From Candidatus Ruania gallistercoris (GTDB lineage: Bacteria > Actinomycetota > Actinomycetes > Actinomycetales > Beutenbergiaceae): DNA of 56,947 nucleotides. Below the pieces are notes generated by a model. It did no database searches. It was not told the DNA's origin and saw nothing but the letters and a program-made list of their open reading frames with translations. Below, in pieces: positions 1 through 56,947 of this stretch; within the stretch, counting starts at the first letter, position 1, and each line of letters starts with the position of its first letter. A program made the translations under genes and the position numbers. The stretch is from positions 1 to 56,947 of the forward strand of contig DXBY01000164.1 in assembly GCA_019116305.1 (NCBI GenBank). Reading direction: 5' to 3'.

Positions 1-396
1 GTGCTGCACGGTCGCCTCGGCGTGGACACTGCCGCCCGCGACGTCTACGTCGCCACCGTGGGCGGTGCGCGGGTGACCGAACCGGCCTGTGATCTGGCGA
101 TCGCGCTGGCGGTGGTCGGTGCGCGGCGCGACCTGACCGTGCACCACGGGCTGATCGCGATCGGCGAGGTCGGTCTCACCGGTGAGGTGCGCGCGGCGAT
201 CGGCCTGCCCCGGCGGTTGGCCGAGGCCGCCCGGCTCGGGTTCACCCGGGCGATCGTGCCCGCGACCGGCGAGCTGGGCACCGTACCGGAGAGCCTGGAG
301 GTGATCCGGGTGGCGAACCTGCACGAAGCGGTGGCCACCGCGGAGCGGGTGGAGAAGGTGCGCAACTCGGACCCGGTGCCGCTGCGCCGGGTCTGA
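1..396 (+). CDS. radA: DNA repair protein RadA, C-terminal part (truncated by window start)
   Basis: The reading frame is open from base 1, so the first GTG is probably an internal valine and the gene starts before the window. The 131 residues match the C-terminal Lon-protease-like domain of RadA/Sms, with the segments ACDLAIALAVV and IGEVGLTGEVRAA typical of that fold. RadA is a RecA-like ATPase that helps branch migration during recombinational repair. The ATPase and zinc-finger parts lie outside the window. The next gene, disA, is the usual actinobacterial and firmicute neighbour, which supports the call. Confidence 0.9.
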   Translation: MLHGRLGVDTAARDVYVATVGGARVTEPACDLAIALAVVGARRDLTVHHGLIAIGEVGLTGEVRAAIGLPRRLAEAARLGFTRAIVPATGELGTVPESLEVIRVANLHEAVATAERVEKVRNSDPVPLRRV

Positions 397-560
397 GCAC
401 GCCGTCCCGAACGCGCACGCTCGGGCAGGGCTGTGGTGGCCGCCGGGTGCAGACGCGGCAGATGACCCCAGAACCAGGACCGCGACTCCCGAGCCGCAGC
501 AGTACCAGGCTCGCGTAGAGTGTGCTGCGACCGGCCCCACCTGCACGGAAGGAACCGTTG

Positions 561-1640
561 GTGCCCGATTCCACCATCGCCCCGATGCTGCGCGAGACAA
601 TGCGTGCCGTGGCGCCGGGCACGGAGCTTCGCGACGGCCTGGACCGCATCCTGCGCGGCCGCACCGGTGCGCTGATCGTCCTCGGCTATGACGAGACCGT
701 GGCCTCGATCTGCTCCGGGGGCTTCGAGCTGGATGTGCAGTTCTCCTCCACGCGGCTGCGGGAGCTGGCGAAGATGGACGGCGCCATCGTGGTGGACGAA
801 GGGGCGAAGCGGATCCTGCGCGCCGCGGTGCAGATGATCCCGGACGCGAGCATCGAGACCACGGAGTCCGGCACCCGGCACCGGACCGCCGAACGCGCCG
901 CCAAGCAGACCGGGTTCCCGGTGATCTCGGTGAGCCAGTCGATGCGCATCGTCGCGCTCTACGTGGGCGGGCAGCGGTACGTGCTCGAGGACTCCGAGGC
1001 GATCCTGTCCCGCGCGAACCAGGCGCTGGCCACGCTCGAGCGGTACAAGTCCCGCCTGGACGAGGTCTCCGGCACACTGTCCGCACTGGAGATCGAGGAC
1101 CTGGTGACCGTACGGGACGTCACCTCGGTGGTGCAGCGCCTGGAGATGGTGCGCCGGATCTCTGCGGAGATCTCCGACTACGTCGTCGAGCTGGGCACGA
1201 ACGGCCGGCTGCTCGCGCTGCAGTTCGACGAGCTGATCGGCGGGATCGGTCCGGGGCTAGAGCTGGTGGTCCGGGACTACCTGGATGACCGCGGTCCGCG
1301 CACTCTGGACGAGGTGCTGGACGCCCTGGCACACCTGGACTCGGCCCAGCTGATCGACCTGCCGCACATTGCCCGCATCCTCAGCATCGGTGGCCGGCAG
1401 GGTGAGTCGTTGGACTCTGCGATCGCTCCCCGCGGGATCCGGATGCTTACCCGGATCCCTCGTCTACCGATGTCGGTGGTGAACGCGCTCGCCGGGCACT
1501 TCGGCACCCTGCAGAAGATGCTCGCCGCCACCATCGACGACCTGGAGGTGGTGGAGGGGGTCGGCGCCCAACGAGCCCGGGCCGTGCGCGAGGGACTGTC
1601 CCGACAGGCTGAGGCTTCTCTGTTGGAACGCTTCTCCTGA
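561..1640 (+). CDS. disA: DNA integrity scanning protein DisA, diadenylate cyclase
   Basis: DisA makes cyclic di-AMP from two ATP and scans DNA for branched structures. The N-terminal DAC domain carries the DGA motif (KMDGAIVVDEG) and the RHRTAER motif, both needed for catalysis. A helical middle part follows, and the C-terminus ends in a helix-hairpin-helix DNA-binding module (VEGVGAQRARAVREGL). I chose GTG at 561, preceded by AAGGA, over the ORF-track start at 522. This gives 359 residues, the usual family length. A -10-like TAGAGT lies near 517-522 upstream, so disA may have its own promoter although it follows radA. Confidence 0.95.
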   Translation: MPDSTIAPMLRETMRAVAPGTELRDGLDRILRGRTGALIVLGYDETVASICSGGFELDVQFSSTRLRELAKMDGAIVVDEGAKRILRAAVQMIPDASIETTESGTRHRTAERAAKQTGFPVISVSQSMRIVALYVGGQRYVLEDSEAILSRANQALATLERYKSRLDEVSGTLSALEIEDLVTVRDVTSVVQRLEMVRRISAEISDYVVELGTNGRLLALQFDELIGGIGPGLELVVRDYLDDRGPRTLDEVLDALAHLDSAQLIDLPHIARILSIGGRQGESLDSAIAPRGIRMLTRIPRLPMSVVNALAGHFGTLQKMLAATIDDLEVVEGVGAQRARAVREGLSRQAEASLLERFS

Positions 1641-1699
1641 TCGCCTCCTCAGGCTCGGCGCGCAACGTCCGGAGCCAGCATCCACCGGCTCGGTAAGGT

Positions 1700-2644
1700 T
1701 CAGTTCAAGGTGAGCGCCTGACGTTCGGTGACCGCACCGTCGTCGACGGCGAGACTCACCTGCACCCGGTAGGCACCCGCCCGCGCTTCCCGAGTATCGC
1801 TCGGGCACTCGGCCGCGCTCCGGCGCCCGCTCCAGGTGATCGTGCGCTCCTCGACGGCCCCGGTGGCGAGCAGGATCCGCTGCTCCTCCCGGCCCGCCGG
1901 GCACTGCGCTGTGGTCCAGACGGTGTCATCGCCGGAGGTGACCGCCAGCTCCAGGCTCGCGTTGCCCACGTCCAGCAGGCACGGCACCTGCCCGGTGTTC
2001 GTGATCGTGACCGGCACCTCCACCTGGGAACCAGCGGCCACGGTACCTCCGGCCGACCCGAGCTCGAGCGAGACCGCTTCGGACTGGCAGCCGACCGGGT
2101 TGGCGAGAGCCTCTTCGTCCGGACCCGTGGAATCCTCTGTGGGCTCAGAGGTCGGTTCGGCGCTCGACGGGCCGAAGCGCTCCAGCAGCAGCGGCACGCC
2201 CTGCACAGCACCGAACGCCACCCCGGCCACCAGGAGCAGGGCGAGCACACCGACCACAGCGCGCCGCCGCCGGAACGTGGCGGCGCGCTCCTTCGCCGCC
2301 TGGCCGCGGGTGCTGCGGGCCGGCGCTCCCCGGGCCGGCGTGCCCCGGGACGCAGGATCACCGGTGGCGCGCTGCCGGGTGGTGCCGGACTTGCCGGCCG
2401 GGTTCCGCACCTGCGTGGCGGCGCCGCGCCGCTTCGACCCGGAGCCGGCCCGCGCCGCCGGTGCAGACGGCTTCCCGCTGTTCCCCCGCTTCGCCGGGGC
2501 CGGCTTCCCGGTGTTCCCCCGCTTCGCCGCAGGACGCTTCGCCGAGGCCGCCCGGTTGGCGGAACTGCTCCCGGTCGCGCCACGCCGCCCATCACGACCG
2601 GAGCCGCCGGTTCGGCGTTCGGGAGGACGGGGCTGTTTCGACAC
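1700..2644 (-). CDS. Single-pass membrane protein with long basic N-terminal tail, function unknown
   Basis: The first ~125 residues are a low-complexity tail rich in Arg, Lys, Ala, Gly and Pro with repeated KRGN-type units (AKRGNTGKP, AKRGNSGKP). One hydrophobic helix follows (VVGVLALLLVAGVAFGAV), then an acidic Ser/Thr/Glu linker and an exported domain of ~130 residues with three cysteines that looks like an all-beta fold (VPVTITNTGQVPCLLDVGN). The expected topology is N-terminus inside, C-terminus outside; the basic tail could bind nucleic acid or acidic lipids, but that is inference. It starts with GTG, with TACCTT six bases upstream and no Shine-Dalgarno, so it may be leaderless. The product family is not recognised. 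Confidence 0.75.
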   Translation of the reverse strand: MSKQPRPPERRTGGSGRDGRRGATGSSSANRAASAKRPAAKRGNTGKPAPAKRGNSGKPSAPAARAGSGSKRRGAATQVRNPAGKSGTTRQRATGDPASRGTPARGAPARSTRGQAAKERAATFRRRRAVVGVLALLLVAGVAFGAVQGVPLLLERFGPSSAEPTSEPTEDSTGPDEEALANPVGCQSEAVSLELGSAGGTVAAGSQVEVPVTITNTGQVPCLLDVGNASLELAVTSGDDTVWTTAQCPAGREEQRILLATGAVEERTITWSGRRSAAECPSDTREARAGAYRVQVSLAVDDGAVTERQALTLN

Positions 2645-2727
2645 GACCTGAAGGTAACCCGCCGGCCGTGGCTCAGCCGCGCATACGCGCCGGGACCCGG
2701 CAAGGCCACCCGGTCAGGTGCACGCGC

Positions 2728-3123
2728 TCACCGCCGGGGCTTGCGCGCGGCCTTGGCCACCTTCTGCCGGCGCACCCGCTCCTCTTCGGCCTGCACCTCC
2801 CGATGCACCTGGCGTTCCTGCTCCAACCAGGCCGGGAGTTCTGCCCGGAGGGCATCGATCTCCGCAGTGGTGAGCGCTTCGTCGGCACCCGAGCGGATCA
2901 GCCCCGCGATCGAGACCGCGAGCCGACCTGCCACCACCGGTCGGGGGTGCGGACCCTCGCGCCGCAGTGTCTGTAGCCACTCCGGCGGGTGCCGCTCGAG
3001 CTCCGCCAGCTCCGCACGCGTCAACCACGCGGACTGGAACTCCTCCGGTGCCGCGGGCAGGTAGATGCCCAGCTTCTTCGCCGCCGTGATCGGCTTCATC
3101 CGCTGGTCGCCGCTGGCACTCAT
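2728..3123 (-). CDS. DUF5997 family protein
   Basis: A 131-residue soluble protein with the segment MKPITAAKKLGIYLPA followed by a short alpha-helical domain and a basic C-terminus ending KAARKPRR. It matches my memory of the uncharacterised actinobacterial DUF5997 family; its role is unknown. I moved the start from 3207 to ATG 3123, which has AAGGAG at good distance; the residues encoded upstream look non-coding. It is transcribed away from the LysR-type ligand-binding gene across a 134 bp divergent promoter region, an arrangement I believe is common for this family. Confidence 0.8.
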   Translation of the reverse strand: MSASGDQRMKPITAAKKLGIYLPAAPEEFQSAWLTRAELAELERHPPEWLQTLRREGPHPRPVVAGRLAVSIAGLIRSGADEALTTAEIDALRAELPAWLEQERQVHREVQAEEERVRRQKVAKAARKPRR

Positions 3124-3257
3124 CGGTACTCCTTGGTCCCGTGACGCTGCCGTGCGGGAGCCGGGCGCCCCGCACCTCTCGACAGACCCTCTGGCCGCAC
3201 CGGCCACAGACTCCTCACGCTCATCTGTGCAGTATGCCCCGCCGATACCCTGTATGA

Positions 3258-4070
3258 ATGCCAGTTGCCCCGTTTCGGCTCGGATACGTGCCCGGCGTCA
3301 CTCCCGCCAAGTGGGTGCGGACCTGGTCCGAACGCCACCGGCTCCGGCTGGAGCTGGTGGCGCTGACCTCCCCGACCGCAGCAGCGGCACTGGCTGAACG
3401 CCGAGTCGATGCCGCACTGCTGCGCCCACCGGTGGACCCGGAGACCGTCAGCGCCATCCCCCTCTACACCGAAGTCACCGTGGTGGTCGCCGCCAGGGAC
3501 CACCCGCTGGCAGCCCTGGAGGCCGACGAGCAGGCCACGGCCGCCGATCTGGCCGGTGAGGTGCTGCTGCACCCGCTGGACGACGTCTACCCCGGCACCG
3601 GCCATCTCCCCGCCACGGTGCTGGACCACCGGCCGGACACCACCGCGGAGGCGATCGAGCTCGCCGCCGCTGGCACCGGGCTCCTGATCGTGCCGATGTC
3701 CCTGGCGCGGCTGCACCACCGCCGCGACCTGGTGCACCGCACGTTGGCCGGCGCCCCTGGGGCACCGGTGCTGCTCGCCTGGCTCACCGAGCACACCACC
3801 GAGGCTGTGGAGGACTTCATCGGCATCGTCCGCGGGCGCACGGTCAATTCCACCCGCGGGCGCCGGCTCGATGCGCAGCGCGACCCACCGGAGCAGAGCG
3901 ACCCGCCGGCACAGACCGGGACACGCTCACGGTCTGCCGCCCGGCGGGGCGGCCCCGCTGCCCGGAGCAGCCGTGGCCAGGGCGAGTCGACCACCGCAGG
4001 GGGGCGCCGCCGTCGGCCATCCTCAGCACGAGGGAAACGGCCCGGGCCACGCCGCAAGGGCCGCCGATGA
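3258..4070 (+). CDS. LysR-type substrate-binding-domain protein lacking the HTH
   Basis: The first ~195 residues form a LysR-type effector-binding domain (FRLGYVPGVTPAKW, RRVDAALLRPP, AAAGTGLLIVPMSLA), but no winged-helix DNA-binding domain precedes it. A basic, low-complexity tail rich in Arg, Ser and Gly follows. It has no signal peptide, so it should be cytoplasmic. It may sense a metabolite and act through a partner; the divergent DUF5997 gene is an obvious candidate (inference). The start is ATG with TACCCT exactly six bases upstream and no Shine-Dalgarno, suggesting a leaderless mRNA. Its stop overlaps the mutY start by four bases (ATGA). Confidence 0.8.
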   Translation: MPVAPFRLGYVPGVTPAKWVRTWSERHRLRLELVALTSPTAAAALAERRVDAALLRPPVDPETVSAIPLYTEVTVVVAARDHPLAALEADEQATAADLAGEVLLHPLDDVYPGTGHLPATVLDHRPDTTAEAIELAAAGTGLLIVPMSLARLHHRRDLVHRTLAGAPGAPVLLAWLTEHTTEAVEDFIGIVRGRTVNSTRGRRLDAQRDPPEQSDPPAQTGTRSRSAARRGGPAARSSRGQGESTTAGGRRRRPSSARGKRPGPRRKGRR

Positions 4071-4987
4071 CCAGCCCGGCACCGGTGGACCAGGCGGCGC
4101 TGCGCCGCGAGGTCCTGCGCTGGTACCGCGACCACGCTCGCGACCTGCCCTGGCGCCGGGCGGGAGCGAGCCCATGGGGCGTGCTGGTCAGTGAGGTGAT
4201 GCTGCAGCAGACCCCAGTGGTGCGGGTGGAGCCCCGGTGGCGGGAGTGGATGACCCGCTGGCCCACCCCGGCGCACCTGGCGGCCGCGCCGACCGCCGAG
4301 GTACTGAAGGCCTGGGACCGGTTGGGGTACCCCCGCCGCGCCCTGCGGCTGCGCGAGGCCGCCCGGGCGATCACCACTGAGCACGGCGGCACGGTACCGG
4401 CCGACGAGCAGACGCTGCGCAGCCTGCCCGGGATCGGCGACTACACCGCCGCTGCCGTCGCTGCGTTCGCCTACCGGCGCCGCGCCGTGGTGCTGGACAC
4501 CAATGTGCGCCGCGTGCTCGCCCGGGCGGTCGGTGGCCAGGCCCTGCCGCCGCCCTCGCCCCGGCGGTCCGAACGTGAGCTGGCCGAGGCGCTGCTCCCC
4601 GCCGACGGCGCAGCCTCCGCGCGCTGGAACGTCGCCGTGATGGAGCTGGGCGCCCTGGTCTGTACCGCCCGCAGCCCCCGGTGCGAGCAGTGCCCGATCG
4701 CCCGCCGGTGCACCTGGGTGGCAGCCGGACGCCCCGCGGATGCGCACGCTGCTCGACGGCGCACCCAGGCCTGGCACGGGACCGATCGGCAGGCCCGGGG
4801 CCGGGTGATGGCCGCACTACGCCAGCAGGACCAGCTGTCCGCGGCCGAGGTGGTGGACCTGTGGCCCGACACCGAGCAACGCAGCCGGATCCTGGCCGGC
4901 CTGGTCACGGACGGGCTGGTCGAGGCGGAACGGGACGCCGACGGCGTACCCCTCGCCTACCGGCTACCCACCGCGGACTCGCACTAG
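4067..4987 (+). CDS. mutY: A/G-specific adenine DNA glycosylase MutY
   Basis: MutY removes adenine mispaired with 8-oxoguanine. The HhH-GPD core is complete: LPWRRAGASPWGVLVSEVMLQQT near the N-terminus, the hairpin LPGIGDYTAAAVAAFAY, and the catalytic Asp segment VVLDTNVRRVLAR. The iron-sulfur loop CTARSPRCEQCPIARRC has the expected C-x6-C-x2-C-x5-C spacing. After the cluster there is only a short winged-helix-like tail instead of the full NUDIX-like 8-oxoG recognition domain of E. coli MutY; at 306 residues this is usual for actinobacteria. The start codon overlaps the stop of the preceding gene, so the two are probably translationally coupled. Confidence 0.93.
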   Translation: MTSPAPVDQAALRREVLRWYRDHARDLPWRRAGASPWGVLVSEVMLQQTPVVRVEPRWREWMTRWPTPAHLAAAPTAEVLKAWDRLGYPRRALRLREAARAITTEHGGTVPADEQTLRSLPGIGDYTAAAVAAFAYRRRAVVLDTNVRRVLARAVGGQALPPPSPRRSERELAEALLPADGAASARWNVAVMELGALVCTARSPRCEQCPIARRCTWVAAGRPADAHAARRRTQAWHGTDRQARGRVMAALRQQDQLSAAEVVDLWPDTEQRSRILAGLVTDGLVEAERDADGVPLAYRLPTADSH

Positions 4988-5163
4988 CCCGTCGGGCAGC
5001 ATCCGCGCCCATCGCGGCTCCGGTGCGGACCTCGTGCCCGGCCGGTCGGGTCCACGCATCCCCGCCGCCGGACCGGCCCTGTCCACGTGCCCCCCTCCGC
5101 CTCGTCCGCCGAGCTGCCATGTTTGCGGTCCGTCGCGCAGATCGATACGCTTCTGCATGTTCA

Positions 5164-5181
5164 TTCACGGGTGCGTGAATA
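5164..5181. promoter_or_regulatory. Inverted repeat, candidate operator upstream of the DUF4038 glycosidase
   Basis: ATTCAC and GTGAAT arms are separated by six bases, 44 bp before the GTG start of the exported glycosidase gene and in an A+T-richer patch. A further partial copy (TTCACGCAT) follows. The position and symmetry suggest a repressor or activator site; the binding protein is unknown. Confidence 0.4.
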
Positions 5182-5224
5182 ATCTTCACGCATCCGGAGC
5201 GCTCACACTCTCGGGGAGAACACC

Positions 5225-6778
5225 GTGTCGGATCACAGGCAAAGCAGACTGGACCACCACGCAGAGACCGGACTCTCACGCCGGCGGATGCTCGCGGCCA
5301 GCGTTGCAGCAGGGCTGGGCACCGCCGTCGCGGCAGCTCCGGCCGCAGCCGGAACTCGCGATGCGACCGCGTCCGCCGGCGCCGGCGTCCGCAGTGGCGG
5401 CGGAGACATCGCACGTCTGGACGGACCGTGGCAGAACGGACGGCTGCAGGTCTCCGAGAACGGGCGCTTCCTGCAGCACGAGAACGGCACCCCGTTCTTC
5501 TGGACTGCCGATACCGCCTGGTTGCTGCACAAGCTCTCCCGTGAGGAGGTCCGGCAGTACTTCGACGACCGGCGGGAGAAGCAGTTCAACGTCGTGCTCC
5601 TGCAGGTCATCCCGGCGAACCTGGCGTACGCGGACTACTACGGCAACACCCCGTTCGTGCGCGACAACATCCGCCGGCCCAATCCCGAGTACTGGGACCA
5701 TGTGACGCACATGGTGGAAGAAGCCGGACGTGCGGGTATCTACATGGCGATGAACGCCGTCTGGCGCAACATCGTCAAGGACGGACTGATGAACGCCCGA
5801 GACGCGGCCTGGTACGGCCGCTGGCTCGCCCGCCGGTACCGGGACTATCCGAACATCGTCTGGCTCATCGGCGGCGACTCGGTCGGCCACCAGCAGATGG
5901 ACGTGTGGCTACGTCTCGCCGAAACGATCCGGGCCGAAGACCCGGACCACCTGATGACCTACCACCCGAACGGCCGCTTCTCCTCCTCGACCTGGTTCCA
6001 CAACGAGCCCTGGCTGGACTTCAACATGTTCCAGTCCGGGCACCGCAACTACGCCCAGACCTACGAGGGCGTGTCCCCCACCTACGACAGCATCGACGTG
6101 CCGACGTACTGGAAGGCCGAGGACAACTGGATGTACGCCCACGAGGACTACTCCCGCTATCCGGCCAAACCGACCATGGACGGCGAACCGAGCTACGAGC
6201 GGGTGCACCAGGGCCTGCACGACTTCTCGACGCCGTTCTGGGACGACGCCGACACCCGCCGGTACGCCTACTGGTCGGTCTTCGGCGGGTCCTGCGGCCA
6301 CACCTACGGCAACGGAGGCGTGATGCCGATGCACGTGGAGTCGGACGGTCCGGTGAACGGGTACGACGTCGAGAAGTACTGGTACGAGGCGATCCACGAT
6401 CCCGGCGCCGGGCAGATGCGACACCTGCAGAACCTCATGCTGTCCCGTCCCTACTTCCAGCGGATCCCCGGTCCGACGTTGGTCGAGGGAGACCCGGGAT
6501 ACCGGCACGACCGGGTGGTGGCGACCTACGGGGAGCAGTACGCGTTCGCCTACATCCACACCGGTCGCTCGTTCTCGCTGCACCTGGGCGAGCTCTCCGG
6601 CGATCGGGTCCTCGGCTGGTGGTACGACCCGAGAACCGGCAGCAGCACCCGGATCGGCGAGTTCGACAACACCGGCGTGCAGACCTTCGACCCGCCCAGC
6701 GACGACGACTGGGTCCTGGTCCTGGACGACGCGTCCCAGGAGTTCGGCGCACCGGGTGAACCGATGCAGCACTCCTGA
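5225..6778 (+). CDS. Tat-exported DUF4038-type glycoside hydrolase with C-terminal collagen-binding-like domain
   Basis: The protein starts with a twin-arginine signal (LSRRRMLAAS followed by an Ala-rich stretch to about residue 45), so it should be folded in the cytoplasm and exported by Tat. The body is a TIM-barrel of the DUF4038 (GH140-like) type: ENGTPFFWTADTAWLL, FNVVLLQVIPANLAY, then PNIVWLIGGDSVG and MDGEPSYE, which place candidate acidic catalytic residues at barrel strand ends. The last ~90 residues match the putative collagen-binding domain usually attached to DUF4038. Family members act on plant side-chain sugars such as apiose; the substrate here is not determined. The GTG start has GGGGAG upstream. 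Confidence 0.85.
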   Translation: MSDHRQSRLDHHAETGLSRRRMLAASVAAGLGTAVAAAPAAAGTRDATASAGAGVRSGGGDIARLDGPWQNGRLQVSENGRFLQHENGTPFFWTADTAWLLHKLSREEVRQYFDDRREKQFNVVLLQVIPANLAYADYYGNTPFVRDNIRRPNPEYWDHVTHMVEEAGRAGIYMAMNAVWRNIVKDGLMNARDAAWYGRWLARRYRDYPNIVWLIGGDSVGHQQMDVWLRLAETIRAEDPDHLMTYHPNGRFSSSTWFHNEPWLDFNMFQSGHRNYAQTYEGVSPTYDSIDVPTYWKAEDNWMYAHEDYSRYPAKPTMDGEPSYERVHQGLHDFSTPFWDDADTRRYAYWSVFGGSCGHTYGNGGVMPMHVESDGPVNGYDVEKYWYEAIHDPGAGQMRHLQNLMLSRPYFQRIPGPTLVEGDPGYRHDRVVATYGEQYAFAYIHTGRSFSLHLGELSGDRVLGWWYDPRTGSSTRIGEFDNTGVQTFDPPSDDDWVLVLDDASQEFGAPGEPMQHS

Positions 6779-6827
6779 GCAGCGAACCTGGCCGGGCCGG
6801 TCGCGGAGGTCGTCGCCACCCCACGGC

Positions 6828-6869
6828 CTCGACCGCGAGCGCGTGCTTGCGTGCGCGCTCGCGGTCGAG
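6828..6869. terminator. Strong hairpin, likely terminator of the DUF4038 gene
   Basis: A perfect 16-bp stem (CTCGACCGCGAGCGCG with its complement) encloses a 10-base loop, 49 bp after the stop codon. There is no clear U-tract, which is common for actinobacterial hairpin terminators. A run of about nine Cs follows near 6910. Confidence 0.6.
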
Positions 6870-7002
6870 AACACTGAACGCCGTCGCACCCGCCCGCTCA
6901 GACCGTTCCACCCCCCCCCTACCGCTGACGTCCTGACCGGGCACCAGGAGCAGCCCGCCGACAACTGCGGGCGATCGGTGCGCCGGTGGAGCAGGAGGTT
7001 TC

Positions 7003-7521
7003 GTGAACAGGGACGAGGACGCAGCGCTGGAGGATGTCGCCATCGCCCGCGCATTGCGCGGGCACACCCGCACCCTGCTGCTGATGTGCGCTGCGTGCGC
7101 CGTGCTGGCCCTGCTCGGCGCCGGAGCCCTGAGCATGGCCGGGCAGTACCGCTCCGATGTGCGGATCGTGGCCGGGCTGTCCCTGCTCGCCGGCGCCCAG
7201 CTGCTCGCGATCACCGCCGCCGCGATCGCCGGCATGGGCTGGCTGACGATCGTGCGTGGGGTGGGCGAACCAGGCAGCCGGAGCAGCCAGGACGCCGCCC
7301 GCCGCGAGCTCCCGCAACGAGAGGTCGCCCGCACCGCCCGGCGGCTGGCCGTGCTGCTGCGCCTGGTCATCGCACTGGCGGTCGTGGGCGTGACCGTCTG
7401 GGCGATCGTGGACATCGCTGCCGTGATCGGGGCCGCGGTCGGCGCCGTGCTGCTGCTGCAGCTCGCAGTGGTGCTCGCGATCGTGCGGGTGAACGTCCTG
7501 CTCCGGCCCCGCCTGCCCTGA
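7003..7521 (+). CDS. Small multi-pass membrane protein, function unknown
   Basis: 172 residues with four clear hydrophobic segments (around residues 25-48, 58-80, 118-140 and 142-165) and a short charged N-terminus. The hydrophilic loop between helices two and three is rich in Arg and Gln and is predicted cytoplasmic. No conserved motif was recognised. The GTG start is well placed after AGGAGG. It stands alone between the terminator hairpin of the upstream gene and a convergent acetyltransferase gene, so context gives no hint of function. Confidence 0.75.
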   Translation: MNRDEDAALEDVAIARALRGHTRTLLLMCAACAVLALLGAGALSMAGQYRSDVRIVAGLSLLAGAQLLAITAAAIAGMGWLTIVRGVGEPGSRSSQDAARRELPQREVARTARRLAVLLRLVIALAVVGVTVWAIVDIAAVIGAAVGAVLLLQLAVVLAIVRVNVLLRPRLP

Positions 7522-7542
7522 GGCCGGCAGGCCGGCCAGAGC

Positions 7543-8067
7543 TCAGTCCAGACGGCGCAGCATCCGCGTGTTGCCCAACGTGTTCGGTTTCACCCGAGCC
7601 AGGTCGAGGAACTCGGCGATCCCATCGTCCCGGGAGAGCAACAGCTCCAGGTAGACCTCGCGGTCCACCACGTCACCCTCGATCGGTGTGAATCCGTGAC
7701 CGGTGAAGAAGTCGACCTCGAAGGTCAGGCAGAACACCTGGGTCAGCCCGTAGGCACGGGCACGGTCGAGCAGCGCCTCGAGCAGCTCGTGCCCCACTCC
7801 GGTACCCCGCCGATCCGGCCGGACGGCGAGCGTGCGCACCTCCCCGAGGTCTTCCCACATCACGTGCAGGGCACCGCACCCGATCACCTCACCGGTCACC
7901 GGCTCCTCGGCCACCAGGAACTCCGGGACGGACTCGAAGTAGCCGACCAGGTCCTTGGCCAGCAGGATGCGGTCCTCGGCGTAGGGGTCGACGATCGTGC
8001 GGATCGTGCGCGCGTCTACGGGCAGTGCGGGCCGGATCACCGGCCGGGGCGGATCGGCAGCAGTCAC
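7543..8067 (-). CDS. argA: Amino-acid N-acetyltransferase (short GNAT-type N-acetylglutamate synthase)
   Basis: A 174-residue GNAT protein with the acetyl-CoA loop VRPDRRGTGVGHELLEALLDRA and the C-terminal signature LARVKPNTLGNTRMLRRL. Length and C-terminus match the stand-alone actinobacterial N-acetylglutamate synthase of the Mycobacterium Rv2747 type, which carries out the first step of arginine synthesis without an amino-acid-kinase domain. The GTG start has no strong Shine-Dalgarno; CAGGCT lies six bases upstream. The SorC gene ends only 4 bp upstream on the same strand, so the two may be co-transcribed. Confidence 0.85.
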   Translation of the reverse strand: MTAADPPRPVIRPALPVDARTIRTIVDPYAEDRILLAKDLVGYFESVPEFLVAEEPVTGEVIGCGALHVMWEDLGEVRTLAVRPDRRGTGVGHELLEALLDRARAYGLTQVFCLTFEVDFFTGHGFTPIEGDVVDREVYLELLLSRDDGIAEFLDLARVKPNTLGNTRMLRRLD

Positions 8068-8071
8068 CTGC

Positions 8072-9037
8072 TCAGCCTGCCACGGTCTCCGGGTTCAGAC
8101 GTTCCAACAGCAGCCGCGCCGTGGTCTCGTCGGTGACCAGGTCCGTGGCCACCCGGGCCCGCAACGCGCCGAGCAGGGCAGGGACCTTCGCCGCTCCCAC
8201 GCCCACGCAGACGCGCCGACCCAGCGTGCGCAGCTCGTGCGGCGTGGGGCCGGTCGCCCGGGTGTTGATGGCGATGTCCCGGTAGGTGCCGTCCTCCCGC
8301 AGGAAGACCGTGCACACGTCCCCGACCACCCGGTCCGCGGCCAGCTCATTCATCTCCGCATCATCGAGATACCCCGCGTTGTACACGTGCGAGGGCACAT
8401 CGGCGGCGAGTGCGCCGACCCCGAACAGCGCGAGGTCCACCCGCCGCTGCACCGCCAGCACCCTGCGGATGCTGCGTTCGCGCCACATCGCCTCCTTGGT
8501 CGCGGCGAAGTCGAAGAACGCGGGAACCGGGAACAGGTACGGCGTGGAGTCGAACACGGTGGCGATGGTGGAGACCAGATCGCCGGCGTAGGTCACGCCA
8601 CCGGCATAGGTGTTCGCGGCGCCGTTCAGCTGCACCACGATGCTGCCCCGGGCAGGGCTTGGGCTCAGGTGCCGGGTGATCGCGGTCACCGTGGTCCCCC
8701 ACGCCACGCCGATCACCATGTCCGGGCGCACCCACTCGGTGACCAGACCCGCCGCCACCATCGCCACCTGCTCCAGCCGCTGCAGCTCGCTGGCACGTTC
8801 GCGCACCGGCACCACGTGCGCCTGGATACCGAAGGTCGCGGCCAGCCGGTGCCCGAGGTCTGCGCCGGTCCCGCTGGGGCGCCGCAGCGAGATGCGCACG
8901 AGGCCCTCGTCCCGGGCCGCCTTGATCAGGCGGGACACCGTGGACCGGGATACCCCGAGCGTCCCGGCGATGACCTCCATCGTCTGGTCCTGGAGGTAGT
9001 ACATCGTCGCAGCCCGGTACGCCTCGTCCTCACGCAC
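8072..9037 (-). CDS. SorC/DeoR-type sugar-binding transcriptional regulator
   Basis: The N-terminal ~55 residues hold a helix-turn-helix (MEVIAGTLGVSRSTVSRLIKAAR), and the remainder is a SorC-type sugar-phosphate-binding domain with IGVAWGTTVTAI and GVGAAKVPALLGALRA. I prefer GTG 9037, with AAAGGA eight bases upstream, over the ORF-track start at 9136, whose extra residues look like promoter DNA. The gene is divergent from glpK across a ~210 bp spacer that contains two palindromes spaced about two helical turns apart. It therefore probably controls itself and glpK, with a sugar or glycerol phosphate as inducer (inference). Confidence 0.88.
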   Translation of the reverse strand: MREDEAYRAATMYYLQDQTMEVIAGTLGVSRSTVSRLIKAARDEGLVRISLRRPSGTGADLGHRLAATFGIQAHVVPVRERASELQRLEQVAMVAAGLVTEWVRPDMVIGVAWGTTVTAITRHLSPSPARGSIVVQLNGAANTYAGGVTYAGDLVSTIATVFDSTPYLFPVPAFFDFAATKEAMWRERSIRRVLAVQRRVDLALFGVGALAADVPSHVYNAGYLDDAEMNELAADRVVGDVCTVFLREDGTYRDIAINTRATGPTPHELRTLGRRVCVGVGAAKVPALLGALRARVATDLVTDETTARLLLERLNPETVAG

Positions 9038-9062
9038 TCGTTCATCCTTTCCGCGCCCGCCA

Positions 9063-9098
9063 TGCACGTTCGTGCACGATGGTTGCGCACTCGTGCGC
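9063..9098. promoter_or_regulatory. Pair of palindromic operators, candidate SorC binding sites
   Basis: TGCACG-TT-CGTGCA (9063-9076) and GCGCAC-TC-GTGCGC (9085-9098) are both perfect inverted repeats with two-base spacers. Their centres are 22 bp apart, and aligned at a 21-bp offset they match at 10 of 14 positions. They lie 26-61 bp upstream of the SorC start codon, where they could block its promoter or act on glpK from a distance. Confidence 0.6.
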
Positions 9099-9245
9099 CG
9101 GGGGCAACTATGACCATCAGGCGACCGTGCAACCACACCGACGTGCCGGAGCGGGGTTCGCTACCGAGGGCGTCGGGAGGAAGCGACGGGTCGTGAGGAA
9201 GCGTCCAGCAACTCCGCCGCCGCGGAGCCCTAGGAAAGGAACGCC

Positions 9246-10763
9246 ATGCCTGACTACGTACTCGCCATCGACCAGGGCACCACGAGCTCCCGGGCGATCA
9301 TCTTCAACCACTCCGGCCAGATCGTGGAGAGCGGCCAGATCGAGCACGAGCAGATCTTCCCCAGGGCCGGCTGGGTGGAGCACGACCCGTTGGAGATCTG
9401 GCGGAACACCCGCGAGGTCGTGGGCCTGGCGCTCGCCCGCGCGAGCCTGAGCAAGTCCGACATCGCCGCCGTGGGCATCACCAATCAGCGGGAGACCACG
9501 GTGGTGTGGGACAAGGACACCGGCGAACCGGTCTACAACGCGATCGTCTGGCAGGACACCCGGACCCAGAAGATCGTCGACGAGCTGGGCGGAGAGCAGG
9601 GCGCGGACAAGTACAAGGCCACCGTCGGGCTGCCGCTGGCCACCTACTTCTCCGGTCCGAAGATCCGCTGGATCTTGGAGAACGTCGAAGGTGCGCGCGC
9701 CAAGGCCGAGGCCGGGGACCTGCTGTTCGGCAACACCGACGCCTGGGTGCTGTGGAACATGACCGGGGGAACCAACGGCGGTGTGCACGTGACCGACGTG
9801 ACGAACGCCTCCCGCACCATGCTGATGGACCTGAAGTCGCTGCAGTGGGACCCGGACATCGCCGCGGACATGGGCATCCCGATGTCGATGCTGCCGGAGA
9901 TCCGCTCCTCCTCCGAGGTCTACGGCAAGGGCCGCGAGGGCGGGATGGTCCCGGGTGTGCCGATCGCCGGGATCCTCGGCGACCAGCAGGCCGCCACCTT
10001 CGGTCAGGCCTGTTTCGAGGTCGGGATGGCCAAGAACACCTACGGCACCGGCAACTTCATGCTGATCAACACCGGTGAGGAGGCGATCCCGTCCGAGAAC
10101 GGGCTGCTCACCACCCTCGCCTACAAGCTCGGCGACCAGAAGCCGATCTACGCCCTGGAGGGCTCGATCGCGGTGACCGGGTCGCTGGTGCAGTGGCTGC
10201 GCGACAACCTGGGCCTGATCAGCGACGCTCCGCAGATCGAGGCGCTGGCCAAGACGGTGGAGGACAACGGGGGCGCCTACTTCGTGCCGGCGTTCTCCGG
10301 CCTGTTCGCCCCGTACTGGCGATCGGACGCCCGCGGCGCTCTGGTCGGCCTGACCCGGTTCGTCAACAAGGGGCACATCGCGCGCGCCACCCTGGAGGCG
10401 ACTGCCTTCCAGACTCGTGAAGTGGTGGATGCGATGAACGCCGACTCCGGGGTCGACCTCACCGAGCTGAAGGTGGATGGCGGGATGGTCGCCAACGAGC
10501 TGCTGATGCAGTTCCAGGCGGACATCCTCGGCGTGGATGTGATCCGCCCGCAGGTCGCCGAGACCACCGCGCTCGGTGCCGCCTACGCCGCGGGCATCGC
10601 CGTCGGCTTCTGGTCCGGGGAGCAGGATGTGATCGACAACTGGGCCGAGGACAAGCGCTGGACGCCGCAGCTGGACGCCGAGGAGCGCGAACGCCTGCAC
10701 CGGAACTGGAAGAAGGCCGTGACCAAGACCTTCGACTGGGTGGATGAGGACACGCCGGACTGA
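9246..10763 (+). CDS. glpK: Glycerol kinase
   Basis: GlpK phosphorylates glycerol to sn-glycerol-3-phosphate with ATP. The 505-residue sequence has the FGGY-kinase features: [30 protein letters not shown], the [15 protein letters not shown] segment and [14 protein letters not shown], plus the C-terminal ADP-binding part [18 protein letters not shown]. Full length, with an AGGAAAGGAA Shine-Dalgarno. No glpF or glpD gene is adjacent. Likely under the divergent SorC regulator. Confidence 0.96.
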
Positions 10764-10842
10764 GCGGGACGCCCGACCCGCACCCGAGCTGAGCGCCGCG
10801 CGCACAACCATCCGCACCACCGCCGCCCGCACAACCGCCCGA

Positions 10843-10916
10843 CGGAGGCAACTTCCCGCCTCGGAGTGAGGTTCGACCCCGCGTCAACCCACCTCCAGGT
10901 CTGGAAGTTGCCTCCG
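10843..10916. repeat. 14-bp perfect inverted repeat in the glpK 3' intergenic region
   Basis: CGGAGGCAACTTCC (10843-10856) and its exact complement (10903-10916) are 46 bp apart. The pair lies 80 bp after the glpK stop and 62 bp before the next gene. It could fold as a stem-loop in RNA (terminator or processing site) or mark a small mobile or repeat element. No direct repeats flank it that I can see. Confidence 0.5.
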
Positions 10917-10977
10917 TTGCGGCGGGAGCGCCGAGTGGCCGGTTGCCATTGCCGGCGCGGCGGGCCAGGCTGCGGGG

Positions 10978-11868
10978 ATGCACAACGACACCGGCGGAAT
11001 CGGCGTGATCGGCCTGGGCAGGATGGGCGCCGAGATGGCGCGACACATCGCCGCCGAGCAAGGGGCCGGGGGTGTGCTGGTGCACTCCCGGCGGCGGGAG
11101 AGCGCCGCGAGCGCGGAGGCCGCCGGTGCCCGATGGGCGGCGACCCCCGCCGAGGTCGGCGCGGGCTGTGCCGTGGTCCTCACCGTGCTGCCCGACCTGC
11201 CCGAGCTGGAACAGGTGCTCTTCGGTCCCGAGGGCCTGCTCGCGGGCCTGCACACGCCCACGGTGCTGGTGATCTGCTCTACCTCCTCCCCGGCGGGGGT
11301 GCGCCACCTGGCCAACGAGCTGCACACCCACACCGACGGGCTGCTGCACTGCGTGGATGCACCCCTGAGCGGCGGTCGGGAGGGAGCGGCCGCAGCCACA
11401 CTGTCGATCTTTGCCGGCGGGGACGGGGCGGACGTCGCCCGCGCCACGCCTGCACTCGCCGCGTGCGGGCGGGTGGTGCACCTGGGCCCGCTGGGCGCCG
11501 GTCAGGTGGCGAAGGCGTGCAACCAGCTGATCGTCGCTGCCACCACGGTGGCGCTCGCCGAGAGTGCGGTACTGGCGCAGCGGTCGGGACTGGACCTGGC
11601 CGCGATGTTCGACATCCTCGGCGGCGGCTATGCGGGCAGCCGGCTGCTGGAGGTCAAGGCGGACAAGCTCACCCGCTTCGACCACAGTCCGGACAGTCCC
11701 GCCCGGTTGATGATCAAGGATCTGCAGTTCGTCCTGGACGAGGCGGAGGCGACCGAGACCCCCGACGAGCACGTCCGCCTGCTACAGGAGCTCTACCGGC
11801 AGGTGGTCGACGCCGGGATGGGTGACCTGGACTCGACCGCTGTTCAGCGATACCTGACCGAACGCTGA
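10978..11868 (+). CDS. 3-hydroxyisobutyrate dehydrogenase-family NAD(P)-dependent oxidoreductase
   Basis: The N-terminal Rossmann fold has GVIGLGRMGAEMARHIA, followed by DAPLSGGREGAAAATLSIFAGG and the catalytic-lysine segment GAGQVAKACNQLIVAATTVALAE, typical of beta-hydroxyacid dehydrogenases (HIBADH, tartronate semialdehyde reductase). The final part is the all-helical dimerisation domain. At 296 residues it is of standard length. The exact substrate cannot be told from sequence. There is no Shine-Dalgarno; CAGGCT stands six bases before the ATG, suggesting a leaderless start. Confidence 0.88.
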   Translation: MHNDTGGIGVIGLGRMGAEMARHIAAEQGAGGVLVHSRRRESAASAEAAGARWAATPAEVGAGCAVVLTVLPDLPELEQVLFGPEGLLAGLHTPTVLVICSTSSPAGVRHLANELHTHTDGLLHCVDAPLSGGREGAAAATLSIFAGGDGADVARATPALAACGRVVHLGPLGAGQVAKACNQLIVAATTVALAESAVLAQRSGLDLAAMFDILGGGYAGSRLLEVKADKLTRFDHSPDSPARLMIKDLQFVLDEAEATETPDEHVRLLQELYRQVVDAGMGDLDSTAVQRYLTER

Positions 11869-12196
11869 GCCGGGTCAGCCGCCGATGCTCGGGCGGGAGC
11901 CACCGGCACCTCCGACCGCCGAGCCCATGCCGCCCGATGCCCGATGCCCGCTGCCCGTGCCGCACTTCGCCCGCCAGGTACGTGCCACACTAAGCCCGCT
12001 GGGGCGATACCGCGGAGCACTCCTGACCGTGCTACGTATCGCTTGAATGGATTCAACGCAGGAGGAGGGGCGGGAAACGGTTTCTAGCTGGCCGACCGCT
12101 CGAGGGCACTGCTCAGTTGACATCGCTGTCAACGAGTCACTAGTTTATTAGAAATCGGTTTCTCGCCATTGCTCGCCGACTATGAACAGGAAGCCC
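11869..12196. other. Intergenic region before the Gfo/Idh-GH43-LacI operon
   Basis: These 328 bp hold no convincing gene. The first ~190 bp are G+C-rich without recognisable signals; the rest contains the promoter and operator cluster described separately. Confidence 0.6.
12074..12162 (+). promoter_or_regulatory. Promoter with LacI-type operators for the Gfo/Idh-GH43-LacI operon
   Basis: A -35 box TTGACA (12117-12122) and a -10-like TAGTTT (12141-12146) with an 18-bp spacer precede GAAATCGGTTTC (12151-12162), a CG-centred LacI-type palindrome at the expected transcription start. A shorter copy, GAAACGGTTTC, lies upstream at 12074-12084. The -35 box is itself half of TTGACATCGCTGTCAA (12117-12132), a second CG-centred palindrome of a different type. 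The main operator matches that of the leftward ABC-transporter promoter near 24121. Confidence 0.65.
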
Positions 12197-13612
12197 ATGT
12201 CTGATCGTCCTGCCCGCCGCTACGCCTTGATCGGAACCGGCGGGCGGTCGCGGATGTACATCGACGCGCTCACCTCCAGCCATGCCGACCTCGGCGAGAT
12301 CGTCGCCTTCCTGGACCCGAACGAGGCGCGGATGGCCTACTACGACCGCTACCTCGCCGAGCGGGACCGCACCGCACCGCCGCACTTCGGGCCGGAGTCC
12401 TTCGAGCAGATGCTCAGCTCCACCCGCCCGGACGTGCTGATCGTCACCAGCAAGGACTCCACCCACGCCGATCACATCGTGGCCGGCCTGGACCACGGAC
12501 TCGACGTGATCACCGAGAAGCCGATGACCATCGACGTGCCCAGCCTGGAACGGATCGTCCGCGCCGCGCAGGCCTCCACCGGCACCCTGACCGTCACCTT
12601 CAACTACCGGTACTCCCCGCGGAACTCGGAGGTTCGCCGGCTGATCGCCGAGGGCGCGATCGGCACGGTCACCTCGGTCCATTTCGAGTGGTGCCTGGAC
12701 ACGGTGCACGGCGCCGACTACTTCCGCCGCTGGCACCGGGAGAAGGACAGCTCCGGCGGCCTCGCCGTGCACAAGTCCACCCACCACTTCGATCTGGTGA
12801 ACTGGTGGCTGGACGATGTCCCGGCCACGGTGTTCGCTCTCGGCGGGCTGCGCTTCTACGGGGCGGAGAACGCCACCGCCCGCGGCCTGCCGCCGCGCCC
12901 GGCGCTGGGCCGGGACCTCGTCGCCGCCGGGGACCCGTTCGCCCTGGACCTGGCCGCCGATCCGCAGCTGAAGGGACTGTTCCTGGACGCCGAGCACGTG
13001 GACGGCTACCACCGGGACCAGGACGTCTTCGGCTCGGGTATCACGATCGAGGACAACCTCTCGGTCACCGTGGGCTACCAGGGCGGGGCCGCGATGTCCT
13101 ACTCGCTGAACGCGCACTCCCCCTGGGAGGGCTACCGGGTGGCGTTCAACGGCACCGAGGGCCGGTTGGAGCTGGACGTGGTCGAACGCGGAGCGGTCAG
13201 TAGCGAACGCACCACCAGCGGCCTGGGCGCCGGCGGCAAGGACCGGCCCGTGCTCGACCCCAGCGCCACCGAGGCCGAGCGCACCGGGCAACAGCTGCGA
13301 CCGCACGGTTCCCGGCTGATCCTGCAGCGGTTGTGGTCCCAGCCGGAGGAGGTGGAGATCCCCGAGGGTGCCGGCTCGCACGGCGGTGGGGACGTGATGC
13401 TCCTCGATGACGTCTTCCGTGGCCCCGCTCCGGACCCGCTGGGCCGCCAGGCCGGCTACCGCGACGGCGTCCGGTCGGTGTTGATCGGCGCCGCCGTCAA
13501 CGATTCGCTCGCCTCCGCCCGCGCGGTACACCTGGCCGACTACGGCGATCTGCTGCACGCCGCGGTGCTCGAGGCTGAGCCCACCGATTCACCAGCCGGC
13601 ACCGGCAGGTGA
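12197..13612 (+). CDS. Gfo/Idh/MocA family oxidoreductase
   Basis: An NAD(P)-dependent sugar or polyol dehydrogenase family member. The N-terminal Rossmann part reads YALIGTGGRSRMYIDAL, and the family EKP motif is present (DVITEKPMTID) with FNYRYSP after it; the active-site helix is GGLAVHKSTHHFDLVNWWL. I chose ATG 12197, which has AGGAAG upstream, over 12182. At 471 residues it is longer than the typical ~350 because of an extended C-terminal domain. It is the first gene of an operon with a GH43 glycosidase and a LacI fusion, so it probably acts on a sugar released by the glycosidase (inference). Confidence 0.88.
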   Translation: MSDRPARRYALIGTGGRSRMYIDALTSSHADLGEIVAFLDPNEARMAYYDRYLAERDRTAPPHFGPESFEQMLSSTRPDVLIVTSKDSTHADHIVAGLDHGLDVITEKPMTIDVPSLERIVRAAQASTGTLTVTFNYRYSPRNSEVRRLIAEGAIGTVTSVHFEWCLDTVHGADYFRRWHREKDSSGGLAVHKSTHHFDLVNWWLDDVPATVFALGGLRFYGAENATARGLPPRPALGRDLVAAGDPFALDLAADPQLKGLFLDAEHVDGYHRDQDVFGSGITIEDNLSVTVGYQGGAAMSYSLNAHSPWEGYRVAFNGTEGRLELDVVERGAVSSERTTSGLGAGGKDRPVLDPSATEAERTGQQLRPHGSRLILQRLWSQPEEVEIPEGAGSHGGGDVMLLDDVFRGPAPDPLGRQAGYRDGVRSVLIGAAVNDSLASARAVHLADYGDLLHAAVLEAEPTDSPAGTGR

Positions 13613-13639
13613 GCAGCAGCCCACCCGAAAGACCATGCG

Positions 13640-15205
13640 ATGGCGCACCTTCCTCCCCCAATCCGCACCCCCCGCCCAGGCCGGTACCGCAACCCGGTGC
13701 TGGACGAAGACTGGCCCGACCCGGATGTGATCGCCTTCGGCGACGAGTACCTGATGGTCGCCTCCAGCTTCAACCGGGCCCCGGGGCTGCCGGTGCTCCG
13801 CTCAGCGGACCTGGTGGCCTGGCAGATCGCCGGCCACGCGCTGGCGGCGGTGCCACCCGCTGATCACTTCGCCCTGCCCCGGCACGGTGGCGGCGTGTGG
13901 GCCCCCTCGATCCGCGCCCGCGACGGTGTGCTGTACATCGTCTGGCCCGACCCGGACCACGGCCTGTACGTCTCCACCGCCACGGACCCGGCCGGTCCGT
14001 GGACGCCGCCGCACCTGCTGCTGGCCGGGCAGGGGCTGATCGACCCGTGCCCGCTGTGGGACACCGACGGCCGCACCTACCTGGTGCACGGCTGGGCGGG
14101 GAGCCGGTCCGGGATGAAGAACCTGCTCACCGCCTACGAGGTCAGCCCGGACCTGCGGTCGGTCATCGCGCCAGGGCGCACGATCATCGACGGCGCAGCG
14201 TTACCGGGCTATCGCACGCTCGAGGGGCCCAAGTGGTACCGGCGGGACGGTTGGTACTGGATCTTCGCTCCGGCGGGAGGTGTGGCGACCGGATGGCAGG
14301 CCGCGTTCCGGTCCCGCTCGGTGTACGGGCCGTACGAAGGTCGCACCGTGCTCACCCAGGGTGACTCCCCGGTGAACGGCCCGCACCAGGGCGCCTGGGT
14401 CACCGACCCCGGCGGGGCCGACTGGTTCGTGCACTTCCAGGATCGCGGCGCCTACGGCCGGGTCACCCACCTGCAACCGATGCACTGGGACGGCGAGGGC
14501 TGGCCGGTCCTGGGCGAGGGCGGAGAACCGGTGCTGGAGCACGCCGCCCCGGTGACCAGCACCCGCCAGGAGATGCGCGCCGTCGACGGCAGTGACGACT
14601 TCACCGGGCCGCTGAACCCGAAGTGGCACTGGCAGGCCAACCCCGATCCGGACTGGTACGCCCGCACCGACCGGCAGCTGGTGCTGGCTGCGGTGGGGAA
14701 CGACCTGGGTGATCTGCGCCAGCTGCCGCAGGTGCTCAGCCAGCAGCTCCCCGGTCTGGCGTGCACCTACCGGACCAGCCTGACCCTCGATGCGGGCGCC
14801 GGCCCGGCCCGCGCCGGGCTGGTGCTGCTCGGCCAGGAGTACGTCTGGATCGGGGTGGAGGCCGGCGACGGCGGGACTCACCTGGTCTGCCGACGTTCCG
14901 GTCGGGACGACAGCGCCGATCAGCGCCGGGTGGAGGTGACGCTCATCACCCGGCCGGTGCCGGCCGGTGCCACCGTGCAGCTCCGGCTGGAGAGTGACGG
15001 CGCCGGTCGCGTGCGGCTGGCCTGGGCCACCGGCGCTGAGGACTGGCACGTGGTGCCGCAGGACTTCACCCCGGTCGCCGGTCACTGGATCGGCGCCGAG
15101 GTGGGTCTGTTCGCCGCGGCACCACCCGGCACCGGGAACGGCCCGCCCGCGCGGTACGGTGCCTTCGAGATGACCAGCACCGAGTCGGTCAGGGTGGAGG
15201 GATGA
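13640..15205 (+). CDS. GH43-family glycoside hydrolase (beta-xylosidase/arabinofuranosidase type)
   Basis: The five-bladed beta-propeller of GH43 is evident: the catalytic base lies in DEDWPDPDVIAF (about residues 22-33), the transition-state Asp in LIDPCPLWDTDG, and the acid Glu in TLEGPKWYRRDGWYW. The last ~200 residues form a concanavalin-like beta-sandwich (SDDFTGPLNPKWHWQANPD) of the GH43 C-terminal type. It has no signal peptide, so it should act in the cytoplasm on imported xylo-, arabino- or galacto-oligosaccharides. The start has only a weak Shine-Dalgarno. Its stop overlaps the start of the LacI fusion gene. Confidence 0.88.
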   Translation: MAHLPPPIRTPRPGRYRNPVLDEDWPDPDVIAFGDEYLMVASSFNRAPGLPVLRSADLVAWQIAGHALAAVPPADHFALPRHGGGVWAPSIRARDGVLYIVWPDPDHGLYVSTATDPAGPWTPPHLLLAGQGLIDPCPLWDTDGRTYLVHGWAGSRSGMKNLLTAYEVSPDLRSVIAPGRTIIDGAALPGYRTLEGPKWYRRDGWYWIFAPAGGVATGWQAAFRSRSVYGPYEGRTVLTQGDSPVNGPHQGAWVTDPGGADWFVHFQDRGAYGRVTHLQPMHWDGEGWPVLGEGGEPVLEHAAPVTSTRQEMRAVDGSDDFTGPLNPKWHWQANPDPDWYARTDRQLVLAAVGNDLGDLRQLPQVLSQQLPGLACTYRTSLTLDAGAGPARAGLVLLGQEYVWIGVEAGDGGTHLVCRRSGRDDSADQRRVEVTLITRPVPAGATVQLRLESDGAGRVRLAWATGAEDWHVVPQDFTPVAGHWIGAEVGLFAAAPPGTGNGPPARYGAFEMTSTESVRVEG

Positions 15206-17094
15206 TGAGCACCACCGGCGTGGCCACCATCGCCGAGGTGGCGCATGCGGCCGGGGTCTCCCGCGCCACCGTCTCCCGGGTGATGAACGGGCGCTCCACC
15301 GTGGACCCGGAGATGGCTGCCCGGGTACGCAAGGCCGCCCGGGAGCTGAACTACTCCCCCAGCACTGTCGCCCGCAGCCTGTCCCTGGGCCGCACCCAGA
15401 CCGTGGCGCTGCTCGTCCCGGACCTGGGCAACCCGATGTTCCAGCAGGTGCTGCGCGGGGCGAACCAGGCCGCCACCCGCGCCGGCTACCGCATCCTGGT
15501 GGCGGACAGCATCGAGGAACCCGAACGCGAGGCCGAGCTGGCCATCGAGGCCCGCCGGCGGTGCGATGCATTGATCCTGTGCTCCCCGCGGATGCCGGAA
15601 GCACAGCTGAGCGAGGTGCTGACCGCTACCTCCCCGGTGGTGCTGGTCAACCGGGAGCCGCACGGCAACGATGTGCCCGCACTGGCGGTGGACTATGCCG
15701 GCGGCATCCGCACTCTCGCCGAGCACCTGATCGGTCTGGGCCACCAGCGGTTCATCTACCTGGCCGGACCGGAGACGTCCGCCTCGAACACTGCCAGGCT
15801 GGAGGGGCTGGCCCTGCTGCAGGCGGCCCACCCGGAGATCAGCATCCAGCACAGTCCCTGTGGCTCGATGATCGAGGACGGGTACGCCGCCTTGGAGGCG
15901 GTGCTGAACTCCCAGGCGACGGCGGTCCTCGCCTTCAACGACCTGGTCGCCTTCGGGCTGCTCGGCAAGCTGAACGAGACCGGGGTGGGCGTCCCGCGCG
16001 GGATCTCGGTGGCCGGGTTCGACGACATCGCCTTCGCCAAGTACGCCACCCCGTCCCTGACCACGATGTCGGTACCGCAGATGGACCTGGGCCGCCATGC
16101 CTGGGAGCAACTGCACCAGCTGCTGGTCGGTGAGGCGGAGAGCACGTCGCTGTTCTTCCGGCCGCGACTGATCGAACGGGTCAGCACCGGCCCGGCCCCG
16201 GTGCTGCCGACCACGGCACCGGCCGCACCCGAGCGCGGCAGCCTGCCGCTGTGGTCCCGCGACGACGATGCCGGTGTGCTCCGCGCCGGCGGGTCCGCAC
16301 TCGCCCGCTACGAGCGCCACCCGGCGATGCCGGACGTGCACGCACCGCGGCCGTACCTGCACCCGGTGCACACCTGGAACGGCGCCCCGCTCACCGAGAT
16401 CTCACCGCTGGACCACCGGCACCAGTACGGGGTCTCGTTCGCCGTGGCGCAGGTGAACGGCTCCTCGTTCTGGGGTGGACGCACCTACGTGCGCGATGCC
16501 GGACCCACCCTGCTGCAGATCCACGGCACCCAGGTCAGCCACGACATGACCCTGGTGGGCCCCGCCCTGACCGAACAGCTCACCTGGTACGGGCACGACG
16601 GCGCCGAGCTGCTCACCGAACGGCGCCGTCTGGTCGCCCGGACACTGCCCGACCAGAACGGCTGGGAGCTGACCTGGCAGTCCTTGCTGCACGCCGGCAC
16701 CGGAGAGGTGACGATCGACTCCCCGGCCACCCAGGGCCGGACCGGCGCCGGTTACGGCGGGATCTTCTGGCGCTTCCCGGATGACGGTGAAGCAGCGATC
16801 ACCTGCGCTGACGGCACCGGCGAGGAGGTCGCCAACGGCTCCACCTCACCGTGGCTGCTGCTCTCCCGGGCCGGTGAGCGGCCGTGGACGGCGCTGCTGC
16901 TGCAGGAGGGTGAGGTGCGCCCGTGGTTCGTGCGCTCCACCGACTATCTCGGCGCCGGGCCGGCGCTGGCCTGGTCGCAGTCACTGCACATCCCGGCCGG
17001 GGACACTCTGGAGGTGGGGCTGCGGGCGGTGCTGCTCGACGGCGTCGTGGCAGCGGATCAGATCGCGGATCTGATCGAGTCGACCACCGAGTAG
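15202..17094 (+). CDS. LacI-family regulator fused to a DUF6807 (PmoA-like) domain
   Basis: Residues ~8-55 are a LacI helix-turn-helix (ATIAEVAHAAGVSRATVSRVMNG), and ~65-335 a periplasmic-binding-protein-like effector domain (QTVALLVPDLGNPMFQQVL, ISVAGFDDIAFAKYATPSL). Ordinary LacI proteins end there. This one continues with a ~270-residue domain of DUF6807/PmoA type (RPYLHPVHTWNG, SPLDHRHQYGVSF, SSFWGGRTYVRD), for 630 residues in total. DUF6807 proteins are associated with carbohydrate loci but lack a known activity. The start overlaps the GH43 stop (ATGA). It is the likely repressor for the GAAACCGGTTTC-like sites near 12.1 and 24.1 kb. Confidence 0.88.
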   Translation: MMSTTGVATIAEVAHAAGVSRATVSRVMNGRSTVDPEMAARVRKAARELNYSPSTVARSLSLGRTQTVALLVPDLGNPMFQQVLRGANQAATRAGYRILVADSIEEPEREAELAIEARRRCDALILCSPRMPEAQLSEVLTATSPVVLVNREPHGNDVPALAVDYAGGIRTLAEHLIGLGHQRFIYLAGPETSASNTARLEGLALLQAAHPEISIQHSPCGSMIEDGYAALEAVLNSQATAVLAFNDLVAFGLLGKLNETGVGVPRGISVAGFDDIAFAKYATPSLTTMSVPQMDLGRHAWEQLHQLLVGEAESTSLFFRPRLIERVSTGPAPVLPTTAPAAPERGSLPLWSRDDDAGVLRAGGSALARYERHPAMPDVHAPRPYLHPVHTWNGAPLTEISPLDHRHQYGVSFAVAQVNGSSFWGGRTYVRDAGPTLLQIHGTQVSHDMTLVGPALTEQLTWYGHDGAELLTERRRLVARTLPDQNGWELTWQSLLHAGTGEVTIDSPATQGRTGAGYGGIFWRFPDDGEAAITCADGTGEEVANGSTSPWLLLSRAGERPWTALLLQEGEVRPWFVRSTDYLGAGPALAWSQSLHIPAGDTLEVGLRAVLLDGVVAADQIADLIESTTE

Positions 17095-17106
17095 GCTGAG
17101 CGCCCG

Positions 17107-18036
17107 ATGACGGCTGTGCTGACCGCGCTGGGCACGATGACGCTCATCGCAGTGGCCGGCTGGCTGTTGGCGACCACGAGGGTGCTCGGCCCGGAGGCGC
17201 CCAAGGTGCTCGCCCGGGTGGTGTTCACCCTGTCCACGCCCAGCCTGCTGGTCACCACGATCGGCTCCGCCCACCTGGACCTGCTGCTCACCCCGGCGGC
17301 GGTGAGCACCTGGGTGAGCACGCTGGTGGTGGCGGGGATCGCGATCGCGGTGTTCGCACTGCTGCGCGCCGACCGGCCCACTGCCACCATCGGCACCCTC
17401 TCGGCCAGCTACCTGAACGCGGGCAACCTGGGCATCCCGGTGGCGGTGTACGTGCTCGGCGATGCGCTCGCGGTGGTGCCCACCATGCTGCTGCAGCTGC
17501 TGTTGCTCGCCCCGGTGGCCTTCGCCGTGGGGGACGCCCGCCCCGGGCGCCGGCGGGGTGACGCGGTGCTGCGCGCGCTGCGCAGCCCGCTGACCATCGC
17601 CGCACTGCTCGGCCTGCTGCTCGCCCTGACCGGATGGCAGCTGCCGGTGGTGCTCGACCAGCCGCTGCACGCCCTGGCCGCCACCGCCGCGCCGTTGGCC
17701 CTGCTCACCCTGGGGATGTCGCTGGTGCGCTCCGCCCCGGCCCCGGGGATGCCGCGACCGTCGGTGGACCGCCGACACTGGTACGGCGTACTGACCGCCA
17801 CTGTGCTGCGTACGCTGGTGCACCCGGCCCTGGCCTATCTGGTGGCAGAACTGCTGGGCGTGCCAGCAGAGGCGAGGTTCGCCGTCGTGCTGATGGCTGC
17901 GCTCCCGACTGCCCAGAACGTGCTGGTCTATGCGATGCAGTTCGACGCCGGCCAACGCCTGGCCCGGGACACCCAGGTGATCACCACGTTCGCCTCCCTG
18001 CCGCTGATGGTGGCCGTCGTGGCGCTGCTGCACTGA
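17107..18036 (+). CDS. AEC-family transporter (auxin efflux carrier superfamily)
   Basis: 309 residues with ten predicted membrane helices in two five-helix halves. The first half has SASYLNAGNLGIPVAVYVLG, the hallmark polar break of this family, and the second has MAALPTAQNVLVYAMQF. Members export or exchange organic acids and similar anions; the substrate is unknown here. The gene begins 12 bp after the LacI fusion and probably belongs to the same operon. Its stop is only one base from the stop of the convergent permease gene. Confidence 0.85.
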   Translation: MTAVLTALGTMTLIAVAGWLLATTRVLGPEAPKVLARVVFTLSTPSLLVTTIGSAHLDLLLTPAAVSTWVSTLVVAGIAIAVFALLRADRPTATIGTLSASYLNAGNLGIPVAVYVLGDALAVVPTMLLQLLLLAPVAFAVGDARPGRRRGDAVLRALRSPLTIAALLGLLLALTGWQLPVVLDQPLHALAATAAPLALLTLGMSLVRSAPAPGMPRPSVDRRHWYGVLTATVLRTLVHPALAYLVAELLGVPAEARFAVVLMAALPTAQNVLVYAMQFDAGQRLARDTQVITTFASLPLMVAVVALLH

Positions 18037-18037
18037 C

Positions 18038-18964
18038 TCAGCCCTTCACCGAGCCGATCAGCGCACCCTTGACGAAGTAGCGCTGGATGAACGGGTAGAC
18101 GATCAGCATCGGCAGGGTGGCCACCGCGATCACCGCCATCTTCACCGATTGCGCCGGCGGGACCACCTCCACCACGGAGGCGTCCGCGTTCAGTCCGCTG
18201 GCCACGATCACGATCTGGCGCAGCAGCACCTGGATCGGCCAGAGTGTGGAGTCGTTGATGAACAGGATCGCCCACATGTAGGTGTTCCAGTACGCGACCG
18301 CGTAGAACAGCCCGATCGTGGCGATCGAGGCGACCGAGAGCGGGAGCACGATCCGGAGGAAGACCCCCAGCTCGGAGCAGCCGTCGATCCGGGCGGACTC
18401 CTCCAGGCTGTCCGGGATGCCCTGGAAGAAGCTGCGCATGATCACGAAGTTGAACGCGTTCACCGTGAACGGCAGGATCAGCGACCAGATCGAGTCCAGC
18501 AGGCCGAGCCCGTTGACCACGATGAACAGCGGGATCATGCCGCCGCTGAACAACATGGTGAAGACCACCAGGAAGTTGATCACCCGGCGCCCGCGCAGGT
18601 AGCGCTTGCCCAGCGCATAGGCCATCAGAGAGGTAACCAGCAGGCTGAGGAACGTGCCGACCACGGTGACGAACATCGACACCCCCATCGCCCGGAAGAT
18701 GGTGGGGGTGGAGAGCACGTACCGGTAGGCGTCCAGGGTGAACTCCCGCGGGATGATCACGAACGCCCGGGTGGCCAGCTCGCCCGGGTTGGCCAGCGAG
18801 CTGCCGATCACATGCAGGAACGGCAGCAGGCAGATCAGCGCGAAGCCGGTCAGCACCACACCGTTGACCAGCTGGAACACGCGACGCCCGGCAGTGGGCT
18901 TGCGCAGCCGGTCCGGCCGGTAGGTCAACTTCTTCGCAGTGCTGGTTGCGGGGCTGGCAGTCAT
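18038..18964 (-). CDS. Carbohydrate ABC transporter permease (MalG/LplC type)
   Basis: 308 residues with six membrane helices. The cytoplasmic loop EESARIDGCSELGVFLRIVLPLS is the EAA motif that docks the ATPase. The start is ATG 18964, which overlaps the stop of the preceding small membrane-protein gene by four bases; the ORF-track start at 19357 is a read-through artefact. Its partner permease lies 4 kb upstream in the same operon, an unusual separation. No ATPase gene is present, so a shared MsmX/MsiK-type ATPase elsewhere must energise it. Confidence 0.92.
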   Translation of the reverse strand: MTASPATSTAKKLTYRPDRLRKPTAGRRVFQLVNGVVLTGFALICLLPFLHVIGSSLANPGELATRAFVIIPREFTLDAYRYVLSTPTIFRAMGVSMFVTVVGTFLSLLVTSLMAYALGKRYLRGRRVINFLVVFTMLFSGGMIPLFIVVNGLGLLDSIWSLILPFTVNAFNFVIMRSFFQGIPDSLEESARIDGCSELGVFLRIVLPLSVASIATIGLFYAVAYWNTYMWAILFINDSTLWPIQVLLRQIVIVASGLNADASVVEVVPPAQSVKMAVIAVATLPMLIVYPFIQRYFVKGALIGSVKG

Positions 18965-19428
18965 GAGGAACTCCCGTCCCGGACGGGGCGCGCGGCGAAC
19001 AGGCCGGCGCCGAGGAAGAAGAAGAACGCGATCGGGTAGGCGATCAGCTGGCTGCCGAGCAGGCACACCACACCGGCGGCGAACAACCACCAACCTGGAG
19101 CCTTCCGCCACGGCCGGCTCCGGGTGAGCATCACCGCCACCGCGGCCAGGGCGAGCACCAGCAACAGGGTGAGGGCGAACCAGGCGCTGAGCGTGCGGCC
19201 AGCCTCGAACGCCTCCGCCGGAGAGAGCTGGTCCGCCCCGCCGAGCAGCACCGGCCGGACCACCTCCTCGAAGGAGGCCTCGTCCAGCCGGTTCACCACC
19301 AGGGCGAAGCCGCCGAGGAACACCAGCGCCAGGCCCGCCCCGAGCCCGGTCAGCCACAGCTCGGCGGTGCGCCGGATCGCCGGAGGTGGGGCGGCCTCGT
19401 CCGGATCCGCTCCCCGGTGGTCAGTCAT
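18961..19428 (-). CDS. Small membrane protein in the ABC transporter operon, function unknown
   Basis: About 155 residues with two hydrophobic N-terminal and middle segments (LWLTGLGAGLALVFLGGFALVV, SAWFALTLLLVLALAAVAVML) and a C-terminal hydrophobic pair (WWLFAAGVVCLLGSQLIAYPIAFFFFLG). It overlaps the GH28 gene upstream by 8 bp and the permease gene downstream by 4 bp, so it is translationally locked into the operon. It may assemble with the transporter, in the manner of accessory YesL-like proteins (inference). The start could also be 19440 or 19443. Confidence 0.75.
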   Translation of the reverse strand: MTDHRGADPDEAAPPPAIRRTAELWLTGLGAGLALVFLGGFALVVNRLDEASFEEVVRPVLLGGADQLSPAEAFEAGRTLSAWFALTLLLVLALAAVAVMLTRSRPWRKAPGWWLFAAGVVCLLGSQLIAYPIAFFFFLGAGLFAARPVRDGSSS

Positions 19429-20707
19429 CGCGCGCATCATCACCCCGGACCTCCACCCGGACCGCCTGGCAGTCCTGGCTGCTCACTACCGGCCCACGCG
19501 CACCCGCGACCCGCACGGCCGTCACCTCGCTCTGCCGCAGGTGCGCGAGCTGCAGACCGGCCTGGGTCACCGGCTCCAACCCGAGGGCCATATCCGGTGC
19601 CGCCGGCCGTGGCTCGGCGGCGAAGGAGACCGCGACGTCGACCACGGTCAGATCCCTCAGCGGTGCCTCGGGCAGACCGGAGAGGTAGCCGGCGCAGGCG
19701 TGGGTGTTCCGGGCGCTCAGGTGGGACAGGTGTAGCCGCCGGATCTGTGGGGTGCCGGCGTCGACCGGTCGGGCGGTCCGGTCGCCCACCTGCGGTGCTT
19801 TGCCGTCCGGGCCGCAGAAGTAGAACGGGTTCACCGCGATCGGGGTACCGACGCTGTCCATGATCACGTTCGTGACCCGGATGTCCTCCACCGTTCCCCC
19901 GCGGCCGCGCCGGGTCTTGATCCGGATACCGCGATCGGTGCCGGCGAAGAGGCAGTTGCTGATCACCACGTTGCGGATCCCGCCGCTCATCTCGCTGCCG
20001 AGCACCACAGCGCCGTGACCGTGGACCATCGTGCAGTTGGTGATCGCGATGTTCTCGCACGCCGCGGGCTCCCCGGCACGTTCGGTGCCGGCCTTGATCG
20101 CGATGCAGTCGTCCCCGACGTCGATGTGGCAGTCGCTGATCCGCACGTTCCGGCTGGACTCGGGGTTGATGCCGTCGGTGTTCGGCGAGTCGGCCGGGTT
20201 GACGATCTGGACGTTGGTGATCGTCACGTTCTCGCAGAGCAGCGGGTGGATCGTCCAGCTGGGGGAATTGCGCAGGGTGATGTCCCGGATGGTCACTCGC
20301 TCGCACTCGTGCAGTCCGATCAACGTGGGCCGCGGACGGCTCAGGCCAGCGCCCTGATCACGCGAGCGTTCCCACCACGCGTGACCACCGCCGTCGACCG
20401 TGCCGAATCCGGTGATCGACACGTTCCGGGCACCGCGGGCGTACAGGCCAGGGCGATGCACCTCCGCCGGCGCACCCTCCCATCGAGCGGCGATGGGCGG
20501 ATACAGCTCCGGCTGCGGCACCAGCTGCAGGGTGGCACCAGCCTCCAGGTGCAGCTCGATATCGGAGTACACCTGCAGCGAACCGGTGCGGTGCACCCCG
20601 GCGGGGACCACCACGCGGCCGCCGCCAGCCGCGGCTGTCTCGTCGATCGCTTGCTGCAGACCGGCAGTTGCTGGTGCGAGAGCGGAGACCTTTTCGAGAG
20701 TGGGCAC
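19421..20707 (-). CDS. GH28-family polygalacturonase, cytoplasmic
   Basis: All four GH28 signatures occur in order in a right-handed beta-helix: NTDG (176-179), GDDC (198-201), GHG (230-232) and RIK (around 263). These provide the three catalytic Asp residues, the His, and the substrate-binding Arg and Lys. There is no signal peptide, so the enzyme should cleave imported oligogalacturonides from the non-reducing end (inference from family and location). The GTG start has AGGAAGG nine bases upstream. Its place inside the ABC operon points to pectin oligosaccharides as the transported substrate. Confidence 0.93.
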   Translation of the reverse strand: MPTLEKVSALAPATAGLQQAIDETAAAGGGRVVVPAGVHRTGSLQVYSDIELHLEAGATLQLVPQPELYPPIAARWEGAPAEVHRPGLYARGARNVSITGFGTVDGGGHAWWERSRDQGAGLSRPRPTLIGLHECERVTIRDITLRNSPSWTIHPLLCENVTITNVQIVNPADSPNTDGINPESSRNVRISDCHIDVGDDCIAIKAGTERAGEPAACENIAITNCTMVHGHGAVVLGSEMSGGIRNVVISNCLFAGTDRGIRIKTRRGRGGTVEDIRVTNVIMDSVGTPIAVNPFYFCGPDGKAPQVGDRTARPVDAGTPQIRRLHLSHLSARNTHACAGYLSGLPEAPLRDLTVVDVAVSFAAEPRPAAPDMALGLEPVTQAGLQLAHLRQSEVTAVRVAGARGPVVSSQDCQAVRVEVRGDDARDD

Positions 20708-20734
20708 GAACTGTGAACCTTCCTGGCCCAGCTA

Positions 20735-20765
20735 CGGGCACCGGCCGGAGGATGGCCGGTGCCCG
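20735..20765. terminator. Hairpin between the solute-binding-protein and GH28 genes
   Basis: A perfect 12-bp stem (CGGGCACCGGCC with its complement) with loop GGAGGAT sits in the 66 bp between the two genes. Inside an operon such a hairpin usually stabilises the upstream message or lowers read-through, giving more binding protein than enzyme. Confidence 0.6.
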
Positions 20766-20773
20766 CGGCCGGA

Positions 20774-22288
20774 TCAACCGTTGACGCTGTTGTAGGACTC
20801 GGTGAACTCGGCGATCACGTCGTCCAGCCCCTGGCTGCGGGTGGACTCGATCGCCTCCTCGTACCCGGCCATGTCCAGGTCACCGACCATGTACCGGTTG
20901 AAGGCGTCCATCACGGTCTGGTCGATCGTGGACCACTGCTGGTCATAGGTCTCCGAGGACAGGGACTGCGCCGGGTTGGTGACCGCGAACTCGGCGTTCT
21001 CGGCCATCAGCTCGTCCGCCCGGTTCACATACTCGTTGTCCGAGGTGAAGATGATGACGTTGTCCGCGGGCCGGGAGCTGGCATAGGGCTGGACCTCCTG
21101 CTCCCACTCGGTCTGGTTGATCCGGGAGTAGACGCCCTCGCCGTCGACCTCGTAGTGCTCGCCCTCGATACCCTGGGTCATCAGGGTGAACGGCTCCTCG
21201 TCCAGCAGGCTGTCGATGAAGCCGAGCACCTCGAGCAGCTCCTCCTCGGTCTCCACGGTCTGGGTGTTGATCGCCAACCAGCCGCCCATCCCGCCGTTGG
21301 TGTCGGAGACGATCCGGCGCTCCACGTCGCCATAGGTCATGTCGTTGATCTGGGCCCACTCCATCGGGGTCTCCGGGTCGATGCTCTCCGCGAGCTCGAG
21401 ATAGCCGCGGGCCTCGAACAGCCCGGTGATCACGATGCCGCCCTCACCGCGGGCGATGGCATCGCGCTGGTTGTCCTTCTGCATGGTGATGAACTCCTGG
21501 TTCATCCAGCCGTTCTCGTACACCTCGCGGTACCAAGCCATCGCCTCCTTCCACTCCTCGGTGGTGAAGGCCGGCACCACGTTGCCCTGCTCGTCGAGCT
21601 GGAACCGGTCCCCGGCACCGAAGTACCCGGCGATGATCCGGAAGGAGAGGCTGTAGCTCTCCGCCCGCTCGATGAACCCGGTGGTGTCGTCCTGGCCGTT
21701 GCCGTCCGGGTCGTCCTCGGTGAAGGCGCGGGCCACCTCGGCAAGCTCGTCCAGGGTGTGCGGAGCCTCCAGGCCGAGGGCATCCAGCCAGTCCTGGCGC
21801 ACCAGGACGCCGTACCGGGCGATCGGCTTCTGGAACGGGATCCCGTAGAGGTGGCCGTCCAGCCGGGCAACGTCCAGCGTCGCCTGCGGGATCTGGGAGA
21901 GGTTGTCGAACTCGGACAGGTACGGTTCCACGTCCCAGAACATCCCCGACGTCAGCGCGTTGCGCACTGTGGTGGAGTCGATCTGGGTGAGCGAGGTGAT
22001 GTCCGCCAGCGTGCCGGAGGCGAGCGCGGCGTTCACCTTCTCCTCCTTGGATGCATCCGGGACCCACTGCATCTCGAAATCGGTACCGGTGTAGTCCACG
22101 AGGGCCTCGTGGATCGGTCCGTTCGGGTCCGGGGTGGTGGGCGTGTGCAGCATCGACATCCAGGTGATCGGGCCGTCGTCACCGCCGCCTCCTCCCTCGG
22201 TGCCGCCATCGCTCCCGCAGGCTGTCAGGGCCAGAGCTGCGGCGAGGACGGCTGCGGTGCCGCCGGCCAGTCTCTTGTGAGTGTTCAT
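20774..22288 (-). CDS. Extracellular solute-binding lipoprotein of a sugar ABC transporter
   Basis: The N-terminus is a lipoprotein signal with lipobox LALTAC, Cys24 being lipidated, followed by a Gly/Asp-rich linker. The ~480-residue mature part resembles the large (LipO/YtcQ-type) extracellular sugar-binding proteins that pair with LplB/LplC permeases (DWLDALGLEAPHTLDELAEVARAF, DPDGNGQDDTTGF). Its start codon overlaps the stop of the DUF624 gene (ATGA). Probable ligand: galacturonate-containing oligosaccharides, judged only from the adjacent GH28 gene. Confidence 0.92.
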   Translation of the reverse strand: MNTHKRLAGGTAAVLAAALALTACGSDGGTEGGGGGDDGPITWMSMLHTPTTPDPNGPIHEALVDYTGTDFEMQWVPDASKEEKVNAALASGTLADITSLTQIDSTTVRNALTSGMFWDVEPYLSEFDNLSQIPQATLDVARLDGHLYGIPFQKPIARYGVLVRQDWLDALGLEAPHTLDELAEVARAFTEDDPDGNGQDDTTGFIERAESYSLSFRIIAGYFGAGDRFQLDEQGNVVPAFTTEEWKEAMAWYREVYENGWMNQEFITMQKDNQRDAIARGEGGIVITGLFEARGYLELAESIDPETPMEWAQINDMTYGDVERRIVSDTNGGMGGWLAINTQTVETEEELLEVLGFIDSLLDEEPFTLMTQGIEGEHYEVDGEGVYSRINQTEWEQEVQPYASSRPADNVIIFTSDNEYVNRADELMAENAEFAVTNPAQSLSSETYDQQWSTIDQTVMDAFNRYMVGDLDMAGYEEAIESTRSQGLDDVIAEFTESYNSVNG

Positions 22289-23034
22289 CGCGGGTTTCCT
22301 TTCTCCAGGTGCCGCTCCCAGTGCCCGGCAGGTCCGGGTGTGCGAGATGCGACCAGTGCGTCGTTGCGCTCGGATCGGGTAGGGGTCTGCTGCTGGGGCA
22401 GGGTCTCGGTGTGCGCCTCCGCTTCCGCCGCATCGTCCTCGGCCAGGCGGCGGAACACGCTGCGCACGATCAGACCGACCACAGCCATCGGCAGGGCGAT
22501 ACCGACCAGCGGCAGCAACGGCAGGGCGAAGCGGTACATCAGCCAGTACAGGGCGGCCACTGCTGTGGTCCCGATGATCGTCCAGTGCAGCGAGCCCACC
22601 CCGAGCAGCAGCGCTGCGGTGAGCGTGGACCGGATCGTGTTCACCTCCAGCGCGGCGAGCACGAAGTACACGTAAGCGGTGATCACCGCCAGCAGCACCA
22701 GCGCCAGCAGGTTCGCGACCCGGAGGTACCAGCTCGGCGCACTCAGCACGTTCACCCCGATCACCGCTCCGAGGCCGAGCAGCACCCAGCTGACCAGCAC
22801 CGGACGCCAGCCCAGCTCGGTGGCATAGCGCCGGAAGGTGGCGGTCACCGGCGGCAGCTCACCGAGGCGGAACCAGCGGTCGACGTATTTGGCGAACGCA
22901 TAGGTGGCCGGACCGGCACCGACGATGCCGAGGCCTACGACCGTGGTGGCGATCCAGAGCAGGTTCAACCAGAGCAGCCGGTAGAACCCGGACAGCAGGT
23001 GGTTCAGCCGAACCAGGCCTTCATAGGACAGCAT
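22285..23034 (-). CDS. DUF624/YesL-family membrane protein
   Basis: 249 residues with five hydrophobic segments; the N-terminal half (SGFYRLLWLNLLWIATTVVGLGIVGAGPATYAF) is the DUF624 hallmark seen in B. subtilis YesL, which sits in a rhamnogalacturonan operon. The function is unproven but the family is tied to LplBC-type sugar transporters. I chose ATG 23034 after GGAGGAGG; the ORF-track start at 23163 overlaps the upstream permease. The C-terminal ~45 residues are charged and likely cytoplasmic. Confidence 0.88.
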   Translation of the reverse strand: MLSYEGLVRLNHLLSGFYRLLWLNLLWIATTVVGLGIVGAGPATYAFAKYVDRWFRLGELPPVTATFRRYATELGWRPVLVSWVLLGLGAVIGVNVLSAPSWYLRVANLLALVLLAVITAYVYFVLAALEVNTIRSTLTAALLLGVGSLHWTIIGTTAVAALYWLMYRFALPLLPLVGIALPMAVVGLIVRSVFRRLAEDDAAEAEAHTETLPQQQTPTRSERNDALVASRTPGPAGHWERHLEKGNPR

Positions 23035-23062
23035 GCCGAACACCTCCTCCGCCGCAGGCGGG

Positions 23063-24037
23063 TCAGTAGACGCCTTCTTCGCCGAACTTCTTCGCCATCC
23101 GGTTCGCGATGACCACCAGGAGCAGGCCCACCAGCCCCTTGAACATGCCCACTGCGGTGGCATAGCTGAGCTGCCCGTTCTGGATACCCGCGGTGTAGAC
23201 GTAGGTGTCGAAGATCTCCGCCACCTCCCGGTTCAGCGAGTTCAGCAGCAGGAACATGTGCTCGAAGCCGAGCTCGAGGAAGTCGCCGATGGCGAGGATG
23301 AACATCACCACGATCGTGGGCCGGATCGCCGGCAGGGTGATGTGCCAGGTCTGCCGCCAGCGCCCGGCCCCGTCCAGCTCAGCAGCCTCGTACAGGCTCA
23401 CATCCACCGCGGTGAGCGCCGCCAGGTAGACGATCGTGCCCCAGCCCGCGGACTTCCACACGTTCTGGAAGACATACATCGGACGCAACCACTCGGTATC
23501 AGTGAGGAAGGCGATCTCCTCGCCGCCGGCCCCGGCGATCAGGTTGTTCACCGCCCCGCCGTCGGTGGTGAGCAGCACGTAGAACAGGGAGACCACGATC
23601 ACCCAGGACATGAAGTGCGGCAGGTACACGATCGACTGCAGGGAACGCTTGAACACCCGGGACCGGATCTCGTTCAGCATCAACGCCAGGATGATCGGCA
23701 CCGGGAAGGAGAACACCAACAGCAGCAGGGACACGATCAACGTGTTCCGCAGCAGCATGAAGAAGGTGTCCTCGGTGAACAGCCGGACGAAGTGGTCGAA
23801 CCCCACCCACGGGCTCTCTGCCACACCGAGGAAGGGCATGTAGTCCTGGAAGGCGATCACCAGGCCGCCCATCGGCAGGTACTTGAAGAGCAGGAAGTAC
23901 GCGATCCCGGGAAGTGCCATCAGGTACAGCGTCCTGTGCCGCCAGATGGAGGGCTTGCGGCGCCTGGTCGGCGGCACCGAGGCCTCGTTCGGGGGCGGCG
24001 CTGCTCCGCGACGGCGGATGAGCGAAGGTGCGCTCAT
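23063..24037 (-). CDS. Sugar ABC transporter permease (LplB/UgpA type)
   Basis: 324 residues with six membrane helices starting at LYLMALPGIAYFLLFKYLPMGG; the docking loop is EAAELDGAGRWRQTWHITLPAI. It is the first gene of the leftward operon. I chose ATG 24037. A TTG at 24136 would extend the frame by 33 residues and lies right at the predicted transcription start, so a leaderless TTG start cannot be excluded, though the extension is hydrophilic and encoded by operator DNA. Regulation is probably by the LacI fusion protein through the sites at 24121 and 24269. Confidence 0.92.
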   Translation of the reverse strand: MSAPSLIRRRGAAPPPNEASVPPTRRRKPSIWRHRTLYLMALPGIAYFLLFKYLPMGGLVIAFQDYMPFLGVAESPWVGFDHFVRLFTEDTFFMLLRNTLIVSLLLLVFSFPVPIILALMLNEIRSRVFKRSLQSIVYLPHFMSWVIVVSLFYVLLTTDGGAVNNLIAGAGGEEIAFLTDTEWLRPMYVFQNVWKSAGWGTIVYLAALTAVDVSLYEAAELDGAGRWRQTWHITLPAIRPTIVVMFILAIGDFLELGFEHMFLLLNSLNREVAEIFDTYVYTAGIQNGQLSYATAVGMFKGLVGLLLVVIANRMAKKFGEEGVY

Positions 24038-24120
24038 CGCGCCGTCACTCTCGCCGTTGTCGTCGCCTGCATTGGCGTGTCCTCGCTCTTCGTCGAGCTG
24101 GTCTGAACCAGCTACCGGTG

Positions 24121-24173
24121 GGAACCGGTTTCTCAATGAAAGGAGACTACAACAGAGTCGAGGCAGTTAGCAA
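24121..24173 (-). promoter_or_regulatory. Leftward promoter and LacI-type operator of the ABC transporter operon
   Basis: On the minus strand a -35 box TTGCTA (24168-24173) and a -10 box TAGTCT (24144-24149) are separated by 18 bp. Immediately downstream lies GGAACCGGTTTC (24121-24132 as read on the plus strand), a CG-centred palindrome. This reproduces the layout of the promoter at 12117-12162: -35, 18 bp, -10, then the operator over the start point. Confidence 0.65.
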
Positions 24174-24268
24174 CGGTCGGAGTCTTTCGACTGAAATGTA
24201 GGGATTTTCTCTGGAAGTGGCCAGACCGGCGGCATGATCGGTCAGGGGTGAACCGACACGAGAAACGG

Positions 24269-24282
24269 GAGACCGGTTACTC
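24269..24282. promoter_or_regulatory. Second LacI-type site upstream of the ABC operon promoter
   Basis: GAGACCGGTTACTC is a near-perfect CG-centred palindrome related to GAAACCGGTTTC, about 150 bp upstream of the promoter-proximal site. Paired sites at this distance are typical of looping repression by LacI-family tetramers, although many family members are dimers. Confidence 0.45.
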
Positions 24283-24408
24283 GCTAGATCGGGAGCATCG
24301 CCATCCACGCGCATGCCAGGTCCTGCCTCAGCAGCACAGCTGACTGTCGCTGCCCTGATGGTGGCCGCGGTGGCCCTGCTGCTGCCCTAAGTCCACGGCC
24401 GTGACCAT

Positions 24409-24511
24409 CGGAGGTACCTGCGGCGGTCGGAGGTACCTGCCGCGATCAGAGGCACCAGCGGCGCTTGGAGGTACGCCGCGCCAACCTCAGACCGCCGCCG
24501 GTACCTCCGAT
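24409..24511. repeat. Four 19-bp tandem repeats plus an inverted copy, after xylB
   Basis: Units begin at 24409, 24428, 24447 and 24466, exactly 19 bp apart, and share a core close to CGGAGGTACCTGC. At 24490-24511 there is an inverted copy that matches the first unit and its 5' flank (24407-24428) at 21 of 22 positions. The block ends 16 bp past the xylB stop codon, so the transcript could fold into a long hairpin that terminates xylAB. Alternatively it is a DNA-binding array. Confidence 0.7.
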
Positions 24512-24527
24512 GACGAGCGCTGCAGGA

Positions 24528-25985
24528 CTACGGCCGGGTCAGCGTCTTGGTCCGGGCGCTGGCGTACCGCTCGGCGAGACCGGTGCTGGGTGCATTCGGC
24601 GCGAAGGTCTTCTCCCCCGCCAGCTCCCACTCCGGGGCCTCGTCCTCGCCACTGAGCGCCCACGCGGCCTGGCGACCTGCGCCGTCGGCCACATACTCTC
24701 CGGGCGCCGGGACCAGCACCTCGGACCCGAGCACATCCGGGGCGATCTGCTGGACCGCGGCGGAGCGAGCGGCACCGCCGATGAGCAGCAGCCGGCGCGG
24801 CTGCACGCCTTGGTCCCGCAGCGCGGTGAGGGCGTCGGCGAGGCCGGAGAGCACCCCTTCGACGGCGGCGCGCGCCAGGTGCGCGGGCGTCAGGTTGGCC
24901 CGGCGCACGCCGTGGATCGCGCCCGTGGCATCGGGCAGGTTCGGGGTGCGCTCACCTTCGAAGTAGGGCACCACGGTCAGCCCGTCCGCACCGGCGGGTG
25001 CGGACAGCGCCAGCTCAGCAAACGCCTTGTGGTCGACCCCGAGCAGCGTGCCGACCGCGTCGAACACCTGACTGCCGTTCAGGGTGGCCAGCAGCGGCAG
25101 GAAGTGCCCGCTCGCATCGGCGAAGGACGCGACAGTGCCGCTGGCATCGGCCGTGGGGGTGTCCGAGACTGCGGAGACCACTCCGGAGGTGCCGATCGAG
25201 ATGGCCACATCGCCCACGCCCATCCCGAGGCCGAACGCCGCAGCGGCGTTGTCCCCGGCACCGGCACCGAGCACCAGGTCGGGGCTGCCCGGGCGGTGCA
25301 CTGTGCGTGCCACCGCACCCGGGGCAACCACCCGAGGCACCGCCACCTGCCGGCCGAAGCCGTGTTCGAGCAGGTCGGGCTGGTAACTACCGCTGACAGC
25401 GTCGTAGTAGCCGGTCCCGGAGGCGTCCGAGGCGTCGGTGGTGAGCCGGGCCAACCCGTCAGTTCCCGGACCGTCGCCGGCCAGGCGCCAGGTGAGCCAG
25501 TCGTGCGGCAGCGCCACCGCAGCCACCCGGGCCGCATTCTCCGGCTCGTGCTCGGCCAGCCAGCGCAGCTTGGTGATGGTGAATGAGGCGACCGGGACCA
25601 GACCGACGCGTTCTGCCCAGGCCTGCCGGCCGGCGTCGGCGTCCCCGTCACCGAGCTCGGCGATCAGGTCGGTCGCCGCCCCGGCGCTGCGGGTGTCGTT
25701 CCACAGCAGGGCCGGGCGGACCACCGCGCCGTTGGCGTCCAGAGCGACCATGCCGTGCTGCTGCCCGCCCACGCTGACAGCGGCCACATCCTCCAGCCCA
25801 CCGGCGGCGGCGATCGCCTGCTGCAGTGCCTGCCACCACGCCTCCGGATCCACTTCGGTACCCGGCGGGTGGGGCGCGGACCCGAACCGGCGCAGCGCCC
25901 CGGTGGCCGCATCCCGGATCACCACAGTGGCGGACTGGGTGGAGGAGTCGATCCCTGCGACCAGGGCACCGTCGGAGGAGGTCAT
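24528..25985 (-). CDS. xylB: Xylulokinase
   Basis: Phosphorylates D-xylulose to D-xylulose-5-phosphate with ATP, feeding the pentose phosphate pathway. FGGY-kinase features: [19 protein letters not shown] at the N-terminus, [30 protein letters not shown] and the C-terminal [22 protein letters not shown]. Full length at 485 residues. It follows xylA by 9 bp on the same strand and should be co-transcribed with it. Confidence 0.95.
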
Positions 25986-25994
25986 AGGTCCTGC

Positions 25995-27173
25995 CTATCC
26001 GATCAGGTGCTGGATCGCCAACTGGTTCAGCCGGACGAAACCGTAGTTGCGCTCACCGGCGGCGTCGGCGTCGAAGTCCTCGAAGGCACTGGTGTCGGCG
26101 AGCAGATCGGCCACTGTCTCTCCCGGGCTGAGCGTGGGTTCGCCGAGCTCGAGCACCCCGGAATCGGCGAACGCCTGCTGCACGGCCGGGTCCTCGCGGT
26201 AGGCCTTGGCCTTGGCAGCGAGCAGCAGGTAGGTCTCCATGTTCGCCTTCGCCGAGTCCCACACCCCCTCGTAGCCTTCAGTGCGGGAGGGCTTGTAGTC
26301 GAAGTGCCGCGGGCCGTCGTAGCGGGGGCCGCCGCCGGGGAAGCCGTTCTCTAGCAGGTCCACGGTGAAGAAGGCGGAGAGCAGGTCTCCGTGGCCGAAC
26401 ACCAGGTCCTGGTCGTACTTGATCGAGCGCTGTCCGTTCAGGTCGATGTGGAACAGCTTGCCGGACCAGAGCGCCTGCGCGATCCCGTGGGTGTAGTTCA
26501 GACCGGCCATCTGCTCGTGCCCGGTCTCCGGGTTCAGGCCCACGATGTCGCCGTGCTCGAGCTCGGCGATGAAGCCCAGCGCGTGGCCCACAGTGGGCAG
26601 CAGGATGTCTCCGCGCGGCTCGTTCGGCTTCGGCTCGAGGGCGATCTTCAGGTCGTAGCCGCGGTCCTTGATGTAGGCGGCGACCGTGTCCACACCCTCG
26701 CGGTAGCGGTCGAGGGCAGCGTTGATGTCCTTGACACCGTCGTACTCGCTGCCCTCGCGCCCGCCCCACATCACGAAGGTCGTGGCACCCAGTGAAGCGG
26801 CCAGGTCCACGTTCCGGAGCACCTTGCGCAGCGCGAACCGGCGCACCGAGCGGTCGTTGGAGGTGAATCCGCCGTCCTTGAACACCGGATGGTCGAACAG
26901 GTTCGTGGTGACCATCTCGATCACCAGTCCGGCCGCATCGGTGGCCGTCTTGAAATCGGTGAGGATCTGCTCCCGAGTGGCGTCGTCGCTGCCGAACGGA
27001 ACGACGTCGTCGTCGTGGAAGGTCACCGCCCAGGCGCCGAGCTCGGCGAGCCTGGTGGCGTACTCTCCCGGGTCCAGCGCCGGTCGGGTCGCGGCGCCGA
27101 ACTGGTCGCGCGCGGTCCAGCCGACGGTCCACAGACCGAAGGAGAACTTGTCGGCGGGGGTGGGGGTCACCAT
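25995..27173 (-). CDS. xylA: Xylose isomerase
   Basis: Converts D-xylose to D-xylulose using two divalent metal ions. The 392 residues match the short actinobacterial class: [18 protein letters not shown], the catalytic-His segment [12 protein letters not shown], the metal-ligand segment [11 protein letters not shown] and [19 protein letters not shown]. It starts with ATG 22 bp from the beginning of a tandem-repeat array and is divergent from a ROK-family regulator, the usual arrangement for xyl operons. Confidence 0.97.
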
Positions 27174-27194
27174 GGTGGGCTCCTCATCGCTGAA

Positions 27195-27300
27195 GTGGTG
27201 CGGACAGATCGTGCAGTGGTGCGAGCGGATCGCTGACGTGGGGCGGCAGCTCGCTCACGTGGTGCGGACAGATCGTGACGGCGCGCGAGCAGTTCGACAC
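27195..27300. repeat. Five ~21-bp tandem repeats between xylA and the ROK regulator
   Basis: Units begin at 27195, 27216, 27238, 27259 and 27280 (period 21-22 bp, two helical turns). Units one and four share GTGGTGCGGACAGATCGTG exactly; units two, three and five are degenerate copies. The array lies 22-127 bp upstream of the xylA start codon. It may bind the ROK regulator or another protein cooperatively along one face of DNA. Confidence 0.7.
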
Positions 27301-27407
27301 ATCGGCCGCGGCCAGCACGGAGCGGACGATGCGCCCGTATCCCGTTCACGCACCCTTGTTTGTTGTTCGGTAAAACTTATCCCTGGACTGAACTAAGGTC
27401 AAGGGTC

Positions 27408-28589
27408 ATGGACCAGCCCAGCAGCCGCGCTGCGCGGCAGGAGAGCCTGCGCGAGCACAACCTCGCCCTGGTGGCCGGCGAAGTGCTCGGAGCCGAGCGG
27501 CCTCTCTCCCGCGCGGAAGTCGCTGCCCGTACCGGGTTGAACCGGGCCACCGTCTCCCGGCTGGTCGCCGAGCTGGTGGCCGGGCAGCTGGTGGTCGAGG
27601 ACACTCCGGTGATCGCCGGGGCCGGGCGGCCGGCAACCCCGCTGCGCCCTGCCGGTCGGACGGTGGGCGGACTGGGGCTGGAGGTGAGCATCGACTTCCT
27701 CGGTGCCCGGGTGCTCGATCTCGCCGGTCAGTTGGTGGCCGAGGACGTAGTGGCCGGAGACCACCGCGGCTCGGATGCGCCCGTGCTCCTGGGCCGGCTG
27801 CGGGAGCTGGGCGAGGAGGTGGCCGCCCGCGCGGCGGCGAGCGGGACCCGGATCGCCGGCACCACGCTGGCGCTGCCCGGGCTGGTGGCGCACTCGCGCC
27901 TGCTGGTGGCCCCCAATCTCGGCTGGCGCGAGGTGGACCCGGCCGACCACCTGAGCACGCTGCCCGGAGTTCGGCTGCAGCTGGACAACGAAGCCCGGCT
28001 CGCAGCGCTCGCCGAGCTCGCCCACGGCCAGAACCGCTCGTTCCTGTACGTCTCCGGCGGGGTGGGGATCGGGGCCGCCGTGGTGCAGGACGGCGCCTTC
28101 GCCACCGGAGTGCACGGATTCGCCGGAGAGCTGGGGCACGTCTGCGTGGACCCGGCCGGCCCGCGGTGCCGGTGCGGGGCCACCGGCTGCCTGGAGACCT
28201 TCGCAGGTACCGCGGCCATCCTGCGTGCTGCCGGACTCGGCGAGGCGAGTGACCTGACCGCGGTGAGCTCCGCCGTCGCGCACGGGAACGAGGCGGCCCG
28301 CGCAGCCGTTGAGCGCGCCGCTGTGGCACTCGGGACCGCCCTGGCCGCCTTGGTGAACCTGGTGGACGTGACCGAGGTCGTGCTCGGGAACACGTTGGCC
28401 GAGCTGACCGAACAGATGCGGCCGGTGCTCACCGATGTGCTGTCCGAGCGGGTGCTGGCCTCCCAGTGGGCGCCGGTCACCGTGCGGGTGGCCGAGGCGT
28501 CGGCCCAGCCGGCGTTGACCGGTGCCGCCCGGGCGGCGCTGGCACCGGTGATCGCCGACCCGGCCGGCTGGCTCGCCGCAGCCGGCTGA
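27408..28589 (+). CDS. ROK-family transcriptional regulator, XylR type
   Basis: The N-terminal ~70 residues hold a winged helix ([25 protein letters not shown]), followed by a ROK sugar-kinase-like domain with the zinc-binding segment [25 protein letters not shown] regulators of this kind repress xylose genes and are released by xylose. ATG 27408 was chosen; the ORF-track start at 27360 lies in A+T-rich promoter DNA. TAAGGT lies eight bases before the ATG, so transcription may start almost at the codon. Divergent from xylAB. Confidence 0.9.
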
Positions 28590-28608
28590 GCACTGCCAGA
28601 CTGCTGCT

Positions 28609-29697
28609 ATGACGAACGCACGGGGATCGGCAGCGGACCGGGCGTGGTGCGACGAGGCGATCCGGCGCGTGCAGGCCGATGCGCACCGGTCGGCGGACAC
28701 CCACCTGCACCAGCTCCCGCTACCCGCCGACTGGGGTATCGACGTCTACCTCAAGGACGAGTCGGTTCACCCCACCGGCAGCCTGAAGCACCGGCTGGCC
28801 CGCTCCCTGTTTCTCTACGCGCTGGCGAACGGCTGGTTGCGGGAAGGGTCCACGGTGGTGGAGGCGACCAGCGGGAACACCGCAGTGGCGGAGGCATACT
28901 TCGCCCGAATGCTCGACCTGCCGTACGTGGCGGTGATGCCGCGCAGCACCTCGCCGGAGAAGGTGGCCCGGATCGAGGCCTACGGCGGTCGCTGCCACTA
29001 CGTGGCCGCTCCCCCGGACATCTACGCCGAGGCGCAGCGGATCGCCGACGAGACCGGCGGGCACTACCTGGACCAGTTCACCTACGCCGAGCGGGCCACC
29101 GACTGGCGCGGGAACAACAACATCGCCGAGTCGATCTTCGCCCAGCTGGAGGCGGAGCGGCACCCGGTGCCACGCTGGATCGTGGCCGCAGCGGGAACCG
29201 GAGGCACCTCCTGCACCATCGGCCGCTACATCCGCTACCGCCGGCACCGGACCCGGTTGTTGGTGGTGGATCCGGAGAACTCGGCGTACTACCCGGGCTG
29301 GAGCCTGGGCGTGGGCGACTACACCACCGGGATGCCGTCGCGGATCGAGGGCATCGGCCGGCCGCGGATGGAGGCCAGCTTCGTGGCCGGCGTGATCGAC
29401 GACATGCTGCCCGTGCCGGATGCGGCCAGCATCGCTGCGATGCACCACCTGGCGGAAGTGTTCGGCCGGCGCGCCGGCGGCTCCACCGGGACCTGCCTGT
29501 GGGGGGTGTGGCACCTGGTGGCCGGGATGCGCGAACGTGGTGAGACCGGCTCGGTGGTGACGCTGCTGTGCGACCCCGGCGAGCTGTATGCCACCACCTA
29601 CTACGACGAGGACTGGCTGGCGAAGAAGGGGCTCGACCCGACGCCGTACCGGGCACAGCTCGACTCGCTGCTCGATGGCGGCCCGTTCACGACGTGA
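28609..29697 (+). CDS. cds1: PLP-dependent cysteine desulfhydrase/cysteine-synthase-like protein (Cds1 type)
   Basis: A fold-type II PLP enzyme: the lysine that should bind PLP is in [13 protein letters not shown], the phosphate- and substrate-binding loop in [14 protein letters not shown], and a glycine-rich [12 protein letters not shown] follows. Sequence style and length (362) match Mycobacterium Rv3684/Cds1, an L-cysteine desulfhydrase that yields H2S, pyruvate and ammonia; cysteine synthase activity remains possible. The start has no Shine-Dalgarno; CAGACT lies six bases before the ATG. It begins 19 bp after the ROK gene but seems metabolically unrelated to it. Confidence 0.82.
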
Positions 29698-29710
29698 AAA
29701 CGCTTACCAT
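29695..29710. promoter_or_regulatory. LacI-type operator and -10 box at the LacI gene
   Basis: TGAAAACGCTTACC (29695-29708), a CG-centred LacI/CcpA-like palindrome, begins on the stop codon of the preceding gene. TACCAT (29705-29710), a -10-like hexamer seven bases before the LacI ATG, overlaps its right half. This looks like an autoregulatory site. The reverse complement GGTAAGCGTTTTCA aligns with sites at 32274 and 45189. Confidence 0.6.
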
Positions 29711-29717
29711 GGGCCCT

Positions 29718-30734
29718 ATGCCTTCGGTGACCCTCAGTGACGTGGCCCGGGAGGCCGGGGTATCCCTGGCCACTGCGTCCCGTGCGATCAACGGCAGCGC
29801 CAACCGCACCGTGCGCCCGGAGCTGCAGGAGCGGGTGCTCGCCGCTGCCGGACGGCTGGGCTACTCCCCGGATGCGAACGCCCAAGCGATGGCCCGCGGG
29901 CGGACCACCACACTCGGACTGATCGTGCACGACATCGCCGACCCGTACTTCTCCTCGATCGCCGCCGGCGTCTCGGCTGCAGCCGAGGAGGAGGGGATGA
30001 TGGTGACGTTGGCCAGCACCGCCCACCGCCCGGAGCGTGAGGTCGCGTTGTTGGAGATGCTGCAGAGTCAGCGGGCCCGGGCGATCGTGATCGTCGGTGG
30101 CCGGCAGGACGATCCGGAGGGCACCGAGGCACTCCGGGTGGCTCTGGATGCCTATGCCGACCGGGGTGGCACGGTGGCGATGATCGCCCAGCCGATCCTG
30201 GAGGTGAACACTGTCGCGATGGACAACGTCGGCGGCGCGGCGGCGCTCGCCGAAGCGCTGGTGGGCATCGGCTACCAGGAGTTCGCCATCCTCACCGGCC
30301 CGGGCACGCACCTGACCGGCGCGGAGCGGACCACCGGATTCTCCGACGCGCTCACCGACGCCGGCCTGGCCGCGCCGCGGCTGGTGGAGTGCGAGTTCAC
30401 CCGGGACGGCGGGTACGCCGGGATGGCCAAGCTGCTCGGCAGCGGGCCGCGTCCGCAAGCGGTGTTCGCGGTGAACGATGTGATGGCCATGGGCGCGATG
30501 GCCGCCGCCCGGGACGCGGGGCTGACCGTCGGCACGGACATCGGGGTGGCCGGGTTCGACGACATCCACACCCTGCGCGATGTGACTCCGGGGCTGTCGA
30601 CTGTGGCGGTGCCGCTGCCGGAGGTGGGCCGGATGGCCACCCATCTGGCCCTGCAGCCGGCGTCGGAGAAGCCGGTGGTCGAGCAGGTGCCGGGAGAGGT
30701 CGTGTTGCGCGACTCCACGCCGCCGCTGGCGTGA
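29718..30734 (+). CDS. LacI-family transcriptional regulator
   Basis: 338 residues: a LacI helix-turn-helix (VTLSDVAREAGVSLATASRAING) at residues 4-26, then a periplasmic-binding-protein-like effector domain (TTLGLIVHDIADPYFSSIAAG, IGVAGFDDIHTLRDVTPGLST). ATG 29718 (or 29709, three codons earlier) replaces the ORF-track start at 29568, which lies inside the previous gene. It has no Shine-Dalgarno and TACCAT lies just upstream, suggesting a leaderless mRNA. Its own site resembles those at the Gfo/Idh operon (32274) and the SDR-flavoprotein operon (45189), so these are likely targets. The inducer is unknown. Confidence 0.9.
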   Translation: MPSVTLSDVAREAGVSLATASRAINGSANRTVRPELQERVLAAAGRLGYSPDANAQAMARGRTTTLGLIVHDIADPYFSSIAAGVSAAAEEEGMMVTLASTAHRPEREVALLEMLQSQRARAIVIVGGRQDDPEGTEALRVALDAYADRGGTVAMIAQPILEVNTVAMDNVGGAAALAEALVGIGYQEFAILTGPGTHLTGAERTTGFSDALTDAGLAAPRLVECEFTRDGGYAGMAKLLGSGPRPQAVFAVNDVMAMGAMAAARDAGLTVGTDIGVAGFDDIHTLRDVTPGLSTVAVPLPEVGRMATHLALQPASEKPVVEQVPGEVVLRDSTPPLA

Positions 30735-30748
30735 CGCGGGCTTGCGCC

Positions 30749-30814
30749 TTGGAACACGGTTAGCGCATTCGAACACACTTGCAGAGTGGTTCCAATGCGC
30801 TAACCGCGTTCCAA
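30749..30814. terminator. Long inverted repeat after the LacI gene
   Basis: A 21-bp arm beginning TTGGAACACGG (30749-30769) pairs with 30794-30814 at 20 of 21 positions; the inner bases continue as an imperfect stem around the loop TTGCAGA. It starts 15 bp after the stop codon. Most likely a terminator, but the length and symmetry also suit a protein-binding or repeat element. Confidence 0.6.
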
Positions 30815-30878
30815 CGCAGCCGGATGCCTCAGTCCTGGGTGTGCGGTTGGCCCGGATTCCATCTGCCACGCTGGAGTC

Positions 30879-31240
30879 ATGGCAGACGACGTCGTGGACC
30901 TGAACGCCAAGTTCGAGAAGTCTCCGAACACTGGTCACCCAAGGTGGTGGCGCGTCTGAACGACTACGAGGTGAAGCTCGTCCGGATCGAGGGCGAGTTC
31001 GTCTGGCACAGCCACCAGGACACCGATGAGCTGTTCCTGGTGCTGGCGGGTGAACTGACCATCCAACTCCGGGATCGCAGCGTCACCCTCGGTCCGGGTC
31101 AGCTCTACGTCGTGCCACGAGGCGTCGAGCACTGCCCGCGCGCGGACGGGGAGGTCAAGGCGATGCTCCTCGAGCCCGCAGGGGTGATCAACACCGGTGA
31201 CGCCAGCGGCGACCTCACCGCTACAGTCACCGAGGTCTGA
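30879..31240 (+). pseudogene. Cupin-domain protein gene with a one-base frameshift
   Basis: The cupin barrel is clear (FVWHSHQDTDELFLVLAGELT, GPGQLYVVPRGVEHCPRA). The expected N-terminus, MADDVVDLNAKFEK, is encoded from ATG 30879 in one frame, but the rest (VSEHWSPKVVARLND) lies in another. Adding one G in GAGAAG|TCTCC near 30920 restores a 120-residue protein of the common actinobacterial cupin type. No slippery heptamer is visible. So either one base was lost recently, or the sequence has an error. The ORF-track start at 30779 is a TTG inside the upstream inverted repeat and is unlikely. Confidence 0.72.
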
Positions 31241-31354
31241 CGCTGCAGCAGACCCCGTGGCCGCGCGAGATCAGGAGGCAGCCGCGGCGCCTTGGGCCGG
31301 ATCGGCGATCCTCGCGACCGGCCTCGCGTACCGACGCAGGCGGGTACCGTAGCC

Positions 31355-31795
31355 TCACTCGGCGGCGAGCTCGACGACGGCGAGCTGGTCGAACTTCCGG
31401 AAGTCGCGGTCGAACGAGGCGATGCGAATTCCGAACGCGATCGCGATCGCCGCAAGGTAGGCATCAGTCACGAGCGCGCCGGTAGCGCCGGACTCCTTGC
31501 ACGCGGATTCGAAGGTATGAAGATCCACCGCCGCCCGGGGCATCGCGGACCAGGCCGGGGCCGATTCCATGGCCCGGAGGAAGCCGAACGCCTCGTCGAT
31601 GCTCGAGGGAGTGCTGAAGATGCGACTGTTCGTCACTATTCGCACGAAACCCGTGGCCACGAGGTCCGGCAGCACCACGGCCTCGGTGCCGTTGATCGCC
31701 TCGTTCAGGAACACCGAAGCGGATTCATGGTGCGGGTGACTCGGGCGGTGTGCAGCAACGAGGACGTTGACATCGGGCAGCAGCACGAGCCTCAC
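31355..31795 (-). CDS. vapC: PIN-domain ribonuclease toxin, VapC type
   Basis: 146 residues with the PIN-domain acidic residues in LLPDVNVLVAAH, in VTDAYLAAIA and in IASFDRDF. VapC toxins cleave specific tRNAs or rRNA when freed from VapB. The GTG start overlaps the stop of the antitoxin gene by four bases (GTGA), the usual coupling. The gene number or target cannot be assigned from sequence. Confidence 0.88.
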   Translation of the reverse strand: MRLVLLPDVNVLVAAHRPSHPHHESASVFLNEAINGTEAVVLPDLVATGFVRIVTNSRIFSTPSSIDEAFGFLRAMESAPAWSAMPRAAVDLHTFESACKESGATGALVTDAYLAAIAIAFGIRIASFDRDFRKFDQLAVVELAAE

Positions 31796-32070
31796 CTCAG
31801 TTTCGCGCTCGGGACGCCCTTCTCCGTGATCCGGACGCCCTCCTCGATGGCCTCCTCGATCGATTCCTTGGACGTCAGATCGACGCCTGCGACCGGACCG
31901 GTGTCACCAGAGAACACCGGGAGGGAGACCGGCGGCCGCCGCTGTTCGGTTTCGGCCAGGACCCGGCGCAGCGCTTCCTCCACCAGCGAGCCAAGAGTCT
32001 CACCCCGCTCGCCCGCGCGGCGCTTCGCCTGACGTAGCAGCGCCTCGTCGACGTTCACCGTGGTTCTCAT
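31792..32070 (-). CDS. vapB: Ribbon-helix-helix antitoxin, VapB type
   Basis: 92 residues beginning MRTTVNVDEALLRQAKRRAGERGE, a ribbon-helix-helix DNA-binding N-terminus; the acidic C-terminal part should bind the toxin. ATG 32070 has TATGAT exactly six bases upstream and no Shine-Dalgarno, a very clear leaderless start. The ORF-track start at 32337 is not real. Confidence 0.85.
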   Translation of the reverse strand: MRTTVNVDEALLRQAKRRAGERGETLGSLVEEALRRVLAETEQRRPPVSLPVFSGDTGPVAGVDLTSKESIEEAIEEGVRITEKGVPSAKLR

Positions 32071-32241
32071 CAGCACATCATACCAAGGCGGCGCATCACC
32101 ATCATCAGAGTCACGCATCACGCACATCACCGTCACCTCCCAGGCAATGTGGCGCGAGAAGGTGGTTTCGATGTCGAGATTCGGCAGATCCTCGACAGCG
32201 GAGCACCCTCGCGTGGAATCAGGAGATAGTCGCGCCCTGTC

Positions 32242-32288
32242 TTGACGCCACCCCCTCCGGCCACTTAGCCTTGGGAAAGCGCATTCCC
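32242..32288 (+). promoter_or_regulatory. Promoter and LacI-type operator of the Gfo/Idh-epimerase operon
   Basis: TTGACG (32242-32247) and TAGCCT (32266-32271) are separated by 18 bp. The CG-centred palindrome GGGAAAGCGCATTCCC (32273-32288), with 7 of 8 half-site positions paired, follows at the expected start point. The layout equals that of the promoter at 12117. Confidence 0.65.
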
Positions 32289-32349
32289 GCACGAGTGAGA
32301 GAGCCGCGCCACCGGCAGCCGCCCATCCCCACACCACTCAGGAGACTCC

Positions 32350-33513
32350 ATGACAACCCGCACGCTGCGTATCGCGATGAACGGCATCACCGGGCGGATG
32401 GGCTACCGCCAGCACCTGCTCCGGTCAATCCTGCCGATCCGGGCGCAGGGCGGGATCACGCTGCCCAACGGCGACAAGGTGCAGGTGGAGCCGATCCTGG
32501 TCGGCCGCCGGGAGAACGCCCTCGCCGAGATCGCCGCCGAGCACGATGTCGCCGAGTGGACCACCGATCTGGACGCCGTCATCACCGACGAGCGCACCGA
32601 CATCGTCTTCGACGCCTCGATGACCAGCCTGCGTGCCGACACGCTGATCAAGGCGATGAAGGCCGGCAAGCACATCTTCACCGAGAAGCCCACCGCCGAG
32701 ACCCTCGCCGAGGCGATCGAGCTGGCCCGGCTGCGCACCGAGACCGGCGTCACCGCCGGCGTGGTGCACGACAAGCTCTACCTGCCCGGCCTGGTCAAGC
32801 TGCGCCGACTGGTGGACGAGGGCTTCTTCGGCCGCATCCTGTCCCTGCGCGGGGAGTTCGGCTACTGGGTGTTCGAGGGTGAGGTCCAGGCGGCCCAGCG
32901 GCCCAGCTGGAACTACCGCACCGAGGACGGCGGCGGCATGACCACGGACATGTTCTGCCACTGGAACTACGTGCTCGAGGGCATCCTCGGCCGGGTCGAC
33001 TCGGTCACCGCGAAGACGATCACGCACATTCCCACCCGCTGGGACGAGAAGGGTCAGGAGTATCCCGCCACGGCCGACGACGCCGCGTACGGGATCTTCG
33101 AGGTCACCGGGCCGAGCGGGGAGGAGATCGTCGCGCAGATCAACTCCTCCTGGGCGGTGCGCGTCTACCGGGACGAGCTGGTGGAGTTCCAGGTGGACGG
33201 CACGCACGGATCCGCCGTGGCCGGGCTGCGCAACTGCGTGGCCCAGCAGCGGGCGCACACCCCGAAGCCGGTGTGGAACCCGGACCTGCCGGCCACCGAG
33301 CCGTTCCGGGACCAGTGGCTCGAGGTGCCCGACAACGCCGAGCTGGACAACGGTTTCAAGGCGCAGTGGGAGGAGTTCCTGCAGAACGTCCTCGCCGGCC
33401 GGGAGCACCGCTACGACCTGCTGTCGGCGGCGCGCGGTGTGCAGCTGGCCGAGGCCGGTCTGGCCTCCTCCGCCGAGGGCCGGCGCATCGCGCTCGAGCC
33501 GATCACGCTCTGA
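32350..33513 (+). CDS. Gfo/Idh/MocA family oxidoreductase
   Basis: 387 residues; a Rossmann-like start (LRIAMNGITGRMGYRQHLL), the family EKP motif in HIFTEKPTAETL, and a C-terminal alpha/beta domain containing the active-site region GGGMTTDMFCHWNYVLEGILG. The ATG follows AGGAG. Probably oxidises a sugar or inositol derivative at one hydroxyl with NAD(P). It is paired with a TIM-barrel epimerase gene 27 bp downstream, a pairing seen in inositol catabolism and in 3-keto-sugar pathways; which applies here is not clear. Confidence 0.88.
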   Translation: MTTRTLRIAMNGITGRMGYRQHLLRSILPIRAQGGITLPNGDKVQVEPILVGRRENALAEIAAEHDVAEWTTDLDAVITDERTDIVFDASMTSLRADTLIKAMKAGKHIFTEKPTAETLAEAIELARLRTETGVTAGVVHDKLYLPGLVKLRRLVDEGFFGRILSLRGEFGYWVFEGEVQAAQRPSWNYRTEDGGGMTTDMFCHWNYVLEGILGRVDSVTAKTITHIPTRWDEKGQEYPATADDAAYGIFEVTGPSGEEIVAQINSSWAVRVYRDELVEFQVDGTHGSAVAGLRNCVAQQRAHTPKPVWNPDLPATEPFRDQWLEVPDNAELDNGFKAQWEEFLQNVLAGREHRYDLLSAARGVQLAEAGLASSAEGRRIALEPITL

Positions 33514-33540
33514 GCCGACGCCACTCATCGAGGAACCGAC

Positions 33541-34428
33541 ATGACCGACTTCCCCACCGGCGACCTGAGCCGACTGTCCCTGAACACTGCCACCACGAAG
33601 GCACTCACCCTGGCCGAGGCGGTAGACGTGGCCAGCCGTGCCGGGCTGGGTGCGGTCGGCCTGTGGCGCGATCGGGTAGCCGAGGCCGGCCTGGCCGAGG
33701 CCGCCCGGATCGTCAAAGACTCCGGGTTGCGAGTGTCCTCGCTGTGCCGGGGCGGCTTCCTCACCGCCGCCGACCCCGAGGGGCAGCGCGCCGCACTCGA
33801 GGACAACAAGGCGGCGATCGTCGAGGCCGCGACGCTGGGCACCTCCGAGCTGGTGATGGTGGTCGGTGGTCTGCCCGCTGCGAGCGGACCGGAGCAGCCG
33901 CCGCTGCCCGGCGGCGACCGGGACCTGGTGGCCGCCCGGCAGCGGGTGGCCGACCGGGTGGCGGAGCTGGCGCCGTTCGCCGGTGAACACGGGGTGCGGT
34001 TGGTGCTCGAACCGCTGCACCCGATCTTCGCCGCCGACCGCGCGGTGCTGTCCACCCTGGAGCAGTGCCTGGATCTGGCCGCGGACTTCCCGGCCGAGCA
34101 GGTGGGCGTGGTGGTGGACACCTATCACGTGTGGTGGGACCCGAAGCTGCGCGAGCTCGTCCACCGCGCTACCGCCGAGGGCCGCCTGGCCGGTTATCAG
34201 GTGTGCGACTGGAACCTGCCGCTGGCCGAGAGTGCTCTGCTCTCCCGCGGGTTCATGGGCGACGGCTACGTGGACTTCGCCGCGATCACCTCCTGGGTGG
34301 CCGAGACCGGCTACACCGGGGACGTGGAGGTGGAGATCTTCAACCAGGAGATCTGGGACGCCCCCGGTGATCAGACCGTGCGCACCATGGCCGAGCGCTA
34401 CCTGGAGCTGGTGCAGCCGTATCTGTAG
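33541..34428 (+). CDS. Sugar phosphate isomerase/epimerase-type TIM-barrel protein
   Basis: 295 residues of the xylose-isomerase-like TIM-barrel superfamily (IolE/IolI/hydroxypyruvate isomerase type). Metal ligands are expected in VRLVLEPLHP, VGVVVDTYHVWW, YQVCDWNLPL and VEVEIFNQEIW. Second gene of the LacI-controlled operon; it may act on the keto product of the oxidoreductase as isomerase, epimerase or dehydratase. The downstream gene belongs to a different, probably separately transcribed, set. Confidence 0.85.
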   Translation: MTDFPTGDLSRLSLNTATTKALTLAEAVDVASRAGLGAVGLWRDRVAEAGLAEAARIVKDSGLRVSSLCRGGFLTAADPEGQRAALEDNKAAIVEAATLGTSELVMVVGGLPAASGPEQPPLPGGDRDLVAARQRVADRVAELAPFAGEHGVRLVLEPLHPIFAADRAVLSTLEQCLDLAADFPAEQVGVVVDTYHVWWDPKLRELVHRATAEGRLAGYQVCDWNLPLAESALLSRGFMGDGYVDFAAITSWVAETGYTGDVEVEIFNQEIWDAPGDQTVRTMAERYLELVQPYL

Positions 34429-34494
34429 CCGGCTTGAGCCACTTCGCTGGCTCGTTCCGCCGCATTGGCAGCCGCGGCACGCCACGATGGATTC

Positions 34495-35673
34495 ATGAGG
34501 GTTCGGCGCTGGCGGTGGTCGTCGTACTCGATCGTGGTGGCGACAGCCATCGCCGTCACGGGTTGCACAGTGGCGGACGCACCCACGGAACCCGCCTCCG
34601 CAGATGACTCGTCGGCCAGCGCCGACCCCGCTCCTGCGCCGGTGGTGGATCCGTGGCACCAGGTCCCCGACCTGCGCACCGAGCCCCGCCGCGGGTGGCA
34701 GGTGAGCATCGATGCCCCCACCGGTTCCTGGCTCTTCGAATCCGCGATCGCTGTCCAGGACACCACCGGCGTGACCGGCTATGACAGCGCCACCGGAGTC
34801 GAACGCTGGCACCTGCCGGCTGCTGGCCTGCTGTGCAACGCGACCATCGTGGCGCTCACCTGCGCGAGCGCAACCGGTGCGCTCACCACCATCGATCCTG
34901 CCACCGGTGACTCGACCACGGCCGAGGTCGAGGGCGCGTTCGCCGGTATCGCCATCGCAGACGATCTGGTGGTGTGGCGGCAGGGCGAGGAGGGCACTGT
35001 CGTCGAGCGCCGCCACGGCGGCGATGTGCTCTGGTCGCAGCCCTCGGCCGTGGTCGAGGACACCGCGATCACCGTGATCAACGGGACCGTCCTGGCCGCA
35101 GGCGGCGGGGACAACGGCACGGGCGATGCGCTGGATGCGGCCACCGGAAGCCCGGTCCACGCTGACCTGCGGCAGGCCAACCGGTGGAACCAGAGCCGCT
35201 GGCTACTCTTCACCGAGAGCGAGGTGTGGGAGGTCGCTGCCGGATCCCCGTCCCGCGCGGTGGACGATTCCCGGGAGATCTTCATCGCCGACTCCCACCC
35301 GACCCAGCCGGCGCCACCGGAACGCCCGAGCGAGCCCTTGGGTCCGTTCGCCCGAGCCGGGGAAGTGGTCTTCCACTCCTACCCGGAGCACGGCCCCACC
35401 GCGTTCACCGCCTGGGACGCCACCACGGGTACTGAGCACTGGAGCGGGCCCGCCATCCGATTCCGGGACAATCTGCTCTGGGTCGATGCGACCACCCTCG
35501 CCGTTGCCACCGCCGAACCCACGGGCGGAGACTTCGTCGCCCTCGATGCGAGTACCGGCGAGGTCGTCTGGGAGCTGGCGTCCGAGACCACGATTCGCCG
35601 CGTCCTCAGCGATGGCGACACCCTCGTCATCGTCTCCGACAATGCGGTCCAGTCCTGGCGCCTGGACAGCTGA
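34495..35673 (+). CDS. PQQ-like beta-propeller lipoprotein (array copy 1)
   Basis: 392 residues. ATG 34495 gives a lipoprotein signal with lipobox AVTGC (Cys24), then an Asp/Ala/Pro linker and a repeated-blade domain (GVTGYDSATGVERWHLPA, LTTIDPATGDS, FTAWDATTGTEHWSGPAI, VALDASTGEVVWELASE) typical of PQQ-like beta-propellers; no quinone-binding enzyme residues are evident, so it is probably a binding or scaffold protein on the outer face of the membrane. It shares the DPWHQVPDLRTEP segment with copies 4 and 5. No Shine-Dalgarno; CACGAT six bases upstream suggests a leaderless mRNA. Confidence 0.82.
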   Translation: MRVRRWRWSSYSIVVATAIAVTGCTVADAPTEPASADDSSASADPAPAPVVDPWHQVPDLRTEPRRGWQVSIDAPTGSWLFESAIAVQDTTGVTGYDSATGVERWHLPAAGLLCNATIVALTCASATGALTTIDPATGDSTTAEVEGAFAGIAIADDLVVWRQGEEGTVVERRHGGDVLWSQPSAVVEDTAITVINGTVLAAGGGDNGTGDALDAATGSPVHADLRQANRWNQSRWLLFTESEVWEVAAGSPSRAVDDSREIFIADSHPTQPAPPERPSEPLGPFARAGEVVFHSYPEHGPTAFTAWDATTGTEHWSGPAIRFRDNLLWVDATTLAVATAEPTGGDFVALDASTGEVVWELASETTIRRVLSDGDTLVIVSDNAVQSWRLDS

Positions 35674-35717
35674 CCTGAAAGCCGGCGCATGACCATCGCA
35701 CGGTCACGATGCATGAC

Positions 35718-36125
35718 TCAGGCGAACGGGTTGACCACCATGACCCCGCCGTAGTCCTGACCGTCGTTCAGGTCCTCGGAAAGCACCACCGGGCACTCCA
35801 GCAGCCGCGCTGCCTCGATGATGGCCGCATCCCAGAAGGAGAGCTGGAATCGATCTCGTGTGGACAAGGCGGCTCGGGTCAGCGCAAGAGTTCCTTCCTG
35901 TACCGGGAACCGCGCAAAAGCGACGATCAGATCGACGGCCTGCCGGTGCGAGAGGGGATCAGTTCGGGTCGCCCTGGTGGCCTGCACGTAGAACTCGTGC
36001 AAGACCTGAACGGACAGTGCCAGGTCGCGTCCGCCGAGCAGTTCCCTGGCTACCGCGGCCTTGGCCGCCTCCGCCGAATCCCGCGACACCGCGTAGAGGA
36101 GGACGTTCGTGTCAACGAACCGCAC
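35718..36125 (-). CDS. vapC: PIN-domain ribonuclease toxin, VapC type (second pair)
   Basis: 135 residues. Acidic PIN residues lie in RFVDTNVLLYA and SFWDAAIIEAARLL, and the C-terminus VVLSEDLNDGQDYGGVMVVNPF is characteristic of the family. The GTG start overlaps the antitoxin gene by 14 bp. Unlike the pair at 31.8 kb in sequence, so not a recent duplicate. The pair sits between copies 1 and 2 of the beta-propeller array, on the opposite strand. Confidence 0.88.
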   Translation of the reverse strand: MRFVDTNVLLYAVSRDSAEAAKAAVARELLGGRDLALSVQVLHEFYVQATRATRTDPLSHRQAVDLIVAFARFPVQEGTLALTRAALSTRDRFQLSFWDAAIIEAARLLECPVVLSEDLNDGQDYGGVMVVNPFA

Positions 36126-36351
36126 GGTCGTGAACCTCGTCGCGGGACAAGCGGTCTACTGCGCGGAAGGCCGAAATCTCGCTGAGGACTCGTTCCTGTA
36201 GCTCGACCTTGGCCGCAAAATCCGCACCGCTGTGCGCAAGTTCCCGCAAGTATCTGGTGACCAAAGCGCTCACCGAGACGCCTTCCTCAGCGGCCCTGAT
36301 CCGGGCTTGCCTGTAGACGTCCTCCGGGACCGTCACGGTGAGATTCTTCAT
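36112..36351 (-). CDS. vapB: Ribbon-helix-helix antitoxin, VapB type (second pair)
   Basis: 79 residues beginning MKNLTVTVPEDVYRQARIRAAEEG, a CopG/VapB-like ribbon-helix-helix; the rest should wrap the toxin. ATG 36351 has TAAACT six bases upstream and no Shine-Dalgarno, so it is probably leaderless. Two copies of a 15-bp repeat lie just upstream and may be its own operator. Confidence 0.85.
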   Translation of the reverse strand: MKNLTVTVPEDVYRQARIRAAEEGVSVSALVTRYLRELAHSGADFAAKVELQERVLSEISAFRAVDRLSRDEVHDRAVR

Positions 36352-36369
36352 CTGTCCAGTTTAGCTCAA

Positions 36370-36400
36370 CACACAGAAACACAGGCACACAGAAACACAG
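36370..36400. promoter_or_regulatory. 15-bp direct repeat, candidate VapB operator
   Basis: CACACAGAAACACAG occurs at 36370-36384 and again at 36386-36400, a 16-bp period, 19 bp upstream of the antitoxin start codon in an unusually A-rich patch. It covers the region where the -35 box of the leftward promoter should lie. Confidence 0.55.
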
Positions 36401-36459
36401 TTCAGCAATCGGAAGAAGCGCCCGTGCCCGAGTTTGCCCCACCGAGGCATGATGGCTTC

Positions 36460-37818
36460 ATGTCGAAGGGGCCGGTCGAGGAGTTCACGCTCGACGGCGC
36501 AGGCACCCCAGGCGAGGAGAGTTCCGCTGGCCACAGCGTGAGAGGGCACGGCCCGCCCGAGCCGGATCGCCGACGGCGGAGCACGCGGGGCTGGTGGCGC
36601 TCACCCGGGCCTTGGGTCGCCGCAGCGGTGGTGCTGGTCGTGGTCGGTGCCGCGGTCTCCCCGCAGGGCGAGCCGCTGGAGCCACGTCCTCCGGACACGG
36701 CCTGGGCGGCGCCAGCAGAGCCCGGGCGTGCCCCCGGGGTCTGGGTCCTCGGCGACCAGCCCGTTGTCACCACTGCCGACGGCGTCACCGCCTTCGACCC
36801 CAGCACCGGCGACTCCGCCTGGACAGTCCCGTTGGCCGACCCGGCCTGCACCGCCACCGACCAGGCCCTCACTTGCGTCCACGGCGAGGGCGAGAACGCC
36901 GCCATCGCCACCATCAACCCCACCGGCGAAGCCACCGAACTCCCCTTCCCCGATGCCGACATCGCCACCCAGGTGGGCGAGGACCTGATCATCGGCGGCG
37001 GCCTCACCAGCAACCCCTGGCTCGGCCGATACACCACCGGAGAAGGCCCACCCACCGAAGTCTGGCGCTACCAACCCGAATACCCCGTCGACGGGCCCGA
37101 ACGGTGGACCGACGCAACGCTCAGCCAAGGCATCGCCACTATATCCGCCGACTCAGGCGAGACAGTGGTCGACGGTTCGGGCCAGTTCGATTCCCGCGCC
37201 GCCCTGGCCGCCGATCTCGAGACCGGTGAGCCCAGGCCCGCCGTTGTACGGACAACGAGGGCCAGTGGGGTCAGTTATACCGTGGGGGTCGAGGACGAGT
37301 GGAACCACGTTGTGCTGCCGCTTCCCGGCCCGGAGCCGACGGTCCCCGGCTACCCCGATGCCGTGTTCACCGGCCGTGGCGCATTCGACGAGTACCGCGG
37401 TGATCGCATCCTGGAGTACCTCGGCAGCCCGCTGCTGGCTGTCGACGGCACCATCATCATCGCCGAACTCGATACTGACCTCCTCGGAACTCTGGAACCG
37501 GGCGAAGAGGTCGAACTGGTGACGCAGACCGAACGCGTGGACGTGCGCACCGGCGAGGCCCAGTGGCAGCTGAACCGCGATCAACTCATGAGTTGCCCGT
37601 GCGCGGCCGGCCCCGACACGATGGTCCTGACCGGGTCGGAAATCACCGACGTCGACCGCTTCACCGTCGGTCCAGTGGCGCTCCTCGGCATCCACCCCGA
37701 CACCGGCCGGCACGAGTGGACCCTGCCGATCAGCACCGCCCCGGACGCGGTCGCCGCCGGAGCCGACCAGGTCTACGTCCTCACGGCCGGCACGCTGACC
37801 GCTTACGAGAACACCTGA
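36460..37818 (+). CDS. Membrane-anchored PQQ-like beta-propeller protein (array copy 2)
   Basis: 452 residues: a short cytoplasmic N-terminus with MSKGPVEEFTLDG, a basic stretch, one membrane helix (WVAAAVVLVVVGAAVSPQG), then an extracytoplasmic propeller with blade motifs (GVTAFDPSTGDSAWTVPLAD, LLGIHPDTGRHEWTLPI). Cysteines occur as CTATDQALTC and as a CPC motif, so disulfides are likely. ATG 36460 is preceded by CATGAT at six bases and no Shine-Dalgarno. The N-terminal half is nearly the same as in copy 3. Function unknown; possibly ligand sensing or cell-wall binding. Confidence 0.82.
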   Translation: MSKGPVEEFTLDGAGTPGEESSAGHSVRGHGPPEPDRRRRSTRGWWRSPGPWVAAAVVLVVVGAAVSPQGEPLEPRPPDTAWAAPAEPGRAPGVWVLGDQPVVTTADGVTAFDPSTGDSAWTVPLADPACTATDQALTCVHGEGENAAIATINPTGEATELPFPDADIATQVGEDLIIGGGLTSNPWLGRYTTGEGPPTEVWRYQPEYPVDGPERWTDATLSQGIATISADSGETVVDGSGQFDSRAALAADLETGEPRPAVVRTTRASGVSYTVGVEDEWNHVVLPLPGPEPTVPGYPDAVFTGRGAFDEYRGDRILEYLGSPLLAVDGTIIIAELDTDLLGTLEPGEEVELVTQTERVDVRTGEAQWQLNRDQLMSCPCAAGPDTMVLTGSEITDVDRFTVGPVALLGIHPDTGRHEWTLPISTAPDAVAAGADQVYVLTAGTLTAYENT

Positions 37819-37828
37819 GCATGACCCG

Positions 37829-39166
37829 ATGAAAGCTCGGCACACTGAGGAGTTCGCGCTCGACGGCGTCGGACCGGCTGACAGCGCGGGTTCCGTGGGT
37901 CACGGCTCGAGTGGGAGTGGCCCGTCCGGGCCAGAACGCCCACGGCGGAACTCACGGGGCTGTTGGCGCTCGCCCGGGCCCTGGGTCGCCGCAGCGGTGG
38001 TTCTGGTCGTGGTCGGTGCCGCGGTCTCCCCTCAGGGGGAGCCGCTGGAGCCACGTCCTCCGGACCCGGCCTGGTCCGCGCCAGCCGACCCCGGCCGCGC
38101 TCCCGGAGTCTGGGTCCTCGCCGACCAACCGGTGGTCACGACTGCCGAGGGCGTCACCGCCTACGACCCCAGCACCGGCGACCCCGCCTGGACCCTCGAC
38201 CTGGACGACCCTGCCTGCACCGCCACCGAGGCAGCCCTGACCTGCGTCCACGGCGAAGGCGAGAACGCCGCCATCGCCACCATCGACCCCACCGGCGAAG
38301 CCACCGAACTCCCTTTCCCCGACGCCGACATCGCCGTGACCGCCGACGAGGACCTGATCATCGGCGGAGGCCTCACCAGCAACCCCTGGCTCGGCCGGTA
38401 CACCACCACCGGAGAAGGCCCACCCACCGAGGTCTGGCGTTACCAACCCGAATACCCCATCGACCGTGCCGAACGGTGGACCGGAGCAACCGTCAGCCAA
38501 GGCATCGCCACCATATTCACTCAACACACCACGGCCTCCGGGGGCCCGGCGCTCGACCTGGCCGCCGAGGTGGCCAGCGGCGAGAGCCGCCCGGCCGTGG
38601 TGCAGCGGCTGGGCGGCTTCGCGGTGAGCAACGTGGGCCGGACCTCTGCCGAATGGCAGCAGCAGGCGCCGCCGTTGGCCGGAACCGAGCCGGAGATCCC
38701 CGGTCACCCGGACCTCGTCTTCACGATGACTGGTGCTCGGGACCCCTCCGGCGGTGAGCTCGTTCTCTCCTATACCGGGCTCCCGCTCCTCACTCTCGGT
38801 GACGACCTGGTCTACTCCGCTACCTCACCCGGCACCCGGGTAGAGCTGACCGGTCCGGACGAGATCTCCGTGCGGCTCGAACGCGTGGATGTGCTCACCG
38901 GCCAGTCGCAGTGGCAGTTCGATCGGGACAACTACCTGACCTGCCCGTGTGCGACGAACGTGGACACGCTCGCCCTGGTCGCCGCCAGCTTCGAGCCGGA
39001 CGACACCTTCACCGCCGTGCCGCAGTCAGTGCTCGGCATCGACCCCGACACCGGTCGGCACCACTGGACCCTTCCGATCAGCACCACGCCCGACGGTATC
39101 GCCGCCGGCCCCGACCAGATCTACGTCCTGACCGCCGGCACGCTCACCGCCTACACCGACCGCTGA
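37829..39166 (+). CDS. Membrane-anchored PQQ-like beta-propeller protein (array copy 3)
   Basis: 445 residues, starting 10 bp after copy 2 and probably co-transcribed. N-terminal motif TEEFALDG, membrane helix WVAAAVVLVVVGAAVSPQG identical to copy 2, then blades with GVTAYDPSTGDPAWTLDLDD and SVLGIDPDTGRHHWTLPI; cysteines CTATEAALTC and CPC are conserved. Identity to copy 2 is very high up to about residue 230 (shared LIIGGGLTSNPWLGRYTT) and then drops sharply in the middle, before rising again at the C-terminus. This mosaic suggests recent duplication with diversification or gene conversion. Confidence 0.82.
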   Translation: MKARHTEEFALDGVGPADSAGSVGHGSSGSGPSGPERPRRNSRGCWRSPGPWVAAAVVLVVVGAAVSPQGEPLEPRPPDPAWSAPADPGRAPGVWVLADQPVVTTAEGVTAYDPSTGDPAWTLDLDDPACTATEAALTCVHGEGENAAIATIDPTGEATELPFPDADIAVTADEDLIIGGGLTSNPWLGRYTTTGEGPPTEVWRYQPEYPIDRAERWTGATVSQGIATIFTQHTTASGGPALDLAAEVASGESRPAVVQRLGGFAVSNVGRTSAEWQQQAPPLAGTEPEIPGHPDLVFTMTGARDPSGGELVLSYTGLPLLTLGDDLVYSATSPGTRVELTGPDEISVRLERVDVLTGQSQWQFDRDNYLTCPCATNVDTLALVAASFEPDDTFTAVPQSVLGIDPDTGRHHWTLPISTTPDGIAAGPDQIYVLTAGTLTAYTDR

Positions 39167-39210
39167 CCGGCAGACGGGCGGAGGACCGGACGACGCGGGA
39201 CGATAGCAGG

Positions 39211-40590
39211 GTGCGATCCGGGCCCATCGAGGAGTTCGCCGTCACTGGGGACGACGGCGAGACTCGCCGCGCGCTGCACGGGTCGCCGGCCGCTGCGGCC
39301 CCGGCAGGTGCGGGGCACACCCGCACCTCACGCGGCGCGCCCTGGCGCGGCGCCCTGCCCTGGATGGGCATCGCCGTCCTCCTGGTGCTTGCTGCCGTGG
39401 CCGTGGCACCGGCCCGACCCCCGGAGGTCTCCCCCTGGGGGCAGGTCGCCGATGTGACCAGCAGGCCGGAGCCGGCCTGGGTGGCCGAACCCGGCGAAGG
39501 CACGCTGCGCACGGCACTGCTCGCCGATGGGGTGCTGATCACCGTCTCCACCGGAGGAGTGCAGGGCATCAGTCTCCAGGACGGCGCGAGGGAGTGGAGC
39601 CAGGCACTGGATCGGCCGCGCTGCACCAGCAACGGGCAGAACTTGGTCTGCGTCGAACCCGGTACCCGCGTGCTGGACCTTGCTCCGCAGACCGGCCTGA
39701 TCGTGGCCGAGCGCGCCTTGCCGCAGGTGCAGCTGGCCACCCGGGAGGCGGGCGACCTGTACGCCATCACCGGCGGCCAGGAACCACAGCTGCAGCGCTT
39801 CACCGGGACCGAACCGGTGTGGTCGGTACCGGTCGACGACATCGAGCTCAACACCCCGGTGGGTAGAGACCTCACCGTGATCGCCGGTCATGTGCTGACC
39901 AACGCGGTGACCGCCGTGCTGCCGCGGCACAACGGCAGCGCGGCCGGAACAGTGGTCGATGCCGAGAGCGGCACACCGGTGGGCGCCGAACAGGGCCGCG
40001 GCGGTGCGACCGTCCGGCGGCTCACCGCCGACATGTGGACCTCGGCAGGCGCAGGTACCGCGGCGGTCTACGTGCGCGGGGAGAGCGAGCCACACCTGAC
40101 CGCGGCAGCCGGGGCGAGCATCGGCTACGACGCACAGTGGGACGCCGCGCAGCAGCTGCGCACCGGGCCCGACGGCAGCATCGGCGTGTTCGACACCGGT
40201 GCCGATACCTGGCTGTGGCAGGGCGGTGGCCCACAGTGGCCCCTCGCCCGGGTAGACGGGGTGCTGATCGGGATGCAGTCCTCCCCGGCCCTGCACGTGG
40301 TGGGCCGCGCCAGCGCCACCGGTGAGGTGCTCTGGACGATCGAGGACCGGATCGCGCAGTGCCCGTGCCTGGCCGACGGGCACACTCTGGTCGCCAGCCT
40401 CGCCGGCGGGTCCGCAGCCGAGGGCGGCTGGAGCCTCGGCAGAGCCGAGCTCGTCGGCATCGACGCCCGCAGCGGTGAGGTGGTGTGGCGGCTCCAGGCC
40501 CAGAGCCACTGGACCGAGCTGCTCACCGACGGCGCCCACCTGGTGGCAATCGACCCGCCCCGGGTGCGGGCCTGGGACCTGGGGCAGTAG
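39211..40590 (+). CDS. Membrane-anchored PQQ-like beta-propeller protein (array copy 4)
   Basis: 459 residues from GTG 39211; the ORF-track start at 38911 overlaps copy 3. N-terminal motif SGPIEEFAVTGDDG, membrane helix MGIAVLLVLAAVAVAPA, then PWGQVADVTSRPEPAW, a signature shared with copies 1 and 5. Blade motifs include GISLQDGAREWSQAL and GIDARSGEVVWRLQA; conserved cysteines are in RCTSNGQNLVC and QCPC. GACGAT lies six bases before the GTG, no Shine-Dalgarno. More distant from copies 2 and 3 than from copy 5. Confidence 0.82.
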   Translation: MRSGPIEEFAVTGDDGETRRALHGSPAAAAPAGAGHTRTSRGAPWRGALPWMGIAVLLVLAAVAVAPARPPEVSPWGQVADVTSRPEPAWVAEPGEGTLRTALLADGVLITVSTGGVQGISLQDGAREWSQALDRPRCTSNGQNLVCVEPGTRVLDLAPQTGLIVAERALPQVQLATREAGDLYAITGGQEPQLQRFTGTEPVWSVPVDDIELNTPVGRDLTVIAGHVLTNAVTAVLPRHNGSAAGTVVDAESGTPVGAEQGRGGATVRRLTADMWTSAGAGTAAVYVRGESEPHLTAAAGASIGYDAQWDAAQQLRTGPDGSIGVFDTGADTWLWQGGGPQWPLARVDGVLIGMQSSPALHVVGRASATGEVLWTIEDRIAQCPCLADGHTLVASLAGGSAAEGGWSLGRAELVGIDARSGEVVWRLQAQSHWTELLTDGAHLVAIDPPRVRAWDLGQ

Positions 40591-40650
40591 GCGGGCGGCG
40601 GGCGCCGCACCAGTGCGACCACGGCGGCGTTGTACGGCAGGATGGCAGAC

Positions 40651-41948
40651 GTGTCGAAGGGGCCGGTCGAAGAGTTCACCGTCAGCGGTGGCCAGGACAC
40701 CTCGGCGACCACGCCCGACCCGGCCGCACCCACCCGGCGACCAGGGCGAGGCCCGGCCGCCTGGGTGAGCTTCGCCGTCGTGCTGGTTCTGCTCGGAGCC
40801 GCCCTCGCCCAGCCGCTGCAGCTCGGCGCCGACCCATGGAGCGCGGTGCCGGACGTGACCTCCGTACCCCAGCAGGCGTGGACCGTGCAGCCGGAGGAGG
40901 ATGTGCACCTGGCGTTGCTCGCCGACGGCGTGCTGGTCACCGCGGGCGTCCAGACGGTGCGGGGCCGGATCCGGGCAGCGGTGCGGAGTTGTGGGCGCGG
41001 GAGCTGGTGGGGGCACGGTGCACCTCCGACGGTGAGAACCTGGTCTGCACCGACTCCGCCGCCCAGGTGCTGCAGATCGAACCACGCTCCGGCGCGGCCA
41101 CCGAGCTGGAGGTTCCGCAGGCGCTCGTGGTCACGGTGGCCGACGGGGACGTGTTCGCGCTCACCAGCGACGGTCAGCTGCAGCGGCGCTCCGGCGGAGA
41201 GGTGATCTGGTCCGCTCCGGTGAGCGTCGCCACCGACTTCCACCGGGGCGGTCAGGGGCTCACGGTGATCGCCGGGTACGTGCTCACCACCCAGGTGCTG
41301 GACCCGGCGAACTTCGGTGCCTCCGGGGCCGTGTTCGATGCCGCCACCGGGCAGCCGTGGGAGCGCACGAATGCCCTCGTGCTGCCACTCGATGCAGGGG
41401 TGTGGGTGGTCAGCCACGCCGATGGCGGCAGCGTGTTCGTGCACGGTGCGGACGAGCCCCGGACGGCCAACGGGGTGCTGCTGCAGTACGACGATCAATG
41501 GCGGAGCTCGCAGCAGGTCACCACCACCGACGATGAACAGCTCGGAGTCCTGGACCGGGAGTCCGGGGACCTGCTGTGGCGGACCGACTATCCCGCCTAC
41601 CCGTTGGCCCGTGCCGGTGGGGTGATCCTCGCCCTGGCCAGCGCCGAGCAGGGGAACGTGGTGCGTGGGGTGCAGGCCGGCAGCGGTGAGCTGCTCTGGG
41701 AGCGCTCCAACGCCTGGCTGACCTGTCCGTGCCTGAGCGACGGCTCGACCCTGACCGGCCACCTGGTCACGGTCGGGGCGGAAGGGTCGGCGAACCCGGA
41801 GCAGGCCGAGATCATCGGACTGGATCTCCGCTCCGGTGCCCAGCTCTGGAGCCTGCCCCGGCCGCCGACAACGCTCGCGACCCTCACCGACGGTGAGCAT
41901 CTGGTGCTGGCCGCCGCCGCGGAGCTGTCCGGGTGGCGACTGGGCTGA
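40651..41948 (+). pseudogene. PQQ-like beta-propeller gene with a one-base frameshift (array copy 5)
   Basis: The N-terminal part (SKGPVEEFTVSGG, membrane helix FAVVLVLLGAALAQPL, DPWSAVPDVTSVPQQAW) is in one frame from GTG 40651; the rest (SGAELWARELVGARCTSDGENLVC through SGWRLG) is in another. The frames join if the GGGG at 40961-40964 is read as five Gs, giving about 432 residues aligned with copy 4 throughout. Both halves look well conserved, so the loss is very recent, phase-variable, or a sequencing error in the homopolymer. The start region is homologous in DNA to that of copy 2. Confidence 0.78.
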
Positions 41949-41970
41949 CCGGCGCCACGCAGCCGGGCAC

Positions 41971-42016
41971 AAGGTCACGCAAAGTCGGTCACCGGTGCCC
42001 GATCTTGCGCGACCTT
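41971..42016. terminator. 46-nt near-perfect palindrome, bidirectional terminator
   Basis: Two 23-bp arms with 19 matches meet at ACCGGT, between the convergent ends of beta-propeller copy 5 and the flavoprotein gene. The arms start AAGGTCACGC and end GCGCGACCTT. The position and symmetry fit a terminator used from both sides. Confidence 0.7.
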
Positions 42017-42024
42017 AACGAGGG

Positions 42025-44214
42025 TCAGTACACGTTGCCGTGCTCGCGATACTCCCGCCAGACGTTCTCGAAGAAGTCGTCATCGGCGGGGATCGGCCGC
42101 ACCGGCCGCCACCGGAACACCGGCAGACCAGCGGGATCTGCGCCGTCGCGCTCCGCCACCGGAGCGAACGCCGGCTCGGCCGCCGGCACCTCGCTCGGCG
42201 CCAACGCCCCCACCGCAGCACCCGGACGACCCGCGACCGCCGGGTCACCCGGCGCACCCGCCGGCGCCACCCAGGCGGTCTCCTGGACCTCGGCGGCGAG
42301 CTCCCCGCCGTCGAGGGTGAACCGGAACAGCTCCGGCAGGTCCAGCTCCTGCTCCGCCTGCGGTCCGTACCCCACCAGCGGCAGCTCCCCGGCCGGATCG
42401 GTATACAGCACCGACCCGCGCGAGCGCCCACCGTGGTCCACGAAGTCCTTCATCGCACTCAAGTAGAGGTAGGCGGTGGTGAGGATGTCCCGGACCAGGA
42501 AGGTGCGGTTCATCGACCGGCGGGAGGAGGCATCGGCGCTGATCAGCTCGGTGTAGCCGGTCAGCCAGGTGTGCACCTGCTGCAGCGCCTCGGCGATCGA
42601 GGCCGCTGAGCGCACCGGCCCGGCCTTGGCGCTCATCAGCTCCTGCACCTCGGTGAGCAGCTCGCCGGTGTTGTCCGCCACCCCGGAGGCTGCGCGGTCG
42701 GCGGCCACCTGCGCGAGCGAGTGCGCACCGGCCAGCACCGGCGCTGCCGCAGCCGCGAACTCCTCAGCGCCGACCGGGTCCTGGGTCCGGCGGGCGGAGA
42801 TGAACTGCGCGGCCCGGGTGGCGCCGACCTGTCCGGAGTTCAGCGCGGACCCGCCGGGCCGGTACACCCCGTGCGCGCCCCCGGCCTCGCCGACCGGGAA
42901 GAAGCCCGCCACGTTCGACTGCCACCAGGCGTCCACCAGCAGCCCGCCGTTGTTGTGCTGGGCGCACACGTCCACCTCGAGCATCTCGGTCTCGAGGTCC
43001 ACCTGCGGGTTCTTCTCCAGGTAGAACTGGTACGCGGGCTCGTTCATCGCCCGAAGCCGCTCGATCGGGGTGCCGAACAGCACGCCGGCCTTCTCCAGGT
43101 ACTCGTGTGCCTCCGGTGCCAACGCACTCGGGTCGAACTCGGCCTGCACCGGGTTGGACCGGAAGTCCAGGAACACCCGGCGCCCGCGCAGCACCGTCTC
43201 CCGGTACACCAGCAGATCGATCAGGCTGGAGCCGTCCCGAGCCTTGCGCACGTCGAACGGCCACTGGTAGCCCTTGAGGAACACCAGCGACATCAGCCGG
43301 CCGTAGTCCGGGATCGACTCGGTGAGGAACTCCCGCTCGTCGTTGCCGTCTTCGTCGGTGGAGATGAACCGCGGCACCACCTGCATGTAGGTGCCGGAGA
43401 CGTTCCAGCGCGGTTTGATCGAGGCCAGCCCGAACTGCCACTCGGTGACGTTCTTACCGTGCACTCCCGCCCGGTAGGCGGCCCCCGACGCACCCCACTG
43501 CCCGTTCGGGAACACCCGGGTGGCGTAGATCCCGGCCGGACCACCGGTGGCGTAGACGATGTTGGCGCAGCGCAGCAGCAGGTAGGGGGAGCGCTGCCCG
43601 TCGTGCGGGACGTCGGTGCGCAGCACCAGCAGGCCGGCGATCTCCGCCTCGGCGCCCTCACCGCGCACGATGAGGTCCACCACGCGGCAGTTGTCGTAGA
43701 TCGGGGTGCCGTTGCGGGCCACCTTCTTCTCCAGCTGCTGCACCATCGAGCGGGAGGTGTACGGGCCCACCGAGGTGGCCCGGCGGCGAGGGTCGTGGTC
43801 GGTCTTGTAGCCGATGAACTCCCCGTACCGGTTCTGCGGGAACGGCACGCCCAGGTCGCACAGCCGCAGGAACGCGCGGGCGGAGAGTGCGGCCTCGGCG
43901 AGCGCGTTGTCCCCGTCCATCGCCCCGCCGGAGAACAGTGTCTTGGCCATCTCGTGCACCGAGTCGCCGTCCGGGCCGGAGAGGGTGAGCTTGTAGTAGG
44001 TCTGTTTGTCCGAGCCGGCGTTCCGGCTGGCCCCGGCACCGACCTTATCGGTGACCATCACCACGTCCGGCTGGCCGAGCTCCCAGAGCCGGTCGGCGGC
44101 GCAGAAGCCGGCGGAGCCAGTGCCCACCACCACCGTATTCGCGGTCACCACCGGCACGTCGCGCCCGTCGATCGTCAGCGTCTCGGCTCCGGGAAGGTCC
44201 TGGGCGGTGGTCAT
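42025..44214 (-). CDS. FAD-binding protein of the fumarate reductase/succinate dehydrogenase flavoprotein family
   Basis: 729 residues. The FAD site begins NTVVVGTGSAGFCAADRLWELG; the family glycine-rich C-terminal FAD loop is VGEAGGAHGVYRPGGSALNSGQVGATRAAQFI. A ~110-residue C-terminal extension carries Pro/Ala-rich stretches. There is no signal peptide. It probably oxidises or reduces a small organic acid or sugar acid, but active-site residues of true fumarate reductases were not verified. It lies 90 bp downstream of an SDR gene on the same strand, so the two may form an operon under the LacI-type site at 45189. Confidence 0.82.
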   Translation of the reverse strand: MTTAQDLPGAETLTIDGRDVPVVTANTVVVGTGSAGFCAADRLWELGQPDVVMVTDKVGAGASRNAGSDKQTYYKLTLSGPDGDSVHEMAKTLFSGGAMDGDNALAEAALSARAFLRLCDLGVPFPQNRYGEFIGYKTDHDPRRRATSVGPYTSRSMVQQLEKKVARNGTPIYDNCRVVDLIVRGEGAEAEIAGLLVLRTDVPHDGQRSPYLLLRCANIVYATGGPAGIYATRVFPNGQWGASGAAYRAGVHGKNVTEWQFGLASIKPRWNVSGTYMQVVPRFISTDEDGNDEREFLTESIPDYGRLMSLVFLKGYQWPFDVRKARDGSSLIDLLVYRETVLRGRRVFLDFRSNPVQAEFDPSALAPEAHEYLEKAGVLFGTPIERLRAMNEPAYQFYLEKNPQVDLETEMLEVDVCAQHNNGGLLVDAWWQSNVAGFFPVGEAGGAHGVYRPGGSALNSGQVGATRAAQFISARRTQDPVGAEEFAAAAAPVLAGAHSLAQVAADRAASGVADNTGELLTEVQELMSAKAGPVRSAASIAEALQQVHTWLTGYTELISADASSRRSMNRTFLVRDILTTAYLYLSAMKDFVDHGGRSRGSVLYTDPAGELPLVGYGPQAEQELDLPELFRFTLDGGELAAEVQETAWVAPAGAPGDPAVAGRPGAAVGALAPSEVPAAEPAFAPVAERDGADPAGLPVFRWRPVRPIPADDDFFENVWREYREHGNVY

Positions 44215-44256
44215 CGAAGATCTCCTCTGCTGGCATTCGCGGTCGTCAGGTGAGGA

Positions 44257-44272
44257 GTGCGCTAGAGCGCAC
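44257..44272. promoter_or_regulatory. Short palindrome between the SDR and flavoprotein genes
   Basis: GTGCGCT-AG-AGCGCAC, a perfect 7-bp inverted repeat with a two-base spacer, 42 bp before the flavoprotein start codon. It may be an operator or an RNA processing site; too short to call a terminator with confidence. Confidence 0.4.
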
Positions 44273-44304
44273 CCTGGGCATGACGACTCGGGACGGGGGT
44301 GGGG

Positions 44305-45108
44305 TCAGAGCCGCGGGATGTGCATTCCGCCGTCGACGTTGATGATTTCGCCGGTGGAGTAGGGCATCCGGCCGGCGGAGAGCTGCACGACGGCGCCCGC
44401 CACGTCCGCCGGTGTCCCCCACCGTGGCATCGGGGCCAGGCCGCCGGCGAACTGTGCGTCGTACTTGTCCTTGACGCCGGCGGTCATATCGGTGGCGATC
44501 ACCCCCGGGCGCACCTCGTAGACGAGGATGCCCTCTGGGGCCAGGCGCGCTGCCCAGAGCTGGGTGGCCATGGCCACCCCGGCCTTGGAGATGCAGTACT
44601 CGCCGCGGTTGGTGGACACCGTCACCGCCGAGGTGGAGGACACGTTCACGATCGTGGGAATCGACGGCGCAGCCTCGCCCGCCGTAGCCGGCGCACCGGC
44701 CGTGCCGCCCTCCTGGGGCGCATCCTGCGCGATCATCACGTTCGCCACCCGCTGGGTGAGGAAGTAGGGGCCGCGCAGGTTGATCCCGAGAACTCGGTCG
44801 AAGCTCTCCGGCTCCGCCTCCAGGATGTCCGCGCGCACTGACGGGGCGACCCCGGCGTTGTTCACCAGCAGGTCGATCCGGCCCCAGCGCTCCAGTGCGG
44901 CGTCGACGTACCGGGAGTGGTCGTCGAGGTTGTCCACTGTGCCCTGCACGTAGATCACCTCGCCGGCCTGGTTGAGCTCGGCGAGCAGGTCGGCCGGCTC
45001 GGGCCGGGTGGCCAGGATCGCGACGGCGTATCCCTCGGCGAGCAGACCCTGGGTGATCCCCAGACCGATCCCGCGGTTTCCGCCGGTGACGAGTGCGACC
45101 TTGGGCAC
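44305..45108 (-). CDS. Short-chain dehydrogenase/reductase (FabG-like)
   Basis: 267 residues: cofactor loop VTGGNRGIGLGI, NNAG motif (LLVNNAGVAP), catalytic YxxxK in GEYCISKAG, and C-terminal GEIINVDGGMHI. The GTG start at 45108 has a perfect AAGGAG six bases upstream; the ORF-track start at 45774 is wrong. FabG-like SDRs near sugar genes are usually sugar or polyol dehydrogenases rather than fatty-acid enzymes. It contains an unusual Ala/Gly-rich insertion (EGGTAGAPATAGEAAP) between the NAD loop and the catalytic region. Confidence 0.88.
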   Translation of the reverse strand: MPKVALVTGGNRGIGLGITQGLLAEGYAVAILATRPEPADLLAELNQAGEVIYVQGTVDNLDDHSRYVDAALERWGRIDLLVNNAGVAPSVRADILEAEPESFDRVLGINLRGPYFLTQRVANVMIAQDAPQEGGTAGAPATAGEAAPSIPTIVNVSSTSAVTVSTNRGEYCISKAGVAMATQLWAARLAPEGILVYEVRPGVIATDMTAGVKDKYDAQFAGGLAPMPRWGTPADVAGAVVQLSAGRMPYSTGEIINVDGGMHIPRL

Positions 45109-45163
45109 GTGGGACTCCTTGCTGTCGGGTGAGGTGGGGCTGATCGGCGTCCGGCCTGGCCCC

Positions 45164-45202
45164 ATCATGCCTGACTCCCCGCGCAAGGGGCAAGCGCTTT
45201 CC
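45164..45202 (-). promoter_or_regulatory. Leftward promoter with LacI-type operator for the SDR-flavoprotein genes
   Basis: On the minus strand TTGCCC (45188-45193) and CATGAT (45164-45169) form -35 and -10 boxes with an 18-bp spacer. The CG-centred palindrome GGCAAGCGCTTTCC (45189-45202) covers the -35 box. It shares ten invariant positions with the sites at 29695 and 32274. Confidence 0.62.
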
Positions 45203-45266
45203 GTCGGCCGAGACCGCACCTGTTGCGGAGCCAGCGAGGCGACGACGCGGTCCGCGCCGCGTCGCG

Positions 45267-46013
45267 CTATCGTTCCTGGGCCCGAGCTCGGAGGACGTCG
45301 AACTCGCAGCCTGGCGCGTTCGGGTCGAAGCCGTGCTCGATCAGCCATCGCGAGATCTTCAGGCTGCGCAGGGACCACCAGGCACGAATCACGTCGGGGT
45401 CCGCACCGTCGCCGTAGCCGGTGAGCAGGTCCTCGAGTCGATCCTCGTGGCCGAGCGTCAAGGTGGCCAAGTCGAACATGGCATCGCCGCGACCTGCTCC
45501 TGCCCAGTCGATGATGCCGACGACCTCGTCCTGCTCGACGAACACGTGCGCGATCTGCAGGTCCCCGTGGATGAACGCCGGCGGGTAGGGCCGCAGGGCT
45601 GCGTCCGCGATCTCGCGATTCCGGTGGATGACGTCGGCAGGGAGAACGGCGTGGGCAAGTAGCCACGCGCAGGCACGATCGAGATCGGCGCGCACATTGC
45701 TGAGCTCGAGGGCCTGCCACGGCGGCCCCGGGGCATCGTGCAGCTGCCGGATGACGGCTCCGGCGGCAACCCATGCTGCGGGCGACGCCGTCGACGGTTC
45801 ACCGAGAGCTCCCAGCGCCCTTCCGGGCACGGCTGCGATCGCGAGGACCGGATCCTCCCGCCAGAGAACCGTGGGCGTCGGCACCGGCGCCAGGCCGATC
45901 GCCTGCACCTCGATGTCCGCGTGTGCCGGATCGCCGTCGACCTTCAGGAACACCTCACCCACGCGCACTGTCGCGCGCTGGCTGTGCGCGACGATCACTT
46001 CAACGTTCGTCAT
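45267..46013 (-). CDS. Aminoglycoside phosphotransferase-family kinase
   Basis: 248 residues with the APH-type catalytic loop FIHGDLQIAHVFV (HGD, with His at the usual Asn position) and the metal-binding IIDWAGAGRGDAMFDLATL. Family members phosphorylate antibiotics, choline, sugars or amino acids; the substrate is unknown and antibiotic resistance should not be assumed. I chose ATG 46013, with AGGA nearby, over 46049. It stands alone between the SDR promoter region and DUF488. Confidence 0.82.
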   Translation of the reverse strand: MTNVEVIVAHSQRATVRVGEVFLKVDGDPAHADIEVQAIGLAPVPTPTVLWREDPVLAIAAVPGRALGALGEPSTASPAAWVAAGAVIRQLHDAPGPPWQALELSNVRADLDRACAWLLAHAVLPADVIHRNREIADAALRPYPPAFIHGDLQIAHVFVEQDEVVGIIDWAGAGRGDAMFDLATLTLGHEDRLEDLLTGYGDGADPDVIRAWWSLRSLKISRWLIEHGFDPNAPGCEFDVLRARAQER

Positions 46014-46069
46014 GCCGATCATCCTGGCCACGCGGACCGGAGCTGTCACCGGAAAATCCGGCGAGGGGA

Positions 46070-46651
46070 CTACTCCGGTGACGGCGCGGACAACGGGGGC
46101 TGACCGCCGTCGTAGACCACCATCGCCCGATCGTCGGCGGACTCCTCAGCAGTGACAACACGAGCCTCCGGAGTCACCGGATGCTCCTGCTGCCGGCCGT
46201 CGTGCATCAGGTGCCGCACCTCCACCTGCTCCACCAGCACCAGGTGGTCCGACAGCAGCCGGCGGTGACAGCGCCACCACAACGACTCCGAACACATCAC
46301 CGCACTCTGCCCTGCGGACGGCTCGGCCACAGTGGACAACCCTGCACGGAACTCCTCGGTCTCCATCCAGTCGGCATAGGCGCGGAAGGACGGGTGCCGC
46401 AGACCCAGATGCGCCGTGCGCTCCCCGACCCCGCGCCGCCGGCCACCGAGGCGCTGCTCCCACACGTAGTCGATCCCCGCTGCCTCGAGCCATTCGGCCA
46501 TCGCCTCCCGGCCGAACTGCGGGTTCCGCCGCGAGCCAGGGAACGAGCGCACATCCACGATCCGGGTGATCTCCGCCCCACGCAGCAGATCGAGGAAGTC
46601 CTCGGCGGCGAGTGTGCCGTGACCGAGGGTGAGTAACCGGTCGGAGGACAT
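46070..46651 (-). CDS. DUF488-family protein
   Basis: 193 residues. LLTLGHGTLAAEDFLDLLRG, IVDVRSFPGSRRNPQFG and the C-terminal CSESLWWRCHRRLLSDHLV are DUF488 hallmarks, with conserved Arg and Cys residues. The function is unknown. ATG 46651 has TACCCT six bases upstream and no Shine-Dalgarno, the same arrangement as the gene at 3258; ATG 46672 is an alternative. Divergent from the small membrane-protein gene. Confidence 0.85.
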   Translation of the reverse strand: MSSDRLLTLGHGTLAAEDFLDLLRGAEITRIVDVRSFPGSRRNPQFGREAMAEWLEAAGIDYVWEQRLGGRRRGVGERTAHLGLRHPSFRAYADWMETEEFRAGLSTVAEPSAGQSAVMCSESLWWRCHRRLLSDHLVLVEQVEVRHLMHDGRQQEHPVTPEARVVTAEESADDRAMVVYDGGQPPLSAPSPE

Positions 46652-46747
46652 CCGTTCAGGGTAGGTCGCCATCGAGTCACCCGCCCGCGCTGGGCGCTGC
46701 CGCCGAGCCGGCCACCCGCGCTCGCCCCGCCGCCTACGCTGGAGCGC

Positions 46748-47104
46748 ATGAAGACGACCGGTGGGCAGGACCCGATACCTCCGCCAGCCCCGGCACCGCC
46801 CTCCCGCGCAGCCAAGACGGGCTGGAGCACCGGCCGGGTGATCGCAGCGGTGGCGGCAGGGCTCGTCGCGCTGCCACTTCTCGCCGGGCTGTGGCTGGTC
46901 CTCTCCTTCACTTTCGGCAGCGGAGACCCGCACGGCTACGCGCTGCTCGGTGGCGCATTCCTAGCAGTGGTCGCCGGCATCCTGCTGGTCTGCCTGATGC
47001 CGTGGATCTTCCCGGCGGCGCTGCGGCTCCGAGCGTTCGGGCTGGCGCTGCTGGGCTACCTGGTGCTGGTGGTTGTGGTCGGCGTCGTCCTCTCGAACGG
47101 CTGA
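46748..47104 (+). CDS. Small membrane protein, function unknown
   Basis: 118 residues: a Pro-rich cytoplasmic N-terminus (PIPPPAPAPPSRAAK) followed by three membrane helices (VIAAVAAGLVALPLLAGLWLVL, LGGAFLAVVAGILLVCLMPW, FGLALLGYLVLVVVVGVVL). TACGCT lies seven bases before the ATG; GGAG is also present but close. Convergent with the SGNH hydrolase gene, whose stop is 4 bp away. Confidence 0.75.
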   Translation: MKTTGGQDPIPPPAPAPPSRAAKTGWSTGRVIAAVAAGLVALPLLAGLWLVLSFTFGSGDPHGYALLGGAFLAVVAGILLVCLMPWIFPAALRLRAFGLALLGYLVLVVVVGVVLSNG

Positions 47105-47107
47105 GCT

Positions 47108-48166
47108 CTACCTGGACCCGGCCGCCGCCGCGGACGATTCGCCCGCGCCGGTCCGAAGGAGACCGGCGAGTACCGGTTCCAGCCGGTCGGCCATCCGGAC
47201 GAAGCCGAGGTCGGTGGGGTGCGAGCTGTCCACTGTGCCCTCGTCGTCGTCACCGAGCAGGTCCCGATGGCCCAGGTAGTGCAGGTTCGCATCCCCTTCG
47301 CCAGTGAGCTGCCCGAACGCTGCGGTGAGCTCGGCGCGGGCCGCGGCGTGCGCCGTCTGCCGATCCGGCCTGATCCAGGAGTTGGTGAGAGTGCGGTCCT
47401 CGATCAGCAGCACCGGAGCGTCCGGCCTGCGAGAGCGCAGCGCCTGCAGGAAGGGCAGAGCGCGTTCGCGCACCAGGGTGGCGTCCATGTTCGGGAGGCA
47501 GTCCACCACGTAGACCCCGGCGTCGATCTCGGCGATCAGCTCGGCCAGAGCGGTTTCCATCTTGCCGTTACCGGAGAAACCCAGCCCGATGATGTCCCGG
47601 CCGAGCCGGCGGCCGAGGATCGCCGGCAGGCTCATCCCGGCCCGGGAGGCGGAGGCGCCGTGGATGATCGACGTGCCGTAGTAGACGATCGGCCCAAGGG
47701 GCTCGGGCTGCACCTCGGTGAGCGTGGCACCGGCGGGCACACCGAGCTGCACGTCGGCGAGCTGCTTGAACAGTGGGAGGTAGAGCCGGTAGCGCCGCTT
47801 TCCCGGGGCCAGGTTCTCTGCGAGCACAGCCTCGGTGTCCAGGTCGGTCGGCACGCCCACCCCCACCCAGCGCAGCCGCTCGGTGTCGTCGGAGCCGTAC
47901 AGGTCCAGACCGGCGACCGCAGTGTCCGGCATGTGCGCCAAGCGAATCTCGTCCGGTCGCACCTGCCACCGCGCGTGCAGCTGCACAGCATCGGTCTCGA
48001 ACTCGTGGAACAGCGTCGAGGAGTGCCGGCTCAGCCCCCAGACCACCTCGGGCACCATGTCGCGGGCATGTGCCGGGAGCCGGTCGTAACGGCGGTCCAT
48101 CGCCGCTCTCGGCCAGCCGCGTCCGCGGGGTTCGCCGAGGGTGTGCCAGGTCAGTTCAGCGGTCAT
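47108..48166 (-). CDS. SGNH/GDSL-family hydrolase (esterase type)
   Basis: 352 residues. An N-terminal beta-sandwich of ~150 residues precedes an SGNH domain: the nucleophile Ser in IVYYGTSIIHGASA (block I, GTS instead of GDS), Gly-Asn in GFSGNGKMETAL, and the Asp-His pair in VDSSHPTDLGF. Enzymes with this two-domain layout include carbohydrate esterases and are often found in polysaccharide loci. No signal peptide, so the substrate should be an imported acetylated sugar (inference). The ATG has AAGGAGG at ideal distance. Confidence 0.85.
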   Translation of the reverse strand: MTAELTWHTLGEPRGRGWPRAAMDRRYDRLPAHARDMVPEVVWGLSRHSSTLFHEFETDAVQLHARWQVRPDEIRLAHMPDTAVAGLDLYGSDDTERLRWVGVGVPTDLDTEAVLAENLAPGKRRYRLYLPLFKQLADVQLGVPAGATLTEVQPEPLGPIVYYGTSIIHGASASRAGMSLPAILGRRLGRDIIGLGFSGNGKMETALAELIAEIDAGVYVVDCLPNMDATLVRERALPFLQALRSRRPDAPVLLIEDRTLTNSWIRPDRQTAHAAARAELTAAFGQLTGEGDANLHYLGHRDLLGDDDEGTVDSSHPTDLGFVRMADRLEPVLAGLLRTGAGESSAAAAGSR

Positions 48167-48254
48167 TGCCCCTCCTTGGTCGACGGCGATCGTAGAGCAA
48201 GCGCGACAGGACACCGCGATGAGGATCGTCACCTGTGACCGCGATGCGCAGGAT

Positions 48255-48314
48255 CGTGCACATCCCACACAGAGTGCAGGAACGTGCACATCGCCAATTG
48301 AGTGCAGGTACAGT
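48255..48314 (+). promoter_or_regulatory. Duplicated operator and leaderless promoter of the hipBA-like pair
   Basis: Two units, CGTGCACATC-N7-GAGTGCAGG, occupy 48255-48280 and 48283-48308, a 28-bp period. Each has inverted TGCAC/GTGCA half-sites. The second unit abuts the -10 box TACAGT (48309-48314), six bases before the antitoxin ATG. The antitoxin probably binds both units and blocks RNA polymerase. Confidence 0.7.
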
Positions 48315-48320
48315 TACTTC

Positions 48321-48602
48321 ATGAGGCGATCGATCCATAGTCCGATACAACTCGGCGCCGCCATCCGTGACGCTCGCCTCCGACGCGGAATGACGCAGGC
48401 CGCGCTGGCCGACGCGGCCGGAGTGTCGCGACGCTGGCTCGTCAACGTCGAAGCAGGGCGGGGCAACCGCAGTGAGTTAGCGATGATGCTCGCCACCTTG
48501 AACGCTCTGGACCTCAGTCTCAGCCTGGCATCGAACACACCAGCATCCCTCAGCCCCACCGAGCGGGAACTGCTCGGGCTGATGACGGAGGAGGACCGGT
48601 GA
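48321..48602 (+). CDS. hipB: HipB-like HTH antitoxin
   Basis: 93 residues with an XRE-type helix-turn-helix (GAAIRDARLRRGMTQAALADAAGVSRRWLVNVEAG) preceded by a short basic arm. HipB neutralises HipA by binding it and represses the operon. It overlaps the next gene by four bases (GTGA). ATG 48321 has no Shine-Dalgarno and a -10 box at six bases, so the mRNA is probably leaderless. The ORF-track start at 48141 lies in operator DNA. Confidence 0.88.
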   Translation: MRRSIHSPIQLGAAIRDARLRRGMTQAALADAAGVSRRWLVNVEAGRGNRSELAMMLATLNALDLSLSLASNTPASLSPTERELLGLMTEEDR

Positions 48603-49870
48603 CGGCAGGGCGGGTGCTGGCAGTACTGCTCTACGGTCAGCATTTGGCCGACCTTGAGCAAACCGGAGGCGGTGCTCACCAGCTCACCTACCGTGACCTC
48701 GACGCTGGAAGCGGCCTGTCCCTTGCGATGCCCCCGCGGCCCGAGACCTATCGGCCCCGGCACGTCGATCCATTTCTCGAGGGGCTCCTCCCGGACAACG
48801 AGGACACACGCACAGCTCTCGGACTCGAGTTCGAGATCTCCGGACGCAACCCGTTCGCGCTGCTGGAGCACATCGGTCTGGACTGCGCCGGCGCGGTACA
48901 GTTCTGCCGCCCGGAGCAGGTCACGGAGGTCCTCGCCCAGAGCGGGGACCTGGTGCCGATCGACGATCAGAGCATCGGTACCCGGCTCCGGGAACTACGG
49001 GCCGACGCCGGCTCCTCCTGGCTGGCCATCAACGAGAGCTGGTCATTGGCCGGCGCCCAGGGAAAGTTCGCACTGCGGCGCGAGGACGGTGGGTGGTACC
49101 GCCCGACCGGTGCCGAGCCGACCACGCACATCATCAAGCCGGGAGGCACGGAATTTCGAGCTCAGGCGCTCAACGAGCATCTCTGCCTTCTCGCTGCTCG
49201 CTTGCTCGGCCTCTCGGCGGCATCGAGCGAGTACACCGAGTTCGACGGCGAGCCGGCGATCGTGGTGGAACGTTACGACCGACGCCGCACTGCGGACGGC
49301 CGGCTGCTGCGGGTCCACCAAGAGGATGTCTGCCAGGCGCTCAGCATCTACCCTCGGGACAAGTACGAGAGCAGTGGTGGCCCGCGCGCAGCTGACATCG
49401 TCGACCTTCTCGACCGCGTGACAACAAGTCGGGACTGGCGAACTGACACCAACGCATTCCTCGACGCCCTCATCCTGAACTATCTGCTCGGCGCTCCGGA
49501 CGCGCACGCGAAGAACTACTCGCTCCTCCTCATCGGCTCCTCGGTGCGACTGGCCCCGCTCTACGACGTCGCCTCCGGTTTCCCTTATGACGCCACCGAG
49601 CAGCACGGACTGCGCCGCGCCGCGATGAAGATCGGCGGGGAGAACCGGTTTGGCCGAGTGGAACGTCGGCACTGGGAACGATTCGCCGGCGAGATCCGCC
49701 ACCCCGCCGACGCGCTGCTGGCGCGGGTTGCCGACCTCGCCACACGGGCACCCGATGCGATGTCGTCCGCCCTGGCGACCCAGCGCGAGGCAGCGGCCGA
49801 GCTCGGCCCCCGGCTGCTCGATCCGCTGGCGGCACACTGCGAGGCCGTGGCCGGCGGGCTCAACCGCTGA
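48599..49870 (+). CDS. hipA: HipA-family Ser/Thr kinase toxin
   Basis: 423 residues. N-terminal HipA subdomain with FLEGLLPDNEDTR; kinase core with SLAGAQGKFAL (containing the expected autophosphorylated Ser), THIIKPGG, AIVVERYDRR, the HQEDVCQAL motif and the catalytic NYLLGAPDAHAKNYSLL followed by LAPLYDVAS. HipA toxins phosphorylate a glutamyl- or other tRNA synthetase and cause dormancy. The GTG start overlaps hipB. All key motifs appear intact, so it should be active. Confidence 0.92.
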   Translation: MTAGRVLAVLLYGQHLADLEQTGGGAHQLTYRDLDAGSGLSLAMPPRPETYRPRHVDPFLEGLLPDNEDTRTALGLEFEISGRNPFALLEHIGLDCAGAVQFCRPEQVTEVLAQSGDLVPIDDQSIGTRLRELRADAGSSWLAINESWSLAGAQGKFALRREDGGWYRPTGAEPTTHIIKPGGTEFRAQALNEHLCLLAARLLGLSAASSEYTEFDGEPAIVVERYDRRRTADGRLLRVHQEDVCQALSIYPRDKYESSGGPRAADIVDLLDRVTTSRDWRTDTNAFLDALILNYLLGAPDAHAKNYSLLLIGSSVRLAPLYDVASGFPYDATEQHGLRRAAMKIGGENRFGRVERRHWERFAGEIRHPADALLARVADLATRAPDAMSSALATQREAAAELGPRLLDPLAAHCEAVAGGLNR

Positions 49871-49902
49871 TCCGCGCCACCTGCGAGCCCGGGCGCACCG
49901 AC

Positions 49903-50256
49903 TTACGCCGGTGTGGTGGGGAGACCGACCGCGGTGAGCTGGTCCTCCAGGCTGAAGATCTCCGGCAGCACCTCGAATCCCTCGTCCGGGTTGCCGGGGT
50001 CGACGAAGTACTGCTCCATGCACGCCTGCCAGCGCGCGTTCACCTGGGTGCGGGCCATCGCCGCCTGCGCGTCGTCGTAGTCGTCGGCCTCGAAGTGGCC
50101 GACCAGCAGACCGTCCGCGCTCAGGTAGAGCCGGTAGTGCCGCCAGCCGGAGTCCCGCAGCGCCTGGAGCATCTCCGGCCAAACGGCGGCGTGCGCCGCG
50201 GTGTACTCCTCCAGGGCCTCGGGTCGGACCCGGTTGATGAAACAGTAGCGGGGCAT
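49903..50256 (-). CDS. rhaM: L-rhamnose mutarotase
   Basis: 117 residues: RYCFINRVRPEALEEYTAAHAAVWPEML with the active-site Tyr and His region, then HYRLYLSADGLLVGHFEADD and ARWQACMEQYF, typical of RhaM, which interconverts alpha- and beta-L-rhamnose before isomerisation. The ATG has an AAGGAGCG-type Shine-Dalgarno. It lies 4 kb from the rhaB/rhaD genes, beyond GH29 and GH106, but on the same strand as them. L-rhamnose isomerase is not seen in the window. Confidence 0.93.
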   Translation of the reverse strand: MPRYCFINRVRPEALEEYTAAHAAVWPEMLQALRDSGWRHYRLYLSADGLLVGHFEADDYDDAQAAMARTQVNARWQACMEQYFVDPGNPDEGFEVLPEIFSLEDQLTAVGLPTTPA

Positions 50257-50476
50257 CGCAGCGCTCCTTCGGGAGGGGGTCAGGGCGGGGTCCGTCAGTA
50301 CGGACGCCGGCGTTCGTCACGGTACTCGACGGCGCAGCGGAGCCTGCGCTCGACGGCGCCGCCGGAGCCAGTCCTCGTCGGTGCATCGCCCCGACCACCA
50401 TCCGGTCCGCCGCCTCGGCTCGCGCACCGGGTGTGGTGGGATGGCTGCATCAGCCGCGCCGAACAGGAGCTCAACG

Positions 50477-51676
50477 ATGCCCTCTCCCGACTCGCTGCCG
50501 ACCTGGGCACTGGAGGCGAGCCTTGGAATCTTTGTCCACTGGGGTGCGTATTCGGTACCGGCCTGGGCCGAGACCACGGGCGCCCTGGGCACGGTGCCCG
50601 ATGATGAGTGGTTCACCCACAACGCCTATGCCGAGTGGTACGCGAACACGATCCGGATCCCCGGGTCCCCGGCCGCTGAGCACCACACGAGCGTCCATGG
50701 CGGGCGCCCGTACCAGGACTTCCTGGAGCAGTGGCGGGCGGAACACTACGACCCGGTCGACTGGGCAGAACTGTTCCGATCCGCGGGCGCGGACTATGTC
50801 ATTCCGGTGACCAAGCACCACGACGGCATCTGTCTCTGGGACGCCCCGGGCGCTGGGGCACCCACCACCGTGGCCGCCGGCCCCGGGCGCGACCTGCTCG
50901 CCCCGCTCGCCCGCGCCACCCGGGCGGCCGGGATGCGCTTCGGCGTCTACTACTCCGGCGGGTTGGACTGGGCGTTTGCCGAGCACCCACCGATCACCCG
51001 GGACGCGGACCTGGACCGGCACCGGCCGATCGGTGCCGACTATGCCGCGTACGCCACAGCGCAGGTGACCGACCTGATCGACCGGTACCAGCCGTCGGTG
51101 CTGTGGAACGACATCAACTGGCCGGAGGCGGGCAAGGAGGATGGTTCGCTGCAGCGGCTGCTGGCGCACTACCGCGAGGTGGTGCCGGACGGGATCGTCA
51201 ACGACCGCTGGGGTGCTCCGGTGTGGGACTACCGCACCAGCGAGTACTCCCACGATGTGGCAAACGAGGCCGGCCACCACTGGGAGCACACCCGCGGTCT
51301 GGGCTTCTCCTTCGGGTTCAACCAGATCGAGGACGCCGCGCTCACCCTGTCCCCGCGCGAGCTCGCCCTGCTCTATGCCGATGTAGTCTCCCGCGGCGGT
51401 CGACTGCTGCTGAACGTGGGCCCGGAAGCCTCCGGGCGCATTCCCGAGGTACAGCGGCGCACGCTCGAGGGCGTCGGCGCGTTCATGGCCGCGGCCAAGC
51501 CGCTCACTACCGCCCGCAAGCCGTTGGAACCAGGTGCCGTGACCGTCCAGGGCACTGACTGGTGGCGGGCCTGGAGCCACGGCGAGGAGGTGGTGGTCGT
51601 CGCGGACCGCGAGGACGTGCAGGCCGAGGCGGCGGACGGTCGGGCGGTGACGGTGCTGGCCCTGCCGGAGGAGTAG
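50477..51676 (+). CDS. GH29-family alpha-L-fucosidase
   Basis: 399 residues from ATG 50477, which has AGGAG. GH29 features: LGIFVHWGAYSVPAW at the N-terminus, VIPVTKHHDGICLWDAPG, FGVYYSGGLDW, and the nucleophile Asp in SVLWNDINWP; RGGRLLLNVGPEASGRIP closes the barrel. No signal peptide, so it cleaves imported fucosyl-oligosaccharides in the cytoplasm. Convergent with the GH106 gene (27 bp between stops). Confidence 0.9.
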   Translation: MPSPDSLPTWALEASLGIFVHWGAYSVPAWAETTGALGTVPDDEWFTHNAYAEWYANTIRIPGSPAAEHHTSVHGGRPYQDFLEQWRAEHYDPVDWAELFRSAGADYVIPVTKHHDGICLWDAPGAGAPTTVAAGPGRDLLAPLARATRAAGMRFGVYYSGGLDWAFAEHPPITRDADLDRHRPIGADYAAYATAQVTDLIDRYQPSVLWNDINWPEAGKEDGSLQRLLAHYREVVPDGIVNDRWGAPVWDYRTSEYSHDVANEAGHHWEHTRGLGFSFGFNQIEDAALTLSPRELALLYADVVSRGGRLLLNVGPEASGRIPEVQRRTLEGVGAFMAAAKPLTTARKPLEPGAVTVQGTDWWRAWSHGEEVVVVADREDVQAEAADGRAVTVLALPEE

Positions 51677-51703
51677 CGCCCAGGCGCCTGCGGCACGGGC
51701 AGC

Positions 51704-54280
51704 TCAGACCAGCTGTGGCACCACGAACACCCCGGTGCAGGTCGGCTCGACGGCCTGATCGATCTCCTGCATCGTGAACCGCCGTCCATAGGCAGCGGTC
51801 GCGGCCTCGTACACCGCCCGCCACTCGGCCGACCGCATCCCGGCCACCGAGGTTCCGCTCACCGCCAGCTCGATCCGGTTCTCCCCCGGGTGCAGCAGGT
51901 GCCCCACTGCGAGCCGGTACGGATGGCACCACAGCACCCCGGCGTCGTGGCCGTTCACCCGGACCTGAGCGACGACCCCAACCGGTTCGGCGGCGCGGGC
52001 CTGGAACGACTGCGGTTGGCGTGCGGTGCGCGCCGGCACCGGGAGCCCGGTGGGGTCCAGCACCAGGTCGGCCGGCAGCGGCTCGCTGAGCACCACCGTG
52101 GATGTGTAGGTGGCGGTCCCGACCACCCCGTCCAGACCGTCCTCCTCCCACACATGGGGCATTGTCACCACCCGGCTGCCTCCCTGCGGATCGGTGAGTT
52201 GCCAGACCGGGAGCGGGATCGGCGGGACCCCGGAACGGTCAGCGCTCCGGTGGCTGCGGTGCACACCCCCGGCGGCATCGGCGACCTCGTCCCGGGTGCC
52301 TGGGGCCTCCGGTGAGGTCACCACCAGCAGGGCCTGGTAGGGAGCCAGTGCCAGCAGGATCGGTCCGGTGCCACGGCGGACGACCCGGCCGTGCCGGCCG
52401 TCCCAGATCTCCCAGGACCGGTACGGCTGCCGCGGCTGCACCGTGGTCTGCACCGGCTCCGGGCCGGTGTTCGCCACAGCGTAGAGCTCGCCGTGTTCGT
52501 GGCTGCGGTGCACGGCTGCCACGTCCGCGGCATCGACCACCAGATCCGGTGCGACGACCGTCCCCAACGTGGTGACCAGCTCGTCAGCGGGCACGTGAGT
52601 CGCCTCGGGCAGGACGTCGGCATCCACCACCAGCACCGGCACTCCAGCCGCGCGCAGCGCGGCCAACTGGCGTTCGTCGTCGGCCGAGAGCATCGTGCTG
52701 CCGGCGAGCACCACCGCCCGGTGCCGGCGCACGATCGACTCGGTCGAGGTCTGCGCATCGACCACATCGAAGTCGTAGCCCGCCGCGCGGAGCGCGGCGG
52801 GCACCTGGTCGCCGATCCGCGCCGTACTGTCCTTCCACAGGTTCGCCGCACGCTGGGGGCCGAAGCCGGCGTAGCTGTCCTGGTAGGGCAGCCAGAGCGC
52901 GACGTCGGCAACATGCTCGCCCGTGCGCAGCGCCGCGCACATCCGGCTGAGGTAGCCAAGGAGCGCGGGCGCCGCAGCCCACCACGCGTTCCGGTCGCAG
53001 AGGGCACCGGCGGCGTAGAACGCCCAGCCCGGGTCCACGGCGTCCCGGGGGGAGTACGGCCACCCGTGGCCGATGAACTGGTTCACCCCGGAGAGCAGGT
53101 GCTCGTGCGCCTCTCCTTGCAGGTCGATCGGGCGGGCCCGGAAGGACGGCGAGTTCACCCAGGTCCAGGTCTCCGAGGAGACCACCGCGGTGCCCAGGTG
53201 GTGTGCGGCGGAGGATGCCCACTTCGTCTCCGGGATCCCGCGCCACCCCCAGCCCTCGCCCTCGATCAGGTCCGCGTGCCGATAGCCGCTAACCCGTGCC
53301 GGGGGCTGGCCGTAGTTCTGCACCCGGAACGCCACACCGTGCTCGCGGGACCAGGTATGCACAGTGGCGAGAAAGTTCTCCTCCTGCAGTTCCGACAGCG
53401 TCCGGTAGTAGTCGGCCCGCAGGCCGGCCCCCTCAGGCTGCTCGCTCTGCAGGCGGAAGAGCACCGGCAGCGGGTCGTAGCCGCGGCGGGCCCGGAACTC
53501 CTCGAGCACCGTGGGCGTCCAGTCGGCCCGGTAGACCTCGAGGCTGTCACAGAACACAGCGGTGACCTGCTCCGGCCCCGCTGCCGCCAGCAGCGGCTCG
53601 GCCACCGACTGCAGGTGGTGCTCGGTCGCGGCTCGGGAGAAGTGGTCCAGGACCGGGCCCTCAGCACCGGCGGCGGAGCGCTTCACCTGCTGGCCGGTCG
53701 GCCCGGCGATCGCCAGCAGCACGACCCGTGGCCCCGTGCCGGCCGACACCAGCAGCTCCTCGCCGACGATCTCCAGCAACTCCCAGCCGAGGTCTCGCTC
53801 GCCCGGGGCGCCGTCCGCAACGTAGGCGGCCACCACCGACTCCCCCGGCCACCGCGCGCCCAGCGGCATCCGCAGCGCCTCCGGGCCGATACCGCGCACG
53901 TCCCAGTGCAGCCGCTGCGCGGCCAGCTCAGTGGGCACGTGCGCCCCACCGTAGGACCAGCCGCTGCCCAGGGTCAGGTCGAAGCGGAGCCCGAGCTCGC
54001 CGGCCCGCCGGGCGGCATGGCCCACCAGGTCCAGGTGCTCCGGTGAACAGAACTCCGGGCCCGGGTCCGGGCCGAGCGGGTAGACGAACGCCACCTCGAC
54101 CCCGCCGATCCCGGACCGGTGCATCGAGGCCAGCTGATCATCGATCCCGGCGGTGGTGACCGCCCCGGAGAACCACCACCAGCGCACCATCGGCCGGGTG
54201 TCGGCCGGTGGTGCGCTGAAAGCGGCAAAGACGTCAGGGAGCACGGCGCTCCCGGGCGCGGCGTCCTCACCGAGCGGCAT
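51704..54280 (-). CDS. GH106-like alpha-L-rhamnosidase
   Basis: 858 residues from ATG 54280, which has CAGGAG; the ORF-track start at 54511 lies inside rhaB. N-terminal catalytic region with MVRWWWFSGAVTTAGIDDQL, GIGGVEVAFVYPLG, RFDLTLGSGWSYGG and the SCETWTWVNSPSF-like segment (VVSSETWTWVNSP), all GH106 type; C-terminal beta-sandwich (VRVNGHDAGVLWCHPYRLAVG) binds sugar. It overlaps rhaB by 14 bp and should be translated together with it. Releases L-rhamnose from plant glycosides or rhamnogalacturonan fragments; no signal peptide, so intracellular. Confidence 0.88.
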   Translation of the reverse strand: MPLGEDAAPGSAVLPDVFAAFSAPPADTRPMVRWWWFSGAVTTAGIDDQLASMHRSGIGGVEVAFVYPLGPDPGPEFCSPEHLDLVGHAARRAGELGLRFDLTLGSGWSYGGAHVPTELAAQRLHWDVRGIGPEALRMPLGARWPGESVVAAYVADGAPGERDLGWELLEIVGEELLVSAGTGPRVVLLAIAGPTGQQVKRSAAGAEGPVLDHFSRAATEHHLQSVAEPLLAAAGPEQVTAVFCDSLEVYRADWTPTVLEEFRARRGYDPLPVLFRLQSEQPEGAGLRADYYRTLSELQEENFLATVHTWSREHGVAFRVQNYGQPPARVSGYRHADLIEGEGWGWRGIPETKWASSAAHHLGTAVVSSETWTWVNSPSFRARPIDLQGEAHEHLLSGVNQFIGHGWPYSPRDAVDPGWAFYAAGALCDRNAWWAAAPALLGYLSRMCAALRTGEHVADVALWLPYQDSYAGFGPQRAANLWKDSTARIGDQVPAALRAAGYDFDVVDAQTSTESIVRRHRAVVLAGSTMLSADDERQLAALRAAGVPVLVVDADVLPEATHVPADELVTTLGTVVAPDLVVDAADVAAVHRSHEHGELYAVANTGPEPVQTTVQPRQPYRSWEIWDGRHGRVVRRGTGPILLALAPYQALLVVTSPEAPGTRDEVADAAGGVHRSHRSADRSGVPPIPLPVWQLTDPQGGSRVVTMPHVWEEDGLDGVVGTATYTSTVVLSEPLPADLVLDPTGLPVPARTARQPQSFQARAAEPVGVVAQVRVNGHDAGVLWCHPYRLAVGHLLHPGENRIELAVSGTSVAGMRSAEWRAVYEAATAAYGRRFTMQEIDQAVEPTCTGVFVVPQLV

Positions 54281-55727
54281 CGGGCTCCTGCCAGGCGCGG
54301 TGTTCGTCCGGATCGGGCTGGTAGCGGCGCACCTGCGCGCTGCGCGCGGCCACAGCGCGCAGCGCGGTCCGGTCGCCGGTGAGCACGCCGGCCGCCCGGG
54401 CCTGCACCAGGGCGTTACCCAGCGCGGTGCCCTCCGCCGGACCGGCCACCACCGGCAGGCCGGTGGCATCGGCGGTCGCCTGGCAGAGCAGCTCGTTCTG
54501 CGAGCCACCACCGACCACGTGCACCACGGACACCTGCTTGCCGGAGAGCCGGACGGCGTCCCCGATCGCCCGCCGGTAGGCCAGCGCCAGGGAGTCGATC
54601 ACGCACCGGGCGAACTCCGCCGGGGTATCCGGCTCCACCTGCCCGGTGGCGCGGGCGTGCGCGCGCAGCCGGGCGGGCATGTCCCCGGGCGGCATGAAGT
54701 CCGGATGGTCCACGTCCACCACGGTGCGCCGGGCCGGTAGTGCGGCGGCCTCGGCGAGCAGCTCGGCCAAGTCCACCTCGCTGCCCGCCTCGGCCCAGGT
54801 GCGCTGACACTCCGACAGCACCCACAGCCCCATCACGTTGCGCAGGTAGCGGACGCGGGCGTCCACACCGAGCTCGTTGGTGAAGTTCGCGGTCCGGGAT
54901 GCCTCGGTGAGCACCGGATCGGTCAGCTCCACTCCCACCAGGGACCAAGTGCCGGAGGAGATGTAGGCGAAGTCCTCCGCCTCGGCCGGTACGGCGAGCA
55001 CCGCGGAGGCGGTGTCGTGCGAACCGACGGCGTACACGGTCACCGGACCGAGCCCGGTCTCCGCCTGGGTCTCCTCGGTCAGCGTGCCGATCGGCGTGCC
55101 CGGGTCCACCACCGGGGCGAGCAGGTCCGCAGGAACGCCGACGGCGGCCCGCAGCTGATCCGACCAGGTGCGGGTGCGTTGGTCCAACAGTGCCGTGGTG
55201 GAGGCGTTGGTCAGCTCAGCCACCTGGTTCCCGGTGAGCCAGTAGCCGAGCAGGTCCGGCAGCAGCAACGCCCGCGCGGCGCGGTCCCAGAGCGGTCCGC
55301 GCCGCTCGGCGGCGAGCTGGTAGATGGTGTTGAACGGCAGGTGCTGCATCCCGCTGATCGCGTACAGCCGCTCGGGGCTGACCTGAGCGTGCACCGCCTC
55401 GATCACCGGGGCGGTCCGCTCGTCCCGGTAGGCGACCGGTTCGGCGAGCAGCTGGCCGTCGGAGTCGAGCAGACCGTAGTCCACCGCCCAGGAGTCGATC
55501 CCGATGCCGTCCAAGTCCCCCTCGTCCGCGGCCGCCCGCAGCCCGGTGAGCACCTCAGCGAACAGGGAGGACACATTCCACCGCAACGCTCCGCCGTCGT
55601 GAGCAGCCTCGTTGGCGAACCGGTGCACCTCACGCAACACCACGCCGTCGGGGCTCACCTCCGCCCGGATCACCCGCCCGGAGGTGGCGCCCAGATCGAC
55701 AGCGGCGAAGACGCCGGAGCCCGCCAT
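54267..55727 (-). CDS. rhaB: Rhamnulokinase
   Basis: 486 residues of the FGGY kinase family: VFAAVDLGATSGRVIRAEV, GIGIDSWAVDYGLLDSDG, the RhaB-type FNTIYQLAAER, VGSHDTASAVLAVPA and the C-terminal VHVVGGGSQNELLCQATAD. It phosphorylates L-rhamnulose at O1. Its ATG shares one base with the stop of the preceding aldolase/dehydrogenase gene (TGATG), and its end overlaps the GH106 gene, so all three form a tight operon. Confidence 0.94.
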   Translation of the reverse strand: MAGSGVFAAVDLGATSGRVIRAEVSPDGVVLREVHRFANEAAHDGGALRWNVSSLFAEVLTGLRAAADEGDLDGIGIDSWAVDYGLLDSDGQLLAEPVAYRDERTAPVIEAVHAQVSPERLYAISGMQHLPFNTIYQLAAERRGPLWDRAARALLLPDLLGYWLTGNQVAELTNASTTALLDQRTRTWSDQLRAAVGVPADLLAPVVDPGTPIGTLTEETQAETGLGPVTVYAVGSHDTASAVLAVPAEAEDFAYISSGTWSLVGVELTDPVLTEASRTANFTNELGVDARVRYLRNVMGLWVLSECQRTWAEAGSEVDLAELLAEAAALPARRTVVDVDHPDFMPPGDMPARLRAHARATGQVEPDTPAEFARCVIDSLALAYRRAIGDAVRLSGKQVSVVHVVGGGSQNELLCQATADATGLPVVAGPAEGTALGNALVQARAAGVLTGDRTALRAVAARSAQVRRYQPDPDEHRAWQEPDAAR

Positions 55728-56947
55728 CAGCGCAGGAACGCGGCTGCCACCCCGGAGTCGACCGGGACGTGCAAGCCGGTGGTCTGGGCCAGATCGCCGC
55801 CGGTCAGCACGAAGACTGCGGCCGCCACGTGCTCGGGCAGCACCTCGCGGCCGAGCAGGGTGCGACCGGCGTAGTAGGCGCCCAGCTCGGTCTCGGGCAC
55901 GCCGTACACCGCGGCGCGCTGGGCGCCCCAGCCGCCGGCGAAGATACCGGAACCGCGGACCACTCCGTCGGGGTTGATCCCGTTCACCCGGATCCCGTGC
56001 GGACCGAGCTCGGCGGCCAGCAGCCGGACCTGGTGCGCCTGGTCGGCCTTGGTGGCGGAGTAGGCGATGTTGTTCGGGCCGGCGAACACGGAGTTCTTCG
56101 AGGCAATGTAGACGATGTCCCCGCCCAGCTTCTGCGCGATCATCGCCCGTGCGGCCTCCCGGGAGACCAGGAAGGACCCGCGGGCCATCACGTTGTGCTG
56201 CAGGTCCCAGTCCTTGGTGGTGGTCTCCAGCAGCGACTTGGACAGGGACAGTCCGGCGTTGTTCACCACCAGGTCCACCCCGCCGAAGGCGAGGACGGTG
56301 GCGTCGATCATCGCCTTCACGTCCTCCTCGCTGGTGACGTCGGCGCGTACCGCGATCGCCTTGTCCGGGCCACCCAACTCAGTGGCCACTGCCTGCGCGT
56401 TCTCCTCGTTCAGATCGGCGACCACCACGCAGGCGCCCTCGGCAACGAGCCGCTCCGCGGTTGCCTTGCCGATCCCGGAGCCGGCGCCGGTGACCAGCGC
56501 CACCCGGGTGGCCAGCGGCTTGGGTTTCGGCATCCGCTGCAGCTTGGCCTCCTCCAGCGCCCAGTACTCGATCCGGAACTTCTCGCTGTCCGAGATCGGG
56601 GCGTACGTGCTCAGCCCCTCGGCACCGCGCATCACGTTGATGGCGTTGACGTAGAACTCTCCGGCCACTCGCGCAGTCTGGGCGTCCTTGCCGTAGGAGA
56701 ACATGCCGATCCCCGGCACCAGGATGATCAGCGGGTCCGCCCCGCGCATCGCCGGGCTGTCCTTCTTCGCGTACTTCTTGTAGTAGGCGGCGTAGTCGCC
56801 GCGGTAGGCCTCGTGCAGCGCTTCGACCCGCTTGACCACCTTCTCCCACGGCGCGTCCGGGGCAAGGTCGAGCACCATCGGCTTGACCTTGGTGCGCAGG
56901 AAATGGTCCGGGCAGCTGGTGCCCAGCGCCGCCAGCTGCGGGTGGTT
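55727..56947 (-). CDS. rhaD: Bifunctional rhamnulose-1-phosphate aldolase/short-chain dehydrogenase, C-terminal part (cut by window end)
   Basis: The frame is open to the last base of the window and continues upstream of ATG 56878 (encoding ALGTSCPDHFLRTKVKP), so the start lies outside. The visible N-terminal portion is the end of a class II aldolase domain; from about 56540 downward a full SDR domain follows (ALVTGAGSGIGKATAERL, LVVNNAGLS, YSATKADQ). This fusion splits rhamnulose-1-phosphate to dihydroxyacetone phosphate and L-lactaldehyde and then oxidises the lactaldehyde. First visible gene of the rha operon. Confidence 0.92.
   Translation of the reverse strand, partial: NHPQLAALGTSCPDHFLRTKVKPMVLDLAPDAPWEKVVKRVEALHEAYRGDYAAYYKKYAKKDSPAMRGADPLIILVPGIGMFSYGKDAQTARVAGEFYVNAINVMRGAEGLSTYAPISDSEKFRIEYWALEEAKLQRMPKPKPLATRVALVTGAGSGIGKATAERLVAEGACVVVADLNEENAQAVATELGGPDKAIAVRADVTSEEDVKAMIDATVLAFGGVDLVVNNAGLSLSKSLLETTTKDWDLQHNVMARGSFLVSREAARAMIAQKLGGDIVYIASKNSVFAGPNNIAYSATKADQAHQVRLLAAELGPHGIRVNGINPDGVVRGSGIFAGGWGAQRAAVYGVPETELGAYYAGRTLLGREVLPEHVAAAVFVLTGGDLAQTTGLHVPVDSGVAAAFLR

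Follow-up and report, generated by a model that had tools for sequence, protein, structure and literature searches.

Does the broken reading frame of copy 5, a gene in a tandem family of beta-propeller genes in the draft genome of Candidatus Ruania gallistercoris, reflect a reversible switch, a recent loss or an error of the assembly? A first-pass annotation of this locus offered all three readings, as a phase-variation switch, a null mutation and an assembly error. The window analysed here is one whole contig of 56,947 bases with a GC content of 70%. It belongs to a genome draft (G000) of 4.37 Mb in 357 contigs that is 92.7% complete, and the shortest contigs sampled are 2.6 kb long. From the number of its contigs and its short contigs, the draft looks like a metagenome bin. 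Copy 5 was compared with an intact paralogue in the window, copy 4 (39214–40590, forward strand; open frame; PQQ_2 E value 3.7e-7), and with its syntenic orthologue in G007, a genome of the same genus. Only one of the seven other genomes of the genus, G007, carries such an orthologue, which was the sole one used for tract conservation. Two scans of the GTDB r220 contigs for relatives, one with the alignment and one with the intact orthologue, returned none.

Copy 5 is one base short in the draft

Copy 5 spans about 40651–41948 on the forward strand and ends with a stop codon at 41946–41948. GTG at 40651 is the probable start codon, since it lines up with the starts of the G007 orthologue and copy 2, and ATG at 40642 is the alternative. 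The upstream half of the gene (40651–40962, forward strand) encodes an N-terminal segment, an apparent transmembrane segment and the start of the propeller. Its product (residues 1–107, frame 1) displays 61% identity to the G007 orthologue, and up to about 40962 the start frame runs colinear with both the G007 orthologue and copy 4. Colinearity resumes in the -1 frame from 40965. The downstream half (40965–41948, forward strand) encodes the remaining propeller in this frame, which is open for 327 codons up to the stop, and shares 60% identity with the G007 orthologue.

Both halves align with copy 4, as the first-pass annotation had described. The upstream half yields a score of 177 (47% identity over 100 amino acids) and the downstream half a score of 521 (40% identity over 321 amino acids), well above the highest scores from shuffled sequences (66 in 200 shuffles and 80, respectively). 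The GC content by codon position is 0.78/0.54/0.89 in frame 1 in the upstream half and 0.74/0.53/0.88 in frame 0 in the downstream half, and this pattern changes frame at the same place as the alignments do. The G007 orthologue has an intact reading frame and is 72% identical to copy 5 at the DNA level over nearly the full gene. The DNA alignment of the two genes contains a one-base gap at the break site, and its remaining gaps are multiples of three or fall within roughly the first hundred columns, where conservation is poor. Copy 5 is one base short in the draft, and its frame is broken relative to an intact orthologue, as in a frameshift pseudogene.

The site of the shift is defined less sharply. 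The protein matches of the two halves overlap (40651–40965 and 40962–41945), and the break can therefore be placed only to about ten bases. The frame-break interval (40959–40968, forward strand) is the overlap of the two matches in different frames and holds the GGGG run at 40961–40964, whose coordinates agree with the sequence. Thus, the one-base shift itself is upheld by the alignments, the codon-position GC and the gap relative to G007, whereas its assignment to the GGGG run is not; the run is one candidate site inside the interval. If the sequence is real, direct translation continues out of frame from 40963 to 41205 (forward strand) through about 80 unrelated residues to a stop. The literal product from ATG 40642 consists of 187 amino acids, of which 107 are native (including the apparent transmembrane segment) and 80 are unrelated.

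Copies 1–5 and the G007 copies all match the PQQ_2 family (PF13360) of BamB-like beta-propeller proteins, and the downstream half of copy 5 matches it with 50 bits (curated cut-off 27.6; E value 4.1e-13). Unlike PQQ_2 BamB-like proteins, the copies described here bear one apparent transmembrane stretch in an N-terminal segment and are divergent tandem paralogues. With an apparent transmembrane segment at its N-terminus and a PQQ_2-type propeller behind it, the product of copy 5 is plausibly a surface protein.

The downstream half is still constrained

The two other frames of the downstream half hold seven and four stops, respectively. The dN/dS ratio relative to G007 is 0.48 in the downstream half, close to the 0.54 of the upstream half. 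An open downstream frame with such a ratio indicates that the lesion is either recent or not real and that the gene is not long dead. The propeller family is also fast-evolving, with 60% amino-acid identity to G007 for copy 5 versus 94% for the neighbouring sugar-isomerase-like gene, and its copy number differs among relatives. The loss of one copy is therefore plausible.

The GGGG run does not resemble a phase-variable tract

Slippage at the G-run could in principle act as a reversible switch for the surface protein. The run lies inside an apparent surface-protein gene, at or near the frame break, and thereby resembles the homopolymeric tracts of phase-variable genes in Campylobacter, Neisseria and P. 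acnes; in addition, no MutS match was found in the lineage. However, copy 5 differs from these genes in both the length and the conservation of its run. The run comprises just four bases, as opposed to about seven or more in the phase-variable genes, and the G007 orthologue, the one orthologue compared, lacks a run of four Gs at the break site. Variation in the length of the run was not observed. Searches for phase-variable tracts begin at seven G/C (PMC6321876) or, in P. acnes, at more than six bases (PMC4746626). Spontaneous frameshift rates in mycobacteria are 1e-7 to 1e-6 per CFU for runs of 4–5, compared with 1e-5 to 1e-2 per CFU for runs of 7–9 (PMC10159617). By these published cut-offs and rates, GGGG falls short of the length expected of a switch (about seven or more G/C).

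Runs of this size are also ordinary in the window. The window contains 197 G-runs of four or more. Runs of this size are rarer there than in mononucleotide shuffles. Copy 5 itself contains 17 G/C runs of four or more, one of which is longer (GGGGG at 41009). We consider a phase-variation switch at this site very improbable, and it is equally hard to credit that a short G-run within the tandem propeller family could switch a surface protein on and off at a low rate in a lineage whose indel repair has no recognisable MutS. The switch proposed by the first-pass annotation is thus not sustained, given a short ordinary run that is unconserved and below the slippage range, whereas both the null mutation and the assembly error fit the data. 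A four-base run in a genome of 70% GC is, as a caution, no evidence for phase variation.

The longest homopolymer of the window is a run of nine Cs at 6911–6919, which lies upstream of a small conserved membrane-protein-like gene and is absent from G007. As a candidate for length variation, this run would be preferable to GGGG.

Recoding at the break site

The full protein could also be produced from the sequence as it stands if ribosomes underwent a programmed -1 frameshift, or if transcription slipped, at the run. In favour of this are the open, constrained downstream frame and the -1 direction, which is a usual one for such a shift. Nevertheless, the zero-frame codons at the site (GTG CGG GGC CGG) contain no canonical X XXY YYZ heptamer, and local folding does not exceed that of shuffled sequences in strength (z 0.65; folded with DNA parameters). 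Moreover, the G007 orthologue is encoded in one frame and needs no shift. The slippery heptamer and stimulatory structure, conserved in relatives, that define a programmed -1 frameshift are therefore lacking at copy 5, and recoding is the least probable of the readings considered.

Null mutation or assembly error

The frequency of frameshifts was sampled in six contigs (181 kb) of the draft against the matching parts of G007. Matches were kept only if both sides had a coding GC pattern, which left 121 genes (132 kb of coding sequence). This filter by codon-position GC was chosen after two earlier versions of the screen had failed, and it may miss genes of atypical composition. The first version produced many false splits through stop-to-stop reading upstream of true starts. 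A filter by third-position difference missed the known case of copy 5, whereas the codon-position-GC filter recovered copy 5 alone. Copy 5 is the only frameshift of this genome in the compared genes, and none was found on the G007 side of the 121 genes. The six contigs contain about 1,430 G/C runs of at least four bases, and a sole frameshift despite so many runs indicates that indels are not a general problem of the assembly; a single isolated error may still have occurred.

In our preferred reading, to which we assign a probability of roughly 55%, copy 5 is one paralogue of a variable tandem family encoding membrane-anchored beta-propellers of the PQQ_2 type and was inactivated recently. The values behind the wording for this and the three other readings are judgements, not computed quantities. 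One base would have been lost in or beside the short G-run, probably by replication slippage, and the frame would have shifted after about codon 104. The possible product would comprise the N-terminal part, transmembrane segment included, and about 80 meaningless residues, and the propeller would thereby be lost. The frame shift, the intact syntenic orthologue in G007 and the persisting constraint on the downstream frame are directly established. We infer that the deletion is present in the living cell rather than just in the assembly; the truncated protein would be inactive. Both the intact orthologue and the isolation of the frameshift among the genes and G/C runs sampled argue for inactivation.

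The mismatch-repair genes of the family also speak for this reading. A MutS profile (MutS_I) matched none of the 24 genomes of the family. NucS (PF01939) was matched in the other 23 genomes, and the NucS system of M. smegmatis does not repair indels of 1–2 bases (PMC11551767). The genome under study gave no NucS match, and its NucS gene probably lies in the unassembled 7%.

Alternatively, the organism carries an intact gene, and the missing base arose from a consensus error in sequencing or assembly or from strain collapse in a metagenome assembly. We regard this as a serious possibility, a little short of even odds. The downstream half is undamaged, with an open frame, a coding GC pattern and constraint equal to that of the upstream half, as if selection had never relaxed; an assembly error explains this equally well. 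The fragmentation of the draft and its resemblance to a metagenome bin point in the same direction. On the other hand, with no second frameshift in the 121 genes, such errors are rare in this assembly. That the single case falls in a fast-evolving paralogue and not in a conserved gene tips the balance slightly towards a real loss. Comparison with a single syntenic relative establishes the broken frame, not its cause.

Recent inactivation would make copy 5 an ordinary frameshift pseudogene. Such pseudogenes, like the single-base indel errors of draft genomes, show a one-base break, otherwise intact halves and an intact orthologue in a relative, and copy 5 displays no observed feature that distinguishes it from them. 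A single copy that is broken or wrongly assembled is of small importance by itself in a redundant gene family.

Possible turnover in the propeller family

G007 lacks a counterpart to copy 1 and to the sequence between it and copy 2 (34429–36450); in that genome, the neighbouring genes are separated by 45 bases. Copies 2 and 3 (36460–37818 and 37829–39166) are 84–93% identical over roughly alignment columns 60–240, but only about 40% identical across the 180 columns that follow. A pair of G007 genes (L021 3982–5337 and 5306–6682) exhibits the same pattern, with 93% identity over columns 60–180, whereas the identity between the two genomes in that stretch is only 75–80%. Since copies 2 and 3 are alike within each genome and less so between genomes, these alignments suggest that the N-terminal half underwent gene conversion separately in each lineage. 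The gene order also appears to be swapped between window positions 39214–41948 and L021 6717–9537 of G007. In G007, the copy 5 orthologue precedes the copy that groups with window copy 4 (support 89/89), a pair that is only 40% identical.
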